A stretch of DNA of 64,000 bases from assembly GCA_034401795.1 (NCBI GenBank), contig CM067366.1, positions 84,120,147-84,184,146 of the forward strand. Direction: 5' to 3'. A model generated the notes under the pieces. The model had not been told where the DNA came from, searched no databases, and saw nothing but the letters and a program-made list of their open reading frames with translations. The translations under genes and the position numbers were made by a program. Below, piece by piece: positions 1 to 64,000 of the stretch; position 1 is the first letter of the stretch; each line of letters starts with the position of its first letter. Source of the stretch: Chaetoderma sp. LZ-2023a (Eukaryota; Mollusca; Caudofoveata; Chaetodermatida; Chaetodermatidae).

Positions 1-860
1 GCTTGCAGACACTAAGCTGAGAGCACGAGTCAAGTCAGTGAAGTCGGCAGAGTCTGAGATATCAATCGGCTCCCCACAGGGAGATGGTCTATCCCCTGTG
101 CTTTTCATCTGTTACAGTGCTGCTGCATTGGAATCTTGAGAATCTCTTTATGAATGAACCAAAACAATCAACAGAGTTTACCCAAATATACATATCGACA
201 AAGCACGAAACGTAAAGAAAATGACGAACCAATTCGTGGCGGCGAGTCATAGAGGAAAACAGAAATCTTAGGCTCACTGTGACTGCTCAGACGTTCTGCT
301 AACATTGCAACGCGCTGCACCATTTTAGAACATAGCTTTCAATTACTTTTGGAAGCTATGGATTAATAGATCAAAGATACCATTGACAAAAAAAACTACG
401 TTTATGCAACGCAAGCTGCGTATCCTGGCTGCTATATAAATGTAGCAGGTGGACAGTTCCAAAGGCAGCTCTAGACAAACTTGATGCCTGCCACCGAAAA
501 CGCACACGCACCATCACTGGACACCAATGGTCAGCCAGCATAATTTCCAACAATGTACTATTTAAGATGTGTAGTACATCGCCGCTGTCTATAAAAGTTG
601 CCCAGCAAAGATGGTCCATGTTTGGCCATGTGCTAATGATGCCAGGAGACACATCTGCACATAGAGCCTTGGAATTCGCCCAACTGGGAGCCAGCAAATA
701 TAAAGCCAGGAGATGACGTCATTACATAAATATGCTAAGCGTGCTGCGAGGTGACCTCGAGAAAGCAGGACGCGGTACACCCAGAGCAACAATGGACTTG
801 AGGAAGCTAAAGATTTTGTCTGAGGCCAGGACACAGTGGTCAAAAGTGAAGAAGGACTGA
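1..860 (+). pseudogene. R1: decayed non-LTR retrotransposon, RT fragment and C-terminal tail
   Basis: The first 110 bases read as an RT segment containing GSPQGDGLSPVLF, the block-4 motif of non-LTR reverse transcriptases. The YADD region that should follow is missing or scrambled. From about 475 the frame resumes as the RT tail: LDACHRKRTRTITG, then WSMFGHVLMMPGDT, then DLRKLKILSEARTQW, ending in KVKKD and a TGA at 858-860. The FGHVLRM-type tail is familiar from RTE/CR1-like invertebrate elements. The window cuts the 5' side. Stops and frameshifts make it inactive. Family placement beyond non-LTR is an inference. Confidence 0.75.
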
Positions 861-2089
861 TTGTAGCTGTAGGATGTTTCTACTAGGACACCCACATAAT
901 ACAGTAAACATACATTAACCGATCCAATGGGGTTGACATAGTCAGTTACATGTGCATTTTAACTTGTTCCCGATCCTCTAATTGATGTCAGCTTAACCAT
1001 AATTTACATCGCAGAAGAAATATCGCCACTAATCTAACCTGCCATACATGACAATAGATAGAATTTTCACCTGTGCACAATTTGTCGTTGAAGGGGAACC
1101 CCCGTTGAGTGCAATACCCAGACAATTATAACTAATCCACTCTCAAGTGGGCAGACATTCACGTGCATCAGTATGCAGACCTGAAGTGTTCTTGTTCAGC
1201 AGCCAACTTCAAAATCTCAAGGGAGTCAGATGGCTATTCCAAGCATGCGACACGCGGCTAGGGTTAATTAAGGTTTTATTAGAACGTTATATTTCAATAT
1301 CTCTGCATTTTCTCATTAAAACGTCAATAGATGTGTTCTTATTGTTGTTGATATTCACACGTTCGGTCCGGGTTATAATATATGCCTTTAGTAGTATCAT
1401 GGTAACTGACGCTCTTTCTAACATGGTATATTTGTAAGCCGTTCCTGTTATAGGCTGATAAACAGCAACAGCGTGCGTACAAAATATCTTTGGAATGACC
1501 ACCAGCCTTTCTATTTCAGTGTCATATAGCCTTCATTCATATTTATCACTGTAGAATAGTGGTTAATCTAATCAGTGATTTGGAGTTTGCATTATCAGTC
1601 AACAGGCGCAATAACGTCCTGACAAACAGGCTTAACACATGTTGTAGTGGAGTTTGAGTGACAGCTAGGCGGATGTGGTACACCGAGGGCGAACTTAATG
1701 AACGGATACTTGACCGGACAGCCTGACTGCAGCTGACTGTGCATGGCTATGCACGCTATAGCAGAGAATTTGTTATTATGGTCTTATATCCTAGCTTCTG
1801 GGAGCCATATTATGGTTGACATAGAATTGGAAACTTTATTAATAATGCGGAATGAGAAAATGTCATCTCTAGGAATCACGCACAGTATTCCATCACGCGG
1901 TTACTATAGTACACCACCGAAATAAGTTAACATATTTCTCAAACAAAAGCACAGACATATTAGTTAGTAAGAAAGGTTCCAATCCAATTATGTTCGAAAT
2001 GCTCAACAATACGTTGTATTTTGTTCTGAAACATTCAAGGTTAATACTGAGTTGTGTTGTACAATGCCAACGCTACAACGCCGTATTTT
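861..2089. other. Non-coding stretch, no gene seen
   Basis: AT-rich DNA with only short chance reading frames. At about 1975-2045 there is a weak match to the right arm of foldback family D (CCAATCCAATTATGTTC). I see no RNA gene or promoter. Confidence 0.5.
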
Positions 2090-2231
2090 AAAGGTGCATA
2101 TTCACACCAGATTGCTTGAAAATAAAAGTGTTATAATTGAATACTTTTAGCGGCTTAAATTATGTGGCTAGATGTATTGAAACGAAACAAATGTTAACAT
2201 ATGATGATTTTATTCCGTATAAATTAATATA
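2090..2231 (+). repeat. Foldback family C, single arm
   Basis: AAAGGTGCATATTCACACC opens a 140-base segment matching the left arms of the fuller copies at 35.9 and 43.1 kb. Shared landmarks are GCTTGAAAATAAA, TTGAATACTTTTAG.GGCTTAAA and ATGATGATTTTATTCCGTAT. The opposite arm is absent, so this copy is truncated or half deleted. Confidence 0.65.
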
Positions 2232-5200
2232 TCCACCAAGGCAGAGGCTGTCCACGCCCATGAGTCCTCCGGGGTGACTCTAGTAAAGCCATCCACTTGA
2301 CACACGCCCACCGGGGCCACCCCACAAACGTTTGCTGACTGGGGCAGTCAGCCATTTCCTTGGAGAGACGCAGGTCCAGCTGAACATTTCCGACATGGCA
2401 GTGTGCTTGAGATCGACGCAGTAAGGGGGCTGGTTCTTCCCTGGCAGTCAATATGCCGGTCTCATCTCCACTGTCCGTGGCTATTCCTCTCCCAATATCT
2501 ATTGCGATCTACTTCGGATGTTTCCCTTCCTTTTGATTCCCTTTCTGTTTTCAGTCCGATTGGAGTAGGGTCGCGCTGGTGTGCACGTTTATTCCCGAAG
2601 AAGTGGTCTGAGTGACACAAGCAGTCAGCGGTGTGGAGGCGACCGTAGTCATGGTTGCAGAGGAGGCGGGGTAGTTCCTGTGGTGGTGGCTTCTGTGGCG
2701 GTGGTTTCAGTGACGGATGTTCCTATGGCGTTGGTATTGGCAGTGGTTCCGGTAGTGGGAGCGTTGGTGGCGGTGGTGTTGATGGTGGCACGATAGGTGA
2801 CGAATGATGTGAATATCTCAGGTGCTCACCATTGAAAAGGCGTCTCCAGGCCAATGAGTGATTCCTTCGGAGAAGGATCCGATCATTTTAATCATGCATG
2901 GAACGGAGCTCCGTGCAGATGCGGTGCGTGCAAAATGCATCGAAAGGGCCGCAAGTGGCTCTTTTTACCGCAAGTGGCTTTCGATCTGTCTTGCTTTCGT
3001 TTGAGCCAAGCATTTTCTAAGCATCTCTCTCGGGTTCTAGTGTGCTGAGAAGGGGAATGGGAGCGAGTGAGAATGCAAGACGGTGGTCTGTTACTTAAGA
3101 TTTAAGTTTTCCTGGGCTCCATACGTGGTATTTTTGCCGTCAGCCAAAAGGTGCGCATGGGCCGACAACAGGAGCAATTTGTGTCCTAATCATCCGATGA
3201 GCATTGTCACCCTATACCCTATCCGAAATAAGGTCGCTCAGGGGGCAGATAGTCCTGAGAGGCGGCAGGGGAGACGTCTGTCTCTCAGGGGAGTGGTCTT
3301 ATATGGGAGGAATGGACGATTCCTTTGGAGCAGGGGATGAGACAGCAGGTTTTCTATCTATCCCGGGCAGTCAGTACATCGCTAATGGTAGTTATTCGTC
3401 TCGTCAATCTATATATTTACGGTTTCTTCGTCTCTAAAGTCATTTGGTGCTGAAAGCTAACAATTTCCTAATGGTCCGCTTAAGGCAGAGCAGGAGAAGA
3501 ATCCTACTTTAGTGTCCTATATGGTAAGAAAATGCAGAGGGGTGGGGGAGTTATTAGTCATTTGCTGCCAAGTTGATCCAATGTTCTCAGCAGACGTCCA
3601 GAGGCCGGCCTTCTGTGTGTATCTAGCTCTAGCATTTAGAGGGGATCCCGCGTGAGGCGGTAGTTTAGTTACCTAAGGTGGTTTGCGGTAAAGCCTCAGG
3701 TGGCCGCAGAAAGATACTATCAATTAGATTAAGCAAGAACCTCTACCCTCGCAATTGAGTGATATAAAAAGGTCTTGACACGGTCGAAGTGGCGGTACAT
3801 CCAAGTTACAGACGTGCAAACTGGCCAATGTAATTACAGAGGAAGGATTTTAGTGGAATCGCTGTTGAATCTTGTCGCCACTGTAGCTTAAAGTGAGGAC
3901 AGGCTGAGAATGTGTGACAAACTTGGAAAAGATTCCGGTGATGCAGCGATTCTCTGCTTCAGTTGCTAGTAACGAGTGTCAACTGCAGGATTGCTTAACT
4001 ATCGCTACATTTATCCTGATTGCTGACCAGGCAGTCTAAAAAAGAAAATGTTTGCTAAACAATGGAGACGATTAAGCCACGGTGGTTATTCTTGCCTCGG
4101 GGATATGCCTAGTGCATCTTGGTGAGTGATGATGATTTAGGCGGCGAAACCTTCTCTATAGGAAAACAAAAACGCAAGCGACACAAGACCCGTTGGAGTG
4201 ATCAAAAGGATGGCGAGGATTATTGAAGCCTTGAACAGAATGCATCAGTGAGGAGCGGTCCCACGTGGCAAGACGAACTATTGCGGCGTCAAAACCATTT
4301 GCTACAACGTGGAGGGTTGGCGACGAGATTTTCGGGTGTGGGTAGGCAAGCAGAGGCATGGCGAACTGAGGAACTCGGCATTCCTAGTCCTAATGAAATT
4401 TCCTATTCAAAGCAGCTCATGGCCAAGCTGATGCATCGGTCACGAAAGCAACACAGAGGAAGTCTGAGTTTCACAAGGAGTTCTTTGTCACGACAGCAGT
4501 ATGGTGGAGTAGTTCTTCATGGGACATTTCTTTCGAAAAAATGGGGTGTGGGGAAACGGTGCAGTGGAAGTCAGCCTTCACAAGAATGTTCTTCAGTCAT
4601 GGGAGAAGTGTCATTTGATACGAAGCAGCAGAAACACAACTTGGTCAGAGGCTAGTACTGATCTGAGGATCCCTGAGTTCTTACGCAGCAAGCGGTGGGC
4701 GCAGCATTGTTTCTTGACGATGTTACAGTACCGAAAAAACCAGCAGGTTCAGCCACGATGGAGTTGATGTATACTTCTCTTTCATGTCAGAAGGCGTGAA
4801 TATTCTGTTCACGAAGCTTCTTGAGCAGCACAATAATGGTGGAAGTTTCTGAAGGCGGGAGAATTTAGGCTGTTATTAGGCCACTGTTACTTAGCAGCGC
4901 GTCAAAAAGGAGGTTGTCGCCATGTTGACTATGTAAATGACGTCCCACTCCACAGAGGCGCCAGCCTCAGCAGCTTCCAGCAGGAGTCAGCCATTGAATG
5001 GCGGGGTCGTACTCTGTATTACACTTTTCCGAGTATACACAAGGATTCACGAATTCGGGGGTCACATTCTTCTTTCTTGACCCGCTGCTGTCATCACGAG
5101 GAACCAGGATCTTCAGGCTTTCTAATGGTACCAATCATTCCCAGAAACCTTTGTGCTCGTGGCCATTATTTCGAGGAAGAAGTTGTGCAATGATTGTATA

Positions 5201-5595
5201 TGCAACCTAAAGGTGTCCACTCATTCATCGGCATCACGCGAACGTGTTCGTGTCTCACTCTATGAAAGAAAACCTGTCCTTTACGGGGGTACTCCCAGTG
5301 GCCCTGTGCGTGCGCAGAGGGGCCAAATCGTGTCTTAGACATTCTTGTCTTCGTGCGTGCATTGAGTATAGCCATCCATAGGGCAGCCGCGGCATAGCCC
5401 GGGAGGCAGTTTACTGGTTCTGGGTTGGCTTCGTCCTTCCCGTTACCCGACCACAGATATATGCCTACCTACGCCACGCGAATTTCTAGATAATCTCCGT
5501 CACTTTGCATGCGTGTTGTAATCGATTTGGAACTTTGAAACATGAGTTCTCAGAATCTAAATTTCAAAGAAACTATACAGTTGCGGCTGAGGACA
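2232..5595. other. Non-coding stretch, no gene recognised
   Basis: GTGGTGG-rich sequence lies at 2640-2790 and the rest is unique-looking. Short frames on both strands (longest 135 codons at 4248-4655) show no domain, splice pattern or composition I can tie to a gene. The 4.5-4.8 kb part (GGAGAAGTGTCATTTGATACG and its surroundings) could be remnant element sequence, but I recognise no motif. Confidence 0.45.
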
Positions 5596-5599
5596 TAAC

Positions 5600-5773
5600 A
5601 CTGTCAGCAAATACAGAGCCAGGAGAGGACGCCATTGCATAAATCTGCTAAGCATGCTACGACGGGACCTCAATAAAGCAGGATTACGTACACTCAAGTC
5701 AAGAATAGACCTAAGGAAGCTAAGGATTGTGGCTGAGGACAAGACACAGTGGGCAAAAGCGAAGAAGGGCTGA
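5600..5773 (+). pseudogene. R2: 3'-end scrap of the same retrotransposon family as R1
   Basis: Reads YRARRGRHCINLLSMLRRDL, then RIDLRKLRIVAEDKTQWAKA, ending in KKG and TGA at 5771-5773. This lines up with the last ~60 residues of R1 (KYKARR, INMLSVLRGDLEKAG, MDLRKLKILSEARTQW). Only the extreme 3' coding end is present, as expected of a strongly 5'-truncated insertion. Confidence 0.75.
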
Positions 5774-5859
5774 TTGCAGCTACTACTACAGCCGCAGAAT
5801 ACAGTAATCATACCTACAGGTAAGCTATAGAACATCTTGAAACTAAGTTGACAGGGGCT

Positions 5860-6060
5860 GTTTCTGTTCATCGCAACAGCAACTAGTCAAATTGTATTCA
5901 AAATATTCAACAAAATGTTTTTCAAATTGTAAATTAATCAATTCTTCACGGACCATTACGACCTTCGTGATGGGTCTACGTCATTTTGATTGTGACCATG
6001 TGACGTCAGCTAACAGATGACATATTTGATTATGACATAAGACACGTGCATGATTGCTTC
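5860..6060. repeat. Degenerate family B fragment
   Basis: Contains the right arm of the B core hairpin (CAACAGCAACTAGTCAAATT, then TTCAAAATATTCAACA), followed by spaced TGACGTCA-type motifs and TGATTATGACATAAG. No clear ends. Confidence 0.5.
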
Positions 6061-6225
6061 GCTTATGGGGCAGAACTGGCAAAATGCGACGGAGTTTTGG
6101 ACCGTAAGTTGTTCCCCCCCCCCTTTAGAGAATTGATAATGACGAATGTGCATGCATTTTGTTGTTTGTCTCCTGTTTCATAAGGGAGGAACCAATATTG
6201 CCATTAAATTTATCGTTATCAAGCC

Positions 6226-6540
6226 AATGGAGGGATCTGATCTGCCACTTAAGTATCCGACGCCGTAATCAAATAGGCATACGACATACGTCACTCGCAA
6301 GCTGACGTTACAACCAAAATGACGTAGGCCCGTCATGAAAGTGTTAATGGCTATGCTTTGTTGATTGAATATTTTGAAACTAATTTTACTGCTAGCTGTT
6401 GCCAAATATTCAACAACTTTGAAATTGTGATTCTAGAAATTCATGTATCAAACTATATAAATGAATTAAACACGTGTAACAAGTGGGCGGAGCTTAGCTA
6501 GAATTGTGGTTCTAATGAACATACCATCCATCGACCTGGA
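6226..6540. repeat. Family B element, diverged
   Basis: The left end CCAATGGAGGGATCTGATC resembles the ends at 26.45 kb and, inverted, 9.96 kb. The middle carries TTGAATATTTTGAAACTAAT and a short stem ending TATTCAACA. The right part has GTGGGCGGAGCTTAGCTAG, the GC-box arm. The right terminus at ACCATCCATCGACC pairs only loosely with the left. Confidence 0.55.
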
Positions 6541-6595
6541 TCAAGAGACGAGTTGCCTTTTAAAGTTTTAAAGCCAAAGGATAGCTGTTCTTTAA

Positions 6596-7160
6596 TGCAG
6601 TTGCTAAAGCAGCAGGTCGAAAGAGCATTTTGCAAGAGCTTGGGAGAGCAGGTGCATGGAATGAGCAGATTGAAAGAGCAGGTTGAAAATGTATGTTGGG
6701 AGAGCAGGTTGAAAAGGTATGTTGGCAGAGCAGGTTGAAAAGGTATGTTGGGAGAGCAGCTTGAAAAGGTATGTTGGGAGAGCAGGTTGAAAAGGTATGT
6801 TGGCAGAGCAAGTTGAAAAGGTATGTTGGGAAAGCAGGTTGAAAAGGTATGTTGGGAGAGCAGGGTGAAAAGGTATGTTGGGAGAGCAGGTTGAAAAGGT
6901 ATGTTGGCAGAGCAAGTTGAAAGGGTATGTTGGGAGAGCAGGGTGAAAAGGTATGTTGGGAGAGCAGGTCGAAAGAGCATTTTGGAAGAATTTGTTTGGA
7001 GAGCATGTGGAAAGAGCATGGTGATATGTATGTTGGCAGGGCAGGTTGAAAAGGTATGTTTGCAGAGCAGGTTGAAAAGGTATGTTTGCAGAGCATGTTG
7101 AAAATGTATGTTGGTAGAGCGGGATGAAAAGGTATATTATGAGAGCAGGTTGTAAGAGCA
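6596..7160. repeat. 26-bp minisatellite, about 21 units
   Basis: Tandem array of GTTGGGAGAGCAGGTTGAAAAGGTAT with point variants (GGCAGAGC, GGGTGAAAAG, TTTGCAGAGC). The period of exactly 26 is clear at 6721-6960. Because 26 is not a multiple of three, every frame reads through the same 26-residue cycle, which is why three long overlapping open frames appear on the minus strand. I treat these as by-products of the array. Confidence 0.9.
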
Positions 7161-7593
7161 CGTTTTGTCTTACAGTTCTAGAACAATCTTCTGGCTTCAA
7201 AAAGCATATATTCTATCGCAGGTCACCTGCATTAAGGGACCATCCGTCTATAGTGACTACCTGTTTATGTTCCATAAGGCGGTCGCTTAACACAGGTTAA
7301 TTGTACATTTTATGTGAATTCCTGAGGTCCGATATCTGAGTCGGTGAGCTCAATAAGCGAGTCAGTCATTCCAGTGGTAAATTTCCAAAGATAATCTCTT
7401 GGCCTGCAATTTGATATTCAGTAAGCAAATATTTAGATGTTTTCAATCTGAATGAGGCGAGGTATTTACATAGAGCTCGTGAGCCAGCATGCACGCGCAT
7501 GCACGCGCATTCCTAAAATGTATTGAAAGTGGATTTATGGTTAATAATCACCACAATAAAATCTGATACGGCCAGTCCCGCCCTGTTTAATTT

Positions 7594-7650
7594 CTCCTCC
7601 TCCTCCTCCTCCCCCTCCCTCCTCCTCCTCCTCCTCTTCCTCCTCCTCCT
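7594..7650. repeat. TCC trinucleotide microsatellite
   Basis: Imperfect (TCC)n run with interruptions CCCCC and TCTTCC. Confidence 0.9.
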
Positions 7651-7856
7651 GTAATTACAAATAGGTGACTCAAAAGTAATTAATTCGGCCATTGACAAGA
7701 TCATGGGTCAATTTGTTGGTGTAAACAGAGACAATAAGAATTAACACAATTACTGTCAATTTTATAAAATAAATAGATCATTTATGTACACAAAAATATA
7801 CAATAGTGTAGATATTCTGGTAAAATATAAACTGTTCACAATCGCTTTTATTTGTC

Positions 7857-8106
7857 TTAACCCTCTAACCCTCATATCAGCCAAAAAACGGCCTCTGATG
7901 TGGTCTTGAGAAATGTCCATTTGCAGACCAAGAGAAGGCTATTTTTGATTATTTTGAAATTTTACCACTGGAATGACTGGCTCGATAACAGAGCCAGTCA
8001 TTAGAGTGGTAAATGTTCAAAAATAGTCTTTTCTTGGTCTGTAAATGGACATTTTCTATCAGAAAATTTAAATTTTCTTGAACAAATTTAAGTGGTAAAT
8101 GGTTAA
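7857..8106. repeat. Foldback family A, copy 1
   Basis: TTAA at 7857-7860 and 8103-8106 bound a 250-base inverted repeat. The left arm has GAAATGTCCATTTGCAGACC, AAGAGAAGGCTATTTT and TTACCACTGGAATGACTGGC. The right arm is its reverse complement around a central CTCGATAACAGAG. TTAA ends resemble a piggyBac-type target duplication, which is inference. Confidence 0.8.
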
Positions 8107-8302
8107 GAAAGGCTAACTTCAGCAGTTGTTCTCTGATTTCGGTTGTTTTCTTTTTTATATAATGATTTTGCTGAAAAAAACATCAACTGTCTCTTTGTTT
8201 GCCGTAATAATAAGTATAATAACTGTTCATACTCTCTAGTTTCTATTCGGTTTCAGTTGGTGTGTCGGGGTGTGTGTGGGTCTGGTTGTCTGTCAATTTT
8301 TT

Positions 8303-8308
8303 TTTATT
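8303..8308 (-). promoter_or_regulatory. Candidate polyadenylation signal of the protocadherin gene
   Basis: AATAAA on the minus strand, about 270 bases downstream of the TGA at 8577-8579. It is the first canonical hexamer I noticed there. It sits in a T-run on the plus strand, so chance is possible. Confidence 0.3.
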
Positions 8309-8576
8309 GCCGCGTGCTAACAAACCTTAAACCTTCAATATGTAGGCCCTATCGATACCTAAAATTAAAATTTGAAATAATTTAATAGACCAAACAGCGA
8401 GATTATATCATGTAAGAATTACTCTATTGAATAATTTGCTTGGAACCAGTTGTGACATGGATCATAGGAAATGTGGAAAACAGTGTAATTGTTGGTCTAA
8501 TTGATGTTATCCGCGTTGCCTATATAAGCAGGAAATCTGAAATATGTCCTAAAGTTTGAGCACTTTTTGTTTCTCG

Positions 8577-8788
8577 TCAACTGCTTGACTCGTAGCCGTG
8601 ATCAGAGAGTTCCCTGGGCGTGCTACTGTGGTGGACACCGGGACCCTGTCTGGTGTTTATGAGACTAGTTTTCCGATCATGTCCGTTACCGTATAGAATC
8701 GGCGCGAGTTGGCGCATGCTCCGTCGCATTTCGTGGCATGGATCTAACACGAACTGGAGGTGTTTTTTGGGAGGTCTTGAAAGAGGAT
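8577..8788 (-). CDS. Protocadherin terminal coding exon 3
   Basis: Acceptor ATCTTATCTCTTCGCAG|AT has a good pyrimidine tract. The two leading bases complete an Asp codon with the G left by exon 2. The 69 residues run PLSRPPKKHLQFVLDP, then RRSMRQLAPILYG, and end TPRELSDHGYESSS with TGA at 8579-8577. Phase compatibility and the tail-like ending support the join. It could still be an alternative tail. Confidence 0.75.
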
Positions 8789-11700
8789 CTGCGAAGAGAT
8801 AAGATATTGCGATGTTAGAGGAGTAACACAAGAATATATATTTCGAGTGGTTGACGCATAATGGACGAATCCGGTCTGTCAGTCAAGTATATGACGTCAT
8901 AATCAAGTACGTCACATGTAAGCTGGCGCCACACACATAAGTGACGGAAATACTCCATGGTGAACCTAGAATATCCCGCCAGGGGTATTAATTGTATGTT
9001 TTTGATAAAATATTTCACAGGTTAGCTGTATACGGTATTTATCCGTAAAAAGAATGGGTAAAGGTTTAGATAAAATATGGTGGAGGCTAGGTTGCCACCA
9101 ACTTCTGGATTACGGTTTAACCAGAAATAGAAGTTAAACGTTTAACCCCGTCGTGTGTCAGCAGCGCCTCAAAGCGATCAGAATATACTTGTATCAATTA
9201 ACCCTTTAATGGTCAAAATTTTACAAAATTTACGAAAATAGCTTCCTGTTGTCGTGCAAATAGACATTACTCAAGACCACTACAGGTGCTGTTCTTTGGC
9301 CAGCTTGACCATGAAAATTGTCAAGAAAATCCAGCCTTTTATTACCTAGTGTCTGTTTACCCGCTGATAGAAGACTATTTTTAAAAATTTACCACTGGAG
9401 TAACTGGCTCGGTTACCGAGACAGTCATTCCAGTGGTACATTTTTCAAAATAGTCTTCTATCAGGGGGTAAACAGACATTCCTCAAGACATAGTCCGGTG
9501 GTTGTTTTTTGCAGTCTTAACCATTAAAAAGGTAAGTTAACATAAGAGAGGTTAACTTAAATTGGATCAACGTTCAAACAATTAACATTAACAGTTAGCC
9601 AGTAACTGCCACCATATTTTAGTTAAACATTTAGCCGTTCTTTGCATAAAAACGGTCAACCAAAACAGAATCCTTGCCATTTTACCCCACCCACAACACC
9701 ACCAGCAGCCTACTAGCATTGGGGGTGGGGTGGGGGTGGGTGGTGGGTGTGTGGGGGGGGGGGTTGTGGTGGTAAGAGAGATCAGCATCACATCGGTCCG
9801 TCTGTCAATCCACCCGTCTGTACATTTCTTGTCTTGTTTCCATGATATTGGGATTCTGGGAATTCAAAGCATCGCCTATAGATCGATCCAAATACCGCGC
9901 AAAGCCTGGCCGGGGCTTAGCTAGAGATAGGCGGGGCATAGATAAAAGTGGATCCCTCCATTGCTAGACGCATTCTGAATAACCTTGAAGTTCGCATCAA
10001 TTGTAACAGTTGACTTTGGTCGAATCACTCCTGTTGCATGGAGATTTTATTTTAAATAAAAGAATCCTGTATAATAGCATTATATTGCAGGTTACTGGGC
10101 CGGTACTGACCCAATACAGACATACACGGCCCGCTATTGACCCAGTAACATGCACTATTAAGATAGTAGTCTTAAGTACGCCACTTTGCTGATTATGACG
10201 TCATCTTCAAACTTTCGCCGTTGCTTACCCATTTTCCTAATAAATTCATTTTACCGTGTAATAGAGAACCGCGTCATAAAAGCTACCCTTACAACGCAGG
10301 CTACCCGGCCGGTACCGGGCCAATCCCGGGACTCATGGGCCCAGTTACCAGCGTTATCATGATAGTCTCCATTTGTCAGTATAAAAGTACAGTTTCGACG
10401 ACTGCAATCATCAGTGAGTATGAAATGAAACCATGTTCGACTGGCGAATAGTATAAATAACAATAGTTCTCTCGTAGAATGCGCTGTACTAACTGCCACT
10501 TAATAATCATATTGATCTCGCCCAGATACGTAGTTCAATTAATTCAATAATGAACAACAACGACCATGGACACTGATAGCTTTAAATGAGTCCCGATCAT
10601 AACTACGAGAAAAGCTTTCTGGTAGATCTTATAACGGCATTTACATATCCAATTCTATAGCAAAATGCACCACTATTCATTTTATGTGCAATCATCATAT
10701 TGCGTCGCACCGCATGAATATTGGTGGTGTGGGTGGGATGGGTGTCCATTGCTTGGACAATGGGAATAGCGAAATGTCAGGTTGGCCTACGCTGCAGCTC
10801 AGAAATAACTTATTTGCTTCCAAAACAAAAACACTAGCACGTTAGTACAATTTGAACACGATGAAGAAATATTTTGTTGAATATTTCAACATAATTAGAT
10901 TGCAATGTCTTTCAATCCCAGTTATGTTCAAAATAGTCATCAGTACCATTTACTTTGTTTTGAAAACATTATTTCTGATCTGTACTGTAATCTTGTACAA
11001 TTTAACACTTTAGAATTTATAGTAATGTAAGCTGTTGCTGTCACTACGGTCTGTTACTGCAGCGGCTTTCATTACCAGTGTCTCCAGAATGGATCCCGGT
11101 CTTCCGTTCAGCAGTCCCTTTAATGCACGTTGATATCTTGTTGCGACAGAATAAGAATTAACGAAAAATATCTTCCAACGCACAATTTGTCTTACCTGGA
11201 ATGTTCACAACGCCGCAACTGGATTCGGTAGAGCCTGAATCCCGTCTAATAGCTGATGTTCTCGTTGGTCGAATGTCTGTCACGTAGACGCTCTCACAAC
11301 TCCCGCTCTGTTCGCTGCCAGTCGCTGAGGATCCTGCATCGTGGATGGCAACAGCATCTAACATCGGGAATGGAGAGGGCTTCTGCGAGACAAAATGGCA
11401 AACTACATATTAGATACGGTAATGAGCAAGTACATATTAAGATGCGTATGGAACCGTATTTTATAGGAGGGAGGATTTGCCTTGAGAAGGGACCTTTCCA
11501 TTTCAGCTATGCCCCGCCCATCTCTAGCTCAGCTCCACGCACACCTCGCTCGTGTTGGGATCGATCTCTGAACTCCCTGACTATAAATTTCCAGAAAACT
11601 ATACAGGTAAGCTATTGAATATTTTGGAACTCATTTTACTTGGCGCTGTTGCTGCCTATGGCAGACATGTAATTCGTACAACGCGTCGGACTATTATGAG

Positions 11701-14700
11701 TCAAATACGGGCCAAATAGAATTATTTATGACGTAATGATTATGACGTCATCCTATACGCCACTTTGCTGATTATGACGTCATATGACGTCAGATGATAG
11801 ATGGAAAGGTGAATTATTAGGGTGCCTGATATTCGCATTTAAGCACTAGAACGTTAGAGCAACACGCACTAAAGTCATTTATGATATAAGAAACCAGTAC
11901 AATATATAAAACAATTGGATAATATCACTGAATTTGTTTTGCATCTGATCGGAAGAATAAACCCAAACCGATTCCGCCTTAGCCTTGAACTTGTCAATTC
12001 CCAATTCCCAAACTTATATTCTCCCTACCCACCCATCGCCACCCCATCCAACCACTCCACCATCCACATACCTCAACCCGCATCGTACACCTTTGTACGT
12101 AAGCGAACTCATGTTTTAAATTTGTATGTTAAGATTGATGTTCGCTCAATGTCAGTTTTGGAAGCAACAAAAAGTAGTAGCACTAAAGGCAAATGAGTAA
12201 AGTAATTAAAAACATAAGAAATGGCTTTTGCGGCACAAAATAGTTGTCTTGTTCCCCAAAGGCAGATGGCCGCTATTGACAGGTTTAATATCAGACAGAC
12301 AGACAGACATCTTTACTTCTTAATCTCCCCATGCCTCCCTTAATAAAGCACATGACTGAGCCAGTACTGACCAGGTATTGGCTCAGTACCATGCCAGTAA
12401 TTTAATATAGGTGTAGGAACAGAGAGGCATCATCTCCCCACCACATGATTTCCTCTCTCATAGCGTATCCCAATAGCGTCCCTGGTTGGAAGTTGTTACT
12501 GTCTCAGACAGAAAATATATTCAAGTTTTTATTTCCAAATGTCCAAAACAATTTTAGTTATATGATATTTAATTAGTCCAATAATCTGCATACGCATGGG
12601 TGCGTGCGTGCGTGCGTGCGTGCGCGCGTGTGCGCAACATTTGCACATACGCGTGCGTGCGTGCGCGCTTGTGTGCGCGCGTGCGTGCTAGTTCTATTTT
12701 CTTACCTCTAATGACAGTATGTAACTGGATGGTAGATTGCGCCGGAGATCAGTAGTGGCAGGACCGTACCCCAGCGTTTCTCCAGCGGTAGAGCCAAGCA
12801 TCTGCACACTAAGGTTACACTGAATCAATGATTTCTGATGATACAGTTTATCTCGGCTATTGTTAGCGTCAGGACTCAGTGATCCGTCTGATGTCACAGG
12901 AGATCCTGGCTGGTAGAAACTACTATTCTTATCGTCGAACAGGTCAGCTCCGGATTTTGTCTGATCAGATGACTTTCCACGCTTGCACACGATATAGATA
13001 ACAAGGACGAGAACGAGAGAGATAACGGCACATGAGACGACAACCGCGATTATTATTGTTTTATGAGAGGTAGCACCGGCTTCTGATGTCTGGAGGGCTT
13101 CTGGCTCGGCGAGTTCAACCAAGACTCGCAGGGTGGCGATTGTCTGTCGCTGCGGTCGACCACTGTCTCGTACCGTCAGAGTAAGATAATAAGATGTAAC
13201 CTGGGATAACGATGCGATACTGGACTTTAGTTTTATCTCTCCGGTTCCACTATCAATATTGAAAATATAACTGTCTGGTGACATTTCTATTCCATAAACT
13301 AAACGAGCATTTGCACCAAGGTCAGCGTCCATGGCATCCACAGTATGCACTGTGGCACCAACATGAAGAGTGTTTGTAATATTGACGGTACTATTAGTTG
13401 GCAATATAATGATGGGGTCGTTATCATTAACGTCATTGACAGCTACGCGAATACGAATAGTTGAAGAAAGTGGTGGTTTTCCCCCGTCCTGCGCCAAGAC
13501 TAAGACGTCATGTGTAGACCTAGATTCGCGATCAAGTTTGCTTGATAATTGCATGATGCCATCACGCGCCGATATCGAGAACAGTGGGTGTGCTTTATCT
13601 TGGTGCAATAAGGAGTAATGTATCTTACCATTTTGTCCAATATCGCCGTCTAAGGCGTGTACCTGACCAACAACTGTTCCTATTGGGTCTACCTCGCTGA
13701 CGGAAAACATGTGTGTAATCTGCGTGAATTTCGGCGTCTGGTCGTTCTTGTCTAAGACAATAATTGTTACGGTGGCTGTGCTAGTGTATGACGGGGTACC
13801 CGAATCCCGCGCAAATACCATGAACTTCCACTGGTCAACCTGTTCCCGGTCTAAGGGTGACAGTGCTCGGATGTCGCCAGACTTCTCGTTGATCACAAAG
13901 GTGCCTCTGACTTTAGGTTCTAAGAAGTAGGACAGCTCTGCGTTTCGTCCAGCATCCGCATCGCTCGCTGAAACAGTAATAATAACCGAGTTTAGCTGGT
14001 CGTTCCGTCTGTTCTCCCTCTCTCTACCAATGAATTCCTTCTGGGAAAACACAGGCTTATTGTCATTGACGTCATCGACATTAATGAGAAGCACACTATG
14101 ACCTGTCATGGCGGGAGAACCGCCGTCTCTACAGGTAACATTAACCAAGTATGACGACTGGACCTCTCTGTCCAAAAGAGTATTTAAAATGAGTTTATAA
14201 TCATCACTGAGTACCCTCTGTAAAGAGAATAATTTGTTCTTAACTTCACACGACACCCTACCATCAGACCCCGAGTCACCATCATATGCGGTCATATGGG
14301 CGATGAAATGTCCGACCTTGGCCGTTTCAAGCACACTGACTACATTGTTCCTATTCAGCACATTGAATGTTATGGACGGTGCATTGTCATTTATGTCCGT
14401 CACGTTCACGATGACCACTGTTCTAGAAGTCTGCGATTGACTTCCACCGTCACTAGCCTCTACAATAAACTGAAACAAATCTGCAGTTTCATAATCCAGG
14501 GATCTGGTTAGCTGTATTGCACCGGTTACGTTACTGATCGTCATCATACCGGTGATGCTTTCTGGTGTCTGTGGACTGAAGCTATATGTAACTCGTCCGT
14601 TTTCGCCCTGGTCAATATCACGTGCGGTGACTTGTACAAGGAGTTGGCCAATAGGGTAATTTTCTGGTACAGAAACTGAGTACTTCGGCTTACTGAAAAC

Positions 14701-15447
14701 TGGAGAATTGTCGTTAGCATCGGTAACTTCGATATGTACAACCATGTGGCCTGACTTGACCGGTGAGCCGCCATCTCTGGCAATGATCGTCACTTCGTGA
14801 AAGGTATTTTGTTCTCGATCTAACGATTTAATTACTACGAGCTGCACATCGAATGTTCCATCGCCATGTCTGTTGCTTTCTAATTGAAATATTCCCGCGT
14901 TTCGCCAATCCGCTTGCAAATCATATTTCTGAACACTATTGCTTCCAATATCTTCATCAATGGCAGAGGGTATCGGAAACTTAACACCAGTAGTGAGAGC
15001 TTCTGGAACTCTCAACCAGAAAGCATTTGTAGGGAAAAGCGGACTGTTGTCGTTGCTGTCTACAATATCGATACTAACCGGAATCACTTCGAAGAAGCTT
15101 CCGCTTGATTCAAGGGCAGTTACTCGGAGTTCTACTCTGCATTGGTTATTATTTTGGCATATTGTCTCGCGATCTATCTGTTCGGCTGAACTTAATATCC
15201 CTGAAATAACATCGACGGAGAACAGATCTTGTTTACTATTTCGCTGTGCTATAAGTGAGAATTGGAGATTCTGTGCAGCTGACTGACTCCAACGTTCCAG
15301 TATGCCACTGTCTGACGCGACATTGCCAACATATGACCTGGCAGGCTGTTCCTCCGTGAACTTATAGTGGACGGTAGCGAGCTGACAGAGAACGGAAGTG
15401 GCCAAGAAAGACAGAATGTACAATACTCCTATCCACCGTGTCGCCAT
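8577..15447 (-). CDS. Protocadherin, seven cadherin repeats, three coding exons (full gene model)
   Basis: Calcium-dependent homophilic adhesion protein of the plasma membrane. My model joins exons 15447-12706, 11382-11196 and 8788-8577 (minus strand). Both introns are GT-AG with strong sites and matching phases: phase 0 after residue 914, then phase 1 where G joins AT to make an Asp codon. The product is about 1046 residues: signal peptide, seven extracellular cadherin (EC) repeats, one membrane helix and a cytoplasmic tail of about 226. Seven repeats plus a large ectodomain exon fits delta-type protocadherins. I cannot assign an orthologue. Introns of 1323 and 2407 bases are full of foldback elements. 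A splice acceptor 63 bases before the ATG implies an upstream untranslated exon not located here. No frame defects are seen. The exon structure is predicted, not transcript-supported. Confidence 0.85.
9198..9540. repeat. Foldback family A, copy 2 (longer variant)
   Basis: Starts TTAACCCTTTAATGGTC and ends at TTAA 9537-9540. The core TTACCACTGGAGTAACTGGC, CTCGGTTACCGAG, then GCCAGTCATTCCAGTGGTA-like arm is well kept. The left side is about 90 bases longer than other copies and looks composite. Confidence 0.7.
9720..9766. repeat. G-rich low-complexity run
   Basis: GGGGGTGGGGTGGGGGTGGG followed by a run of nine or more G. Could form G-quadruplex structures on the plus strand. Confidence 0.7.
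10082..10166. repeat. Foldback family E copy
   Basis: GCAGGTTACTGGGCCGGTAC at left against CCCAGTAACATGCACTATTA at right. Diverged ends. Lies in protocadherin intron 2. Confidence 0.65.
10290..10366. repeat. Foldback family E copy
   Basis: ACAACGCAGGCTACCCGGCC pairs with GGGCCCAGTTACCAGCGTTA. The interior contains CCGGTACCGG. Separated from the previous copy by only ~125 bases. Confidence 0.65.
10795..10985. repeat. Foldback family D copy
   Basis: CAGAAATAACTTATTTGC leads into a hairpin. The left arm GTTGAATATTTCAACATAAT and TAGATTGCAATG pair with CTTTCAATCCCAGTTATGTT and CAAAATAGTC. The outer part ends GTTTTGAAAACATTATTTCTG. Within protocadherin intron 2. Confidence 0.6.
11196..11382 (-). 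CDS. Protocadherin cytoplasmic exon 2
   Basis: 187 bases bounded by acceptor TTTTGTCTCGCAG|AAG and donor CCAG|GTAAGAC. It begins in phase 0, matching the preceding exon. The 62 residues start KPSPFPMLDAVAIHDAGSS and contain GSCESVYVTDIRP and RRDSGSTESSCG, a Ser-rich acidic composition typical of protocadherin tails. It ends one base into a codon. Confidence 0.8.
11488..11815. repeat. Foldback family B copy, inside protocadherin intron 1 side
   Basis: The left end GACCTTTCCATTTCAGC and right end GATAGATGGAAAGGTGAA form terminal inverted repeats. The left arm has GCCCCGCCCATCTCTAGC and the right arm three TGACGT-containing motifs (ATGATTATGACGTCATCC and others). The core hairpin is half deleted: CGCTGTTGCTGCCTATGGCAG is followed directly by the right flank. 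Confidence 0.75.
12343..12402. repeat. Foldback family E copy, decayed
   Basis: CACATGACTGAGCCAGTACTG pairs partly with GGTATTGGCTCAGTACCATG. It lacks the ATAACGC ends, so assignment is tentative. Confidence 0.45.
12598..12690. repeat. GTGC/GCGC microsatellite just past the protocadherin exon donor
   Basis: (GCGT)n with GCGC interruptions, beginning only ~15 bases into the intron after the donor at 12705-12704. Possible source of splice-site length variation. Confidence 0.9.
12706..15447 (-). CDS. Protocadherin exon with start codon: signal peptide, EC1-EC7, transmembrane helix
   Basis: 914 codons. The ATG at 15447-15445 has a good context (AAGATGG) and begins a signal peptide (residues 1-21, ending SVLC). 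Cadherin repeats end at calcium motifs: DSNDNSP (~130), DANDNSP (~243), DINDNAP (~351), DDVNDNKP (~458), DKNDQTP (~566, the last Asn-Pro context altered to Gln) and NDVNDNDP (~671). A seventh repeat runs to ~780 and lacks a terminal DxND. LDRE and DxD/DADxG motifs recur between them. The transmembrane helix is ~797-820 (IIIAVVVSCAVISLVLVLVI), followed by CKRGK. The open frame runs three codons past the donor (GAG|GTAAGA, GT at 12705-12704) to a TAG in the intron, so the real exon stops at 12706. Confidence 0.95.
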
Positions 15448-15510
15448 CTTGATGAATACGTTCTACAATAGTAATGCTGTTTTCTAAAGTTACACCATCA
15501 ATCTTGAAAT
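15448..15510 (-). other. Protocadherin 5' untranslated segment with splice acceptor
   Basis: On the minus strand ATCTGTTTGTTTTCAG ends at 15511, a strong acceptor, followed by 63 untranslated bases and the ATG. This implies at least one upstream untranslated exon to the right, which I could not place. Confidence 0.6.
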
Positions 15511-15585
15511 CTGAAAACAAACAGATAATGGTAGTATTAGTGTTTGGTTGGGGCTTTGGTTGGGTTTGGGTTTTGATTTAGATTT

Positions 15586-15680
15586 GGATTGGATTGGATT
15601 GGATTGGATTGGATTGGATTGGATTGGATTGGATTGGATTGGATTGGATTGGATTGGATTGGATTGGATTGGATTGGATT
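15586..15680. repeat. GGATT pentanucleotide microsatellite, 19 copies
   Basis: Perfect GGATT repeated 19 times in the apparent 5' intron of the protocadherin gene. Confidence 0.97.
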
Positions 15681-15751
15681 CGCAATGAAAAGAGTAAACA
15701 TTAATCGTTGAATCTGCAATACATTAATCACAGATATTAAGACAATTCATC

Positions 15752-16127
15752 TTTCCAGAGTATCCATCTGTCATCTGACGGCATATGACGTCATAATCAG
15801 CTAAGCGGGGTGTAGTATGACGTCATAATCAGTACGTCATGAATGATTCTATTTGGCCCGTCTTTAACGCTTAATAGTCCGACACGTTGTACGAATTGTA
15901 CGTCTCTACTATTTAATAACCATATATTTTGAAAATAATTTGACGCCCGCTGTTGATGCCATAGGCAGCAACAGCGTCCATCAAATTAGTTCAAAAATAG
16001 CTTGCCTGTATAGTTTTCTAGAAATTGATAGTCAGGGAGTTCAGAGATCGATCTATCCCAACACGAGCGCGGTGTGGGTAGAGCTTAGCTAGAGATGGGC
16101 GGGGCATAGTTAAAACTGGAACGGTGA
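15752..16127. repeat. Foldback family B copy, inverted orientation
   Basis: CATCTTTCCAGAGTATCCATC, then TGACGGCATATGACGTCATA, forms the TGACGTCA arm. TGTTGATGCCATAGGCAGCA is the core. GGCGGGGCATAGTTAAAACTGG is the GC-box arm ending ACTGGAACGGTGAA. Confidence 0.75.
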
Positions 16128-17090
16128 ATTACATTAGGTTAAAGTATTTCTTCCAGCTCGGCCTGATGCTTAGCATGACCGACCTTACTTACCATTAAAA
16201 CATCCCGACTTTGAATCTCAGTAAGTAAAGGTCAACACTAGTGTCGATGTTACTGTCACCATCAAATACAGGCATGCACTCCACTGATTCAAGAGCCAAT
16301 GTGAATGTGAACCAAGTTTCTAGTCACAACTTCGTTTAAGGAAAAAGTAAATTGCAATTTGGCAGCTAAATTGAAAATGGTGAATGAGAATATGCATCCT
16401 TGCGCGCGTGAATAAGTACGAATACGCACGTGCGTGACGCGCAATTTTCCTGTCAGTGTCACAATATGATTGGTCAATGCATGGTTCAATGATTACATGA
16501 ATGGTGGACACAATATCGAGAAGATGCCCGCAAGATGTTTATCCACTGTCCGCCATAAAGTCTGGACAGTCCTCGAATCCCTGACATCTGATCCTATACA
16601 ATAATACATCTGCAAAAAAAAACGGGACTTTCTAGTGGATATGCCCTCAGGATATAGGATTATCACATGTTACGTCACGTGGTTATTGTTATGTCACGTG
16701 GTTATTGTTGGGACTTACCTAAAAAGGCATTACAATCATCCTGGTCATTGTCACTGGTGGCATCTGATAGTATCTAACTTAGAAGTGAAAACCAACGATA
16801 ATTGGATTTCACGTAATCAATTATATGTAGCACAAGTATATCACAACATATGAGTAGGCCTATATAGATCAGATGTTTGTGTCATCGTAATTATCGTTAT
16901 TACCGTCATCGGTATTGATTAAATAAGTTATGGTAATGTTTACCTGTCTGAGTAACATTGTTCATGGTAGGGTTTTGGCAACCCCCAATATCGCATTCCA
17001 GGTATAAAGTTGCTATAGTAACATCATAACTTTCAACAGTGAAATCATAGTAGGCCTATGTCAATTGCAAAGCAACGTTGATACATATAA
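16128..17090. other. Non-coding, upstream of the protocadherin ATG
   Basis: No gene seen. TTACGTCACGTGGTTATTGT-type motif is duplicated at 16670-16710 (CACGTGGTTATTGTT twice), with E-box CACGTG. It could be regulatory. Confidence 0.4.
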
Positions 17091-17094
17091 GCGG

Positions 17095-17190
17095 TTTCAT
17101 TTTGTGAAACTATTTTGACTGGAAAATATTGCTGCCACAGTCAACGATAGCCTTCAGTCCAATTTGTTTCAAAATATTCAATATAATAAT
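17095..17190. repeat. Stand-alone B-type hairpin, degenerate
   Basis: TGAAACTATTTTGACTGGAA pairs with TTCAGTCCAATTTGTTTCAAA around a loop with TTGCTGCCACAG. Confidence 0.6.
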
Positions 17191-17384
17191 TTTGACATAT
17201 GACACAAATTGGTGTAACTAATTTTCTCTATTCAAATTGTTATTTTGGTTTTAATAATTTCTTCTTCTTAGTGATGTCAAATCCCATTTATATATATATA
17301 TATATATGTAGATGGTTGGTGCTATTTTTTTTAACTGTCTCGCTGCTGTAAGCCACCAGTCAATAATTTAAATGAACAACCACT

Positions 17385-17478
17385 TTTGACTTGTTGAATA
17401 CTTTTGAAACAATTTGACTGAAAGTTGTTGGTGGCTTAGCCACCAATAATTTTCAGTCAAATTGTTTTAAAAATATTT
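17385..17478. repeat. Stand-alone B-type hairpin
   Basis: TTGAATACTTTTGAAACAAT plus TTGACTGAAAGTTGTTGGTG, a GGCTTAGCC turn, then CACCAATAATTTTCAGTCAA and ATTGTTTTAAAAATATTTAG. Near-perfect stem of over 40 bases. No B end modules flank it. Confidence 0.8.
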
Positions 17479-17989
17479 AGCAGGTCCATAGATATAACCC
17501 CTGAAATATGTGGTCTACAAAAACACAGTCGTCAGATGGTTAATAGAAAATTATAGATTTTTTGTACAACGTGACTCACCTAGTAGGCATTCACTCCTGG
17601 TGCGACTTACAATGATTTGAGACATCAGGCCCAGGAAATATTACGCTTTATACAGCTAGAACGTCCAAGCGGAAATACCTCTTTGGTCAACTTAAAACGG
17701 TGTATCAATTAATGCAAAGCTATGAATTTCTCGCTCAATTGAATTATCCTTGATTTAAGCTAAATTGATCCTATTTAAAAACAGTGATTTTTACCCTAAA
17801 AGATATCCGTTTCTGAGTAGAGAGAATATTTCTTCAATGGATCAATGGTTTTTTCCGCAAGCTGATTAAAACATGAGTTGGAAAGACCACTTTAGGGGGT
17901 ATATATTGCGTTATTTATGTCAACACGTGATTAAGCCATTCCATTCTAAATTCCAACTAACATGAATTAATTGCACAGCTAAATATACA

Positions 17990-18080
17990 ACATGTTGTAT
18001 ATTTTGAAAGCAATTTGACTGAAAATCATTGGGGTTTTATATATCTACAACCTTCAGTCAAATTTCTGTCAAAGTATAGA
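17990..18080. repeat. Stand-alone B-type hairpin
   Basis: TTGTATATTTTGAAAGCAAT and TTGACTGAAAATCATTG pair with ACAACCTTCAGTCAAATTTC and TGTCAAAGTATAGAACA. Confidence 0.7.
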
Positions 18081-18881
18081 ACATAATTTTATTTATCGCC
18101 TCGTTTAAGCTGATCTTGATTAAGCGCGATGTTCAGCACGAAGTGAGTTAATGGGCTACCGTTTCTACAATTACCGAAAATCTTTTTTTTGAATTTTTCA
18201 AATTTAATGGAAGGCTTACTTTGCTATTAGGATGTTAATCCCCTGTAATCACGTGTTAATTTTGTTGTTAATAATAGTTTGTGTGTCCGGAGTACTTCCC
18301 ATGCAATGTATGATACGAGGAATTGTGAAAGTTAATTGAAAAATGGTAGAGTCGATGAAGTCAATCAAGAGGTATTATATCGAGAATAAAGACACGTTAT
18401 TTCACGCCAGATTCCTTGACCGGTCTTACCGCGTGGGTGGGTAGCGTGGTCACCCACATTTGACCTAGGGCAAATTTTCCTTTTAGAGTAACTTTTTCAT
18501 TACGATACGAAATATAACAATATATTTACATCCCAGTTTAGAATATTATAATGTTGTATGTAATTTGACTAGACGTGAACTAATGGTTGAAAGAGCTGAC
18601 CGGTAACTGCATAAATCAGCAACAAACTTCAGTAAGCTGCTTTTCAAAATATTAAGCTAATTTTAACTACGGATATTTTGCTTGTTAACTTGCGCCGTCC
18701 AGTAGTGAAAGCGTTATATTTTAACAATTGGTGGATGTTGTTGGGAGATTTCCGGACAGCATCTTTTCACAATACGGATTATTTAAAGTAGAGATTTAAA
18801 TAATGCCATTAACACTTTAACACTTTAACCTTCATGAACCAGAAACAACAAATTCTTTCTGATGCAACGAATATCATGATG

Positions 18882-18962
18882 AATGTTTGGAAACAAATTT
18901 GACTGGTACCTGCCTATGGCAGTAACGGGTTCCAGTTAAATTAGTTTCAAAATATTCAGCAG
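18882..18962. repeat. Stand-alone B-type hairpin
   Basis: GGAAACAAATTTGACTGGTA, CCTGCCTATGGCAGTAACGG, then GTTCCAGTTAAATTAGTTTC and AAAATATTCAGCAGC. Confidence 0.75.
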
Positions 18963-19267
18963 CTTTCCCCGTGATCGCTGTCCTGAAATTGCCACACTGG
19001 GATTACAATGTTAAAGTGTTAATACAAACACAGAGTTCATACGAAGGGTTTGTCCAGGTGCAACCCGATCGCGGTGTATTACGTCATTTGTGTTGATTTG
19101 GTCTTTATTATCTAATACGTAGTAGACCCACGTTCACAGATAAAGTCCGAATGGTTATTTTGAAAGAAATTTAACTGAAAGTCGTTGCATCCATCCTTAA
19201 GCATCAGATATTAACCCTTAACCCTGAAGTCCAATAATCGGTATTAATTTCAACACGATCGAACAGT

Positions 19268-19348
19268 TAAGCTGTTAAATAGTTGAAACATATATGACTG
19301 GAAGCTGTTGATGGCATAGGCAGTAACAGTTCTCAGTCAAATTAGTCT
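19268..19348. repeat. Stand-alone B-type hairpin
   Basis: AGTTGAAACATATATGACTGG, then AAGCTGTTGATGGCATAGGC, then AGTAACAGTTCTCAGTCAAA and TTAGTCTATG. Confidence 0.7.
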
Positions 19349-19464
19349 ATGTTTAGAATTTAAAAAAAATACTAATTTCAAAAAAATTTCAACCACGTTT
19401 GATTTTTGGTCGTTGGTTTTCAAATGATTAAGAGATCACATGATTTAGTGATACAAGAAGTCGT

Positions 19465-19729
19465 GGCATTACGGTATATTGGTATCGGCCGGGAATCGAA
19501 CCCACAACTGGCGAAGTCGCCAAACGTCATAGCCCACAACAACGACGCAAGACTTATGATGTTTGGCGCATTCGCCAGTTGTGGGTGCGATTTCCTGTCA
19601 ATGCGTCATTTAGTGGTCAGTACATGCCCGATAGGCGGCACATAAGGAATGCCTGGTGACTAACTGACCACCATGGCTGACTGACCACCGCGTGCACAAT
19701 CACAGCTGGACTCAATATACCGTAGTGCG
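19465..19729. repeat. Foldback with tRNA-like inverted arms
   Basis: Outer arms TTACGGTATATTG (19470-19482) and CAATATACCGTA (19713-19724) enclose inner arms of ~40 bases at 19491-19530 and 19556-19595. Read on the minus strand, 19491-19520 gives CCAGTTGTGGGTTCGATTCC, a perfect tRNA B-box/T-arm signature. The second arm repeats it inverted with changes (GTGGGTGCGATTTCC). It looks like a foldback built from a tRNA-derived SINE piece. Confidence 0.6.
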
Positions 19730-19798
19730 AATCAAAGACAATAGAGGGAACCATCTCTAGCTAGAATCAAAGACAAGAGAGGGAACCATCTCTAGCTA
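19729..19798. repeat. 35-bp tandem duplication
   Basis: GAATCAAAGACAATAGAGGG followed by AACCATCTCTAGCTA, present twice with one base difference, abutting the left end of the family B element. Confidence 0.85.
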
Positions 19799-19850
19799 TG
19801 TCCCTCCCATTTCTAGCTAAGCTCCGCCAACATTTTCGCGCGTATGTAGG

Positions 19851-19911
<61 letters not shown>

Positions 19912-20285
19912 AAATAGGCGTTTTGCACGTGGTGGGATATATACATATATCCCAACACGCGCAAAACGCCTATTTTAGGTCTATTTTGAGCCTTGAATTC
20001 TCAGAACACATTTTCGAGGTAATTATACAGGTCTAGGAGGATGTTGAATATTTGGAAACTAATTAACTGGGTGTTGTGCCTATGGCAGCAACAGTACTCA
20101 GTCAAATAATTTCAAAATAAGCAAACGAATGTTCGTTATGCAGTAAATCCATCAAAAGCATACAATTCGTACACTTGACGCACTTTTTAGATTGGCCCAA
20201 CGACATTCATTAAGCATTTTGAATGTGACATAAACCTACGTGTGACGTCATATACTTGAGTGACATATCGGATCCATTTGTTGTA
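19780..20285. repeat. Foldback family B copy expanded by TA repeat and extra hairpin
   Basis: CCATCTCTAGCTATGTCCC, then TTTCTAGCTAAGCTCCGCC, opens the GC-box arm. A TA repeat and palindrome interrupt it. The core TTAACTGGGTGTTGTGCC, then TATGGCAGCAACAGTACTCA, follows. The right arm has CATACAATTCGTACA and a TGACGTCATA motif at ~20240. Confidence 0.6.
19852..19977. repeat. TA dinucleotide repeat followed by a long perfect-armed hairpin
   Basis: (TA)n of about 28 units, then AAAATAGGCGTTTTGC paired with GCAAAACGCCTATTTT and inner arms TGGGATATAT and ATATATCCCA. The whole could extrude as a cruciform. Confidence 0.85.
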
Positions 20286-20666
20286 AATAGTTTCATTATG
20301 AGCGCATCAACACTCTGAAAATCTTAATCTGATCGATGCAGATTTGCTACCACGCCGCATTAGGCCTACGTATCTGGCTTTGGGATTTTGGTATCCGAGA
20401 TTGCAACAGCCTGTAGGACTGCAACATATTTCTACGACAATATTCGCACAATGGGTGGGGAATTCACGCACGCACACAAAATGACAACAGCTTTACAACT
20501 GGTAACAGGTGCGGGTTAAAATGTAGATAATGAGGCGGCTTCATCTTTCATTATTTTTAGAATACGGATATATTCCAACAAGGTTTAGCCTATATTAACC
20601 CCTTCAAGGCATTATCACGAATACAGATTTTTCATAATATTGAAGTGCGTGTGTGTATTGAACTGC

Positions 20667-20907
20667 TTAACCCTTTCATCGCTAATCTGCCCGAAACGAG
20701 CTTCTTTGGCGGTCTTGAGGAATGCCCATTTTCAGACCAAGAGAATACTATTTTTGAAAATTTACAACTGAAATGACTCGCGCGGTAACCGAACCAGTGA
20801 TTCCAGTGGTAAATTTTCAAAAAAAATTCTTTTCTTTGCCTGTAAATGACCATTCATAAGCAAACATTTTGATTTTCTTGAGCTAAATTTAGCCATTAAA
20901 GGGTTAA
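20667..20907. repeat. Foldback family A copy 3
   Basis: TTAA at both ends (20667-20670, 20904-20907). Ends read TTAACCCTTTCATCG and ATTAAAGGGTTAA. Central GCGCGGTAACCGAACC is a degenerate palindrome. Confidence 0.8.
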
Positions 20908-22129
20908 CGGGATTGTTTACTAATTGAAAACCGCACGCACACTCACTCACGCACGCACATAGACCGTACTGAGATACAGGTAGCCTACCGATACCTCTCA
21001 GACATACTAGAGGCTTTTGGAGCCATGTGCTTGTGGATCTCTAAGAATAGCCAACTGACTTCAATAACGTACCAGCAACTTGTGATCACAAAATGATGTT
21101 CCCTTTAGCTGATATGCACTAACAGGATCACTTCTCTTACTGAGCGACTTGTGATGTCCAGCCATCCAGCCACAAAAGCATTTTCCATGCTACGTCTAAA
21201 AAACTGATGATCTATTTGGTCTAGATTTAGACACACCGAAAAAACTTGCCGTGGAAGACAATATTCAGGATTCCACCGTGATCCGGATAAAATAACTTGG
21301 ATCCGGATAAGATCGGATTCTGGATCTGTACATGTCCTGGAATCTACTGCTCCGGTTTGGAAAAAATTTTAACACAAGAAATGGCGTGGCTATGCACTAG
21401 ACTTTGTACCACAACTGGGGCCGTGATCGACCAAAAATCTGGTTGCCCGCAGCTACCGAGATTATATCGACCTTGTTATTTTGGAAACGTGATTCATAAG
21501 TTATTTCGGAGCGGTACTGTATATATAGGGGATACATGCTAACGATTGTTGTTAGCGGAACAGGCTAACTGTCAGCTCGCTATAATGACAGGTAATGATG
21601 ACATGCATAATTGTGTTTGTGAGAGAGGGATATTTACCTGTCAGGTACAGGTTTACGTAATTGCTGTTAATCGTTACCTGGATTACCTCGATACACCTGA
21701 ACAGTGAATACAGAGAGTGATGTTATTCACGCGACGAAGCGCACGCAGTAACACAATACCTGAATGTGAAGTTACGCAAAGTGCAGCAGGTATTTGACAG
21801 CAACTGCGCTGGCGTGGCACTAAGTTTGAAGGGTCCACTTAAGGACTAAAATTTAACAATTTAAATATTGTGTCTCGAACATGATACATTTTAAGTTGGA
21901 TGATTTTCGACAAAAGTTCGCTCTAAAAAGTACATCCGATGTTTGACATGAAAATTTGACATAACCACACGAACACGCGGCTAACATAAATTTCAATCAA
22001 TGTCGATGTTGTTTCTGAAATTCTGATTTGTATCTTTGATTCAGGAAAATAAGAAACCCTTGATATCGACGACACGCGTGTAGACATTTTATTTAAAACG
22101 TTAGAACAATACTATGATAAATTGTATAA
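20908..22129. other. Non-coding, no gene seen
   Basis: Unique-looking DNA. GATCCGGATAA is repeated at 21278-21313. No structure I can name. Confidence 0.4.
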
Positions 22130-22290
22130 TGTATAGGCATTGATATCCAAGGCAGCAATGTCTTTCAATCAAATTATGTTTTAAAAAAATTCAACGCAGT
22201 ATTTCTTACATCATGTTTACAAATTGTTCTAACTAACGATGTTTTTGTTTTGTTTTGTTTTGGAAATACGTTGACTTATTTATATATCCC
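22130..22290. repeat. Foldback family D copy, decayed left arm
   Basis: GGCAGCAATGTCTTTCAATC and AAATTATGTTTTAAAAAAAT match the D right arm. The distal part has ATTGTTCTAACTAACGATG and a GTTTT run. Confidence 0.55.
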
Positions 22291-23696
22291 TAACTACTAA
22301 AATAGACAAACAGTAGATGTTATTTGAATGCTATCTTGACTATATATAACGCAAGCATATTGATATGTCAGTCAACACGATCTTTCAACTGCAGTTAACC
22401 TTTCTATAGCGGACACTGCATGTACCATCAGAGAGTGCTCACTAACTGACTAAGGACACGTGGTAGCTTAATGCCAGAGTTACACGGTCAGATGGATTGC
22501 ACATTTTGTTGTACGACGTGTACTAATGCCTATGCCATGGGCCGTGTGACAGATTGTACAATCTATCTGATCGGGTGACTCTGCCATAGTACAACTCACT
22601 GACTATGGTATATATACAGATGTTGGAGCCAAAAGACGGCAACTCCTTAAGAAACGTTATATGATTACGTATTACCGGTAATCTACCGTCATACGAACTC
22701 GAATTTTATTCAAACTAGTTAGTAAGGCCCCCTACTCCGAATTTGTTCCATCATATCATATTATTGCCATAAAATGTATAACCTATAACAGTTTAGAATT
22801 TAGCGTTGAATTGAGTTGTTGCATCTTATGTGCTGGCGCTTCTGGCAATGCCAATACGGATAAAATTGGTCATAAAATGACAGCTTACCTTGATTGTACG
22901 TCAAACTCCCTTTCTAACACATCACATGCGACATTGAAAGTAGAACGTGACTATACTTAAACGTTAATATTACGAGTTCTTATTCTTCCATAAGGAATTC
23001 ATAAACAATCTATACTTATTCTAGTACTCAATTTAAAGTAAATGGCAATATTTCGGTTTCCTTGTATGGTTATATATAGCAAGTATCCTTAAAGTAAACA
23101 CCATGGCACAAAGCACCGGGCACACGGCTTGTATTAATATAGACCAAATGCCATTAACACGGTCAATCGAATTGCAATAACTGCAATCAAAACTACGTGC
23201 CTACTTTTCGCAGCTACCATAATTTTACACGTCGCACGTGTACGAACGCGCGCGTGCATTGAAAACACGTCATCGAGGAGGGATTAGTGCCAACACGCGC
23301 TTGTATGAGCCGTAATAGACTGCTCCTGACAGTCTCATTGTTCTCGTAATCACGTGAAATTATAGGCTCTGTAAGCGAGAGTGGACTCAATTAGAGAGGC
23401 CTACCTGGAGCGACGAGTGCCACTTTAATATACTTCTACCCTAACCTAACTAATCTAAACAACCAGTTATCGTTCATTGTTAAAGTCGATTGTGTTTGTT
23501 TTAGGTGATACTCCGAGAGTCACTTATTCTCGTGGTAACCCTGACTGGGTTAGTGGCGGGAAATATTCGGGATTAACTGATTCTCGAGGTAAACCTAGCA
23601 GAAAGAGTGGGCGTTTCACAAATTGAAATATGACTTAGCGCATTTAACATACACAGTTTGTTGCTGCACTAGATCGATAGAATCCTACAGTAAGAT
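22291..23696. other. Non-coding, no gene seen
   Basis: Short imperfect inverted repeat around 22480-22590 (TTACACGGTCAGATGGATTG against CAATCTATCTGATCGGGTGA). A CpG-rich patch ACGCGCGCGTGCATT lies at 23237. No exon supported. Confidence 0.4.
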
Positions 23697-23885
23697 CAGA
23701 AATAACTTGCAATGTTTCCAAAACAATATGAGGCGTACTGTTGAATATTTTAACATAATTGGATGGGAAGAATGTCTTCAAACTTAAAGATTTTCAATAG
23801 AATATTTCTTATATCGTGTTCAAAATTATACTAACTACACGGATACATGTTTCGGTTTTTGTTTTGGAAATATGTTAACCTTTCC
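23697..23885. repeat. Foldback family D copy
   Basis: CAGAAATAACTTGCAATG, CTGTTGAATATTTTAACATA, ATTGGATGGGAAGAATGTCT, then CAATAGAATATTTCTTATAT and CGTGTTCAAAATTATACTAA to TTTTGGAAATATGTTAAC. Confidence 0.6.
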
Positions 23886-24642
23886 ATGACCCGTACTGTA
23901 TGTTACATCTTCTGAAACTGATCTGACCTGAAGCTATGGCTGCCCAGCTTCCCACAATTCATTGCACTAAGTACGTTACAATGGAAGGCATATATTTTGC
24001 TGCATTTTATGAACTTCATGAATTTGTTTCAAAATATCGCCTGCACTGAATGGTTGTTTTGAGATTTAGATACTACATGCCTTCAGGCTTGAGGTTGAGA
24101 TGAATAAATGACATATATTATGTCCCTCAAACTCACTGTTCCTGCCATAGCCTGGTTATAAACTTGAAACTCGCTCTGACCTAATTGTCCATGCACTATG
24201 TGTTTTGAAATGAAATAACAGGTTAATTTACATAGAAACAGACTCCACCGTTAGTTACCATTGCATGGACAGGTGTGTGATCAAGGAATCCTTATACGAT
24301 TAAGAACAGGGCATTGCTGCCTTAGAGATCACATTCTCATTCTAAAATTTAGAGAGACAAATATCGGCTCATCGGAACAGCTGCACAGAAATTTATCCCA
24401 CCCTTGAAGGATGTTCTAGCTATGTGGCCGTACACAAGACAGCCTGGCGTCACTCAGCGTCATTTCAATGGAGGATTTTCAGGTTTATTTAGTAACTTCT
24501 TGAGACGTGCACGAAAGATATATACATGAGACATACATACAATGGCGGGAGTTTTTAATCCTCTCATTTTGAGGATTATGGTGGCTTTTTTCAGAAAGAA
24601 CATCAACTTTTGTAGAGAAGAAAACACAGTCCTATTAATCAT

Positions 24643-24856
24643 TTAATGGATAAATTATTGTCACGAAAATAAAAATATTTGCAGGCCAAGAGAATACCAT
24701 TTTGAAAATGTGCCACTGGAACAACTGGCTCGGTTATCGAGGCAGTCATTCCAGTGGTAAGCTTACAAAAATAGTCTTCTTTTGGTCTGAAAATAGACAT
24801 CCCTCAAGACCACTATAGAGACCAGTTTTTGGTCGACTTGACCATTAAATGGTTAA
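24643..24856. repeat. Foldback family A copy 4
   Basis: TTAA at 24643-24646 and 24853-24856. Core CACTGGAACAACTGGCTCGG, then TTATCGAGGCAGTCATTCCA and GTGGTAAG. Confidence 0.75.
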
Positions 24857-26024
24857 TGTCGTTGACTCAATGTTGCTGTCGGTGGATTATTTTGGTAATA
24901 GTGATGTATAACATGCTTCCAAAATTGTAGGCTAAGTATTTTTAAAGTCCATCGTCGGAAAGTAACTCTGGGGTCAGCAAAGACCAGCTTACAAGACTAT
25001 AGCCATCCAGCGTGACTCCTGAGCGCGCGAACAAGCTTGTTCAGTCTAAAAAAAGCATAGGGCAAGGCCCTAAGACGAAGACTATGTAGTCTTAATTAGT
25101 ATCGTTGTGTCAGAGGTGTGATAGCCATGTGGGTATGGTAATGACGATAACAGGATTCAAATTATAGTGTAGACTAACAGGCTTATACGTACATCTAGAT
25201 TGATTTTGAGACGCCTTCGCACATACTGCGCTTCATCGTGACTTCAGTGGAAACACATTTAGGCGCGAAAGTCTGTCAAAATCAATAAAGTTAAGCTTAG
25301 CATGCTCTACTTCTGAATCGTGCGGTTTTCCTGCCCGATTATCATGCCATTCGTTTACAGTAGTTTTCTACCATCATCTGGTATGGACCAATCAGGTCAG
25401 AATACTGGGCAAACTTCTCACAATATTTTTTACAAGTGAAAAACTCTATGTCAAGAGACTTTTTGGTTCTTAGCCAATAAATTTGTTTCGATAGTCAGAG
25501 AAAATTGATAGACTAATATCTCTTCAAAACAGTACATGTTAGCAGTTATGGAAGCTTTTTCAGACCCACTCCTGTGATAACGGCTAGAATCATGTCTCGT
25601 ACACGCTTCCTATAGATGTCCGGTCTGGATCCATCCACTTTAGTGACATTCAGCCCAATGGCCTGCTCGATTTCCATCCATAACCTCTTGTTTTACGCTT
25701 CCGAGGGAATATCAGCATGGGTGGCGTGTATGAACCACCTGCTCCAATGGAAATCTCACCCGTGACAAGATGCCCCCGCTCATACGGTGCAGGAATTTCC
25801 TTCTACGCTGAGTATAATGGGCAGAATTTGGACATCAACATCCCTATTCCTGGATAAAACGGGTCCATGTCCCGGTATTGGACACCGGGGACATCAATTC
25901 ATAAAGCTTACTGATGTTTGACGTTAACCGGAAAGAGTAGTTAAGCTGTAGTAAGCACAATGAATTGCGGAAAGTTGGCTGGCGACCGAATACTATTATG
26001 GTTGGTACAAAATTCATTACCCAG
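24857..26024. other. Non-coding, no gene seen
   Basis: Short inverted repeat GTATTGGACACCGGGGACATC near 25870. No coding pattern or RNA gene recognised. Confidence 0.4.
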
Positions 26025-26101
26025 ATAACGCAGCTTACTGGCCCGATTCTGGGCCGATACTGAAAGTATAGGCACGGTATCGGCCCAGTATGCTACATTA
26101 T
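26025..26101. repeat. Foldback family E copy, 77 bp, CAG duplication
   Basis: ATAACGCAGCTTACTGGCCC at left, GGTATCGGCCCAGTATGC and TACATTAT at right. Flanked by CAG at 26022-26024 and 26102-26104, an apparent 3-bp target duplication. Confidence 0.8.
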
Positions 26102-26147
26102 CAGGGTGTGTTTATATACTTCATTAATATTTAAAGCTGTTGGCTTT

Positions 26148-26149
<2 letters not shown>

Positions 26150-26190
<41 letters not shown>
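26150..26190. repeat. TA dinucleotide microsatellite
   Basis: Perfect (TA)n run of about 20 units. Confidence 0.95.
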
Positions 26191-26193
<3 letters not shown>

Positions 26194-26328
26194 CATGGCA
26201 GATATCACAATAATCTTCTCCAGCTCGATATTGTTAATGGCGTATAAAAGTTGCTTAGCTGTCAGCTAGGCCTACATAAGAGAGATATAATTCAAACGAG
26301 CTCATTTTGTAGAGAAACGCTTTGATCA

Positions 26329-26437
26329 TTAACCCTTTAACACTCATATCAGTCAAAAACGTCTTCTGCAGTGGTCCTGAGAAATGTCGATTTGCAGATC
26401 AAGAGAAGGCTATTTTGGAAAATTTACCTGTAAAGTA
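26329..26437. repeat. Foldback family A copy 5, left half only
   Basis: TTAACCCTTTAACACTCATA, then TTGCAGATCAAGAGAAGGCT, to AAAATTTACCTG, then broken before the central palindrome, just ahead of the family B element. Confidence 0.75.
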
Positions 26438-26449
26438 CCTGAGTACTGG

Positions 26450-26987
26450 AGAATACCAATGGATGAATCCGATCTGGCAATCAAGTACATGACGTCATAA
26501 TCAATTACGTCACATGTAGATTGAAGTCACAATCATACTTGACAGAAACATTCCCCCATGAACCTAAAATAGTCCGGCAGTTGTACGGATTGTATGCTTT
26601 TACTTTTAAGAAACAGCCGTTGAATATTTTGAAACTAATTTGACACGGTGTTGTTGTTGCTGGCAGCAACAGCACCCAGTCAAATTCGTTTCAAAATATT
26701 CAACAGCTTACCTGTAGAGTTTTCTGGAAATTGATAGTCACAGAGCTCAGGGATAGATCGATCCCAACACGAGCGAGGTGTGGGTGAAGCTTTATTAGGA
26801 ATTGGCGTGGCATAGCTAAAACTGGAAAAGTCAAATATTCAAAATGTTAGCTGTATAGTTACGATGAGATTGAGAGTCTTGGAATTCAGAACTAAAAGTA
26901 TATAAATCGCTCCCAGCACGGGCACAGCATGGGCAGAGCTTCGCTAGAGATGGGCGGGGATATAGGTAAAAGTGGATTCATCCATTG
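26450..26987. repeat. Composite family B element with two right ends
   Basis: Left end CCAATGGATGAATCCGATC and arm TGACGTCATAATCAATTACG. Hairpin core GTTGTTGTTGCTGGCAGCAA, then CAGCACCCAGTCAAATTCG. A first GC-box arm ends TAAAACTGGAAAAGTC at 26836. A second (GGCGGGGATATAGG) ends AAAGTGGATTCATCCATTG at ~26987, which pairs with the left end. It looks like one element nested in or recombined with another. Confidence 0.65.
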
Positions 26988-27044
26988 AATAAATCTTGCT
27001 ACATGGTCAGGATGTTATCCTATTTGACAAACCTAGCAATGTAT

Positions 27045-27225
27045 CTACTCAAAATGTGCATACAATACAGCCAAAACTAAATAAAATTGTTGAATATTTT
27101 TAACATAGCCTAAGGCAGCCATGTCTTCCCGTCCAATTATGTTCAGAATAAAACAGAGAATTAGTATCGTGTTCAGAATTGCTCTAATTAGCGTGTTCCT
27201 GCTTTTGTTTGAAAACCTGTTAACG
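27045..27225. repeat. Foldback family D copy
   Basis: AAATTGTTGAATATTTTTAACA, AGCCATGTCTTCCCGTCC, AATTATGTTCAGAATAAA, AATTGCTCTAATTAGCGTG and a terminal TTTGAAAACCTGTTAACG. Confidence 0.55.
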
Positions 27226-27362
27226 TATTTATGAGCTGTCGTGGTCGCTAAGGACAGGCGACCGCTTACAACACAGCAATACCTCAGCTTTGGTAATCTA
27301 TAGGCATATATATATATATTGTGTGGATAATTAATGGTGGTTTATAAAAAGCGATGATCGTA

Positions 27363-27765
27363 CGATAATGAACCTTTCCAGTTTTAGCTATGCCCCGCCA
27401 ATCCCTAGTAAAGCTCCACCCACACCTTGCTCGTGTTGGGATCGATCAATCCCTGAACTCCGTGACTGTCAATTTCCAGAAAACTATGCAGGTAACCCGT
27501 TCAATGTATTGAAACGAATTTGACTGGATGCTGTTGCTGCCGATGGCAGCAACAGCGGCCAGTCAAATTAGTTTCAAAATATTCAAAAGCATGTTTATTA
27601 AATAACAAAGACAGACAATTCGTACAACGTGTCGGACTATTAAGCGTTTAAGACGGACTAAATGGAGCCATTCATGTTGTAATTGATCATGGCGTCACCA
27701 TACATGTTAGTTGACTATGACATAGTATGATGGATGGATAAACTGGAAAGGTCCATTAGGCTTAG
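27363..27765. repeat. Foldback family B, best-preserved copy
   Basis: Terminal inverted repeats TAATGAACCTTTCCAGTTTT and AAACTGGAAAGGTCCATTA, about 17 paired bases with possible TA flanks. Left arm: GCCCCGCCAATCCCTAG, AGCTCCACCCACACC, TTGGGATCGATC. Core: ACTGGATGCTGTTGCTGCC, GATG, GCAGCAACAGCGGCCAGTC. Right arm: ATTCGTACAACGTGTCGGAC, then weak GACGT-like motifs and GATGGATGGATAAAC. About 400 bases, no coding capacity: a non-autonomous element. Confidence 0.85.
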
Positions 27766-28490
27766 ACAGGTCTAACTGTAATATATATTCCACCCATTAT
27801 CCACGGAACCACAATTAGTTACGTGTATGGGAAGGCGTGGCAAAACCGGACAAATTATGGTTAATCACAGCCCAAACTAGGTACTATACGGGAAAAACTT
27901 AAAACGAGTTCGAAGAAATATATTTTCGACATGTCTGGGGAAAAATGGGACGGGTGAAGCTTCTTACCCCAGTGACAAAACGCATTATGAGCTTGTAGTA
28001 GGTTTTTAAAATTATTGTCAACCATTAATCCTATGAACCCTGTTATTGATGAAGAAGTCTAGGAGCCAGTGAAGATGTATTTACTGTAAAATGGCCGAAG
28101 TGGTTGAGTGTGGTTCTTACTTCACAGGTGTAAAAACTATGCAGATTTCAAAACTGCACGTCTTACGAAAATCGGAAAGGCCGTTTTCGAGTAAGACGGA
28201 TGTGAATTACACAACCGTCGTATATATTTTGACCATTTTTTCGCTCCAGCTTTATTGTGGTATTTCGCTTTAATTCATTATCATGCGCACATGCTCATTT
28301 TTCGCATATCAGTTATACATATTATTTTAACGGGCATATAATTGCCTTGCTAACCATGTAAAGTGTAAAGAGATATGCCAATGTGTTCGAAAGATATTAC
28401 TATTTTAATGGTATGCACCCTACGGAAAAGTTGTATTATGCCAAATGTATAATCAGCTGTAGTACGAAGGCAAAACTTCCCACCTATCTG
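27766..28490. other. Non-coding, no gene seen
   Basis: No exon or repeat recognised apart from a short TA run at 27781-27788. Confidence 0.4.
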
Positions 28491-28492
28491 TT

Positions 28493-28873
<381 letters not shown>

Positions 28874-29189
28874 TATAACACTGAAAAGGAAATTCAATTA
28901 CCTTTCCAATTATGCATAGAACCTCTCGATAGACTACACACAACATAGTGGATCATGCTCAAATATAAGCTCCCATAAAAGTATTATTATTTCTTATAAT
29001 GTATGGACCCGGGTAATTTTTAAAAGTCGTATTGAAAGTAAAGCAAAATCATATTTTATGCATAGAACTTCATCATGAGTCAAAAACATGTGACAGTATG
29101 ATATAATTTTTTACCTTTTTCAGTTGCCGACCTCAGTAGGTTTTGAACGTAGGCAATTCCACGACTCCTTCCGCCTAGCGTTTGGGAGG

Positions 29190-29700
29190 CGAGTACACAC
29201 TAGTGGCAACGGTGGTAGTATTGGCAGCCGTGGTTGCGGTGGCAGCGGTAGTAGTAGTAGTAGTGGTAGCAGTGGTAGTAGTGGCAGCGGTGGTGGCAGT
29301 GGCAGCGGAGATAATGATGGTAGTAGTGGCAGCGTCGGTAGTGGTGGCAGTAGTGGCATTGGTGGTAGCAGTGGCAGTTGTGGTAGTAGTGACATCGGGT
29401 GGTAGCTGTGGTAGTAGTGGCATCGGATGGTAGAGGTGGTAATAGTGGCATCGGGTGGTAGCTGTGGTACTAGTGACATCGGGTTGTAGCTGTGGTAGTA
29501 GTGGTATCGGGTGGTAGCTGTGGTAATAGTGGCATCGGGTGGTAGCTGTGGTACTAGTGACATCGGGTGGTAGCTGTGGTAGTAGTGGCAGTGGTGGTAG
29601 TAGTGCTAGTAGTGATTGCGGTGGCAGCAGTGTTGGTAGTGGTAGCGGTGGTAGTATTATCAGCGGTAGTAGTATTGGTAGTAGTGGTAGCGATGCATTG
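29190..29700. repeat. GTG/GTA trinucleotide-rich region with a 28-bp minisatellite
   Basis: Degenerate GGTAGT/GGCAGT triplets throughout. From about 29400 to 29570 a regular 28-base unit (GGTAGCTGTGGTAGTAGTGG, then CATCGGGT) repeats six times. Gly/Ser-, Val- and Thr-rich open frames are by-products. Confidence 0.85.
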
Positions 29701-29819
29701 CATAGCATAGATCCATGTAGGCCTATCAACATGGGCAAAATTCAAAAAAGCGATACAGAATACACTTACAGTAGATCAGTAGCTGACAATGAAACTTATA
29801 ATGTTTCTAAAATAGTGTG

Positions 29820-30170
29820 AGATTATGCATTCCTAAAAATGATTTGGTGGATGGCATTGTACGCTGTGTGAGAGAGAAGCCTGCGCCTTTTCCCTCGCGT
29901 CCCATTTTGTTGTGCCGTCCCGGGCATATCAATACGCATCCTCCTCGTGGGTGTGGGCAAATGGGGTGGGTGAGGGGAGACTGGCAACCAGATCGCAACA
30001 CTGATTACATTCTTCTCCGAGCGTCTCGACGTTAGAGATTCTCCCTGTTAGGTCAACTCGAATATAGTCACCCACCCCGCCTCCCGAGACCATCCATAAA
30101 CTGTCCGCCCATATGCTGCCTCGGTAGCCTGAGTGTAATAAACGTGAAACTGAAACTGAAACTGCCCGCC
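29820..30170 (+). repeat. Possible SINE-like segment with a GAAACT tail
   Basis: GAGTGTAATAAACGTGAAAC is followed by GAAACT repeated, like the simple-repeat tail of a short interspersed element. No A/B boxes identified, so tentative. Confidence 0.25.
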
Positions 30171-30262
30171 CGCCCGCCCGCTCTTCAACCCGCCCGTCCA
30201 CCCGCCTTCTCACACGCACGCACACATGCGCACACCGACGCGCACACAAGCACGCACGCTCG

Positions 30263-30409
30263 CTTTTGAAAATAGCAACTGGAATAACTGACTCGATAAC
30301 CGATCTAGTCATTCCAATGGTAATTGTCCAAAATAATGTTCTCTTGAGCTGCAAATGGACATTTTCTATAATAAAAAAATAATAATAACTTGAGCGTTAA
30401 AGGGTTGAA
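30263..30409. repeat. Foldback family A copy 6, right half only
   Basis: GCAACTGGAATAACTGACTC, GATAACCGATCTAGTCATTCC, then TCTTGAGCTGCAAATGGACA and GCGTTAAAGGGTTG. The left half is replaced by GC-rich sequence. Confidence 0.7.
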
Positions 30410-30558
30410 GAATGTTTCTGTCACCTGTTGCTAATGTAACATCGGCATCAGTTTATAATGGATGCCAGTTTTCATTCATTTAACGAGGTATTGTAGCTCC
30501 ATCCGCCTACACCACTCAACCCCCACAGTATATATACACATTTACTATAACTGAACAA

Positions 30559-30641
<83 letters not shown>

Positions 30642-30643
30642 TT
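30559..30643. repeat. (AAT)n followed by (ATT)n, a perfect palindrome
   Basis: About 19 AAT units run directly into about 9 ATT units, so the join is self-complementary and could form a hairpin. Confidence 0.95.
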
Positions 30644-31586
30644 AGTACTTACCGTAGGCAGAGAAAACGTTTGCTAGATTCAGATATCTTGTCTTAAATC
30701 TTGTTTAACCTTTAAAAACCACGTATCGTTTTTATTAAGTTTATTTAAATATAACGTATCCTTGTCCAAAATGGACGCCTAAATTATGGATTCTATATAC
30801 TGAGAGCGTGAAATTAACTATTTTAAAACTTGGTTATGGTGACATTTTAATTATAAAAAGGTAAACATTTCGTTGTTATTTATGAAAGCATCTCCGCAAA
30901 CGTTACTCGGTGTCCGCGTGGGTGTGCGAGTCGACGATGTCATGCGGTGTCACTTCTGACAGCATGTTTTTTCACATCAACGTATTTTTTTCTAAATCAC
31001 AAAAATATGATCCCATCCTATGCGCTACTGAATTCTGTACGTTTGAGTAGGACTTATGCGAAATACAAACACTGGTATCTGTTTTCCTTTTTTGTTGTCA
31101 AACATAAAAAAACCGACGGAATGTCTTTATGCCAACGGTAAACAACAGCAATTCTGTCAGAGGCTGCTTGTTACGCGTAAGCGGATTGGTCAGAAGTTTG
31201 TATACGCACAACTGTAATCCAATTAAACGATGGCTTAAAAAATCGCTTCAACCTGCCATACCGTATAGGCCTTCGGGCTAAACCAGAGAATTTAATTATA
31301 ATAGGACCAATAATTCTGATGAATACGTTACAAATAGTTTAACTCAAAGTCTTTTCCACAATAGATTTCATTGATCAATTAAAGTACAGCTCAGACATAT
31401 TTCTAAAACAAAAATAAAACGTACTCTTGAATACTTTGGGAATTATTTGCTTGGAAGCCATTGTTGCCTAAGGCTACAATGCCTTAATTTATTTATGAGC
31501 TGAACTATATTTTTCTGAAAATAACTGGCCAAAATATGTGGAAGCAAAAGCTTTCAGTCAAATTATTTCTAATATATATTCGACGC
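30644..31586. other. Non-coding, no gene seen
   Basis: Contains a weak hairpin of the B type at about 31425-31560 (TTGAATACTTTGGGAATTAT and TTCAGTCAAATTATTTCTAA). No coding signal. Confidence 0.4.
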
Positions 31587-31588
31587 TG

Positions 31589-31668
<80 letters not shown>

Positions 31669-31669
31669 T
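31587..31669. repeat. GTGC microsatellite at the 3' edge of R3
   Basis: About 20 copies of GTGC, directly abutting the point where R3 coding homology stops. Confidence 0.95.
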
Positions 31670-31821
31670 AGGACTGAATTTCCAATTTGTTTTAAAATCT
31701 CTTGGTTTGTCTGATAAAATTATGTACGTTTGTTAACAAATTTGATTTGGTAGCCAATCTTTTGCTTCCGTTCAAGAAAATATCCAGGCTAACATCGAGT
31801 GTAATTTTTGAAGGGAATCGA

Positions 31822-33849
31822 TTAAATTGCTCCTTTCATTTTCCCATTTTGGACATTCAAAAAGTAATGATAGGCCGTTTCTGGGATTTGGCAATGTGGA
31901 CAATTGAGGTGTTCAAGTGGGTGGTATCGGTCCAGATCATTATTGAGTTGGCTACAGTTATTTCTGATTTTGCAACTTATTATATGTTCGTGTCTTCTTC
32001 CAAACGCGCAGTATTTTGCGAGCTGCTCTGGAACATTTTGATCAGTTTTTGTAAGTTTTCTCTTGAAGATTGAAAGTGATGGAGCGGATTTGACTGCTAT
32101 ATCAAGGCTATTCCAAAGTTGAACAACACTGGGTATGAAAGAATTCTTATATATTTCAAGATGGTGATTCGGTGGAATAAAATCATCAGAGTTTCTAACG
32201 TTGAAGTTGTTGATATCACCCACTTTTCTGGTGACAATATCTGTTATATAATCAGGGCAATCTTCTTGGACAATCTTATAGAATAATATGAGTTTCTTCT
32301 GTTTGCGACGCTCATGCATAGGAATAAAGCCAGTCTCTTTATAGAGAATTGCTAGGGGTGCATACATTGGTAAGCCGGTTATTATTCTCATGGCTTCATT
32401 CTGAATGACTTCAAGTGTTTCGGCATCCCGACCGGAACAACCATCCCAAACCTCACTGCAATATTCGAGTACCGGACGCAAATATGAAGTGTTAATTTGA
32501 GATAAAGTGTGCCTGCTTAAAATATATTTCATTCTTCGCATTGTAGCTAATATTTTTGCGGCTCTCTTTGATATCTGATCTATATGATCACTCCATTTGA
32601 GGTCATTCGAAATGGTTAAGCCCAAATATTTAGTAGAATGCACTGACGTTAACAGTGTATTATTTAAAAAGATATCTGGGGATATAAATGTACGGGAATT
32701 TGTAATCGTTAGATTCGCGGTTTTTGTAGTATTAAATAAAATCAACCATTGTTTTGCCCATGTTGAAATTTGATCTAAATCGCTATTTAATTTTCTTTCT
32801 ATTTCGATGGATGATGCACTGGAGCAGCATAATGCAGTGTGGTCAGCATATGATCTTAACATGCTCTCGATGTTCTGTGAAATATCATTTATATATACCA
32901 AAAATAAGAGAGGACAGAGCACCGAGCCTTGTGGGACACCAGCTTCAATTTGTTTCATGGGTGAAGTTTCTTTGTTAATTAAGACACATTGCTTTCGTGA
33001 ACGTAGGTAGCTGTTGAACCACGTAAGAAGGTCTCCTCCTAGACCATGCTCTGTAATTTAAGCAACAGTCCTTTGTGCCATACTCTGTCAAATGCGTTTG
33101 AGAAATCACAAAGCACAACACATGAATATTTACGTTCATCTAGTGCATTTGACAGAATGTGGCACAACTCGATAAGTTGACAGACCGTTGAACAGCCTGG
33201 ACGGAAACCAGATTGATATTTATAAAGGAGATTGTGTCCAGTAAGGTGATTATACACATTTTTAAAAACGATTCTTTCCAAAACTTTTCCCGGCGGTGCT
33301 TAATAAGGAAATTGGTCGATAATTTTCCGGTAATCTCTTATCACCTTTCTTAAATAAAGAGAAAACGGTGGCTATCTTCCAAGCATTGGGAAATGTACCA
33401 GTTTCAAGGGATTTATTGATTATCCAACATAAATGAAAGGCTATGGATTGCGCCGTTTCTTTAATCATTCTGGGACTTATTCCATCATTTCCAGAAGTTT
33501 TGTTTAACTTTAGTATTTCAATAACGTCAATGATTTCGGACTCAAGTATCACAAAGCCAGACAGTATATCATTTGTTTCTGTTCCAAGCGGTGGGAGATG
33601 CACACTTGTATCATCGACATTTGAAATATATGGGAAATAATTATTTAAACAAGTCGCTTTTTCCAAATCAATTAAAGCATATTTCGTACTATCATTGTCA
33701 TTGTATAACAGGGGTGGGATATGAGTCGTATTTCCCCCATTTAAAAATTGTTTAACTAATTTCCAGTGGAGACGCGGATTATGAACAGATAATTCATCAA
33801 GCATTAAATCTGCACTCGCTATAAGATCCTGCTTTGCCTTCTTTTTCAT
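31822..33849 (-). pseudogene. R3 reverse transcriptase, frameshifted, catalytic YADD changed to YADH
   Basis: Frames 33849-33262, 33281-33039 and 32958-31822 join as one RT. Blocks are LKLNKTSGNDGISPRMIKE, FKKGDKRLPENYRPISLLS, YQSGFRPGCSTVCQL, CDFSNAFDRVWHKGLLLKL, EAGVPQGSVLCPLLFLVYIN and SYADHTALCCSS. The second catalytic Asp is His. The thumb/tail has YLRPVLEYCSEVWDG and a C-terminal CPHCQIPETAYHYFLN Cys/His module. Confidence 0.85.
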
Positions 33850-33939
33850 ATTGTTAACTTTATTCTGTTGTCTTTTGAATTTGCACCAGTCATTTTGATG
33901 TTGAGTATGTCTGGCTTTTTTCCTACGGCGGTCTCTTTG

Positions 33940-34740
33940 TCAGATTTCGCGCCTTAATGCACCGTCAAACCAAGGTTTATCACCAGACCTAATTTTTATG
34001 ATGCTATTTGGGATGCATTCAGTTACCATATCTAGAAAGAAAGAGTTGAATAAATCACACATTTCATGTACATTTTCACAGGCCCCAAACAGAGGTACCC
34101 ATGATGTATTGAAAATATCGTTATTAAATTTTTCAAAATTGCCTTTTTTATAAACCAAAACTTTTCGTTTATACCTTCTTTTAATTTGTATTGGAATTTT
34201 TATAGCAACAAATGTTGCTGAATGATCACTATATTCCATGTATTCCTGGATCACACCTGACTCTACTGACTCAATGTTTCCATAAGTCAGTATTGGGTCA
34301 ATAAGCGTTGCAGTCGTTTCCGTTATGCGCGTTGATTCACTAATTAATTAATTCATATTGTATAAAGTGATAATGTTCTGGAGATTATGAAGAGCCGAAG
34401 GTAACAAGTTTTTATTTAAGTCATCCATAAGTATTAAAGGTAGAGGCGTGTCCACATCTCTGCCAATCGCTTTAGAAAGGTTTGACCAATATACCTGTGG
34501 AGAATCCGGTGACCGATAAAACAAACCTAGGATACATATTATAGTTCCATAAGTTATTTCTATATGACATGTGTTCTACGTCTTCTGTTTCCAAATCAAT
34601 GCGCCTTTTATATTGAAAAATTTGTGAGACATAAATTGGCAGTCCACTTTCTAATTGGTCCATAATAGTTATCTAATTTAACACCATCATCAGACACCGC
34701 ATTATCCAGTTTAGTTTCCGTAAATGAAACTATATCGTAA
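33940..34740 (-). pseudogene. R3 endonuclease domain, frameshifted
   Basis: Reads DYDIVSFTETKLDNAVSDDG (catalytic Glu motif SFTETKL), then across frames GLPIYVSQIFQYKRRIDLET and GLFYRSPDS, then MEYSDHSATFVAIKI, the terminal SDH motif. It nicks target DNA in active elements. At least two frameshifts and one stop separate the blocks. Confidence 0.75.
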
Positions 34741-34965
34741 TCACAAATCTTCATTTGGCGGGCCAGGATTGCTTTCAGTATCACCACATAATAACAGACT
34801 AAGTTTAACAATTGTAAGTAACACCATGCGTATATCTATAGCATATAATGACAGATGAACAGACTTAAAGGGAGCATTCTTATGGTCCATTCTTATATGA
34901 CATGAACCTATTTTTATGTGAAATAAACCTATGGCAGTCCTGTGTTGTTGTAGATCAGTACCCAT
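34741..34965 (-). CDS. R3 N-terminal segment with 2A-like ribosome-skipping motif
   Basis: 74-residue open frame. The stretch TIVKLSLLLC precedes GDTESNPGP at residues 61-69 (34785-34759). The 2A consensus is D-(V/I)-E-x-N-P-G-P, so only the Thr at the V/I position deviates. 2A-like sequences are established at the start of ORFs in some APE-type non-LTR elements of echinoderms, molluscs and amphioxus. The frame ends five residues after the motif with TGA. The endonuclease continues in another frame, so this copy cannot make the full protein. Activity of this variant is untested. Confidence 0.75.
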   Translation of the reverse strand: MGTDLQQHRTAIGLFHIKIGSCHIRMDHKNAPFKSVHLSLYAIDIRMVLLTIVKLSLLLCGDTESNPGPPNEDL

Positions 34966-34990
34966 TAAGTTATGGGTATACTGACATAAT

Positions 34991-35920
34991 CATTATACAG
35001 GGTCGCCATAAGGTATCTTTCATTGAACAATAATGGTTTCTTTTCATATGCATTATATATGATCGTTTTGATCTCTTTCCAAAGGTTGCAATCTGCACCT
35101 CTCGACAAAACTGGAATGGGTAAAACATAGAGACAGAATTTGACTAGCATAAGAAGTAGTAGGGAAACTAACGGATAGCTCAGGAAAAGTACTATAAATA
35201 TATGAATTTCTCTCTGAAGGACATTATTAATACATGAGTCACAGATAGTCGAAAAACATATACATGTTAAATCACAAAATAAGTATGTACAGAGAATTAT
35301 GTACAGTGAAAGTGGATAGTAAAACATGTGCGGTTGTTTGGTCATCGAGAACCACGTGTAACTTCCTAAACATTAACGCTAGGCTAGAAAAGTAGTTGTA
35401 GCACGCCGTGATATAATACCTAACATTATCTCCGTTTCTCCAATCAGGCGAGCTCAAACAGAAATGTTTGAGTGATAGCGACTTATAATACGAACACCAC
35501 TTACAGCCGTTTAATTATTTAAATACACCACAGCTGTATATCCAGAGAGATACGCTAAGTCGCATCTAGACTTCACGCGACGCGAGCGAGCGAAAGTGGC
35601 CATAACAAGCGCAACACACTCCCCCCACCTCCTCCGGAGGCGACGCTTGCGAAAGTCTTGCTCGCGTCGCCTCCAAAGGACTTAGAACAATATGCTATCA
35701 TTGCTACATCCACGTCGTGCGTCGCACAGCGCCCGATCCTGCGATGCGCTTCTGGAGTGGAAACGAGTTTTAAAAAGAGTAGCAGTTGAATAATCTATGT
35801 ACAGCACCACTGTGTGCCCTATTTCTACAGTATTTCCATGACTAAGTGACGCAGTGAAACAGCTAAAGATTTTGCCTTATTAACAGTATTCGTGTCACAA
35901 TAATATGCTAATATTTCATT
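34991..35920. other. R3 upstream flank and a CpG-rich patch
   Basis: 34966-35345 carries a hydrophobic minus-strand frame that may be R3 leader, which I cannot confirm. At 35570-35690 there is a CpG-rich inverted pair, GACGCGAGCGAGCGAAAGT against CTTGCTCGCGTCGCC, separated by CTCCTCCGGAGG. Confidence 0.35.
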
Positions 35921-36270
35921 AAAGGCACGTGTTCACAACCGAATGCTTGAAAATTTGTTAAAGGTGTATCGTTTTAGAAGCGTAATTTGCGTACCTCAGT
36001 GTAACACAACGAAATAAATCCTAACATAAGATGATTTCATTCCGTATAAGGTAATATTATTTTTTGTTTTAAACTTGAATTGGGAATACGTGTCTCTAAT
36101 TCAATTTCACAACTTTAAAATTAGGCGTATATTAATTTATAAGGAATGAAATAATCATATGCTCAGACTTATTTCGATTCATTACATTGATGTACATAAG
36201 TTAAGCCCTTAAAAGTATACAATATTATCAACTTTATTTTCAAACCTTCTGGTGTGAATGTGGACTTTTA
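35921..36270. repeat. Foldback family C copy
   Basis: AAAGGCACGTGTTCACAACC and GAATGCTTGAAAAT at left. TCATATGCTCAGACTTATTTCG, GCCCTTAAAAGTATACAA and TTCTGGTGTGAATGTGGAC at right are its reverse complement. About 350 bases, arms ~130 bases. Confidence 0.75.
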
Positions 36271-36435
36271 ACTTTTTACATGATTTTACACAAAAAGTTC
36301 ATATGCTTCATCGTGTTCTGCTCAAGCGCATTTTTGCGTGAAAGCTTTTTACTAATTCGATAAAGTTAGTAGCGAGGGATTGCGGATACAACTTTAAGAA
36401 TAATGGCGTGAAGGAATACATAGAATGTACGGATT

Positions 36436-37264
36436 CTGTTAAAGCTAGGATTCCATAAGCGCTGATGCGGATGCGGATGCGGTACAAATCGAATATAATT
36501 AACTTCAATGTGTGATTCCATATGCGCGGAAGCGGACGCGGAACGACATGCGGATGCGGAAGCGATTTTCTCAATCGCTACATGTAGCTATCCAAACGTT
36601 CGGCGCTCACACCCGCGTGGGTGGGGATGGGGTGGGCGTTGGGGGGGGGGCGTTGGTGGGCTGGGGGTCACTAGATCACGTCAAAGGTAGAGAGTTTTCC
36701 TGTACTTTAAAGGAAATCTCACCTGATCTTATACTAACCATTCATGTGATAGAAGAATTTGCCACCCATAATCCATCCCTCACATTTTAGCTTTTTATCA
36801 TGACGACAACGAAAGATATTCAGCAACAACTTCCAGTCAAATTAGTTTCAAAATATTCAACGGGATGGGTATTCCATAATAAAGAATGTAATGCTTTGGC
36901 ACTTAAATGACATCACACACTATCACTTGAGGAGACAAAATGGTGGCGATCACTGTTCAACATTTACGCGATGTTACAAAGCAGATAATCGAGATACCGC
37001 TAAGGGAATGTGACAGGATATGAATGATATGGAATCTATAAACCATAATCTATCGGTACAATACAGCATTTGAGGTCAGATTAGCATCCCTTTAAGCACG
37101 CGCATTGTAGCAGGCATGTTTCCCTCTCGGTATCTCCAACGAAATGAAGGAATAAACTCATGTATTATGCCGCTTATATGCAAACAAACAACGTGGGTAT
37201 TCTGTACACCAAAACACATATGCCTACTGCATCCGCACCCGCGCTTATAGAATCCTAGCTTAAA
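36436..37264. repeat. Pair of inverted arms about 750 bp apart
   Basis: AAAGCTAGGATTCCATAAGC, then GCTGATGCGGATGCGG, at 36440-36472 is the inverted counterpart of CTGCATCCGCACCCGCGCTT, then ATAGAATCCTAGCTTAAAGC, at 37226-37264. Extra GCGGATGCGG motifs lie at 36525-36565. Possible ends of a DNA element. The interior has no transposase that I recognise. Confidence 0.5.
36806..36862. repeat. Right half of a B-type core hairpin
   Basis: AGCAACAACTTCCAGTCAAA, then TTAGTTTCAAAATATTCAAC. The left arm is missing. It lies inside the previous inverted pair. Confidence 0.65.
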
Positions 37265-38016
37265 GCTGTCGAAAATAGATGTGTGTATGTTCATAACACG
37301 AAAATAATTACACATCTTTGTTAGTATTTCTTTAAGCCGTCCATAAAACGGGATTTTGATCAACAGCTTGATGGAAGTCCAGGCGAATGTTGAACCAACA
37401 AAACAGCACAAAGATGGCGACAAGGGGCTACTATCATAAGGTCACTTATAACAGACGACAACAAACAAGACACATGCCATTGTCAGATGTCTTTACGACG
37501 ATGTTATTTAATACCACACTGGTTTTAATTTAAATATTAAATTTCCTGAAAATCTAGAGAATCAATTTCGAAATCTTTAAAATTTTAAAACAATTATACG
37601 AAAACTAGTTGCTACCATTCTACCAATCTGCCATAGGCGATTATTTTATTTTTATTCAACAGAATATTAACACAGCCATGTAAATATCATAGAGGCATCT
37701 CGGGCTACGTGAATACAGAAGGAACGGAAGCAGACGACAAGGGGATAACATTTCCTTAGCAGACGTTGTACTTGAAGTGGAGGGATCATTGATTGCCTGC
37801 TTTCTCAGTAGATCGCATTTCATATTCTGTAAAGCTCACCATCATAAATCTGATCTCTTACCAAACCATACAGCGTTACTCAAAATGACACGCCGCATCT
37901 TCCAATTCAAACCAGGATCCGCAATGAAGGTTCAAACGAAAATATTGTGACTGATTTGTCTGAGAGTTAATTCAGTAACAGCTTTCAAGAAAATTATTTA
38001 GAGAACTCTTCGGCAA
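37265..38016. other. Non-coding, no gene seen
   Basis: The 115-codon minus frame at 37076-37423 has no recognisable domain and I do not call it. Confidence 0.4.
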
Positions 38017-38324
38017 TGGACCTTTCCAGTTTATCCATCCTTCATATGACGTCATAATCAACTACGTGACGTGTATGATGGCGTTATAATAAATAACGTA
38101 CGAATTGTATGACTTTACTAATTTGTTTGGCCGCTGCTGCTTCTATAGCCAGCAACAGCACCAAATTAAATTAGTTTCAAAATATCCAACAGTTTACCTG
38201 TACCGTTCTCTGGAAATTGATAGTCAGCGAGTTTAGGGATCGACCGATCGCAACACGAGCGAGGTGTAGGTGGAGCTTAGCTAGAGATGGGCGGGGCATA
38301 GCTAAACAGGAAAGGTCTATTACG
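38017..38324. repeat. Foldback family B copy, inverted
   Basis: AATGGACCTTTCCAGTTTAT, TATGACGTCATAATCAACTA, core GCTGCTGCTTCTATAGCCAG and CAACAGCACC, then GGCGGGGCATAGCTAAACAGG and GAAAGGTCTATTA. The left hairpin arm is shortened. Confidence 0.75.
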
Positions 38325-39085
38325 TTTGATTATGCTGTAATGAGAAGCCGGGATTCCGGAGTCGAAAGTAAAATGTTTTATCAATCGTTGTCCGGTACCG
38401 TATTTATCGGATTTACTTTGTACAGATCGCGATTAGAGATAGTATCGGGCCAGTAGCTCACGATAAACCGTAGCAAAAGCTTAGCCGTAGAGATAAAGAA
38501 ATCCTAGGCCTGTTTGTGAAGCTAACAAAACAAGGATCAAGAGATAGGAAGATTTCGATGTTTAGATCAAGATGTCATGTTTATTAAAGTCACCGTTAAA
38601 CTTGCCTCCCTAACATGATCTCCTGGTCTCACGACTATAAGCTTTTCGACCAGGAAGTCCATTGCATAGCGTGATCTACTGATACAAACTTCTATAGGCG
38701 AATCTCTTAATATGAGTACAGCAAATTTTTATCACACAATCTCGTGAATTCAGTATCATTAGCTTTGTAATCGGAATCTCATACATAGTGAGTCCATCGT
38801 TGTCCCTGTGTGGACTACATTAACAGCAACTCTTGATCTAAGTATTCAAAGTAGTCCACTTATACTATATTGATCTAAGTACGGGAAGCTTCCGTAGCAG
38901 AAACTCTTAACGTGAATAATATATAAGCTTCCTGCTAGCAGAATCTCTCGATCTATGTAGGCCTAAGTTTTCACATAACGATCTCCTGATAAATGTACAT
39001 ACCTAAGATGATCCCGTGATCGTTGTACTTTAAGCTTTCATAACAGGACTTCAGTACTACGTGATTCTCTAGCAGAACCTCCCCT
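38325..39085. other. Non-coding, no gene seen
   Basis: Contains a run of similar short phrases (GATCTCCTGGTCTC, GATCTACTGATAC, TGATCTAAGTA) spaced irregularly. Possibly a very old tandem repeat. Confidence 0.3.
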
Positions 39086-39087
39086 GA

Positions 39088-39172
39088 TGGCGCAGGTTAC
39101 TGGGCCGGCTCAGGGCCAATACTGCGCCGCATTGCTTCAGTAACTGCCCAGTAACTTGTGTTATCATGGTCT
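39088..39172. repeat. Foldback family E copy
   Basis: GGCGCAGGTTACTGGGCCGG at left pairs with CTGCCCAGTAACTTGTGTTA at right. Confidence 0.7.
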
Positions 39173-39204
39173 TAATGTGAGAGTCTCTGTAGCAGGAACA
39201 GTGA

Positions 39205-39575
39205 AGGAATCCAGTCCATCCCAAGCTAAGCTCCACCCATGGTTCGCCCGTGTTGGGATCAAGCGATCATTGCACGCTCTGAATCACAATTTCCAGAGAA
39301 ACATACTGATAAACTGGTAAATGTTTTGAAACTAATTTTACTCAGTGCTGTTGCTGACTATAGCAGGAACAGCGCTCAGTCAAATTAGTTTCAAAATATT
39401 CAACGGCATGCTTATTAAATAGTAAAGACATACAATTCGTACAACAACGTTTAGTCCGTCAGCTTATCTACGTCATTCATGGCGTCATTGATTATGGCGT
39501 CATAATACACGTTACGTATTTGATTATGGCGTCATATGATGGATGGATAAGCTGAAAACCGCCATTGTCTTCACC
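39205..39575. repeat. Foldback family B copy
   Basis: AGGAATCCAGTCCATCCC (alternative end type), AAGCTCCACCCATGGTTCG, core CAGTGCTGTTGCTGACTATA and GCAGGAACAGCGCTCAGTC, then ATTCGTACAACAACG and three GGCGTCAT-type motifs to GATGGATGGATAAGCTG. Confidence 0.7.
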
Positions 39576-39867
39576 TCTGTAAGCTTCCCTGGGATCTTTG
39601 GATCTCTGTCCCGTAAGTCTCCCTAGCCTGGCATGGTGATGTCCTGCCTGATCTAGGCCCTGTAAACTTCCCATGCAGAGTTTCTTGCTCTGAGTATCTC
39701 TTCAAAAAGGATATATTAATGTATTTAGGCCATACAGATCTATAGAGCTCTAAATGCTTCAAATTTCCAGCGTATAATACCTTGACCTAATAATGCAAGC
39801 TTTCCCGCTAGAAGCTCTTGATATTTGTACTGAAAGATTCTCTGTGCGCGTATTTATCAGCAAACCA

Positions 39868-40005
39868 ATTGAGGAATCCAGTTTATCAATCAATCAAATG
39901 ACGTCATAATCAACTAGGGCCTACGGGACGTGTATGATGGCGTCATAATCAATTTTACATCAGGAATGATTTGAATTAATCCGTTTCAAATGCTTAATAG
40001 TGTAG
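39868..40005. repeat. Family B end fragment
   Basis: GAGGAATCCAGTTTATCAATC, then ATGACGTCATAATCAACTAG and GATGGCGTCATAATCAATT. Only the TGACGTCA arm remains. Confidence 0.65.
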
Positions 40006-42549
40006 CCTCCTGGTGTGCACACTGGTCCACTGGACAAGCTCGTTCTGCGGTACCTCCGGTGTGCGGTGCGTTTGGACAAGGCTGCTGGTTAGCTGCAGAT
40101 CTCTGGGTTGCGGATCCGGTGTTGCACATTGCCGGATTATACAAAGACTGACTTCTAGAGCCGGTGGAACATTCACGTTCCAGTGGGGTCATGCGACCAT
40201 CGCCGCAGAAGTTGAACTGCACGGTCTCATCCTCGTTGTTGGTGTCACTGGTGTGACGGTCCTAGAGCTCCATTTAAGGCGGGGACATAATTAAATACAT
40301 ACAATAATTACAATCGTAACAGTCAAGCAATGGTGCTCGTTTGCTGCTACATGAGAGAAGTCAAGTACATAGGGTCAAGCTGATGACTCGCCATCATGGT
40401 CCTCGCCAGAGGCACCTCACAGATCATAATCTGTGAGGCATCCCCGCAAAGGAGGGTCCTAACGCGGCTACTAAGCAAGTTTAATATAAACTATATTACC
40501 CTTAACACAAACATTATTTGTTGTGAGAGGAAAGTGCCTCGCGCGGGCCTCCGTCACAGGAAAATGCCTACAACGCCGAAGCGGAGGAAGAGATATGGCA
40601 AAAAGGGCCACTCTCTTGTTCAAACCAATTTAAGTAAGAGTCAATCTAGTGAAATTATAAGTTTAATGTGATGCACGCTGTATTACGTGAAGATGAGGTT
40701 GATGATTTCCGCAGAATTCAACACTGTCATCTTATGTAAATTCAAAGATACTGAATTAATAGTTTCCGCTTTATTTATGCGGTTCTTCTGCTAGATCCTA
40801 TCCTTACATTTAGTTTTTGGGTCCAGATCAAGGTTAAGCCGCAAATGGCAATGTATTCTAACTATCTTTAACAGGCGAGATGGCTCGCTGACCACATGGT
40901 CACCCTCACGGAGCATCCTCCTCAGGTAGACAGCATGCGGAAACATCATGAGATGAAAGCTCCGGAATCATATAACGATCCCGTCACCATCGCATCATGA
41001 TGATATATAACAGCACAGGGATGAGTCACATTACAAAAGCATTGGAAAGCACCTATAAGTTTAGGGTGGGGATAAAGAGGCAGCTATCCAACTTTAGCGA
41101 CCTTCCCATGAGGGTGTGGTGGGTTCTAAGACCGCACCCAGTCACTGATAGAGTTAGATGGAGAGCTGAGTTCTGTCCGTCACCAGCGTGTCGGGGGTAG
41201 ATCATGTGCGATCCGCACCCGGGGAATTAACGTTTTACCTGTCTTTACTGTTAAGAGAAATTCACCCAGAGATGCACCGCGGGCCAGTAACTAAAATATT
41301 TTCGCAGTGCTTCCTACTGTGACGTGGTTATCTAACTAACTAGTATATGAAGATACAAGGGAAGTGTATGCGGTTATCGTCACTTTGCTTCTAACGTCTC
41401 TGAAACCCCAATAGTTTCACAGTCAGCTCTAAACAACGTGATGGACGGAGGTCCAAAGAATTAATAAACCCGGAGGCTGGAGGAGTGTAGACAGAGACAA
41501 TTACTCATATAATGGAGGCCTTAAAGTATAAGGCCAATTTATACAACCTAGCCGGTGTGCGGTGTTACATATTCGCTACTCCCGAAAAAGAGACTCCTAT
41601 AGAGCATTCATCCCTACTACTATAAACCTATCCTATGATCTAAAATAGTTCGGGTTTAGTCGACCGCATGTCATGTTCACGCAATGAGAACATGAACAAC
41701 GACCTCAGTGAAAAAGTGATGCTATGGGGAACAAGGTGGTGCGGTTGTTGTTGCTGGATTGTGTAGCCTAGCGAACTGCGGTTCCAATGTGTTTATATAA
41801 AATAAGCAAAACATATAACTAGGATGGGAACTGCCATAACTTATCACAAAACAGTAAAATCGAAGATCCAACGACCTTGACATTGCTTATGGGCACAAAA
41901 ACAAAAATAATATATACATTGTAATAATAAACTATAAAAATGCGGTCTCAAGCAACCGCCGGGTACCTATTAGTCATCAGTACCTATTACACAAAAGTAA
42001 TACATGAATATAATAATAATATAACAATGACTGAGTACCTATTAGTCATAGGTACGGAAAAAGTTCAGGAATCACAGTAATTGAAACGATACACATTGGG
42101 AACCGAGATGGGATGATGCGTAAGTCAGGGAAAACGGCGGGTGAACTGTTTGATGCGACTCATTCTCAGGAATGGTGAAGAAGAACGTTTGCGGATGCGG
42201 ATGGCTAGTAGCTAGTCACGTCTATCCACAAAGTTAATAATTTAAGCGGTATGCTGAAAGTTCCGTACTGGTGCGGAAGCTGCCCTGTAGTTGTGGAGGG
42301 CTACGGATGAAAGTTTAAAAAGCGAATGCATTCTGGCGGATCACAAGACGAGATGCATCGAATCGCTCGTACGATGCATCCGGCAATGTCCCCTGGCTGC
42401 GGTCAAAACATTTAAAGTCTAACACAAAACATGTCTCAAAACCGAATGTCACCGCAGTTGGCAATAGGGAGCCGGCTATACGGTTAGCAGTTGGCCACAA
42501 CTCGCTTATCTCAGACCAGGTACCTCACCACCACCAGTTCTCTCCTAAC
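40006..42549. other. Unassigned block with higher GC
   Basis: Composition differs from its neighbours. A 91-codon plus frame (40396-40671) ends in a basic stretch (KRRKRYGKKGHS) and starts ATG in a fair context, but I recognise no family. GGTGTGCGGTG occurs at 40058 and 41551. It could be a degraded LTR-type element or 5' exons of a gene driven by the promoter-like cluster at 42.6 kb. Neither is proven. Confidence 0.35.
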
Positions 42550-42700
42550 TGCTCTGGATTCTGATTTTCCAGTCCCTTTATACTACTCATGACGTCACAA
42601 CTGGAGCACTACAGCCAATCAGTGACCGAGCTACAGAGGCAGGGAAGCGGGTCACGCGACGAGCTATCGTACCCACGCGCTGAGTGTACGCATGCGCTAA
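42550..42700 (-). promoter_or_regulatory. Promoter-like cluster, transcription leftwards
   Basis: On the minus strand, in order, an NRF1-like ACGCATGCGC palindrome (42688-42697), a CCAAT box (CTGATTGG, 42622-42615), a perfect cAMP-response element TGACGTCA (42597-42590) and TATAAAGG (42583-42576), followed by TCAGAATCC as a possible initiator near 42560. Spacing and order are those of a classic core promoter. The transcript it would drive is unknown. Confidence 0.5.
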
Positions 42701-43093
42701 GCCTATAGAGTTGTATATTTTGAAAGGAATTTGCTGTTTTAATTAACGATAACTCAGCCATTTCTCGACCGATTTTAAAATAGTAAAAAGATTTAGAATC
42801 CTCGCAAGAACTACGAGGAAAGTGTAAACTAGAGGAATTATAAGTACCGACTCGGTACAAAATTGATGCTTTTTCTCTCCAACGCGCGTTGGTAAGCAAT
42901 CTCTGACGCCCGCGCAAGCGCGCTAGGCGATCTTACGGACTAGGGGTAAAAATTAACTTCTATCGACAACAAATTGTATCGGTAGCGTACATTGGTTACA
43001 TAATTTAAGTCACCATGATAGCCATAGGGCTCGTGATGTGAACTATGACTACGGTACTTTATCCCATAAAGATACAAGTTTGCATTACATTAT

Positions 43094-43402
43094 ACAAGGT
43101 GCACGTTCCACACCAGAATGCTTGAAAATAAAGTTGTTAAAATTGAATACTTTCAGAGGCTTTAAATGCGGGCCAAGATGTAATTAATATAACTTTTTTA
43201 CGTTGTGAAATTTAATTAGAGACACGTGTCCCTATTCAAATTTATAACTAAAGAAATTATACATAGTTATGTGGCATGGAATCATCATATGTTAAGATTT
43301 ATTTCGTTTCATTACATTGGGCTAGACAATTTAAGCCTCTAAAAGTATACAATTTTAACAAGTTTATTTTTAAGCTTTCTGCTGCGAATGTGTACCTTTA
43401 AA
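43094..43402. repeat. Foldback family C, best copy
   Basis: ACAAGGTGCACGTTCCACAC, GAATGCTTGAAAATAAAG and TTGAATACTTTCAGAGGC at left. TTAAGCCTCTAAAAGTATAC, TTATTTTTAAGCTTTCTGC and GAATGTGTACCTTTAA at right. About 309 bases, arms over 120 bases. Confidence 0.8.
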
Positions 43403-43655
43403 TGGAATGTTAATAGTAGAGGCATCTAATTGTAGAACAATTTTCAGAGTGGTGGTGGGGGGGGGGCGGCACCCCAGACACTCCACCACCCCCACCCCAA
43501 CCCCTCTACAGGAAGGGGATAATTTACTGAAAGTTAGTAGCAATTTTCTCTCAAATTATAGAATTATTTTCAGCATCAGCATTCATAATCCGTGTAAAGC
43601 CTTGTACAATATAGATATGTATACCATATATCAAATACTGCAGCCTAAAACCCTG

Positions 43656-43722
43656 ATAACGCATGTTACGGGGCTGTTCTGGGCCAGTATTGGCCTGGTA
43701 CCGGCCCAGTAACCTGCGTTAT
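43656..43722. repeat. Foldback family E copy
   Basis: CTG then ATAACGCATGTTACGGGGCT, with GGCCCAGTAACCTGCGTTAT at right. The right-hand trinucleotide has changed. Confidence 0.75.
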
Positions 43723-45990
43723 GTTTGTAGTGTGCCCTCTAGCATGCGTCAGCTCGCTCATCGTCAACAGTATTGCGGAATATTGTCAATATGATACCCC
43801 AGCAAACGCTTTTGTAAACTGTTTATCTGATCGGTTTAAATGTCGTGTAAATTGTTCAAATAATTGAAAATCTACAAACTCTGACAGCCGATAAACACTG
43901 CACACATTTCAAACCTGCCAACGATGACCGCGAACGGCAGACGACGGTTGTGGGATAAATATTTGCCAATTATCGGCCATTAGCGAGTAGAGATAGACCC
44001 TTGAGGTATAAACTCGACCACACCAAGAGGAAACCCTACATCTTGTTTATAACAATCTCTCTCTTCTTCTTTCCCTCTTTCTCATGCATTAACAATTCTT
44101 CAACCTCTCTTCCGCACCCCATTATATTCTCTTCCATCCCTCCTTACCTATCTTCATTTCCATGTCTTCTCAGCCAACCCACACCACCCCACCACCTATC
44201 CCGCCACCTCACTCACCATCCTCTGCCATCTAGTACATTCTATTCTGTTCTAGCATGTATGTCTCCCGTCTTTACATTAGGCGCAATTATTCTGATAGCT
44301 TTGAATATAGACAATTGTTATCCAATGGCCACAACTCTACAAGTGCATATATCAGGCTATGGGTCTATTGTATAATGTATTAGGCCTCTTTCTGGCCAGT
44401 CAGTTTGGACTATGTCTACTGTTGTAGATTCACGTATTAACATCTTACAACTAGTAGGCCTATTGCGTAAATAAAATCGGATTTCAACCTCTCTGATAAC
44501 TCGGGTTTGTTGTTGAGTTATCGGCCTTCAATATAAGCGTTGCTGAGTGTAAAGTATGGAAAGTTAACACTATGAAGCTAAGAAGCATTCGTAGTGATAA
44601 TGTAGCGAGGTTCCACCATCCGAAATGTGTGATCATGCGTCTGTGTTTCTTCATCCTCCTTTGATCCACTTTCCACGATAACTCGGAAAATTGATGTATA
44701 CTAACTTCTAAGAAATACACGCGCGCTTGCATCTATGCAATCTTGCTCTGTTCTGTGTTTCCACGTATATCATTGATCCTATAACTTGACGTTTCCAACA
44801 TACCGTTTTGTAATGTACAATTAATGTTATATATCCGTCATAGGATACTGCGAATCCTTTTCAACAACTCTACTTAAACCTATCATATATCAGGGCGCAT
44901 TCCTGATGGCATGATCTTGCAGATATAGGCTCATACTTGTTTATGAGTCATGATGAGTGCATGTACCGCACGCGAACAACCTTTGTAGCGAATTGCACAC
45001 CAATAATTTGCGCCGATACTTGGCCGTGCGCGAGTCACGGAAACATAAAACATTGTTCTCTAGCAATGTTTCCGATACCAAATATGTTGTATACTTCTAT
45101 AAGCAAACCCCTGCGCGATTGTAAATACATTCTGTTCTTTTACATCGATTATTGGTCTCGAACAATCACGTCTAATTTAAAATGTCAACCTAGTCTGAAC
45201 TCGCATTTTAGCGACATGATGCGAGATCATGACAATTGGCTTAGACCACTCTTTGCCAATTGTGTACAGCAGTCCATGATTTAAATCAACACGGGGGTTG
45301 CAAACAGATGCAAATGTGTCATTTAAACAGGTGGAAGAAAACTAATACATCCATGGATTATAATGAAGAAACCAGTGATTCTAATAAGGGACCTTTTGAG
45401 GGTATATACCACCAAAGTTCAGCCTGGGACCCCAAAAAGACTAGTAATGGCAGTGGGTCCCATGAGGCCACTGGAAATCTTTTATGAGTGTTAAATACTA
45501 AGTAGGTACTACTTAATACATAGATAATTCATAGTTGTGAGTCCATGGTACACTGTAATTTTAGCATGAATGAGATAATACTGCTTGGGAACTCCACATT
45601 TGAGTTTTGGGACCCCAAGATTTCATCTGGGGACCCTAAGATTTCAAGGTGTGGGGTCCTTCAGACCGCCAAAATTTAGATGCGATGAGAAACACTTGAA
45701 GAACCTAAAAAGGTTATTCAAGGCTAAATAGTGGTTAGTTGCTACTGCTGGTGATTGTGAAAACACAGAATTAGTATACATGCAATATTTACACAGAGAC
45801 CAAACGTACTACGACTGGATCTTTCTTTATTATTTTTTCATCATCATGATTCTTGGTTCGCATCTCATTCTGTATAACCAAGATTGGCATCGAGTCGGTA
45901 CGAAATAGCAGAACGAGACAGATACTCCCAAGTCCCAAGACACTCCGATCAGTCGCTAATGTATGTCGAGATTGGATGATTTCACGTGCC
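43723..45990. other. Non-coding, no gene recognised
   Basis: A pyrimidine-rich plus-strand stretch at 44040-44230 gives a 124-codon frame without domains. GGGACCCCAAGATTTCA-like phrases repeat at 45610-45660 (twice) and 45430. No splice-supported exon. Confidence 0.4.
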
Positions 45991-46093
45991 ATAGGAAATG
46001 TAAGAAGTATACGTGTTCGTGCGTCCGGTGGTTCATTCGCACATCATGTGCTGTTGAACTATCGCACGCACGCACACATCTTGCATTTCCTAT
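45991..46093. repeat. 103-nt near-complete hairpin, precursor-like
   Basis: ATAGGAAATGTAAGA pairs with TCTTGCATTTCCTAT. Then CGTGTTCGTGCG pairs with CGCACGCACG, an inner GGTTCA/TGAAC step follows, and finally GCACAT/ATGTGC closes a one-base turn. Almost the whole 103 bases pair. It could be a tiny foldback element or a small-RNA precursor. Confidence 0.55.
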
Positions 46094-47050
46094 TTCCCGC
46101 AACAAACCAGCATTAGTTATCTCCGATGAATAATATGAATCAATATTTACTTTAACACGCAATATTTGTCTCGATTCTCGGTTATTGCTTTGAAGATGAT
46201 TGCTATTGTAGCGATTCCTTCCGAGCTAACACGGAAACATGTTAAACATCTGTCTGTCACAATCCATCATATTGACTTCTGCAACTATGACCAGGCAGAC
46301 AATGCTCAACATGACAAATATTCCCGCCATTTCACCACCCATATTCTGAAATATTCACGCCGTCCTTTTTCATTCTGTATCCGAAACATAATACTGGCTA
46401 TAATATATGCCGTAGAAAAAACGGTTGCACATATTTAAATCAATTAAATTGATTACTGTTCCTTTTTATGTGTAACCTATATGGCAGTATCAACTTCCGG
46501 TCAAACACTTTAAATATATTCAGCACAATTCGTAAATAAGTTGCAATAAAATACGACTTTTTATGAATTCTCGATGAAACATACTAACAAATATCCAAGT
46601 ATCTCACTACAAGATAACTTCACACACAAATTTAATACTCGCTCCAGAACACATAATGTTTACCTGGCTTGCGCATTATGGCTTTTGAAGTTAGGATTAA
46701 GCGGCCACCATGGCCTGTTGGATCTGTATCCTAGTATCCACAAACAAACAGCAGGAGTCGCCCCTTGTTTCCAGTGATCTCTCCTGAAATATCGGACGTC
46801 CACACCCGACCGGGGAGTCGGTCTTTTTGATGGAGCAAAGATTCACGGATAAAATAGTGAGAAAGACCTTCAGTACATTTGAACGTGTGATTAACGAACA
46901 TTTACAGTGGCAACATGTAGTATTTATACACGAAGTAAACACAAGACAATAGGGGGCGTTGTTGTTGTTGTTGTCGTCAATGGCGCTGCTAGTTGTAGTG
47001 CGTGCTGTTTGGAATTGTGCACATAAAACTCACAAATTATCGTGTTTTAT
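46094..47050. other. Non-coding, no gene seen
   Basis: No repeat family or exon recognised. GTTGTTGTTGTTGTCGTC at 46960. Confidence 0.4.
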
Positions 47051-47058
47051 CTGTCAGG

Positions 47059-47173
47059 TTGCCTGTATTTGTAATTTTTCTTGCTGTCGCCATCGTTGCT
47101 GCGACCATAGGGATTGTTTTCATTGTCACAGTCATCTGCGTCAGGAGCAGCAGCGGCGCCGGCGACGGCGATT

Positions 47174-47261
<88 letters not shown>

Positions 47262-47361
47262 TAGTAGCAGCAGCAGCAGCAGCAGCAGCAGCGGCGGAAG
47301 CAGAAGCAGCAGCAGCTGCCGCCGTTCGTGGTCGTCGTCGTCGTCGTTGGTGGCTATTTAG
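47059..47361 (+). CDS. Possible exon encoding a transmembrane segment, followed by poly-Ser tract
   Basis: GTGTTTTATCTGTCAG at 47043-47058 is a credible splice acceptor. Downstream the frame reads LPVFVIFLAVAIVAATIGIV, then FIVTVICVRSSSG, a strong single membrane helix with a positive stop-transfer edge. It then enters poly-Ser from the AGT/AGC microsatellite and ends LVAI with TAG at 47359-47361. No other exon of such a receptor is seen and the helix may be chance. Confidence 0.3.
47173..47302. repeat. AGT/AGC trinucleotide microsatellite
   Basis: AGT units then AGC units with scattered AGT. Encodes Ser, Val or Ala/Val runs depending on frame. Confidence 0.95.
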
Positions 47362-47997
47362 GCGCTGATCTCTGCGGTATCCTTTGGGTGACAGTGGTAT
47401 TGTGTTGTTGGTGTTTGTTGGTGGCGGCCGAGATGGTATTCATGTTGCTACTGAAGCGATGCTGACACTGACAGCCTATCCATGTCCATGTGGGCTAACG
47501 GTGCGATTATTGATTACTCACCTGCAATCTAATTGTTATCTTAAATCCGTACACGTCACATTTTACACTGGTTCAATCGTCTGTGACACGATCGAATGAA
47601 GGGCGTATTTCTTATCCAGATACAGTAACTTGTGCAGACGTAAAACAGATAGATATGAACAACATGCTTTCCAAGGAATACATTTCCACATTTATAAATA
47701 TAGTAATTGTATATAATATGTGTTCACATACAAGTGTAGTCGTCGTTGCGGCGACAAACTCCCACTATCTAGTCACGAATGGTCATTTGTCCATCTCTTG
47801 ACCAACACAACTCTCACGCTCGTAGCTTTAAAATGCAATTTGACAAATTAAGCACTTAATCTTATGTTATGGTGTAGTGGTTGGCAATTCAATGGAAAAA
47901 TCTACAAGTTCTTTTTTATTTTTAGCGGTTACATTTTCACCAGTATGCTTCTGTATTCAGGTGGGTAAGGTGATGTAATAGTAGTTAGTGAAACCCA
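47303..47997. other. Non-coding, no gene seen
   Basis: No exon or repeat recognised. Confidence 0.4.
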
Positions 47998-48092
47998 AAT
48001 TAATTTTGAAATTTTGAAAGCGACGTTGCTGAGACAGAGCCGTATTGCTGAGTTGGACAGCAACATCTCCCAGTAACATCGTTTTCAAAATT
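47998..48092. repeat. Hairpin of B-type design, diverged
   Basis: AATTTTGAAAGCGACGTTGC, TGAGACAGAGC, then AACATCTCCCAGTAACATCG and TTTTCAAAATTCACAAC. The flanks follow the TTTTGAAA/TTTCAAAA rule but the stem sequence differs. Confidence 0.5.
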
Positions 48093-48494
48093 CACAACAT
48101 CGTTTGTAATGATCAACACACATGTCATTCAGTATTGAATTGAACAACCGCATCTCTCAGAATACAGCAGTAAACCGTCCAACACTCGTCACTGAAGGTG
48201 ACGCGACCCTATTATACTTCTCGCCGTGCGTTTTAATCGCTCTTCAGAATTTTAAAATGAACATGACATGCACGAGAGGGTTGATAAGTGGTCAGTGACC
48301 AGCGGGATGACGGTCAGTATAATACCCATGATTAATTAAAAAAGAAAATGAAAATGTGAAGGATGTCCGTATGACTAAGATTTCATAATTGGATAACGTA
48401 ACTTTAGCAGTTGTTACATGTTTGGGGTGAAATGCCTATTTACCACGGCACCTCCAGCCACCCATCCCGCCCGCCCAAACACGGTCACATGACG

Positions 48495-49118
48495 GAGCAA
48501 GGGAGACCGGGGCTAGTTCGGCCATTTTCACATATTTCAGGCATTGCATATTTCTTAATAAACTTATCCACGCAAACGTGGTCTTAAATTGCCCCCAAGG
48601 ACCCAAACATTAAATAAGTAGACAACAAGCTATCGATCTTGGCTAGTTTTTTTGGAAAATCAAGGAAGAGACGTGGTGGGGTGGACGAACATACCCCGTT
48701 ACTGGGGGCAAGTTTGACGTGCATGTGGGGTAAGTTAGACCAGATGGGGCAAGTTTGTCCATAAAATGATTTCAATATTTAATGAATTTAAACGGTTAAT
48801 TCGTCTCAATTGTTTATTTAAAAGAAACAAATTGTAACTGGCAAGTAATGTTTGAACGCCTCTACCTTTGATCGTTACATGCTTTTTTATGACACAAAAC
48901 GTACTGTGATGCAAATATTACCTACTTCTTCTTGAAATTAGCTTTCATCGATTATTCACAGTAGACAAAACAGAAGGTGATGCGGCCCACCCTGTCTGGC
49001 AAGTGTGTCACCGGAAACCCGTACACACTGCGTAAGGCGCTATAAATAGAAATGGCTTAGTATGAGAACACATGGCCGGACTTGGCCCTATGACGAACTA
49101 TCCCCGGTCTCCCCTAGT
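48495..49118. repeat. Foldback element with GGGAGACCGGGG ends
   Basis: GGGAGACCGGGGCTAGTTCG at 48503 is inverted as CGAACTATCCCCGGTCTCCC at 49094-49113. Inside are GGGGGCAAGTTTGACGTGC, GGGGTAAGTTAGACC and GGGGCAAGTTTGTCC, three spaced related motifs. About 620 bases, no transposase frame. Confidence 0.65.
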
Positions 49119-49304
49119 AGAAGCGCTGTGACGCGGCATAAACTGGGAACTCTTACCTACTTAAACCGTTGTCGTCATGACAACCGTATGTGATAATTTA
49201 AAAAAAAAGATTCTGCTTAATATAAAAAATATTAGAAATAAACTCGTGTTTGTGCGGTAGGGAAACCACCAGTGTGGTAAAGGTTGTGCACTCTGACAGA
49301 CAAT

Positions 49305-49655
49305 AGATCTTTCCATATTTGGGTATGTCTTGCCCATCTATACTAGCTAAACTCCACCCACACCTCGCTCGTGTTGAGATCGATCGATCGATGATCTCCC
49401 CGACTATCAATTTCCAGAAAACTATATTTGCCATAGGCAGCAACAGCGTCCAGTCAAATTAGTTTCAAAATATTCAACAGCATGTTTATTGAATAGTAGA
49501 GACATACAATTCGTACAACGTGTCGGGCTATTAAGGGTTAAAGGCAAACAGAATCATTTATGATGTAATGATTATGACGTCATCCTATACGCTGCTTAGC
49601 TGATTATGACGGCATATGATGTCAGACGATAGATGGATACTCTGGAAAGGTGAAA
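49305..49655. repeat. Foldback family B copy
   Basis: AATAGATCTTTCCATATTTG, CTCCACCCACACCTCGC, right hairpin arm GCAGCAACAGCGTCCAGTCA, then ATTCGTACAACGTGTCGGG, TTATGACGTCATCC and GATGGATACTCTGGAAAGGTG. The left hairpin arm is deleted. Confidence 0.75.
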
Positions 49656-49732
49656 ATTTGATCTATCTCAATTATAAAAAAGCAAAGCAAAATAAATGAT
49701 CCATATTGAGGGTATTCAAAAGCTAGGTTTGG

Positions 49733-49797
49733 GTCAATAACGGGCCAATACAATCAGGGGTTTGCCCAGTACCTGTCCAATCACCTTCATTATCAGG
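49733..49797. repeat. Foldback family E copy, decayed
   Basis: ATAACGGGCCAATACAATC with GTCCAATCACCTTCATTAT then CAG. Confidence 0.55.
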
Positions 49798-49839
49798 GTA
49801 TGTATCAACAGCTTCAATCCAATCTGTCACTCAAGTCGG

Positions 49840-50268
49840 CCCCCTGTTGACGTCATAATCAATTACGTCACATATAGATTGTCGTCACAATTACAAAGCT
49901 GGAATAGTCAGTCAGGCGTACGAATTGAGGAATCCAGTTTTATCTATGCCCCACCCATCTCTAGGTAAGCTCCACACACGCTTTGTCAGTGTCGGGATCA
50001 ATCGATCCCTACACTCTCGGAATCTCAATTTCCAGAAAGCTACAGATAAGCTGTTGAAATTTTGAAACTAATATGACTCCGTGCTGTTGATGCCTATCAG
50101 ACTGTTTATTAAATAGGAAATACATACAATTCGTACAACTTGACGGACTCGTAATCATTTATGACGGACTAAATCGCGTCATTCATGACGTAATTGATTA
50201 TAACGTCAGCCTACATGTGAAGTAGTTGATTATGATGTCATATGATTGTCTGAGAGACTGGATTCCTC
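49840..50268. repeat. Family B fragment followed by a family B copy with GGAATCCAGT ends
   Basis: 49845-49925 is a TGACGTCATAATC arm fragment. 49927-50268 is a full element: GAGGAATCCAGTTTTATC at left pairs with ACTGGATTCCTC at right. Left arm GCCCCACCCATCTCTAGG, a partial core, then ATTCGTACAACTTGACGGAC and three GACGT-like motifs. Confidence 0.7.
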
Positions 50269-50284
50269 CAGTGTACGTCTTTGA

Positions 50285-50520
50285 TGGAGCACTATTTAAC
50301 AAACATTCGGTTTAATATTTTGAAACTAATTTGACTGGGTGCTGTTGTTGTCATAGGCAGCAACAGCACCCAGTCAAATTAGTTTCAAAATATTCAACAG
50401 CTTACCTTGCAAATGGGATTCTGGGAAGTAAAGATTCAAAGTATATATAAATCGATCCCAACACAAACAATGGCCGGAGCTTAACTAGGAATGGGCGGGA
50501 CATAGCTAAAAATGGATTAT
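50285..50520. repeat. Family B half with perfect core hairpin
   Basis: TTTGACTGGGTGCTGTTGTT, GTCATAGGCA, GCAACAGCACCCAGTCAAAT make an almost perfect stem. The GC-box arm follows (GGAATGGGCGGGACATAGC). The TGACGTCA arm is absent. Confidence 0.75.
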
Positions 50521-51551
50521 AGTACGAATATAAGGGATGTAACCCAGTAATAACTCACTTATTTGCCTATCAGAGTTATACCTCTTGAGCTAAAAATTGT
50601 CGTGACAAGTTCAGGAAGCGGAGAATGGCTTGTCATATGCCCGCCCATTCAGCTCACACGCGTGCTGATTCCTAAATATTAAGTTTCTACACGAAAATGC
50701 AGTTTTCTTCCATTTAGTAGAGTAGATATAATCAAAATTATATCTTAATCTAAAACAAATTCCAACACAAATAATCTTTAATGTAGTGTAAAGACCACCT
50801 ACAAGTAGACAATATATTAAAAATCTAGAATATCACCAGGAAAAAGAATTTTAGAGATAAGTATATACCATTTTTATGTCAAATCACCCTCTTTCACCAA
50901 CACAATAAAGGTATGTTGCATATTTAATTAAAGCTAATTAAAGCTTATTGAAATGCATGGTCCATATATTTACTGCTGAATTTAGATACCTGTGCGCACG
51001 TCACCAAAATATGACAATGACAAGTATTGCTATGTCATGTCAGAGGATATCACGATACATGCCAAAATATAGCTTATCAAAAATGCATACTCAGGTGGCC
51101 AAATTCTTATTTAGATTACATATCTGGTTAATTGTATTCTTCCATGTCAATCGTCTCTGAAAATGTATCTAAGTTGCGTCAAATGTTATTTTCCTACATG
51201 TTTAATGGCAGTCACGTCAGTGGTGTACTCAGAAAGTATCTTGTGTGGGTTCATGCAAAATATATGTTATGTTGAATTACATGTATCTATCACCTTACTG
51301 TGTACACATTAAAACACTTAAGTAAATGGATTTCTGTCTTTCGCAATAGTAATGCTATTCCGCAATTGTAGACTGTAGTACAACATTGCCTTTATGTTGA
51401 TTAAATGTCTCATTAGTGAATGCACTGCGGCGGAAAGATGGTTTTACTGATGATACACGTTTGACAGTCCCACAAGGTAGGCCGTTTCATGAGTTTTAAC
51501 GAAATAAGTTGCAGCCCTGGCAGTTTTATCAAAAATGGCAAATCATTCTCT

Positions 51552-51552
<1 letters not shown>
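50521..51552. other. Non-coding, no gene seen
   Basis: AT-rich. No exon, repeat family or RNA gene recognised. Confidence 0.4.
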
Positions 51553-51583
<31 letters not shown>

Positions 51584-51625
51584 AGATAGATAGACAGACA
51601 GACAGACAGCTCGACAGACAGACAA
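51553..51625. repeat. GACA/GATA tetranucleotide microsatellite
   Basis: (GACA)n with two GATA units and one CTCGACA interruption. Confidence 0.95.
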
Positions 51626-51637
51626 ACATACGCCGGG

Positions 51638-52050
51638 CGGGCCTAATCTAAACAATGTCTCACAATCCGCAATCATATGGCCTGTTAACTAATATACTAA
51701 ATTTGGTTGAATTCTGACATCTTTGACTTTATGCCTCCCCCCCCCCCCCACCCACACACACGCACACATCCACACAGCCACCATACCCATACACCTCTAC
51801 CCACGGGTCTAATATAAACACTGTCTCAAATCCGCAATCATATGGGTAACTAATATCAAATGTGGTTGAATTCTGACAACTTTGGCTTTCCGCCCCCCCC
51901 CCCCCCCCCCGCCCCCACCCCATCTACCCAGTCAACACCCCAGCACCCCGCCCACTCCACCCGCGGGTCTAATCTAAACACTGTCTCAAATCCGCAATCA
52001 TATGAGTAACTAATATATCAAATCTGGTTGAATTCCGCGAATCTTGGCAC
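51638..52050. repeat. Three-copy tandem repeat, period about 160 bp
   Basis: Each unit opens CGGGTCTAATCTAAACACTG or a variant, continues TCTCAAATCCGCAATCATATG, GTAACTAATAT and GGTTGAATTCTGACA, and ends in a poly-C or CA-rich variable segment. Units begin near 51638, 51806 and 51965. Confidence 0.85.
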
Positions 52051-52160
52051 GCACGCGCACGCACACGCACACGCGCACGCGCACGCACGCACGCACGCAC
52101 AAGCAGCAGCAGCACCACCACCACCTGGTACCACCAACACCACCACCACCACCACCACGG
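52043..52160. repeat. CACG/CAC low-complexity run
   Basis: GCACGCACGCGCACGCACAC followed by AGC and CAC triplets. Continues the variable tail of the third tandem unit. Confidence 0.85.
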
Positions 52161-52261
52161 GTAAAGGAAGATGTCAGTAATGAACAGTTACCTAATACAG
52201 GATACAAAATACTTGTCTCTTTGGATAGAGAAATGCAGTATGGTGTTGGTGGAGAGTAAAT

Positions 52262-52612
52262 GGAGAATTGACCGTTCCGGTTTACCCGCCCATCCATCAT
52301 ATGACGTCATAATCAACTACGTGTGGTGTAGGATGATGTCATACTCAAGTAAGGCATGGATGACTCGATTAGTCCGTCTTAACCGCTGAGTAGTCCGGCA
52401 CATTGTACGATTGTTATGTCTTTACTATTTAATAAACATTCTGTCTAATATTTTGAAACTAATTTGACTGGACGCTGTTGCTGCCATAATTCTACGGCTT
52501 ACATCTATAGATTTCTGGAAATTAATAGTCAGAGAGATCAGAGGTCGCTCCAACATGAGCGATGTGTGGGTGGAGCTTATCTAGAGATGGGTGAGGCATA
52601 GCAAACAGGTTC
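52262..52612. repeat. Foldback family B copy, inverted
   Basis: TTGACCGTTCCGGTTTACCC, ATGACGTCATAATCAACTAC, GGCACATTGTACGATTG, core left arm GACTGGACGCTGTTGCTGCC, then the right arm is lost and the GC-box arm TGTGGGTGGAGCTTATC runs to CATAGCAAACAGG. Confidence 0.75.
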
Positions 52613-52877
52613 ATTGCAACCAGTTAGAACTGATATGAGACTAACGTGGCCCTCGATGTGCTTGTGGTCGCCATGACCTTGAATGTACAGTTGTACAAAA
52701 ACTGTAGCAGAGCATATTTCACAAAGACCCTATGACAATAGAGAGTGATAATAACGATGAGTGCCTGCCTTTGGGGGGTAATTTCCATGTATTATGCAAT
52801 GGCAAATGCCCATAGCATGACAGACGATAAATGGTATCTTGCTTACTATGTTCCACCATGTAGTTCGAAAATTTCAA

Positions 52878-52978
52878 AACAATGGTACCGGTAAGTTGTT
52901 GAATATTTTGAAACTAATTTATCTTGAGCATGTTGCTGCCACCTAAATAAATTATTTTCACAATATTCAACAGAATAT
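52878..52978. repeat. Stand-alone B-type hairpin, diverged
   Basis: GTTGTTGAATATTTTGAAAC, TAATTTATCTTGAGCATG, TTGCTGCCACC, then TAAATTATTTTCACAATATT and CAACAGAATATTTATTAA. Confidence 0.6.
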
Positions 52979-53027
52979 TTATTAATTTGTAAATTATTTT
53001 GCCACTTGGGCATTATGGTTCAAATGA

Positions 53028-53263
53028 TTAAGAAAGTGGTTTTCAGCCAAAAAACTACCTCTGCAGTGGTTTTGAGAAATCTCCATTTGCAGACCAGGAG
53101 AAGACTATTTTTTGAAAATTTACCACTGGAATGACTTGTTCGATAACCGAGCAAGTCATTCCAAGGGTTGATTTCCAAAAATAGTCTTCTCTTGGTCTGC
53201 AAATGGACATTTCTATGAGATAATTGAAATTTTCTTGAATAAATTCTATGGTTAAAGGGTTAA
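53028..53263. repeat. Foldback family A copy 7, well preserved
   Basis: TTAA at 53028-53031 and 53260-53263. Arms CTCCATTTGCAGACCAGGAG, TTACCACTGGAATGACTTG, central TTCGATAACCGAGCAAG, then TCTTCTCTTGGTCTGCAAAT. End GGTTAAAGGGTTAA. Confidence 0.8.
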
Positions 53264-53599
53264 ACCCCGTTATCTTAATTTCAAAGCAACCATACAAACA
53301 GCTATAGAATAATCTGAAGCTAATTCGACTGGATGTCATGAATTCCTTAGGCAGCAATGAATTCCAGGCAAATTATTTCCAAACTATTCGAAACAGTTCC
53401 TATGTAATTAGCTTGAAATTGAAATAACGGGTCTTCATCAATGAAAGGTTTAATGTAATACCATTGGTGTGAAAAAGTACGTATAGTACAATATTACAAA
53501 ATGCTAAATAGTAATGTTTAATTTTTAGTTACGACTAACTACAAGTGTGTTTCGGTCTATCTATCCATCGGTCTAAAGAATGCTTGTCATTTTGGAAAG

Positions 53600-54618
53600 A
53601 TTTTGTAATTCTGTCAATTATGATTGTCATTTTTAAACATCTGATCCTTGTAAAACTTGCCGAGTCTTCCCTTTAAGGTGTTGAGCATAGGATCTGTGAC
53701 AACTGGCTCAGTTAGACCATTCAAGTAGTTTGTTACCCGGATGCTGAAAACTCTCTTCTGTGTGTTAGATTTAAAACGTTGCTTTACCAGTTTGAAGCTG
53801 TGTCCTCTCGTGCGATGTCCATCGTCAGATGGCAGCAGCTCCTCATAATTTACATCATAGATCCCATGAACATACTTGTAAGACTCTATTAGGTCGTCAC
53901 GCACGTGCTGGTATATCAAACTGGGCAGATTTAGTGCTTTCAAGCTGTCTTCATATGGGCTATCTTTCAGGCCAGCTATCAGTTTTGTAGCTCAACGCTG
54001 GACATTCTCAATGAGCCAGATGGCTTTTTTTGTGCAGGGGGACCATACCGTATGTCTGTGTTCTAGATGTGGCCTCACTAGGCTCTTGCAAAGTAGTATA
54101 AATGTGTTGGCTTCCAGCCAGACAAATGATCTTCGTATCATGGCAAGTATCTTGTTGGCTTTGTTGACTACCATCTCCACATGCTGTCTGAAATTTAGAT
54201 TGTTGTCGAGGTAAACGACGAGGCCCTTTTTACAGGTGGTGTCTTCTAGAATGATCCCCTGGCTGTTCTCTATCATAGTATGCATCATCTTCGCATTTGA
54301 TCTACCTAAGTGCATTACTGCGCAATCTTTTAAGTTGTTGAGGTATGTTTTGAGCTTGCTCTGATAACGCCGCTTACTGGGCCACTGCTGGGCTGATACC
54401 GGGCCGATACTACACGTATCGGCACGGTATCGGCCCAGCATCTGCCCAGTAAGCTGCGTTATCTGGGTGTCATGGTCTTCTGTTGTAGTGATTTGTAAAA
54501 GGAGCTTAGTATGATCAGCGAACATCTTGACTAAGTTGTGGGCAACTTGTGGCATGTCATTAATGAAGCAGACGAACAGTACTGGCCTTAAAACACTTCC
54601 CTGGGGTGTATACAATAA
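53600..54618 (-). pseudogene. R4: 5'-truncated reverse transcriptase with an in-frame foldback insertion
   Basis: Starts mid-RT at YTPQGSVLRPVLFVCFINDM, then MFADHTKLLLQITTTEDHD. A 99-base family E element follows in frame, then SKLKTYLNN and CAVMHLGRSNAKM, RPHLEHRHTVWSPCTKKAIW and IENVQR. One TGA sits where relatives have a second Arg. Downstream is ATKLIAGLK, YQHVRDDLIESYKYVHG and GHRTRGHSFKLVKQRFKS, ending DNHN at 53614. The catalytic FADD is FADH, and the WSxxW segment after YLNN is deleted. Decayed CR1/L2-like element, truncated as target-primed insertions often are. Confidence 0.85.
54364..54462. repeat. Foldback family E inserted into R4, 99 bp, CTG duplication
   Basis: ATAACGCCGCTTACTGGGCC at left pairs with GGCCCAGCATCTGCCCAGTA and AGCTGCGTTAT at right. 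CTG flanks both sides (54361-54363, 54463-54465). Ninety-nine plus three bases is 34 codons, so the RT frame continues uninterrupted. Confidence 0.9.
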
Positions 54619-54929
54619 TATGATACCCTAAGAAAAAAAGTAAATAATGGTTGAATGAAATATATCTTTAAAAATTATTATTTGTTCTTAATATCCGCAC
54701 ATTAGTAACAAAGCACTACTGAAAGTGAAGTAACAAATCAATTTAATTATCTAAATTCTGACACTGGGATACCGACTTCACGCTGGACTAGAATCAATCT
54801 ATGACTGTATTGTAGATCAAACTAAATGATGTACACCTTGTTTATAAAACATTATATTACTATATGCCCACACACATACCCCCACCCCCAACACCCCTCC
54901 CCTCGAGTGTTGCTCCAGATTGGTCAGGA

Positions 54930-55114
54930 AAATCAAGTAGATGTCCATTTCCAGACCGAGAGAAGACTGTATTTGAATATATGACACTGGAATGACTCGC
55001 TTGACTATCAAGTATCGAATCAGTCATTCCAGGTGTAAATTTAAAAAAATAGTCTTCTAGTGGCCTGCAAATGGGCATTTCTTCAGACCACTATATATAC
55101 CATTTAAAGGTTAA
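54930..55114. repeat. Foldback family A copy 8
   Basis: GATGTCCATTTCCAGACCGA, GACACTGGAATGACTCGC, then GAATCAGTCATTCCAGGTGT and CATTTAAAGGTTAA. Left end unclear. Confidence 0.65.
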
Positions 55115-55236
55115 TTAAATTTTCATACCCATACACTAATGCTGCTAATCTTGCTAATGATAATAACTTATGTGAGATTGAAAAAAATTATTTTATATTC
55201 AGGAAACATAACTTTCCTATTAATCTTGCTTGGCCT

Positions 55237-55466
55237 TTAACCCTATAATGGCAAAATTAATCAAAACAGGCATCTGCAATGGTATTGCGAAATGTTCACT
55301 TGAAGGACAAGAAGATTATTTGCAACACCTTATCACTGGACTTCGATAATTGAGCCATGTCGATCCAGTCGTAAATTTAAAAAAAATGTTTTTTAGCTTG
55401 CGGGCCTAAATGAGTATTCCATGTACAAATCTGTTAACTTTCTGTAGCGATCTTGACCATAATTAA
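55237..55466. repeat. Foldback family A copy 9, most diverged
   Basis: TTAACCCTATAATGGCAAAA at left, TTGACCATAATTAA at right. The arm sequence is recognisable (CATCTGCAATGGTATTGCGA), the core degenerate. Confidence 0.6.
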
Positions 55467-56486
55467 CATACCCGTTAGCATTTCCAGATAACACTCATTT
55501 TAAGGACATTCACAGACATGTCAAGTTCTTTATTTATTTTAAGAACATGAACCCGTGTGATGCAATAAAGAGACGGGAGTTGCATGTGTGAGTGCATAGA
55601 CGATAAATGGAGGAACAAGTTGACCCACAGATACATGAAAGAATGCAGACCTATGTACGGCTCGATGGCCGAACACATTCATCATCATCATCATCATCAT
55701 GTACGATGGTAGAGGTGTATATAGCATTTTGTCGGTTTAAAGGCTTTTCTAGCTAAATAGTTCTGATGGGTTAATTAGGCGGAAGCACAAATGTTAAAAG
55801 CACAAACGTTAATGACCGATAGGACAAGACCTACCAAGTCATAAACAGTTATTTACAGTTATTTACAGGGGTATGTTTCATAATTAACACAGGTGTATCA
55901 TGGAAACTCAAACTGATATACATTAGAAAGAAAGCAGGCTGACAGGACAATCCCCACCGGGCTCATTTCATGATTGATGTATTTAACTTAAGTATTCATA
56001 TAGGAGTAACAACAACGCATAGATTATAAGATGCCACCATGCCAGTATAAAATAAACAGCTTCAGTTCTGTTTTCTCTCATTCATAATTATTTCTTTAAA
56101 GGTCGTATCAAGGGATCCACACTATCTACATTATGGAGAGATAGGGGTGGAAAACGGAACTGGTTGAAAGGATTTTTACTGTGACTGGTGATTGATCGAC
56201 ATAATGTAATTTGATTCCCTGTATACAAAGTGATTTTGGACAAAGTGCAGGGTTCTTTACAGTATGTTGCGCTGACGAAAACTTCTTGCGAGCACTAGGT
56301 CTGGAATGATAGGGCAGTCACTACCAAAACATGGTGGAGGGATATGAGGCTTAATTACAATAATAATGGAGGTACAGTGCAATAATTGGCTTGCCAGGTC
56401 TTTGTGGAATCTAAGCACAGACTGACAGGACAATGCCTACCAGTATGCAATTCAGTAAACAGTTGCTGTGTGAAGTGTGTGGAGGC
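55467..56486. other. Non-coding, no gene seen
   Basis: Short (CAT)n at 55681-55699 and a duplicated CAGTTATTTACAG at 55847-55868. Nothing coding. Confidence 0.4.
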
Positions 56487-56985
56487 AAGATAGTAGCTAG
56501 TAGGATTTCTGGAGATCTGTGCTGCACAGCAGATGTGACCACTGCTTCTCATGGTAATTTTTGGAACAGTCTAAGGACGGGGCATGTACGACGTCTCCGT
56601 TTAGTGAGTTCCAGTGATTTATCACTCTGTTACAGAAGAAGTGTTGGCGCAGTGATGTGTTCCATTGAAATTTGTGTAGTTTGATCCGATGACCTCTGGT
56701 TATTTGGGAGGTTTCTGGCTTCAGCCCTGGAAGGTCCGTGTGGTATTTCGAATGTAGATACTTGAAGGTCTCTATCATATCACCATCTAGCCTTCTGTAG
56801 GAGAGTGATGGTAATCCAAGGGTGCGCAGTCTTTCTTCGTACGGCAAGTCTCTCATACTAGGCAGCAGTTTAGTGGCATGTCTTTGCACATTTTCAATAA
56901 GATTTATGTCTTTGATTTGACGTGGGCATCAGACAGAGTGTGCATATTCCAGTAGCGGTCGTACTTGAACAGTAATGAGAACATT
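56487..56985 (-). pseudogene. RT C-terminal scrap, relative of R4
   Basis: Reads VQVRPLLEYAHSV, a TGA where relatives have Trp, then CPRQIKDINLIENVQRHATK, RDLPYEERLRTLGLPSL, DGDMIETFKYLHSKYH, RGHRIKLHKFQWNTSLR and FFCNRVINHWNSLNGDVV. Corresponds to the last third of a CR1/L2-like ORF. The 3' end differs from R4, so it is a separate insertion. Confidence 0.8.
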
Positions 56986-57160
56986 TTTTTATATCATTCT
57001 TTGATATGTTATTTTTAATTTATTTATTTTTAAAGTAACCGTATAATACATGAAACTATCGGTAAATGCAGGAATAATTAATGTGGACTAATAATTTTGA
57101 ATAAGGCAGTAACTACCTTGAATCAAGTTACGAGATTTGAGTGACAGTCTTTGTATATGT
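56986..57160. other. Non-coding spacer
   Basis: AT-rich, nothing recognised. Confidence 0.4.
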
Positions 57161-57164
57161 TTGT

Positions 57165-57240
57165 ATTCGCGAATCGGGCCTATTGCAGGATTAAATCCGA
57201 GACCACTGCGGCGATACCATCTGAGCCATTCTAGAGCCCT
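57165..57240 (-). repeat. tRNA-like / SINE-head fragment
   Basis: On the minus strand TGGCTCAGATGG (57228-57217) is an exact RNA polymerase III A-box. GATTCGCGAAT about 40 bases downstream is a weak B-box. No cloverleaf closes well, so a tRNA-derived SINE remnant is more likely than a tRNA gene. Confidence 0.4.
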
Positions 57241-57469
57241 ATAGAAATGCTATAGAAATATTTAGACCAATAGTCTAGCCTGCCTCATGTGCACATACCT
57301 GTCTCTGGTCATATTTGACCGATTGACCATTCCACGGTTCTGCCCGTTCCACCATTCTGCATTTTAGGGTCAGTCAAAATGCTCCATATGTAAATATTAC
57401 ACTGCATTTAACTTAGACAGAACTTATAAATGAGGATAAAAAAGTTGTTCATAGCAAGCTAACTTCCCT

Positions 57470-57662
57470 GCAAACAATGCTATGTTGGCCCAACTTTGGG
57501 CCAACGTATGTTTATTCGTTCGCCCAACACAGTTTTGCTCATTGGAATTACGTTGGCCCAATGTATCACATAGTTTTCTCACGTAAAAAAATGTTGGGCC
57601 AACATAACTAAGTTACCATCAGCCAGCCAACGCAAATACAACATTGGGCCAACATAACCAAT
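57470..57662. repeat. Foldback family F, at the 3' side of R5
   Basis: Palindromic TGTTGGCCCAACTTTGGGCC and related blocks TTACGTTGGCCCAATG, ATGTTGGGCCAACATAAC and CATTGGGCCAACATAACC. Part of it (TTTATTCGTTCGCCCAACAC, then AGTTTTGCTCATTGG) is the inverted match of 60900-60975. Confidence 0.75.
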
Positions 57663-57678
57663 TTTCTACTAATCATTC

Positions 57679-58329
57679 TTAGGACTTCTTAGGATATTTC
57701 TGAGGACTCAGGCTGTGTTCAGCCTCTGTGTCCGCATCTTCTTCCATTAAAAATGTTCCACGTTCCTGACTTCCCAGCATCCGATATTCGGCCGTGAAAC
57801 CAAATTTAATGGCTTGTTGCTCCCAAAATTTATCTACGGCCACTTCAAAGGCGAAGACAGATTTACAATTTACTATGGTGCCAGGCACGCTATTCAAAAT
57901 ATCTATCACTCTATTTGTAAACATATATTTCCTAATGTCCATTCTAATATGGTGCTTGGACAGTCTCAGGCTATGGCCTCTTGCGCCTCTATTCTCTGCC
58001 AAGATCAGCAGCCCCTCAGAAGCTTCAGGATCATATATCTCATGGGTGAGTTTATAGACCTCTATCATGTCTCCTCTCAGCCTTCTCTACCGCATTGTGG
58101 GCATTTTCAGTCTCTTCAGCTCATGTTGCTTAATGCTGGAACTTGTTTGGATGCTCGCCGTAGTACATTTTCTATTAGGGCTACATCCTTTTTCAGATGA
58201 GGGCTCCACACACATACTGCATACTCTAGGTGAGGTCACACCAGGGCCTAGAACAGCTGCTTAAACATTTCCTCATCTAGGTAAGTGAATGTTCTTCTAA
58301 TTAGTGCCATAATGTTGTTCGCCTTGTTA
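57679..58329 (-). pseudogene. R5 C-terminal region
   Basis: Degenerate VNKANNIMALIRRTFTYLDE and PHLEYAVCVWSPHLKKDVAL precede the frame 58068-57679: MIEVYKLTHEIYDPEAS, RGARGHSLRLSKHHIRMDI, FTNRVIDILNSVPGTIV, ending SPQKYPKKS. This RGHS..KL and NRV..WNSLP pattern is the standard tail of CR1/L2-like ORF2 proteins. Confidence 0.85.
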
Positions 58330-59955
58330 ACTTAGGCTTGAATGTGGCTTGAGAAGGTTAAGTTAATGTCTACTGAGACCCTAATGTCCTTTTCCTGTTG
58401 TGTGTTCTCAAGATTTACTAGTGTCCCATCTTGCTTGTAGAGGTGGTAGCTCGTCTCATCTGGGTGTTTTCCTCCCTTGCTCTCTACCATCAGTACTTTG
58501 CATTTGTTTGGGTGGAATCTCAATAGCCATGTGTTTGACCACACCTGAAGGGAGTCCAGATCCTCTTGCAACTCAATTTCATCTTTCTTGCATCTGATTT
58601 GCGTGTAGATTTTTGTGTCATCTGCGAAGAGATAACATGTAGATCTTACAGCCTCAGGAAGATCATTAATGTATATCACAAACAGGTAGGCCCTAACACA
58701 CTGCCTTGTGGGATTCCACTTGTTACTGGGTGGTTTTCCTACACATGTCCGTTGACCACGGCGCATTGCTTTCTGTTTGAAAGAAAGTCCTGTACCCATA
58801 GTATTATACGTTCGCTTGGACCATATTTTCTCAACTTGCTGATGAGTCGCCTATGTGGGACAGTATCGAACACCTTCATAAAGTCCATATATATGGCATC
58901 TTTTTGTCCCCCTTTGTCCATCACTTTTGTCCATTCATCCAGTACCTTTAGTAGTTGCAGTGCTGTTTATCTTCCTTCCATAAAACCAAATTGTCTTTTG
59001 CTGAGGAATTTGTTTCTCTTCATATGGTCTATTATTTCTGACCGTACTAGCTTTTCCATTAGTTTACACAATACACTTGTCAGGCTTACTGGTCTGTAAT
59101 TTTCAGGGTTAGATTTGGCCCCCTTTTTGTAAGTTGCTGTGGTGTTGGCTGTCTTCCACGTGTCTGGTACTATCCCTTTATCCATAGATTTGTTAAATAT
59201 AATAGCATGCACACACTCTCTTTTAGCTCTGCTAATGCTTTGGGATGAACTCCATCTGGACAAGGTGATTTGGTTTTATCTATTCCTTTTAGTATTTTCA
59301 GCCCATCATCCTGGGTGAATGATTTGTCTTGGAATTCAAATTCTGGTTTTAGTTTCTCGGATTCTGGCACTGGACCATCTTGTTCGCACGTAAAAACGCT
59401 AGTGAAAAAGTCTGCCAGTACATTAGCCTTATCTTTGTCATCACTAGCAATCTGAGTTATCCCATCTTTCTGAACAACCTTTAGTTTTGAGATGCCACTT
59501 TTTACTTTCCTCTTTGGGTTTACATATTTCAAAAATTTCTTGGAGTTAGCTTTGGCATTCCTGGCTATCTCCTTTCCATTATCTCACTTAGATTTATGTA
59601 TTGGCCCTTTAACTTGGTTTCTCACTCTAGCATATTCTCTATGCTTCTCTTCATCTCTTGTTTCCAGGAATCTTTGCCAACATCTGTGCTTCCTTTTTAT
59701 TTTAGTCCTAATATCTTCATTAACTTGTATATGTCGATATTTGGATGCTTTACTGTTTCCACCTTTGATCTTTGGGATATGCTTTTCCTTGGCCGTGTTA
59801 CACTTTTCAAGGAATGTGTCCAGTACTGTATTTGGATCGTCTGCTTCTAATAATCTTTCCCAATCCAGCACTAGGTCTGCATTCAAATCCTCATAATTAC
59901 CTTTCAAAAAATTCCACCTCTGTATTATTGCATCTTTTCTGACTTTGCAGTTCAT
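58330..59955 (-). pseudogene. R5 linker and reverse transcriptase, broken frame, intact FADD
   Basis: Blocks in order: YEDLNADLVLDWERLLEAD, KYVNPKRKVKSGISKLK, DKTKSPCPDGVHPKALAE, GIVPDTWKTANTTATYKKG, NPENYRPVSLTSVLCKLMEK, RQFGFMEGR, TAA, TALQLLKVLDEWTKV, IYMDFMKVFDTVPHRRL, SGIPQGSVLGP, a one-base deletion near 58692, LFVIYINDLPEAV and CYLFADDTKIYTQ. The two catalytic Asp are intact, unlike R3 and R4. The tail continues WLLRFHPNKCKVLMVESKG. Confidence 0.85.
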
Positions 59956-60839
59956 AAGTAAAGGTAATTACACATTGGTCGCTGGCTCCCAATGGACTTT
60001 GGTATTCAATTTCTTCTACTAATTCATCATTTGTAAGGATAAGATCCAATATACTTGGTTCATCGTTCCCTCTACACCTCATGTAATCCTTGACATGCTG
60101 GTATAGATAGCAATCCCTTATACATTCGATGAATGATTCCCCATCCGAGTCGTTTTTTACCAACCAGTCTTTCCAATTTATATTTGGATAATTAAAATCC
60201 CCTACAATCATGATATGGTTGAACTTCTTATTTGTATTTGATATATTTCTGAGCATTTTCTTCAAATCGTCCAAATTTTCTGCAGTGCTGCTGGGGCTCT
60301 TATATATACATCCCACCAGTAAATTATCATTCCCTGGTAGTCCAATCTTGATCCAGATAGCTTCTTGGAAGTTTTCATCAACTCTGTATTCGACCCCGTG
60401 TAGGGATTCATTTATATACAATGCAAATCCTCTGCCTTTTGATGTTTCCCAGTCATTGCCAAACAAGTCATATCCGTCTATTTGCAATTCTGGTTTGGTT
60501 GGCAGGTATCTGCAATTCTTTGGATATACTTCTGTTACTCCAATTATATCTGTTGCCCCCATCTCCATGTATCCTAGCCTTAAGCTCTTCTATTTTACTT
60601 AGAAGACAGTCTGCATTTGAATATGCACACTTCAGCATAGTCAATCTTCTGGTATCCTGGTTACACATATTTACAACATTTGCATATAGACTATTTACAT
60701 TTGTATTTACACTTGTCTCTTTCCGATCTAGTTTTTCTTTTGCTCCTCTCTGAATTTTCAGCAATTTTCGTTCCCAGGGTGGTCCTCGGACTGTGTATTT
60801 GAAGTCCCCCGATATGTTCTCAGCATTCAACTTTTTCAT
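59897..60839 (-). pseudogene. R5 N-terminus and AP endonuclease domain, one frameshift
   Basis: LTMLKCAYSNADCLLSKIEE is the start of the nuclease fold. After a frameshift near 60570 it continues GATDIIGVTEVYPKN (catalytic Glu), GRGFALYINE, LLVGCIYKSPSS, IMIVGDFNYPNINW (Asp/Asn pair) and SILDLILTNDELVEE, then PLGASDQCVITF. The final SDH motif is SDQ here, so the catalytic His is lost, while R6 keeps SSDHVVIT. Confidence 0.85.
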
Positions 60840-60881
60840 TTCTTCCCGCTTTTCCTTATTGCCTGCTCTCTCATTTACACA

Positions 60882-60990
60882 CGTAGCGCCAATGTTGCGC
60901 CAATGAAATCACACACTGGGCCAACATAGGGCCATCGAGCAAAACTATGTTGGCCCAACGAATAAAACTTACGTTGGGCCAATGAAACAA
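60882..60990. repeat. Foldback family F, between R5 and R6
   Basis: GCGCCAATGTTGCGCCAATG, ACTGGGCCAACATAGGGCC, ACTATGTTGGCCCAACG and TTACGTTGGGCCAATG. R5 homology stops to its left and R6 homology begins to its right. Confidence 0.75.
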
Positions 60991-63202
60991 TGTTTCGGAT
61001 CAGATAGTACTGAAGGATTCCTAGAATGTATAAGAGATTGTTTCCTTTTTAAAAAAATCGATAACCCCACTAGAGTTAGAGGCACTGACACCCCACATAC
61101 ACTGGATCTAATTCTCTGCAACGATGAAAATCTTGTGTCAGATATTGCATACGATAGCCCTCTGGGAAGCAGTGACCACGTTGTGATCACATGTAATCTC
61201 CAATGTGCAAATGAGACAGTGACAACTGAAATAGAAAAATTAAACTACGACAAAGGGAACTATGGGGCAATGAAACATGAACTAAATCTCGACTGGGATA
61301 AAATATTAGAAGGTAAAGATGTTGAAGACATGTATTCCACTTTTTCTAACAAACTAAAGTTAGCAGAAATAGCGCATATCCCCAGATACAAGTCACACAA
61401 CAAGGGAAAGAAAGCAGCTATCACATCAGAAATTCTTAAACTAATAAAAGCTAAAAATAGAGGTTGGACGAACTATATGAAAACCAGAACAGACGAAGAC
61501 AGGCTTAAATATACACACCAGCGAAACAAACTTAAGACACTCACAAGAAATGCTAAATGAGAAAAAGAAAAAGAAATAGCCAGAAGTGTAAAAAGGAATC
61601 CTAAAAAGTTTTGGTATCATGTCAACCGTACAAGAAAACTCACCTCCAGAATACCTGAACTTGAGGTTGAAGCAAATGATACAGTCCTGAAAGTACAAAA
61701 TGATATTGACAAGGCGGATGTATTAGCAAATTTCTATACTACTGTTTTCATTGATGAAGATACTAATACGCTTCCACACCTTACTAGGCGAAACTACACA
61801 ACTCTCTCTAGTGACACTACCTTCAGCCTCAGCGAAACACTTAAAATTATGGAATCAATAAACATTTCTAAATCACCTGGACCTGATGAGGTACATCCTC
61901 GCCTCATATATGAATTAAGAGAAGTACTACATAAACCACTTAACATCATATTCAACAAATCATTTGTCTCAGGATGTGTACCTACCCATTGGAAACTTGC
62001 AAACGTTACACCAATTTTTAAATGTTTTAGACCACTGGACAAAAATATTGGACAACAATAGTGAAATAAACGTAGTATTTATGGACCTAATGAAGGCATT
62101 CGATAGGGTCCCACATGAACGACTCGTGATCAAATTGAAGGCATATGGATTTAGTGATACAATGTGCCAATGGATAAGGGAATTCTTAAAAAATCGTAAA
62201 CAGAGAGTCCGGATTAATAACAAATTTTCTGCATGGCAAGATATATCTAGTGGGGTACCACAGGGTAGTGTGATAGGCCCTATCCTGTTTGTTATATATA
62301 TAAATGACCTATCGGATAAAGTCAGTTCTGAAATCTACTTATTCGCAGATGACACAAAGATTTTTAAAGAAATCCATGGCAAAACAGACAGTAAAATAAT
62401 ACAGGATGGTCTTGACTCCATGACCAACTGAGCTTCTACATGGCTACTAAAATTCCATCGAAACAAATGTAGAGTTCTGGAAATAAAAAGCAGACAAAAT
62501 GTTGAAAACAGATCCTATGACCTACACGGAGAGGATGGTCTCCCAATACCACTTGAATCTGTTGAGTTTGAAAAAGATCTAGGCATATTTATAGACAGAC
62601 AACTTAACTTTTGAAAACATATACAGGAACAGGTACATAAAGCCAACAGGATAATGGGAATAATTCGCAGACCCTACACATACCTAAATAATGATAATTT
62701 CACCTTGCTGTACAAAGTATTAGTACGCCCTCACCTTGAATATGCTAACAGTGTCTGGTGCCCATACAAAGAAAAAGATATCAATACTATCGAAAATGTT
62801 CAAAGGAGGGCAACCAGACAGATTCCGTCATTGAAGTGACTGAGCTACCCTGACAGGCTAAAGAGACTAAATCTTCCAACTCTAAAATACAGACGACACC
62901 GGGGAGATATGATTGAATTATATAAAATCATACATGGTTATTACGACACACATCTAACAAAACATCTTTTCACATTATTAAACAATTCAATAGCAAGAGG
63001 GCACACATATAAACTAAAGAAACATCGCTTTTCACATGATTTCAGAAAACATTACTTTACCAATAGAATAATCGATGCCTGGAATTCACTATCTGATCAC
63101 ATTGTAACATCGAACAATTTAAACATCTTCAAGAATAGATTAGACACATACTGGGCAAACCAAGAACTAAGATTTAGCTATCATAGCAGCCTAACTCTAT
63201 AG
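60985..63202 (+). pseudogene. R6: CR1/L2-like non-LTR retrotransposon, 5'-truncated, internal deletion
   Basis: Starts inside the endonuclease: FLECIRDCFLFKKIDNPTRV, HTLDLILCNDENLVSDIAYD, SPLGSSDHVVITC. After a TGA at 61558 come NPKKFWYHVNRTRKL, DKADVLANFYTTVFIDED, SKSPGPDEVHPRLIYELRE and VPTHWKLANVTPIFK. About 80 residues (PxNYRPISL to the first catalytic block) are deleted near 62040. RT resumes INVVFMDLMKAFDRVPHERL, SGVPQGSVIGPILFVIYIND and IYLFADDTKIFKE. TGAs at ~62429, 62613 and 62838 interrupt VRPHLEYANSVWCPYKEKDI and YRRHRGDMIELYKIIHGYY. It ends SSLTL at 63202. Closely related to R5 but a separate copy in the opposite direction. Confidence 0.9.
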
Positions 63203-64000
63203 CAGCCTAACACAAAACTGAACATAGAGGCTTTTTAGCCTGCGTTCTGCAAATCAATCTTATCTTATCTAATGTTTTCTGAGTTACTTTTGTATGGGGC
63301 AGTTACTCGCCACGGTTCTCCAACAACAGGAGGAATATACAGAACAAGAAGAAGGAAAGCAATTCGAAGAAATGGCTCTTCCTCTTATTGGCAACTTTAT
63401 TATTGAATATTTAAGGTAGTTCTTGTCGTATAAACGTGCATATTTCTATAGAAATAATCAGAATATGATCTTGTCAAGTTTCCCCTTTCGAAAGGCTTAT
63501 TTAAGTACCAGACACCAGTTTTCGTATTTCAAAATGTTAAATTTAAATAGCATATGGTTCATAATTTTATCCTTGCCAGTTCTTTCAAGTCATTTACTTG
63601 ACTATATCTTGATTCTAACACCTCCCATAGGTTTACTATGGGCTTTCGGTTTGCCAAATAAAATTATCTATATCATTGTGTTCCCTGTATTTGCGCATCC
63701 CTTCTCTTTGCGCATATACGTTCAAACTCTTGTGAGAGTCCCTCACGATCGGCACGCACACATATTGATTCACATGTCAATCTATGGTTATTCATTTTGC
63801 TCATACAAGACTTTCTCCGCTTGAAATTGTGAAACTACTTGTCAATATAGGTATAAAGCAGTGCTCTTGATTTCTGACACTGAAATATTAATTCAAAATT
63901 GTCATATCTATCGCAAAAATTGTTCTTAGAAACATAAAATATGAAGGCGTGTACCTATATTTGGTGATTAAATAATATTAGATGACATTTTCTTCCCCTT
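63203..64000. other. R6 3' tail and non-coding DNA
   Basis: Right after the stop, CAATCTTATCTTATCTAATG (63251-63270) is a short simple repeat that may be the R6 3' end. The 133-codon frame at 63423-63824 has no recognisable domain. Confidence 0.4.

Follow-up and report, generated by a model that had tools for sequence, protein, structure and literature searches.

A 109-bp palindromic MITE with a 2-bp target duplication in a truncated LINE reverse transcriptase copy of Chaetoderma sp. LZ-2023a

Stowaway/Tc1-mariner MITEs are palindromic, occur in high copy number and are flanked by a 2-bp TA duplication. Foldback elements carry long inverted arms with internal repeats and vary in length. NuwaI elements with CWG target-site duplications occur in animals, according to the part of their description that was consulted (PMC4482050). 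The palindrome described here belongs to a repeat family designated family E and lies in a window of 64,000 nucleotides (GCA_034401795.1, contig CM067366.1, positions 84,120,147 to 84,184,146), where it interrupts a LINE reverse transcriptase (RT) copy designated R4. In the window sequence, CTG at 54361-54363 is followed by ATAACGC...GCGTTAT at 54364-54462 and by a second CTG at 54463-54465, an arrangement that an earlier note had taken for a 99-bp foldback element with a 3-bp CTG target-site duplication, 102 bases or 34 codons together. The foldback between the two trinucleotides is indeed present, and the predicted single-strand fold of the palindrome reaches -51.1 kcal/mol (z -13.75; shuffle mean -15.6, with none of 200 shuffles as good). 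However, the empty sites of RT relatives and 37 distinct genome copies give an element of 109 bp, whose true ends lie four bases past the G at 54363 on the left and four past the C at 54463 on the right. The total event is therefore 109 + 2 = 111 bp (37 codons, a multiple of three), and the duplication is the dinucleotide TG. The features of the locus are as follows.

53626..54607, minus strand: R4, the 5'-truncated LINE RT copy that received the insertion, delimited by matches to its relatives
54357..54358, plus strand: left copy of the 2-bp target duplication (TG)
54359..54467, plus strand: family E MITE, 109 bp, CTCTGATAACGC...GCGTTATCTGGG, delimited by RT-relative alignments and genome copies
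54363..54410, plus strand: left palindrome arm, comprising a terminal part and about three 11-bp units GGGCCGATRCY
54416..54463, plus strand: right palindrome arm, 88% complementary to the left arm
54468..54469, plus strand: right copy of the 2-bp target duplication (TG)

Matches of R4 to its relatives start at 53626 in 22 of 29 cases and end most commonly at 54607 (12 of 29). R4 is 5'-truncated, since the relatives carry on upstream as RT; it contains an internal stop after IENVQR, reads FADH where a long relative (L085) reads FADD, and lacks 39 bp at about 54317/54318 that are present in full in 20 of 26 relatives (gap 78 versus 39). The reading frame stays open across the insert in R4, as the earlier note had stated. 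This open frame is probably accidental and of little functional weight, because R4 is truncated, carries a stop and is short of 39 bp near the site, and it requires no function, because two of the six frames are open in the family consensus too. A palindromic repeat of another kind, with arms containing AGAAGACTATTTTT and TCTGCAAATGG, lies on either side of R4, at 53075-53214 and 54941-55078. The window also holds several LINE RTs and an uninterrupted ORF of 917 residues with six cadherin matches (12694-15447, minus strand), which is protocadherin-like by eye. These RTs and cadherin matches point to an animal genome.

The palindrome is a mobile insertion in the RT copy. A search of the genome (2.44 Gb, 2753 contigs) with the RT flank at 54100-54360 gave 40 matches (212 candidates), 30 of which were taken as loci, including the window itself. 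Both flanks are kept in 26 of the 29 relatives (25 distinct gap sequences), all 26 of which are without the element; in the other three (L104, L105 and L110), the right flank is absent within 1500 bases. None of the local alignments between the 29 relatives and the window crosses the element. The right block resumes at 54468 in 19 relatives and is elsewhere or missing in 10, and the left block extends to 54358 in 4, ends at 54326-54327 in 2 and ends at 54317-54319 in 23, the last owing to the deletion in R4 itself. In these alignments, the TG duplication shows as an overlap between 54357-54358 and 54468-54469, and the usual empty junction of the relatives, GAGCTTG joined to TC(A/G)TG (GTCTGTTTGGAGCTTG joined to TCGTGTTCTTCT), defines an insertion of 111 bp, i.e., the 109-bp element plus the 2-bp TG. 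At its join, L085 reads EEHD-KLQTD (full stretch EEHDKLQTDINNLKEWADTWQ), with which R4 agrees after removal of 111 bp (EDHD-KLKTYLNNLK), in place of the direct join of DHDTQ to SKLKTY proposed previously. The empty copies that the earlier note had sought as proof of insertion were thus found, with 111 rather than 102 bases missing and no triplet at the join. Its order of events, R4 before E, is borne out by the 26 empty relatives, none of which carries the 99 bases. In another LINE copy (L092), the gap between the anchors measures 974 bases and represents an insertion or rearrangement within a few dozen bases of the E target site.

Copies of family E were sampled across the genome in two ways. 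With 54340-54490 as the query, 82 matches were obtained (40 of 2397 candidates scored); three of the 40 loci had duplicate flanks, leaving 37 distinct copies, including that of the window. All 37 are 109 bp long from CCC to GGG in this sample, which was chosen for likeness; CCCT forms the left end of 30 and CACT that of none, and TGGG forms the right end of 34. The family end sequence is CCCTGATAACGCAGSTTACTGGG, and the consensus ends CCCTG...CTGGG are represented here by CTCTG...CTGGG. Relative to the consensus, 9 of 109 bases are changed in the copy in R4 and 1-6 in each of the other 36, values that give no clock since the copy set was chosen for likeness. Exact 22-base ends occur 568 times in forward and 566 times in reverse orientation, compared with 0 for the reversed control; the sum of 1134 counts ends, not copies, and more than a thousand recognisable ends confirm the high copy number of the family. 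Because the first query carried flank bases, a second sample was drawn with the 22-base end pattern, which holds no flank base. It comprised 70 of the first 100 listed places, all on contig C1, of which three had duplicate flanks. Of the 67 distinct ends that remained, 17 were without a clear right end and 50 were usable, the latter being short copies of 62-131 bp. Family E copies thus stand in differing flanks in both samples (37 distinct of 40 and 67 distinct of 70).

Immediately outside CCC...GGG, 31 of the 37 distinct copies of the first sample carry an exact 2-bp duplication (shuffle mean 6.5), as do 30 of the 50 copies of the second (shuffle mean 6.6, at most 15 in any of 5000 shuffles). 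When registers with lengths of 1-5 and ten shifts were tested on the best 27 copies of the second sample, the 2-bp register (18 of 27; shuffle mean 3.4) was the sole one below p 0.003. Copies that show no exact 2-bp match (6 of 37 and 20 of 50, respectively) may reflect decay, and a 4-bp match in the same register occurs in 2 of the 37. In the second sample, the 30 exact duplications read TA (9), AT (4), GA (4), CA (3), TT (3), TC (2), and GC, TG, GG, AA and GT (1 each). In the first sample, the left dinucleotide starts with T in 28 of 37 copies, a preference that was put down to the query carrying a flanking T; of the 30 exact duplications in the second, 15 start with T. In one family E copy, L008 (C13:109465679-109465784), the direct repeat that borders the element on both sides, GGACACGA, is longer than 2 bp.

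Five further copies of the family lie in the window, given here with their flanking dinucleotides.

10077..10163, plus strand: sixth family E copy, the most worn, TA/TA
10286..10362, plus strand: fifth family E copy, TA/TA
26020..26106, plus strand: second family E copy, TA/TG
39082..39169, plus strand: fourth family E copy, TC/TC
43651..43727, plus strand: third family E copy, AA/TA

Among the six window copies, conservation continues outward beyond ATAACGC to CCC(T/A)GATAACGC. The CWG register is exact in two of the six (shuffle mean 0.67, p 0.1) and the 2-bp register in four of the six (p 0.08), neither being significant on the window copies alone (n = 6). A second foldback family, with TTTGAAACTAATTTGACTGGGTGCTGTTG-like arms, is present in the window at 17383-17491, 26615-26708, 27500-27586, 39320-39400 and 50310-50398; the family E ends L058 and L128 both enter sequence similar to it, which suggests nested insertion.

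The consensus of 36 copies begins with CCCTGATAACGCAGCTTACT, followed by about three GGGCCGATRCY units, a short loop and the complement, and the consensus arm matches itself at lag 11 in 21 of 24 cases. Lengths in the second sample cluster at 11-bp steps: the values 76, 87, 98, 109, 120 and 131 (109 +/- 11k) account for 23 of 40 C-type lengths, and 99 and 88 (99 +/- 11k) for 6 of 10 G-type ones, the other 21 of the 50 lying off this ladder. The arms of family E thus tend to change in length by 11 bp.

Family E is a non-coding, non-autonomous MITE, and the locus is best explained by an abundant cut-and-paste element of this kind, 109 bp long, that leaves a 2-bp duplication of varying sequence (probability about 0.93). 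The CTG/CTG pair at R4 and the CAG/CAG pair at the 26-kb copy nevertheless resemble duplications, and since animal NuwaI elements with CWG duplications are on record in the consulted part of PMC4482050, a 99-bp element starting at ATAACGC, with a NuwaI-like 3-bp CWG duplication and CCCWGGG-like targets, has to be weighed. This reading was plausible on the six window copies, two of which are exact in the CWG register, and it was ruled out by the genome copies and the empty sites, which makes it extremely improbable. The relatives show no triplet at the join and 111 rather than 102 missing bases, and the triplets on both sides of the 37 distinct copies are CTG/CTG in 33 (CTG/ATG in 2, CTG/CTT in 1 and TTG/CTG in 1), unchanged as element sequence should be. 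In the second sample, where the right triplet alone is informative because the search pattern fixes the left CTG, the best 27 copies have CTG in 17, as a CWG duplication would allow, but CAG in 4, CCG in 3, CGG in 2 and CAA in 1. It is next to inconceivable that the palindrome was ancestral to the LINE family and was lost from the other copies, given 26 of 26 relatives with both flanks but no palindrome at the site, and E copies in differing flanks throughout both samples.

A Stowaway-like MITE of the Tc1/mariner type, duplicating strictly TA, accords with TA being the commonest duplication (9 of the 30 exact ones against a background share of 0.078, p 0.0003; 11 of 37 in the first sample). 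However, the other 21 of the 30 are not TA, on which ground a strict TA rule was dismissed; decay of a TA pair would be unlikely to leave the same non-TA dinucleotide at either edge, and the target here reads TG in most empty RT relatives too, so that this assignment is very unlikely. PIF/Harbinger and ISL2EU, with TWA or AT duplications, were likewise set aside, as the dinucleotide of E varies and is AT in 4 of 30. A CMC (CACTA-Mirage-Chapaev) MITE with diverged ends is possible, if on balance unlikely. Animal CACTA elements can leave 2-bp duplications, and E has such a duplication of variable sequence; the tunicate ENS1_Cis and two MITEs with 2-bp duplications are on record in the consulted part of PMC6004678, and 2-5 bp duplications are given for the wider group in that of PMC12730594. 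The CCC...GGG ends of E differ from the 5'-CAC...GTG-3' ends of CACTA in the same parts of both sources; in the second sample, L044 and L049 have CAC on the left. No transposase was linked to E in the limited stretches read.

These stretches, read in search of a transposase-bearing partner, extended about 1.5 kb (8 ends) or 0.26 kb (9 ends) downstream of the 17 ends lacking a clear right end, with longer stretches around four of them. They revealed no partner, and the 17 ends have no common interior suggesting one. A facing pair of E ends 1.8 kb apart on contig C1, considered as a long partner, proved to be two separate short copies. Tc1-like ORFs near the solo ends L076 and L078 (HTH_Tnp_Tc3_2 match) were not taken as the partner because they lie within a 1.67-kb stretch that is 98.9% alike at both loci and perhaps represents a young family. 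A literature search with the family E end sequences gave nothing relevant by title among the entries listed. Searches of IMG/VR with two pieces of the RT and a single end pattern, of a phage collection with the RT protein, and of a plasmid collection with the family E element gave no match. GTDB yielded two exact matches to the end pattern, both in contigs of bacterial MAGs; neither is followed by a palindrome, and they are probably due to chance.

For the preferred cut-and-paste MITE, a transposase supplied elsewhere, now or formerly, would bind the element ends and insert the element at a staggered cut of 2 bp, variable in sequence but mildly favouring TA, and repair of the gaps would generate the 2-bp duplication; here, the target would have been TG within the LINE RT copy. 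The enzyme that moved family E may have been a DDE-type transposase acting in trans, the 11-bp length steps could arise by slippage or arm-to-arm conversion, and R4 was presumably truncated before the insertion. More speculatively, and rather doubtfully, E might be the non-autonomous branch of a transposase lineage not yet described and characterized by CCC...GGG ends, a near-any 2-bp duplication and arm changes in 11-bp units; the 11-bp unit, about one helical turn, would then perhaps be a transposase-binding site with a fixed helical phase. As a finding, a MITE in a dead LINE copy is ordinary; the value of this nested site is that it pins down where the members of an abundant family begin and end, illustrates how a nearly symmetric element end can mimic a 3-bp duplication, and brings out the 11-bp tendency in arm length.

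In being short and non-coding, with inverted ends, a target duplication, empty sites and a high copy number, family E has the general properties of MITEs. It resembles NuwaI (PHIS superfamily) in the CWG triplets flanking ATAACGC...GCGTTAT; however, in the consulted part of PMC4482050, CWG is the duplication of NuwaI and its TIRs usually begin with GGG, whereas in E the CWG is internal, the duplication is 2 bp and the 5' end is CCCT in 30 of 37 copies. With ENS1_Cis, CMC-NA_1 and CMC-NA_2, as described in the consulted part of PMC6004678, E shares inverted ends and a 2-bp duplication, and the latter two are MITEs like E; animal CACTA/CMC elements have CAC...GTG ends there, in contrast to CCC...GGG. 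Family E is classified here as a MITE in general terms, since it combines a 2-bp duplication, as in animal CACTA, with ends other than CAC...GTG. The foldback elements Tetris, Galileo and Tm1 have long inverted arms, internal repeats and variable length, as does E, which differs in measuring only about 0.1 kb and in its 2-bp duplication. Finally, E is like the Stowaway/Tc1-mariner MITEs in its palindrome, high copy number and 2-bp duplication, with TA the commonest, and differs from them in the 21 of 30 exact duplications that are not TA.
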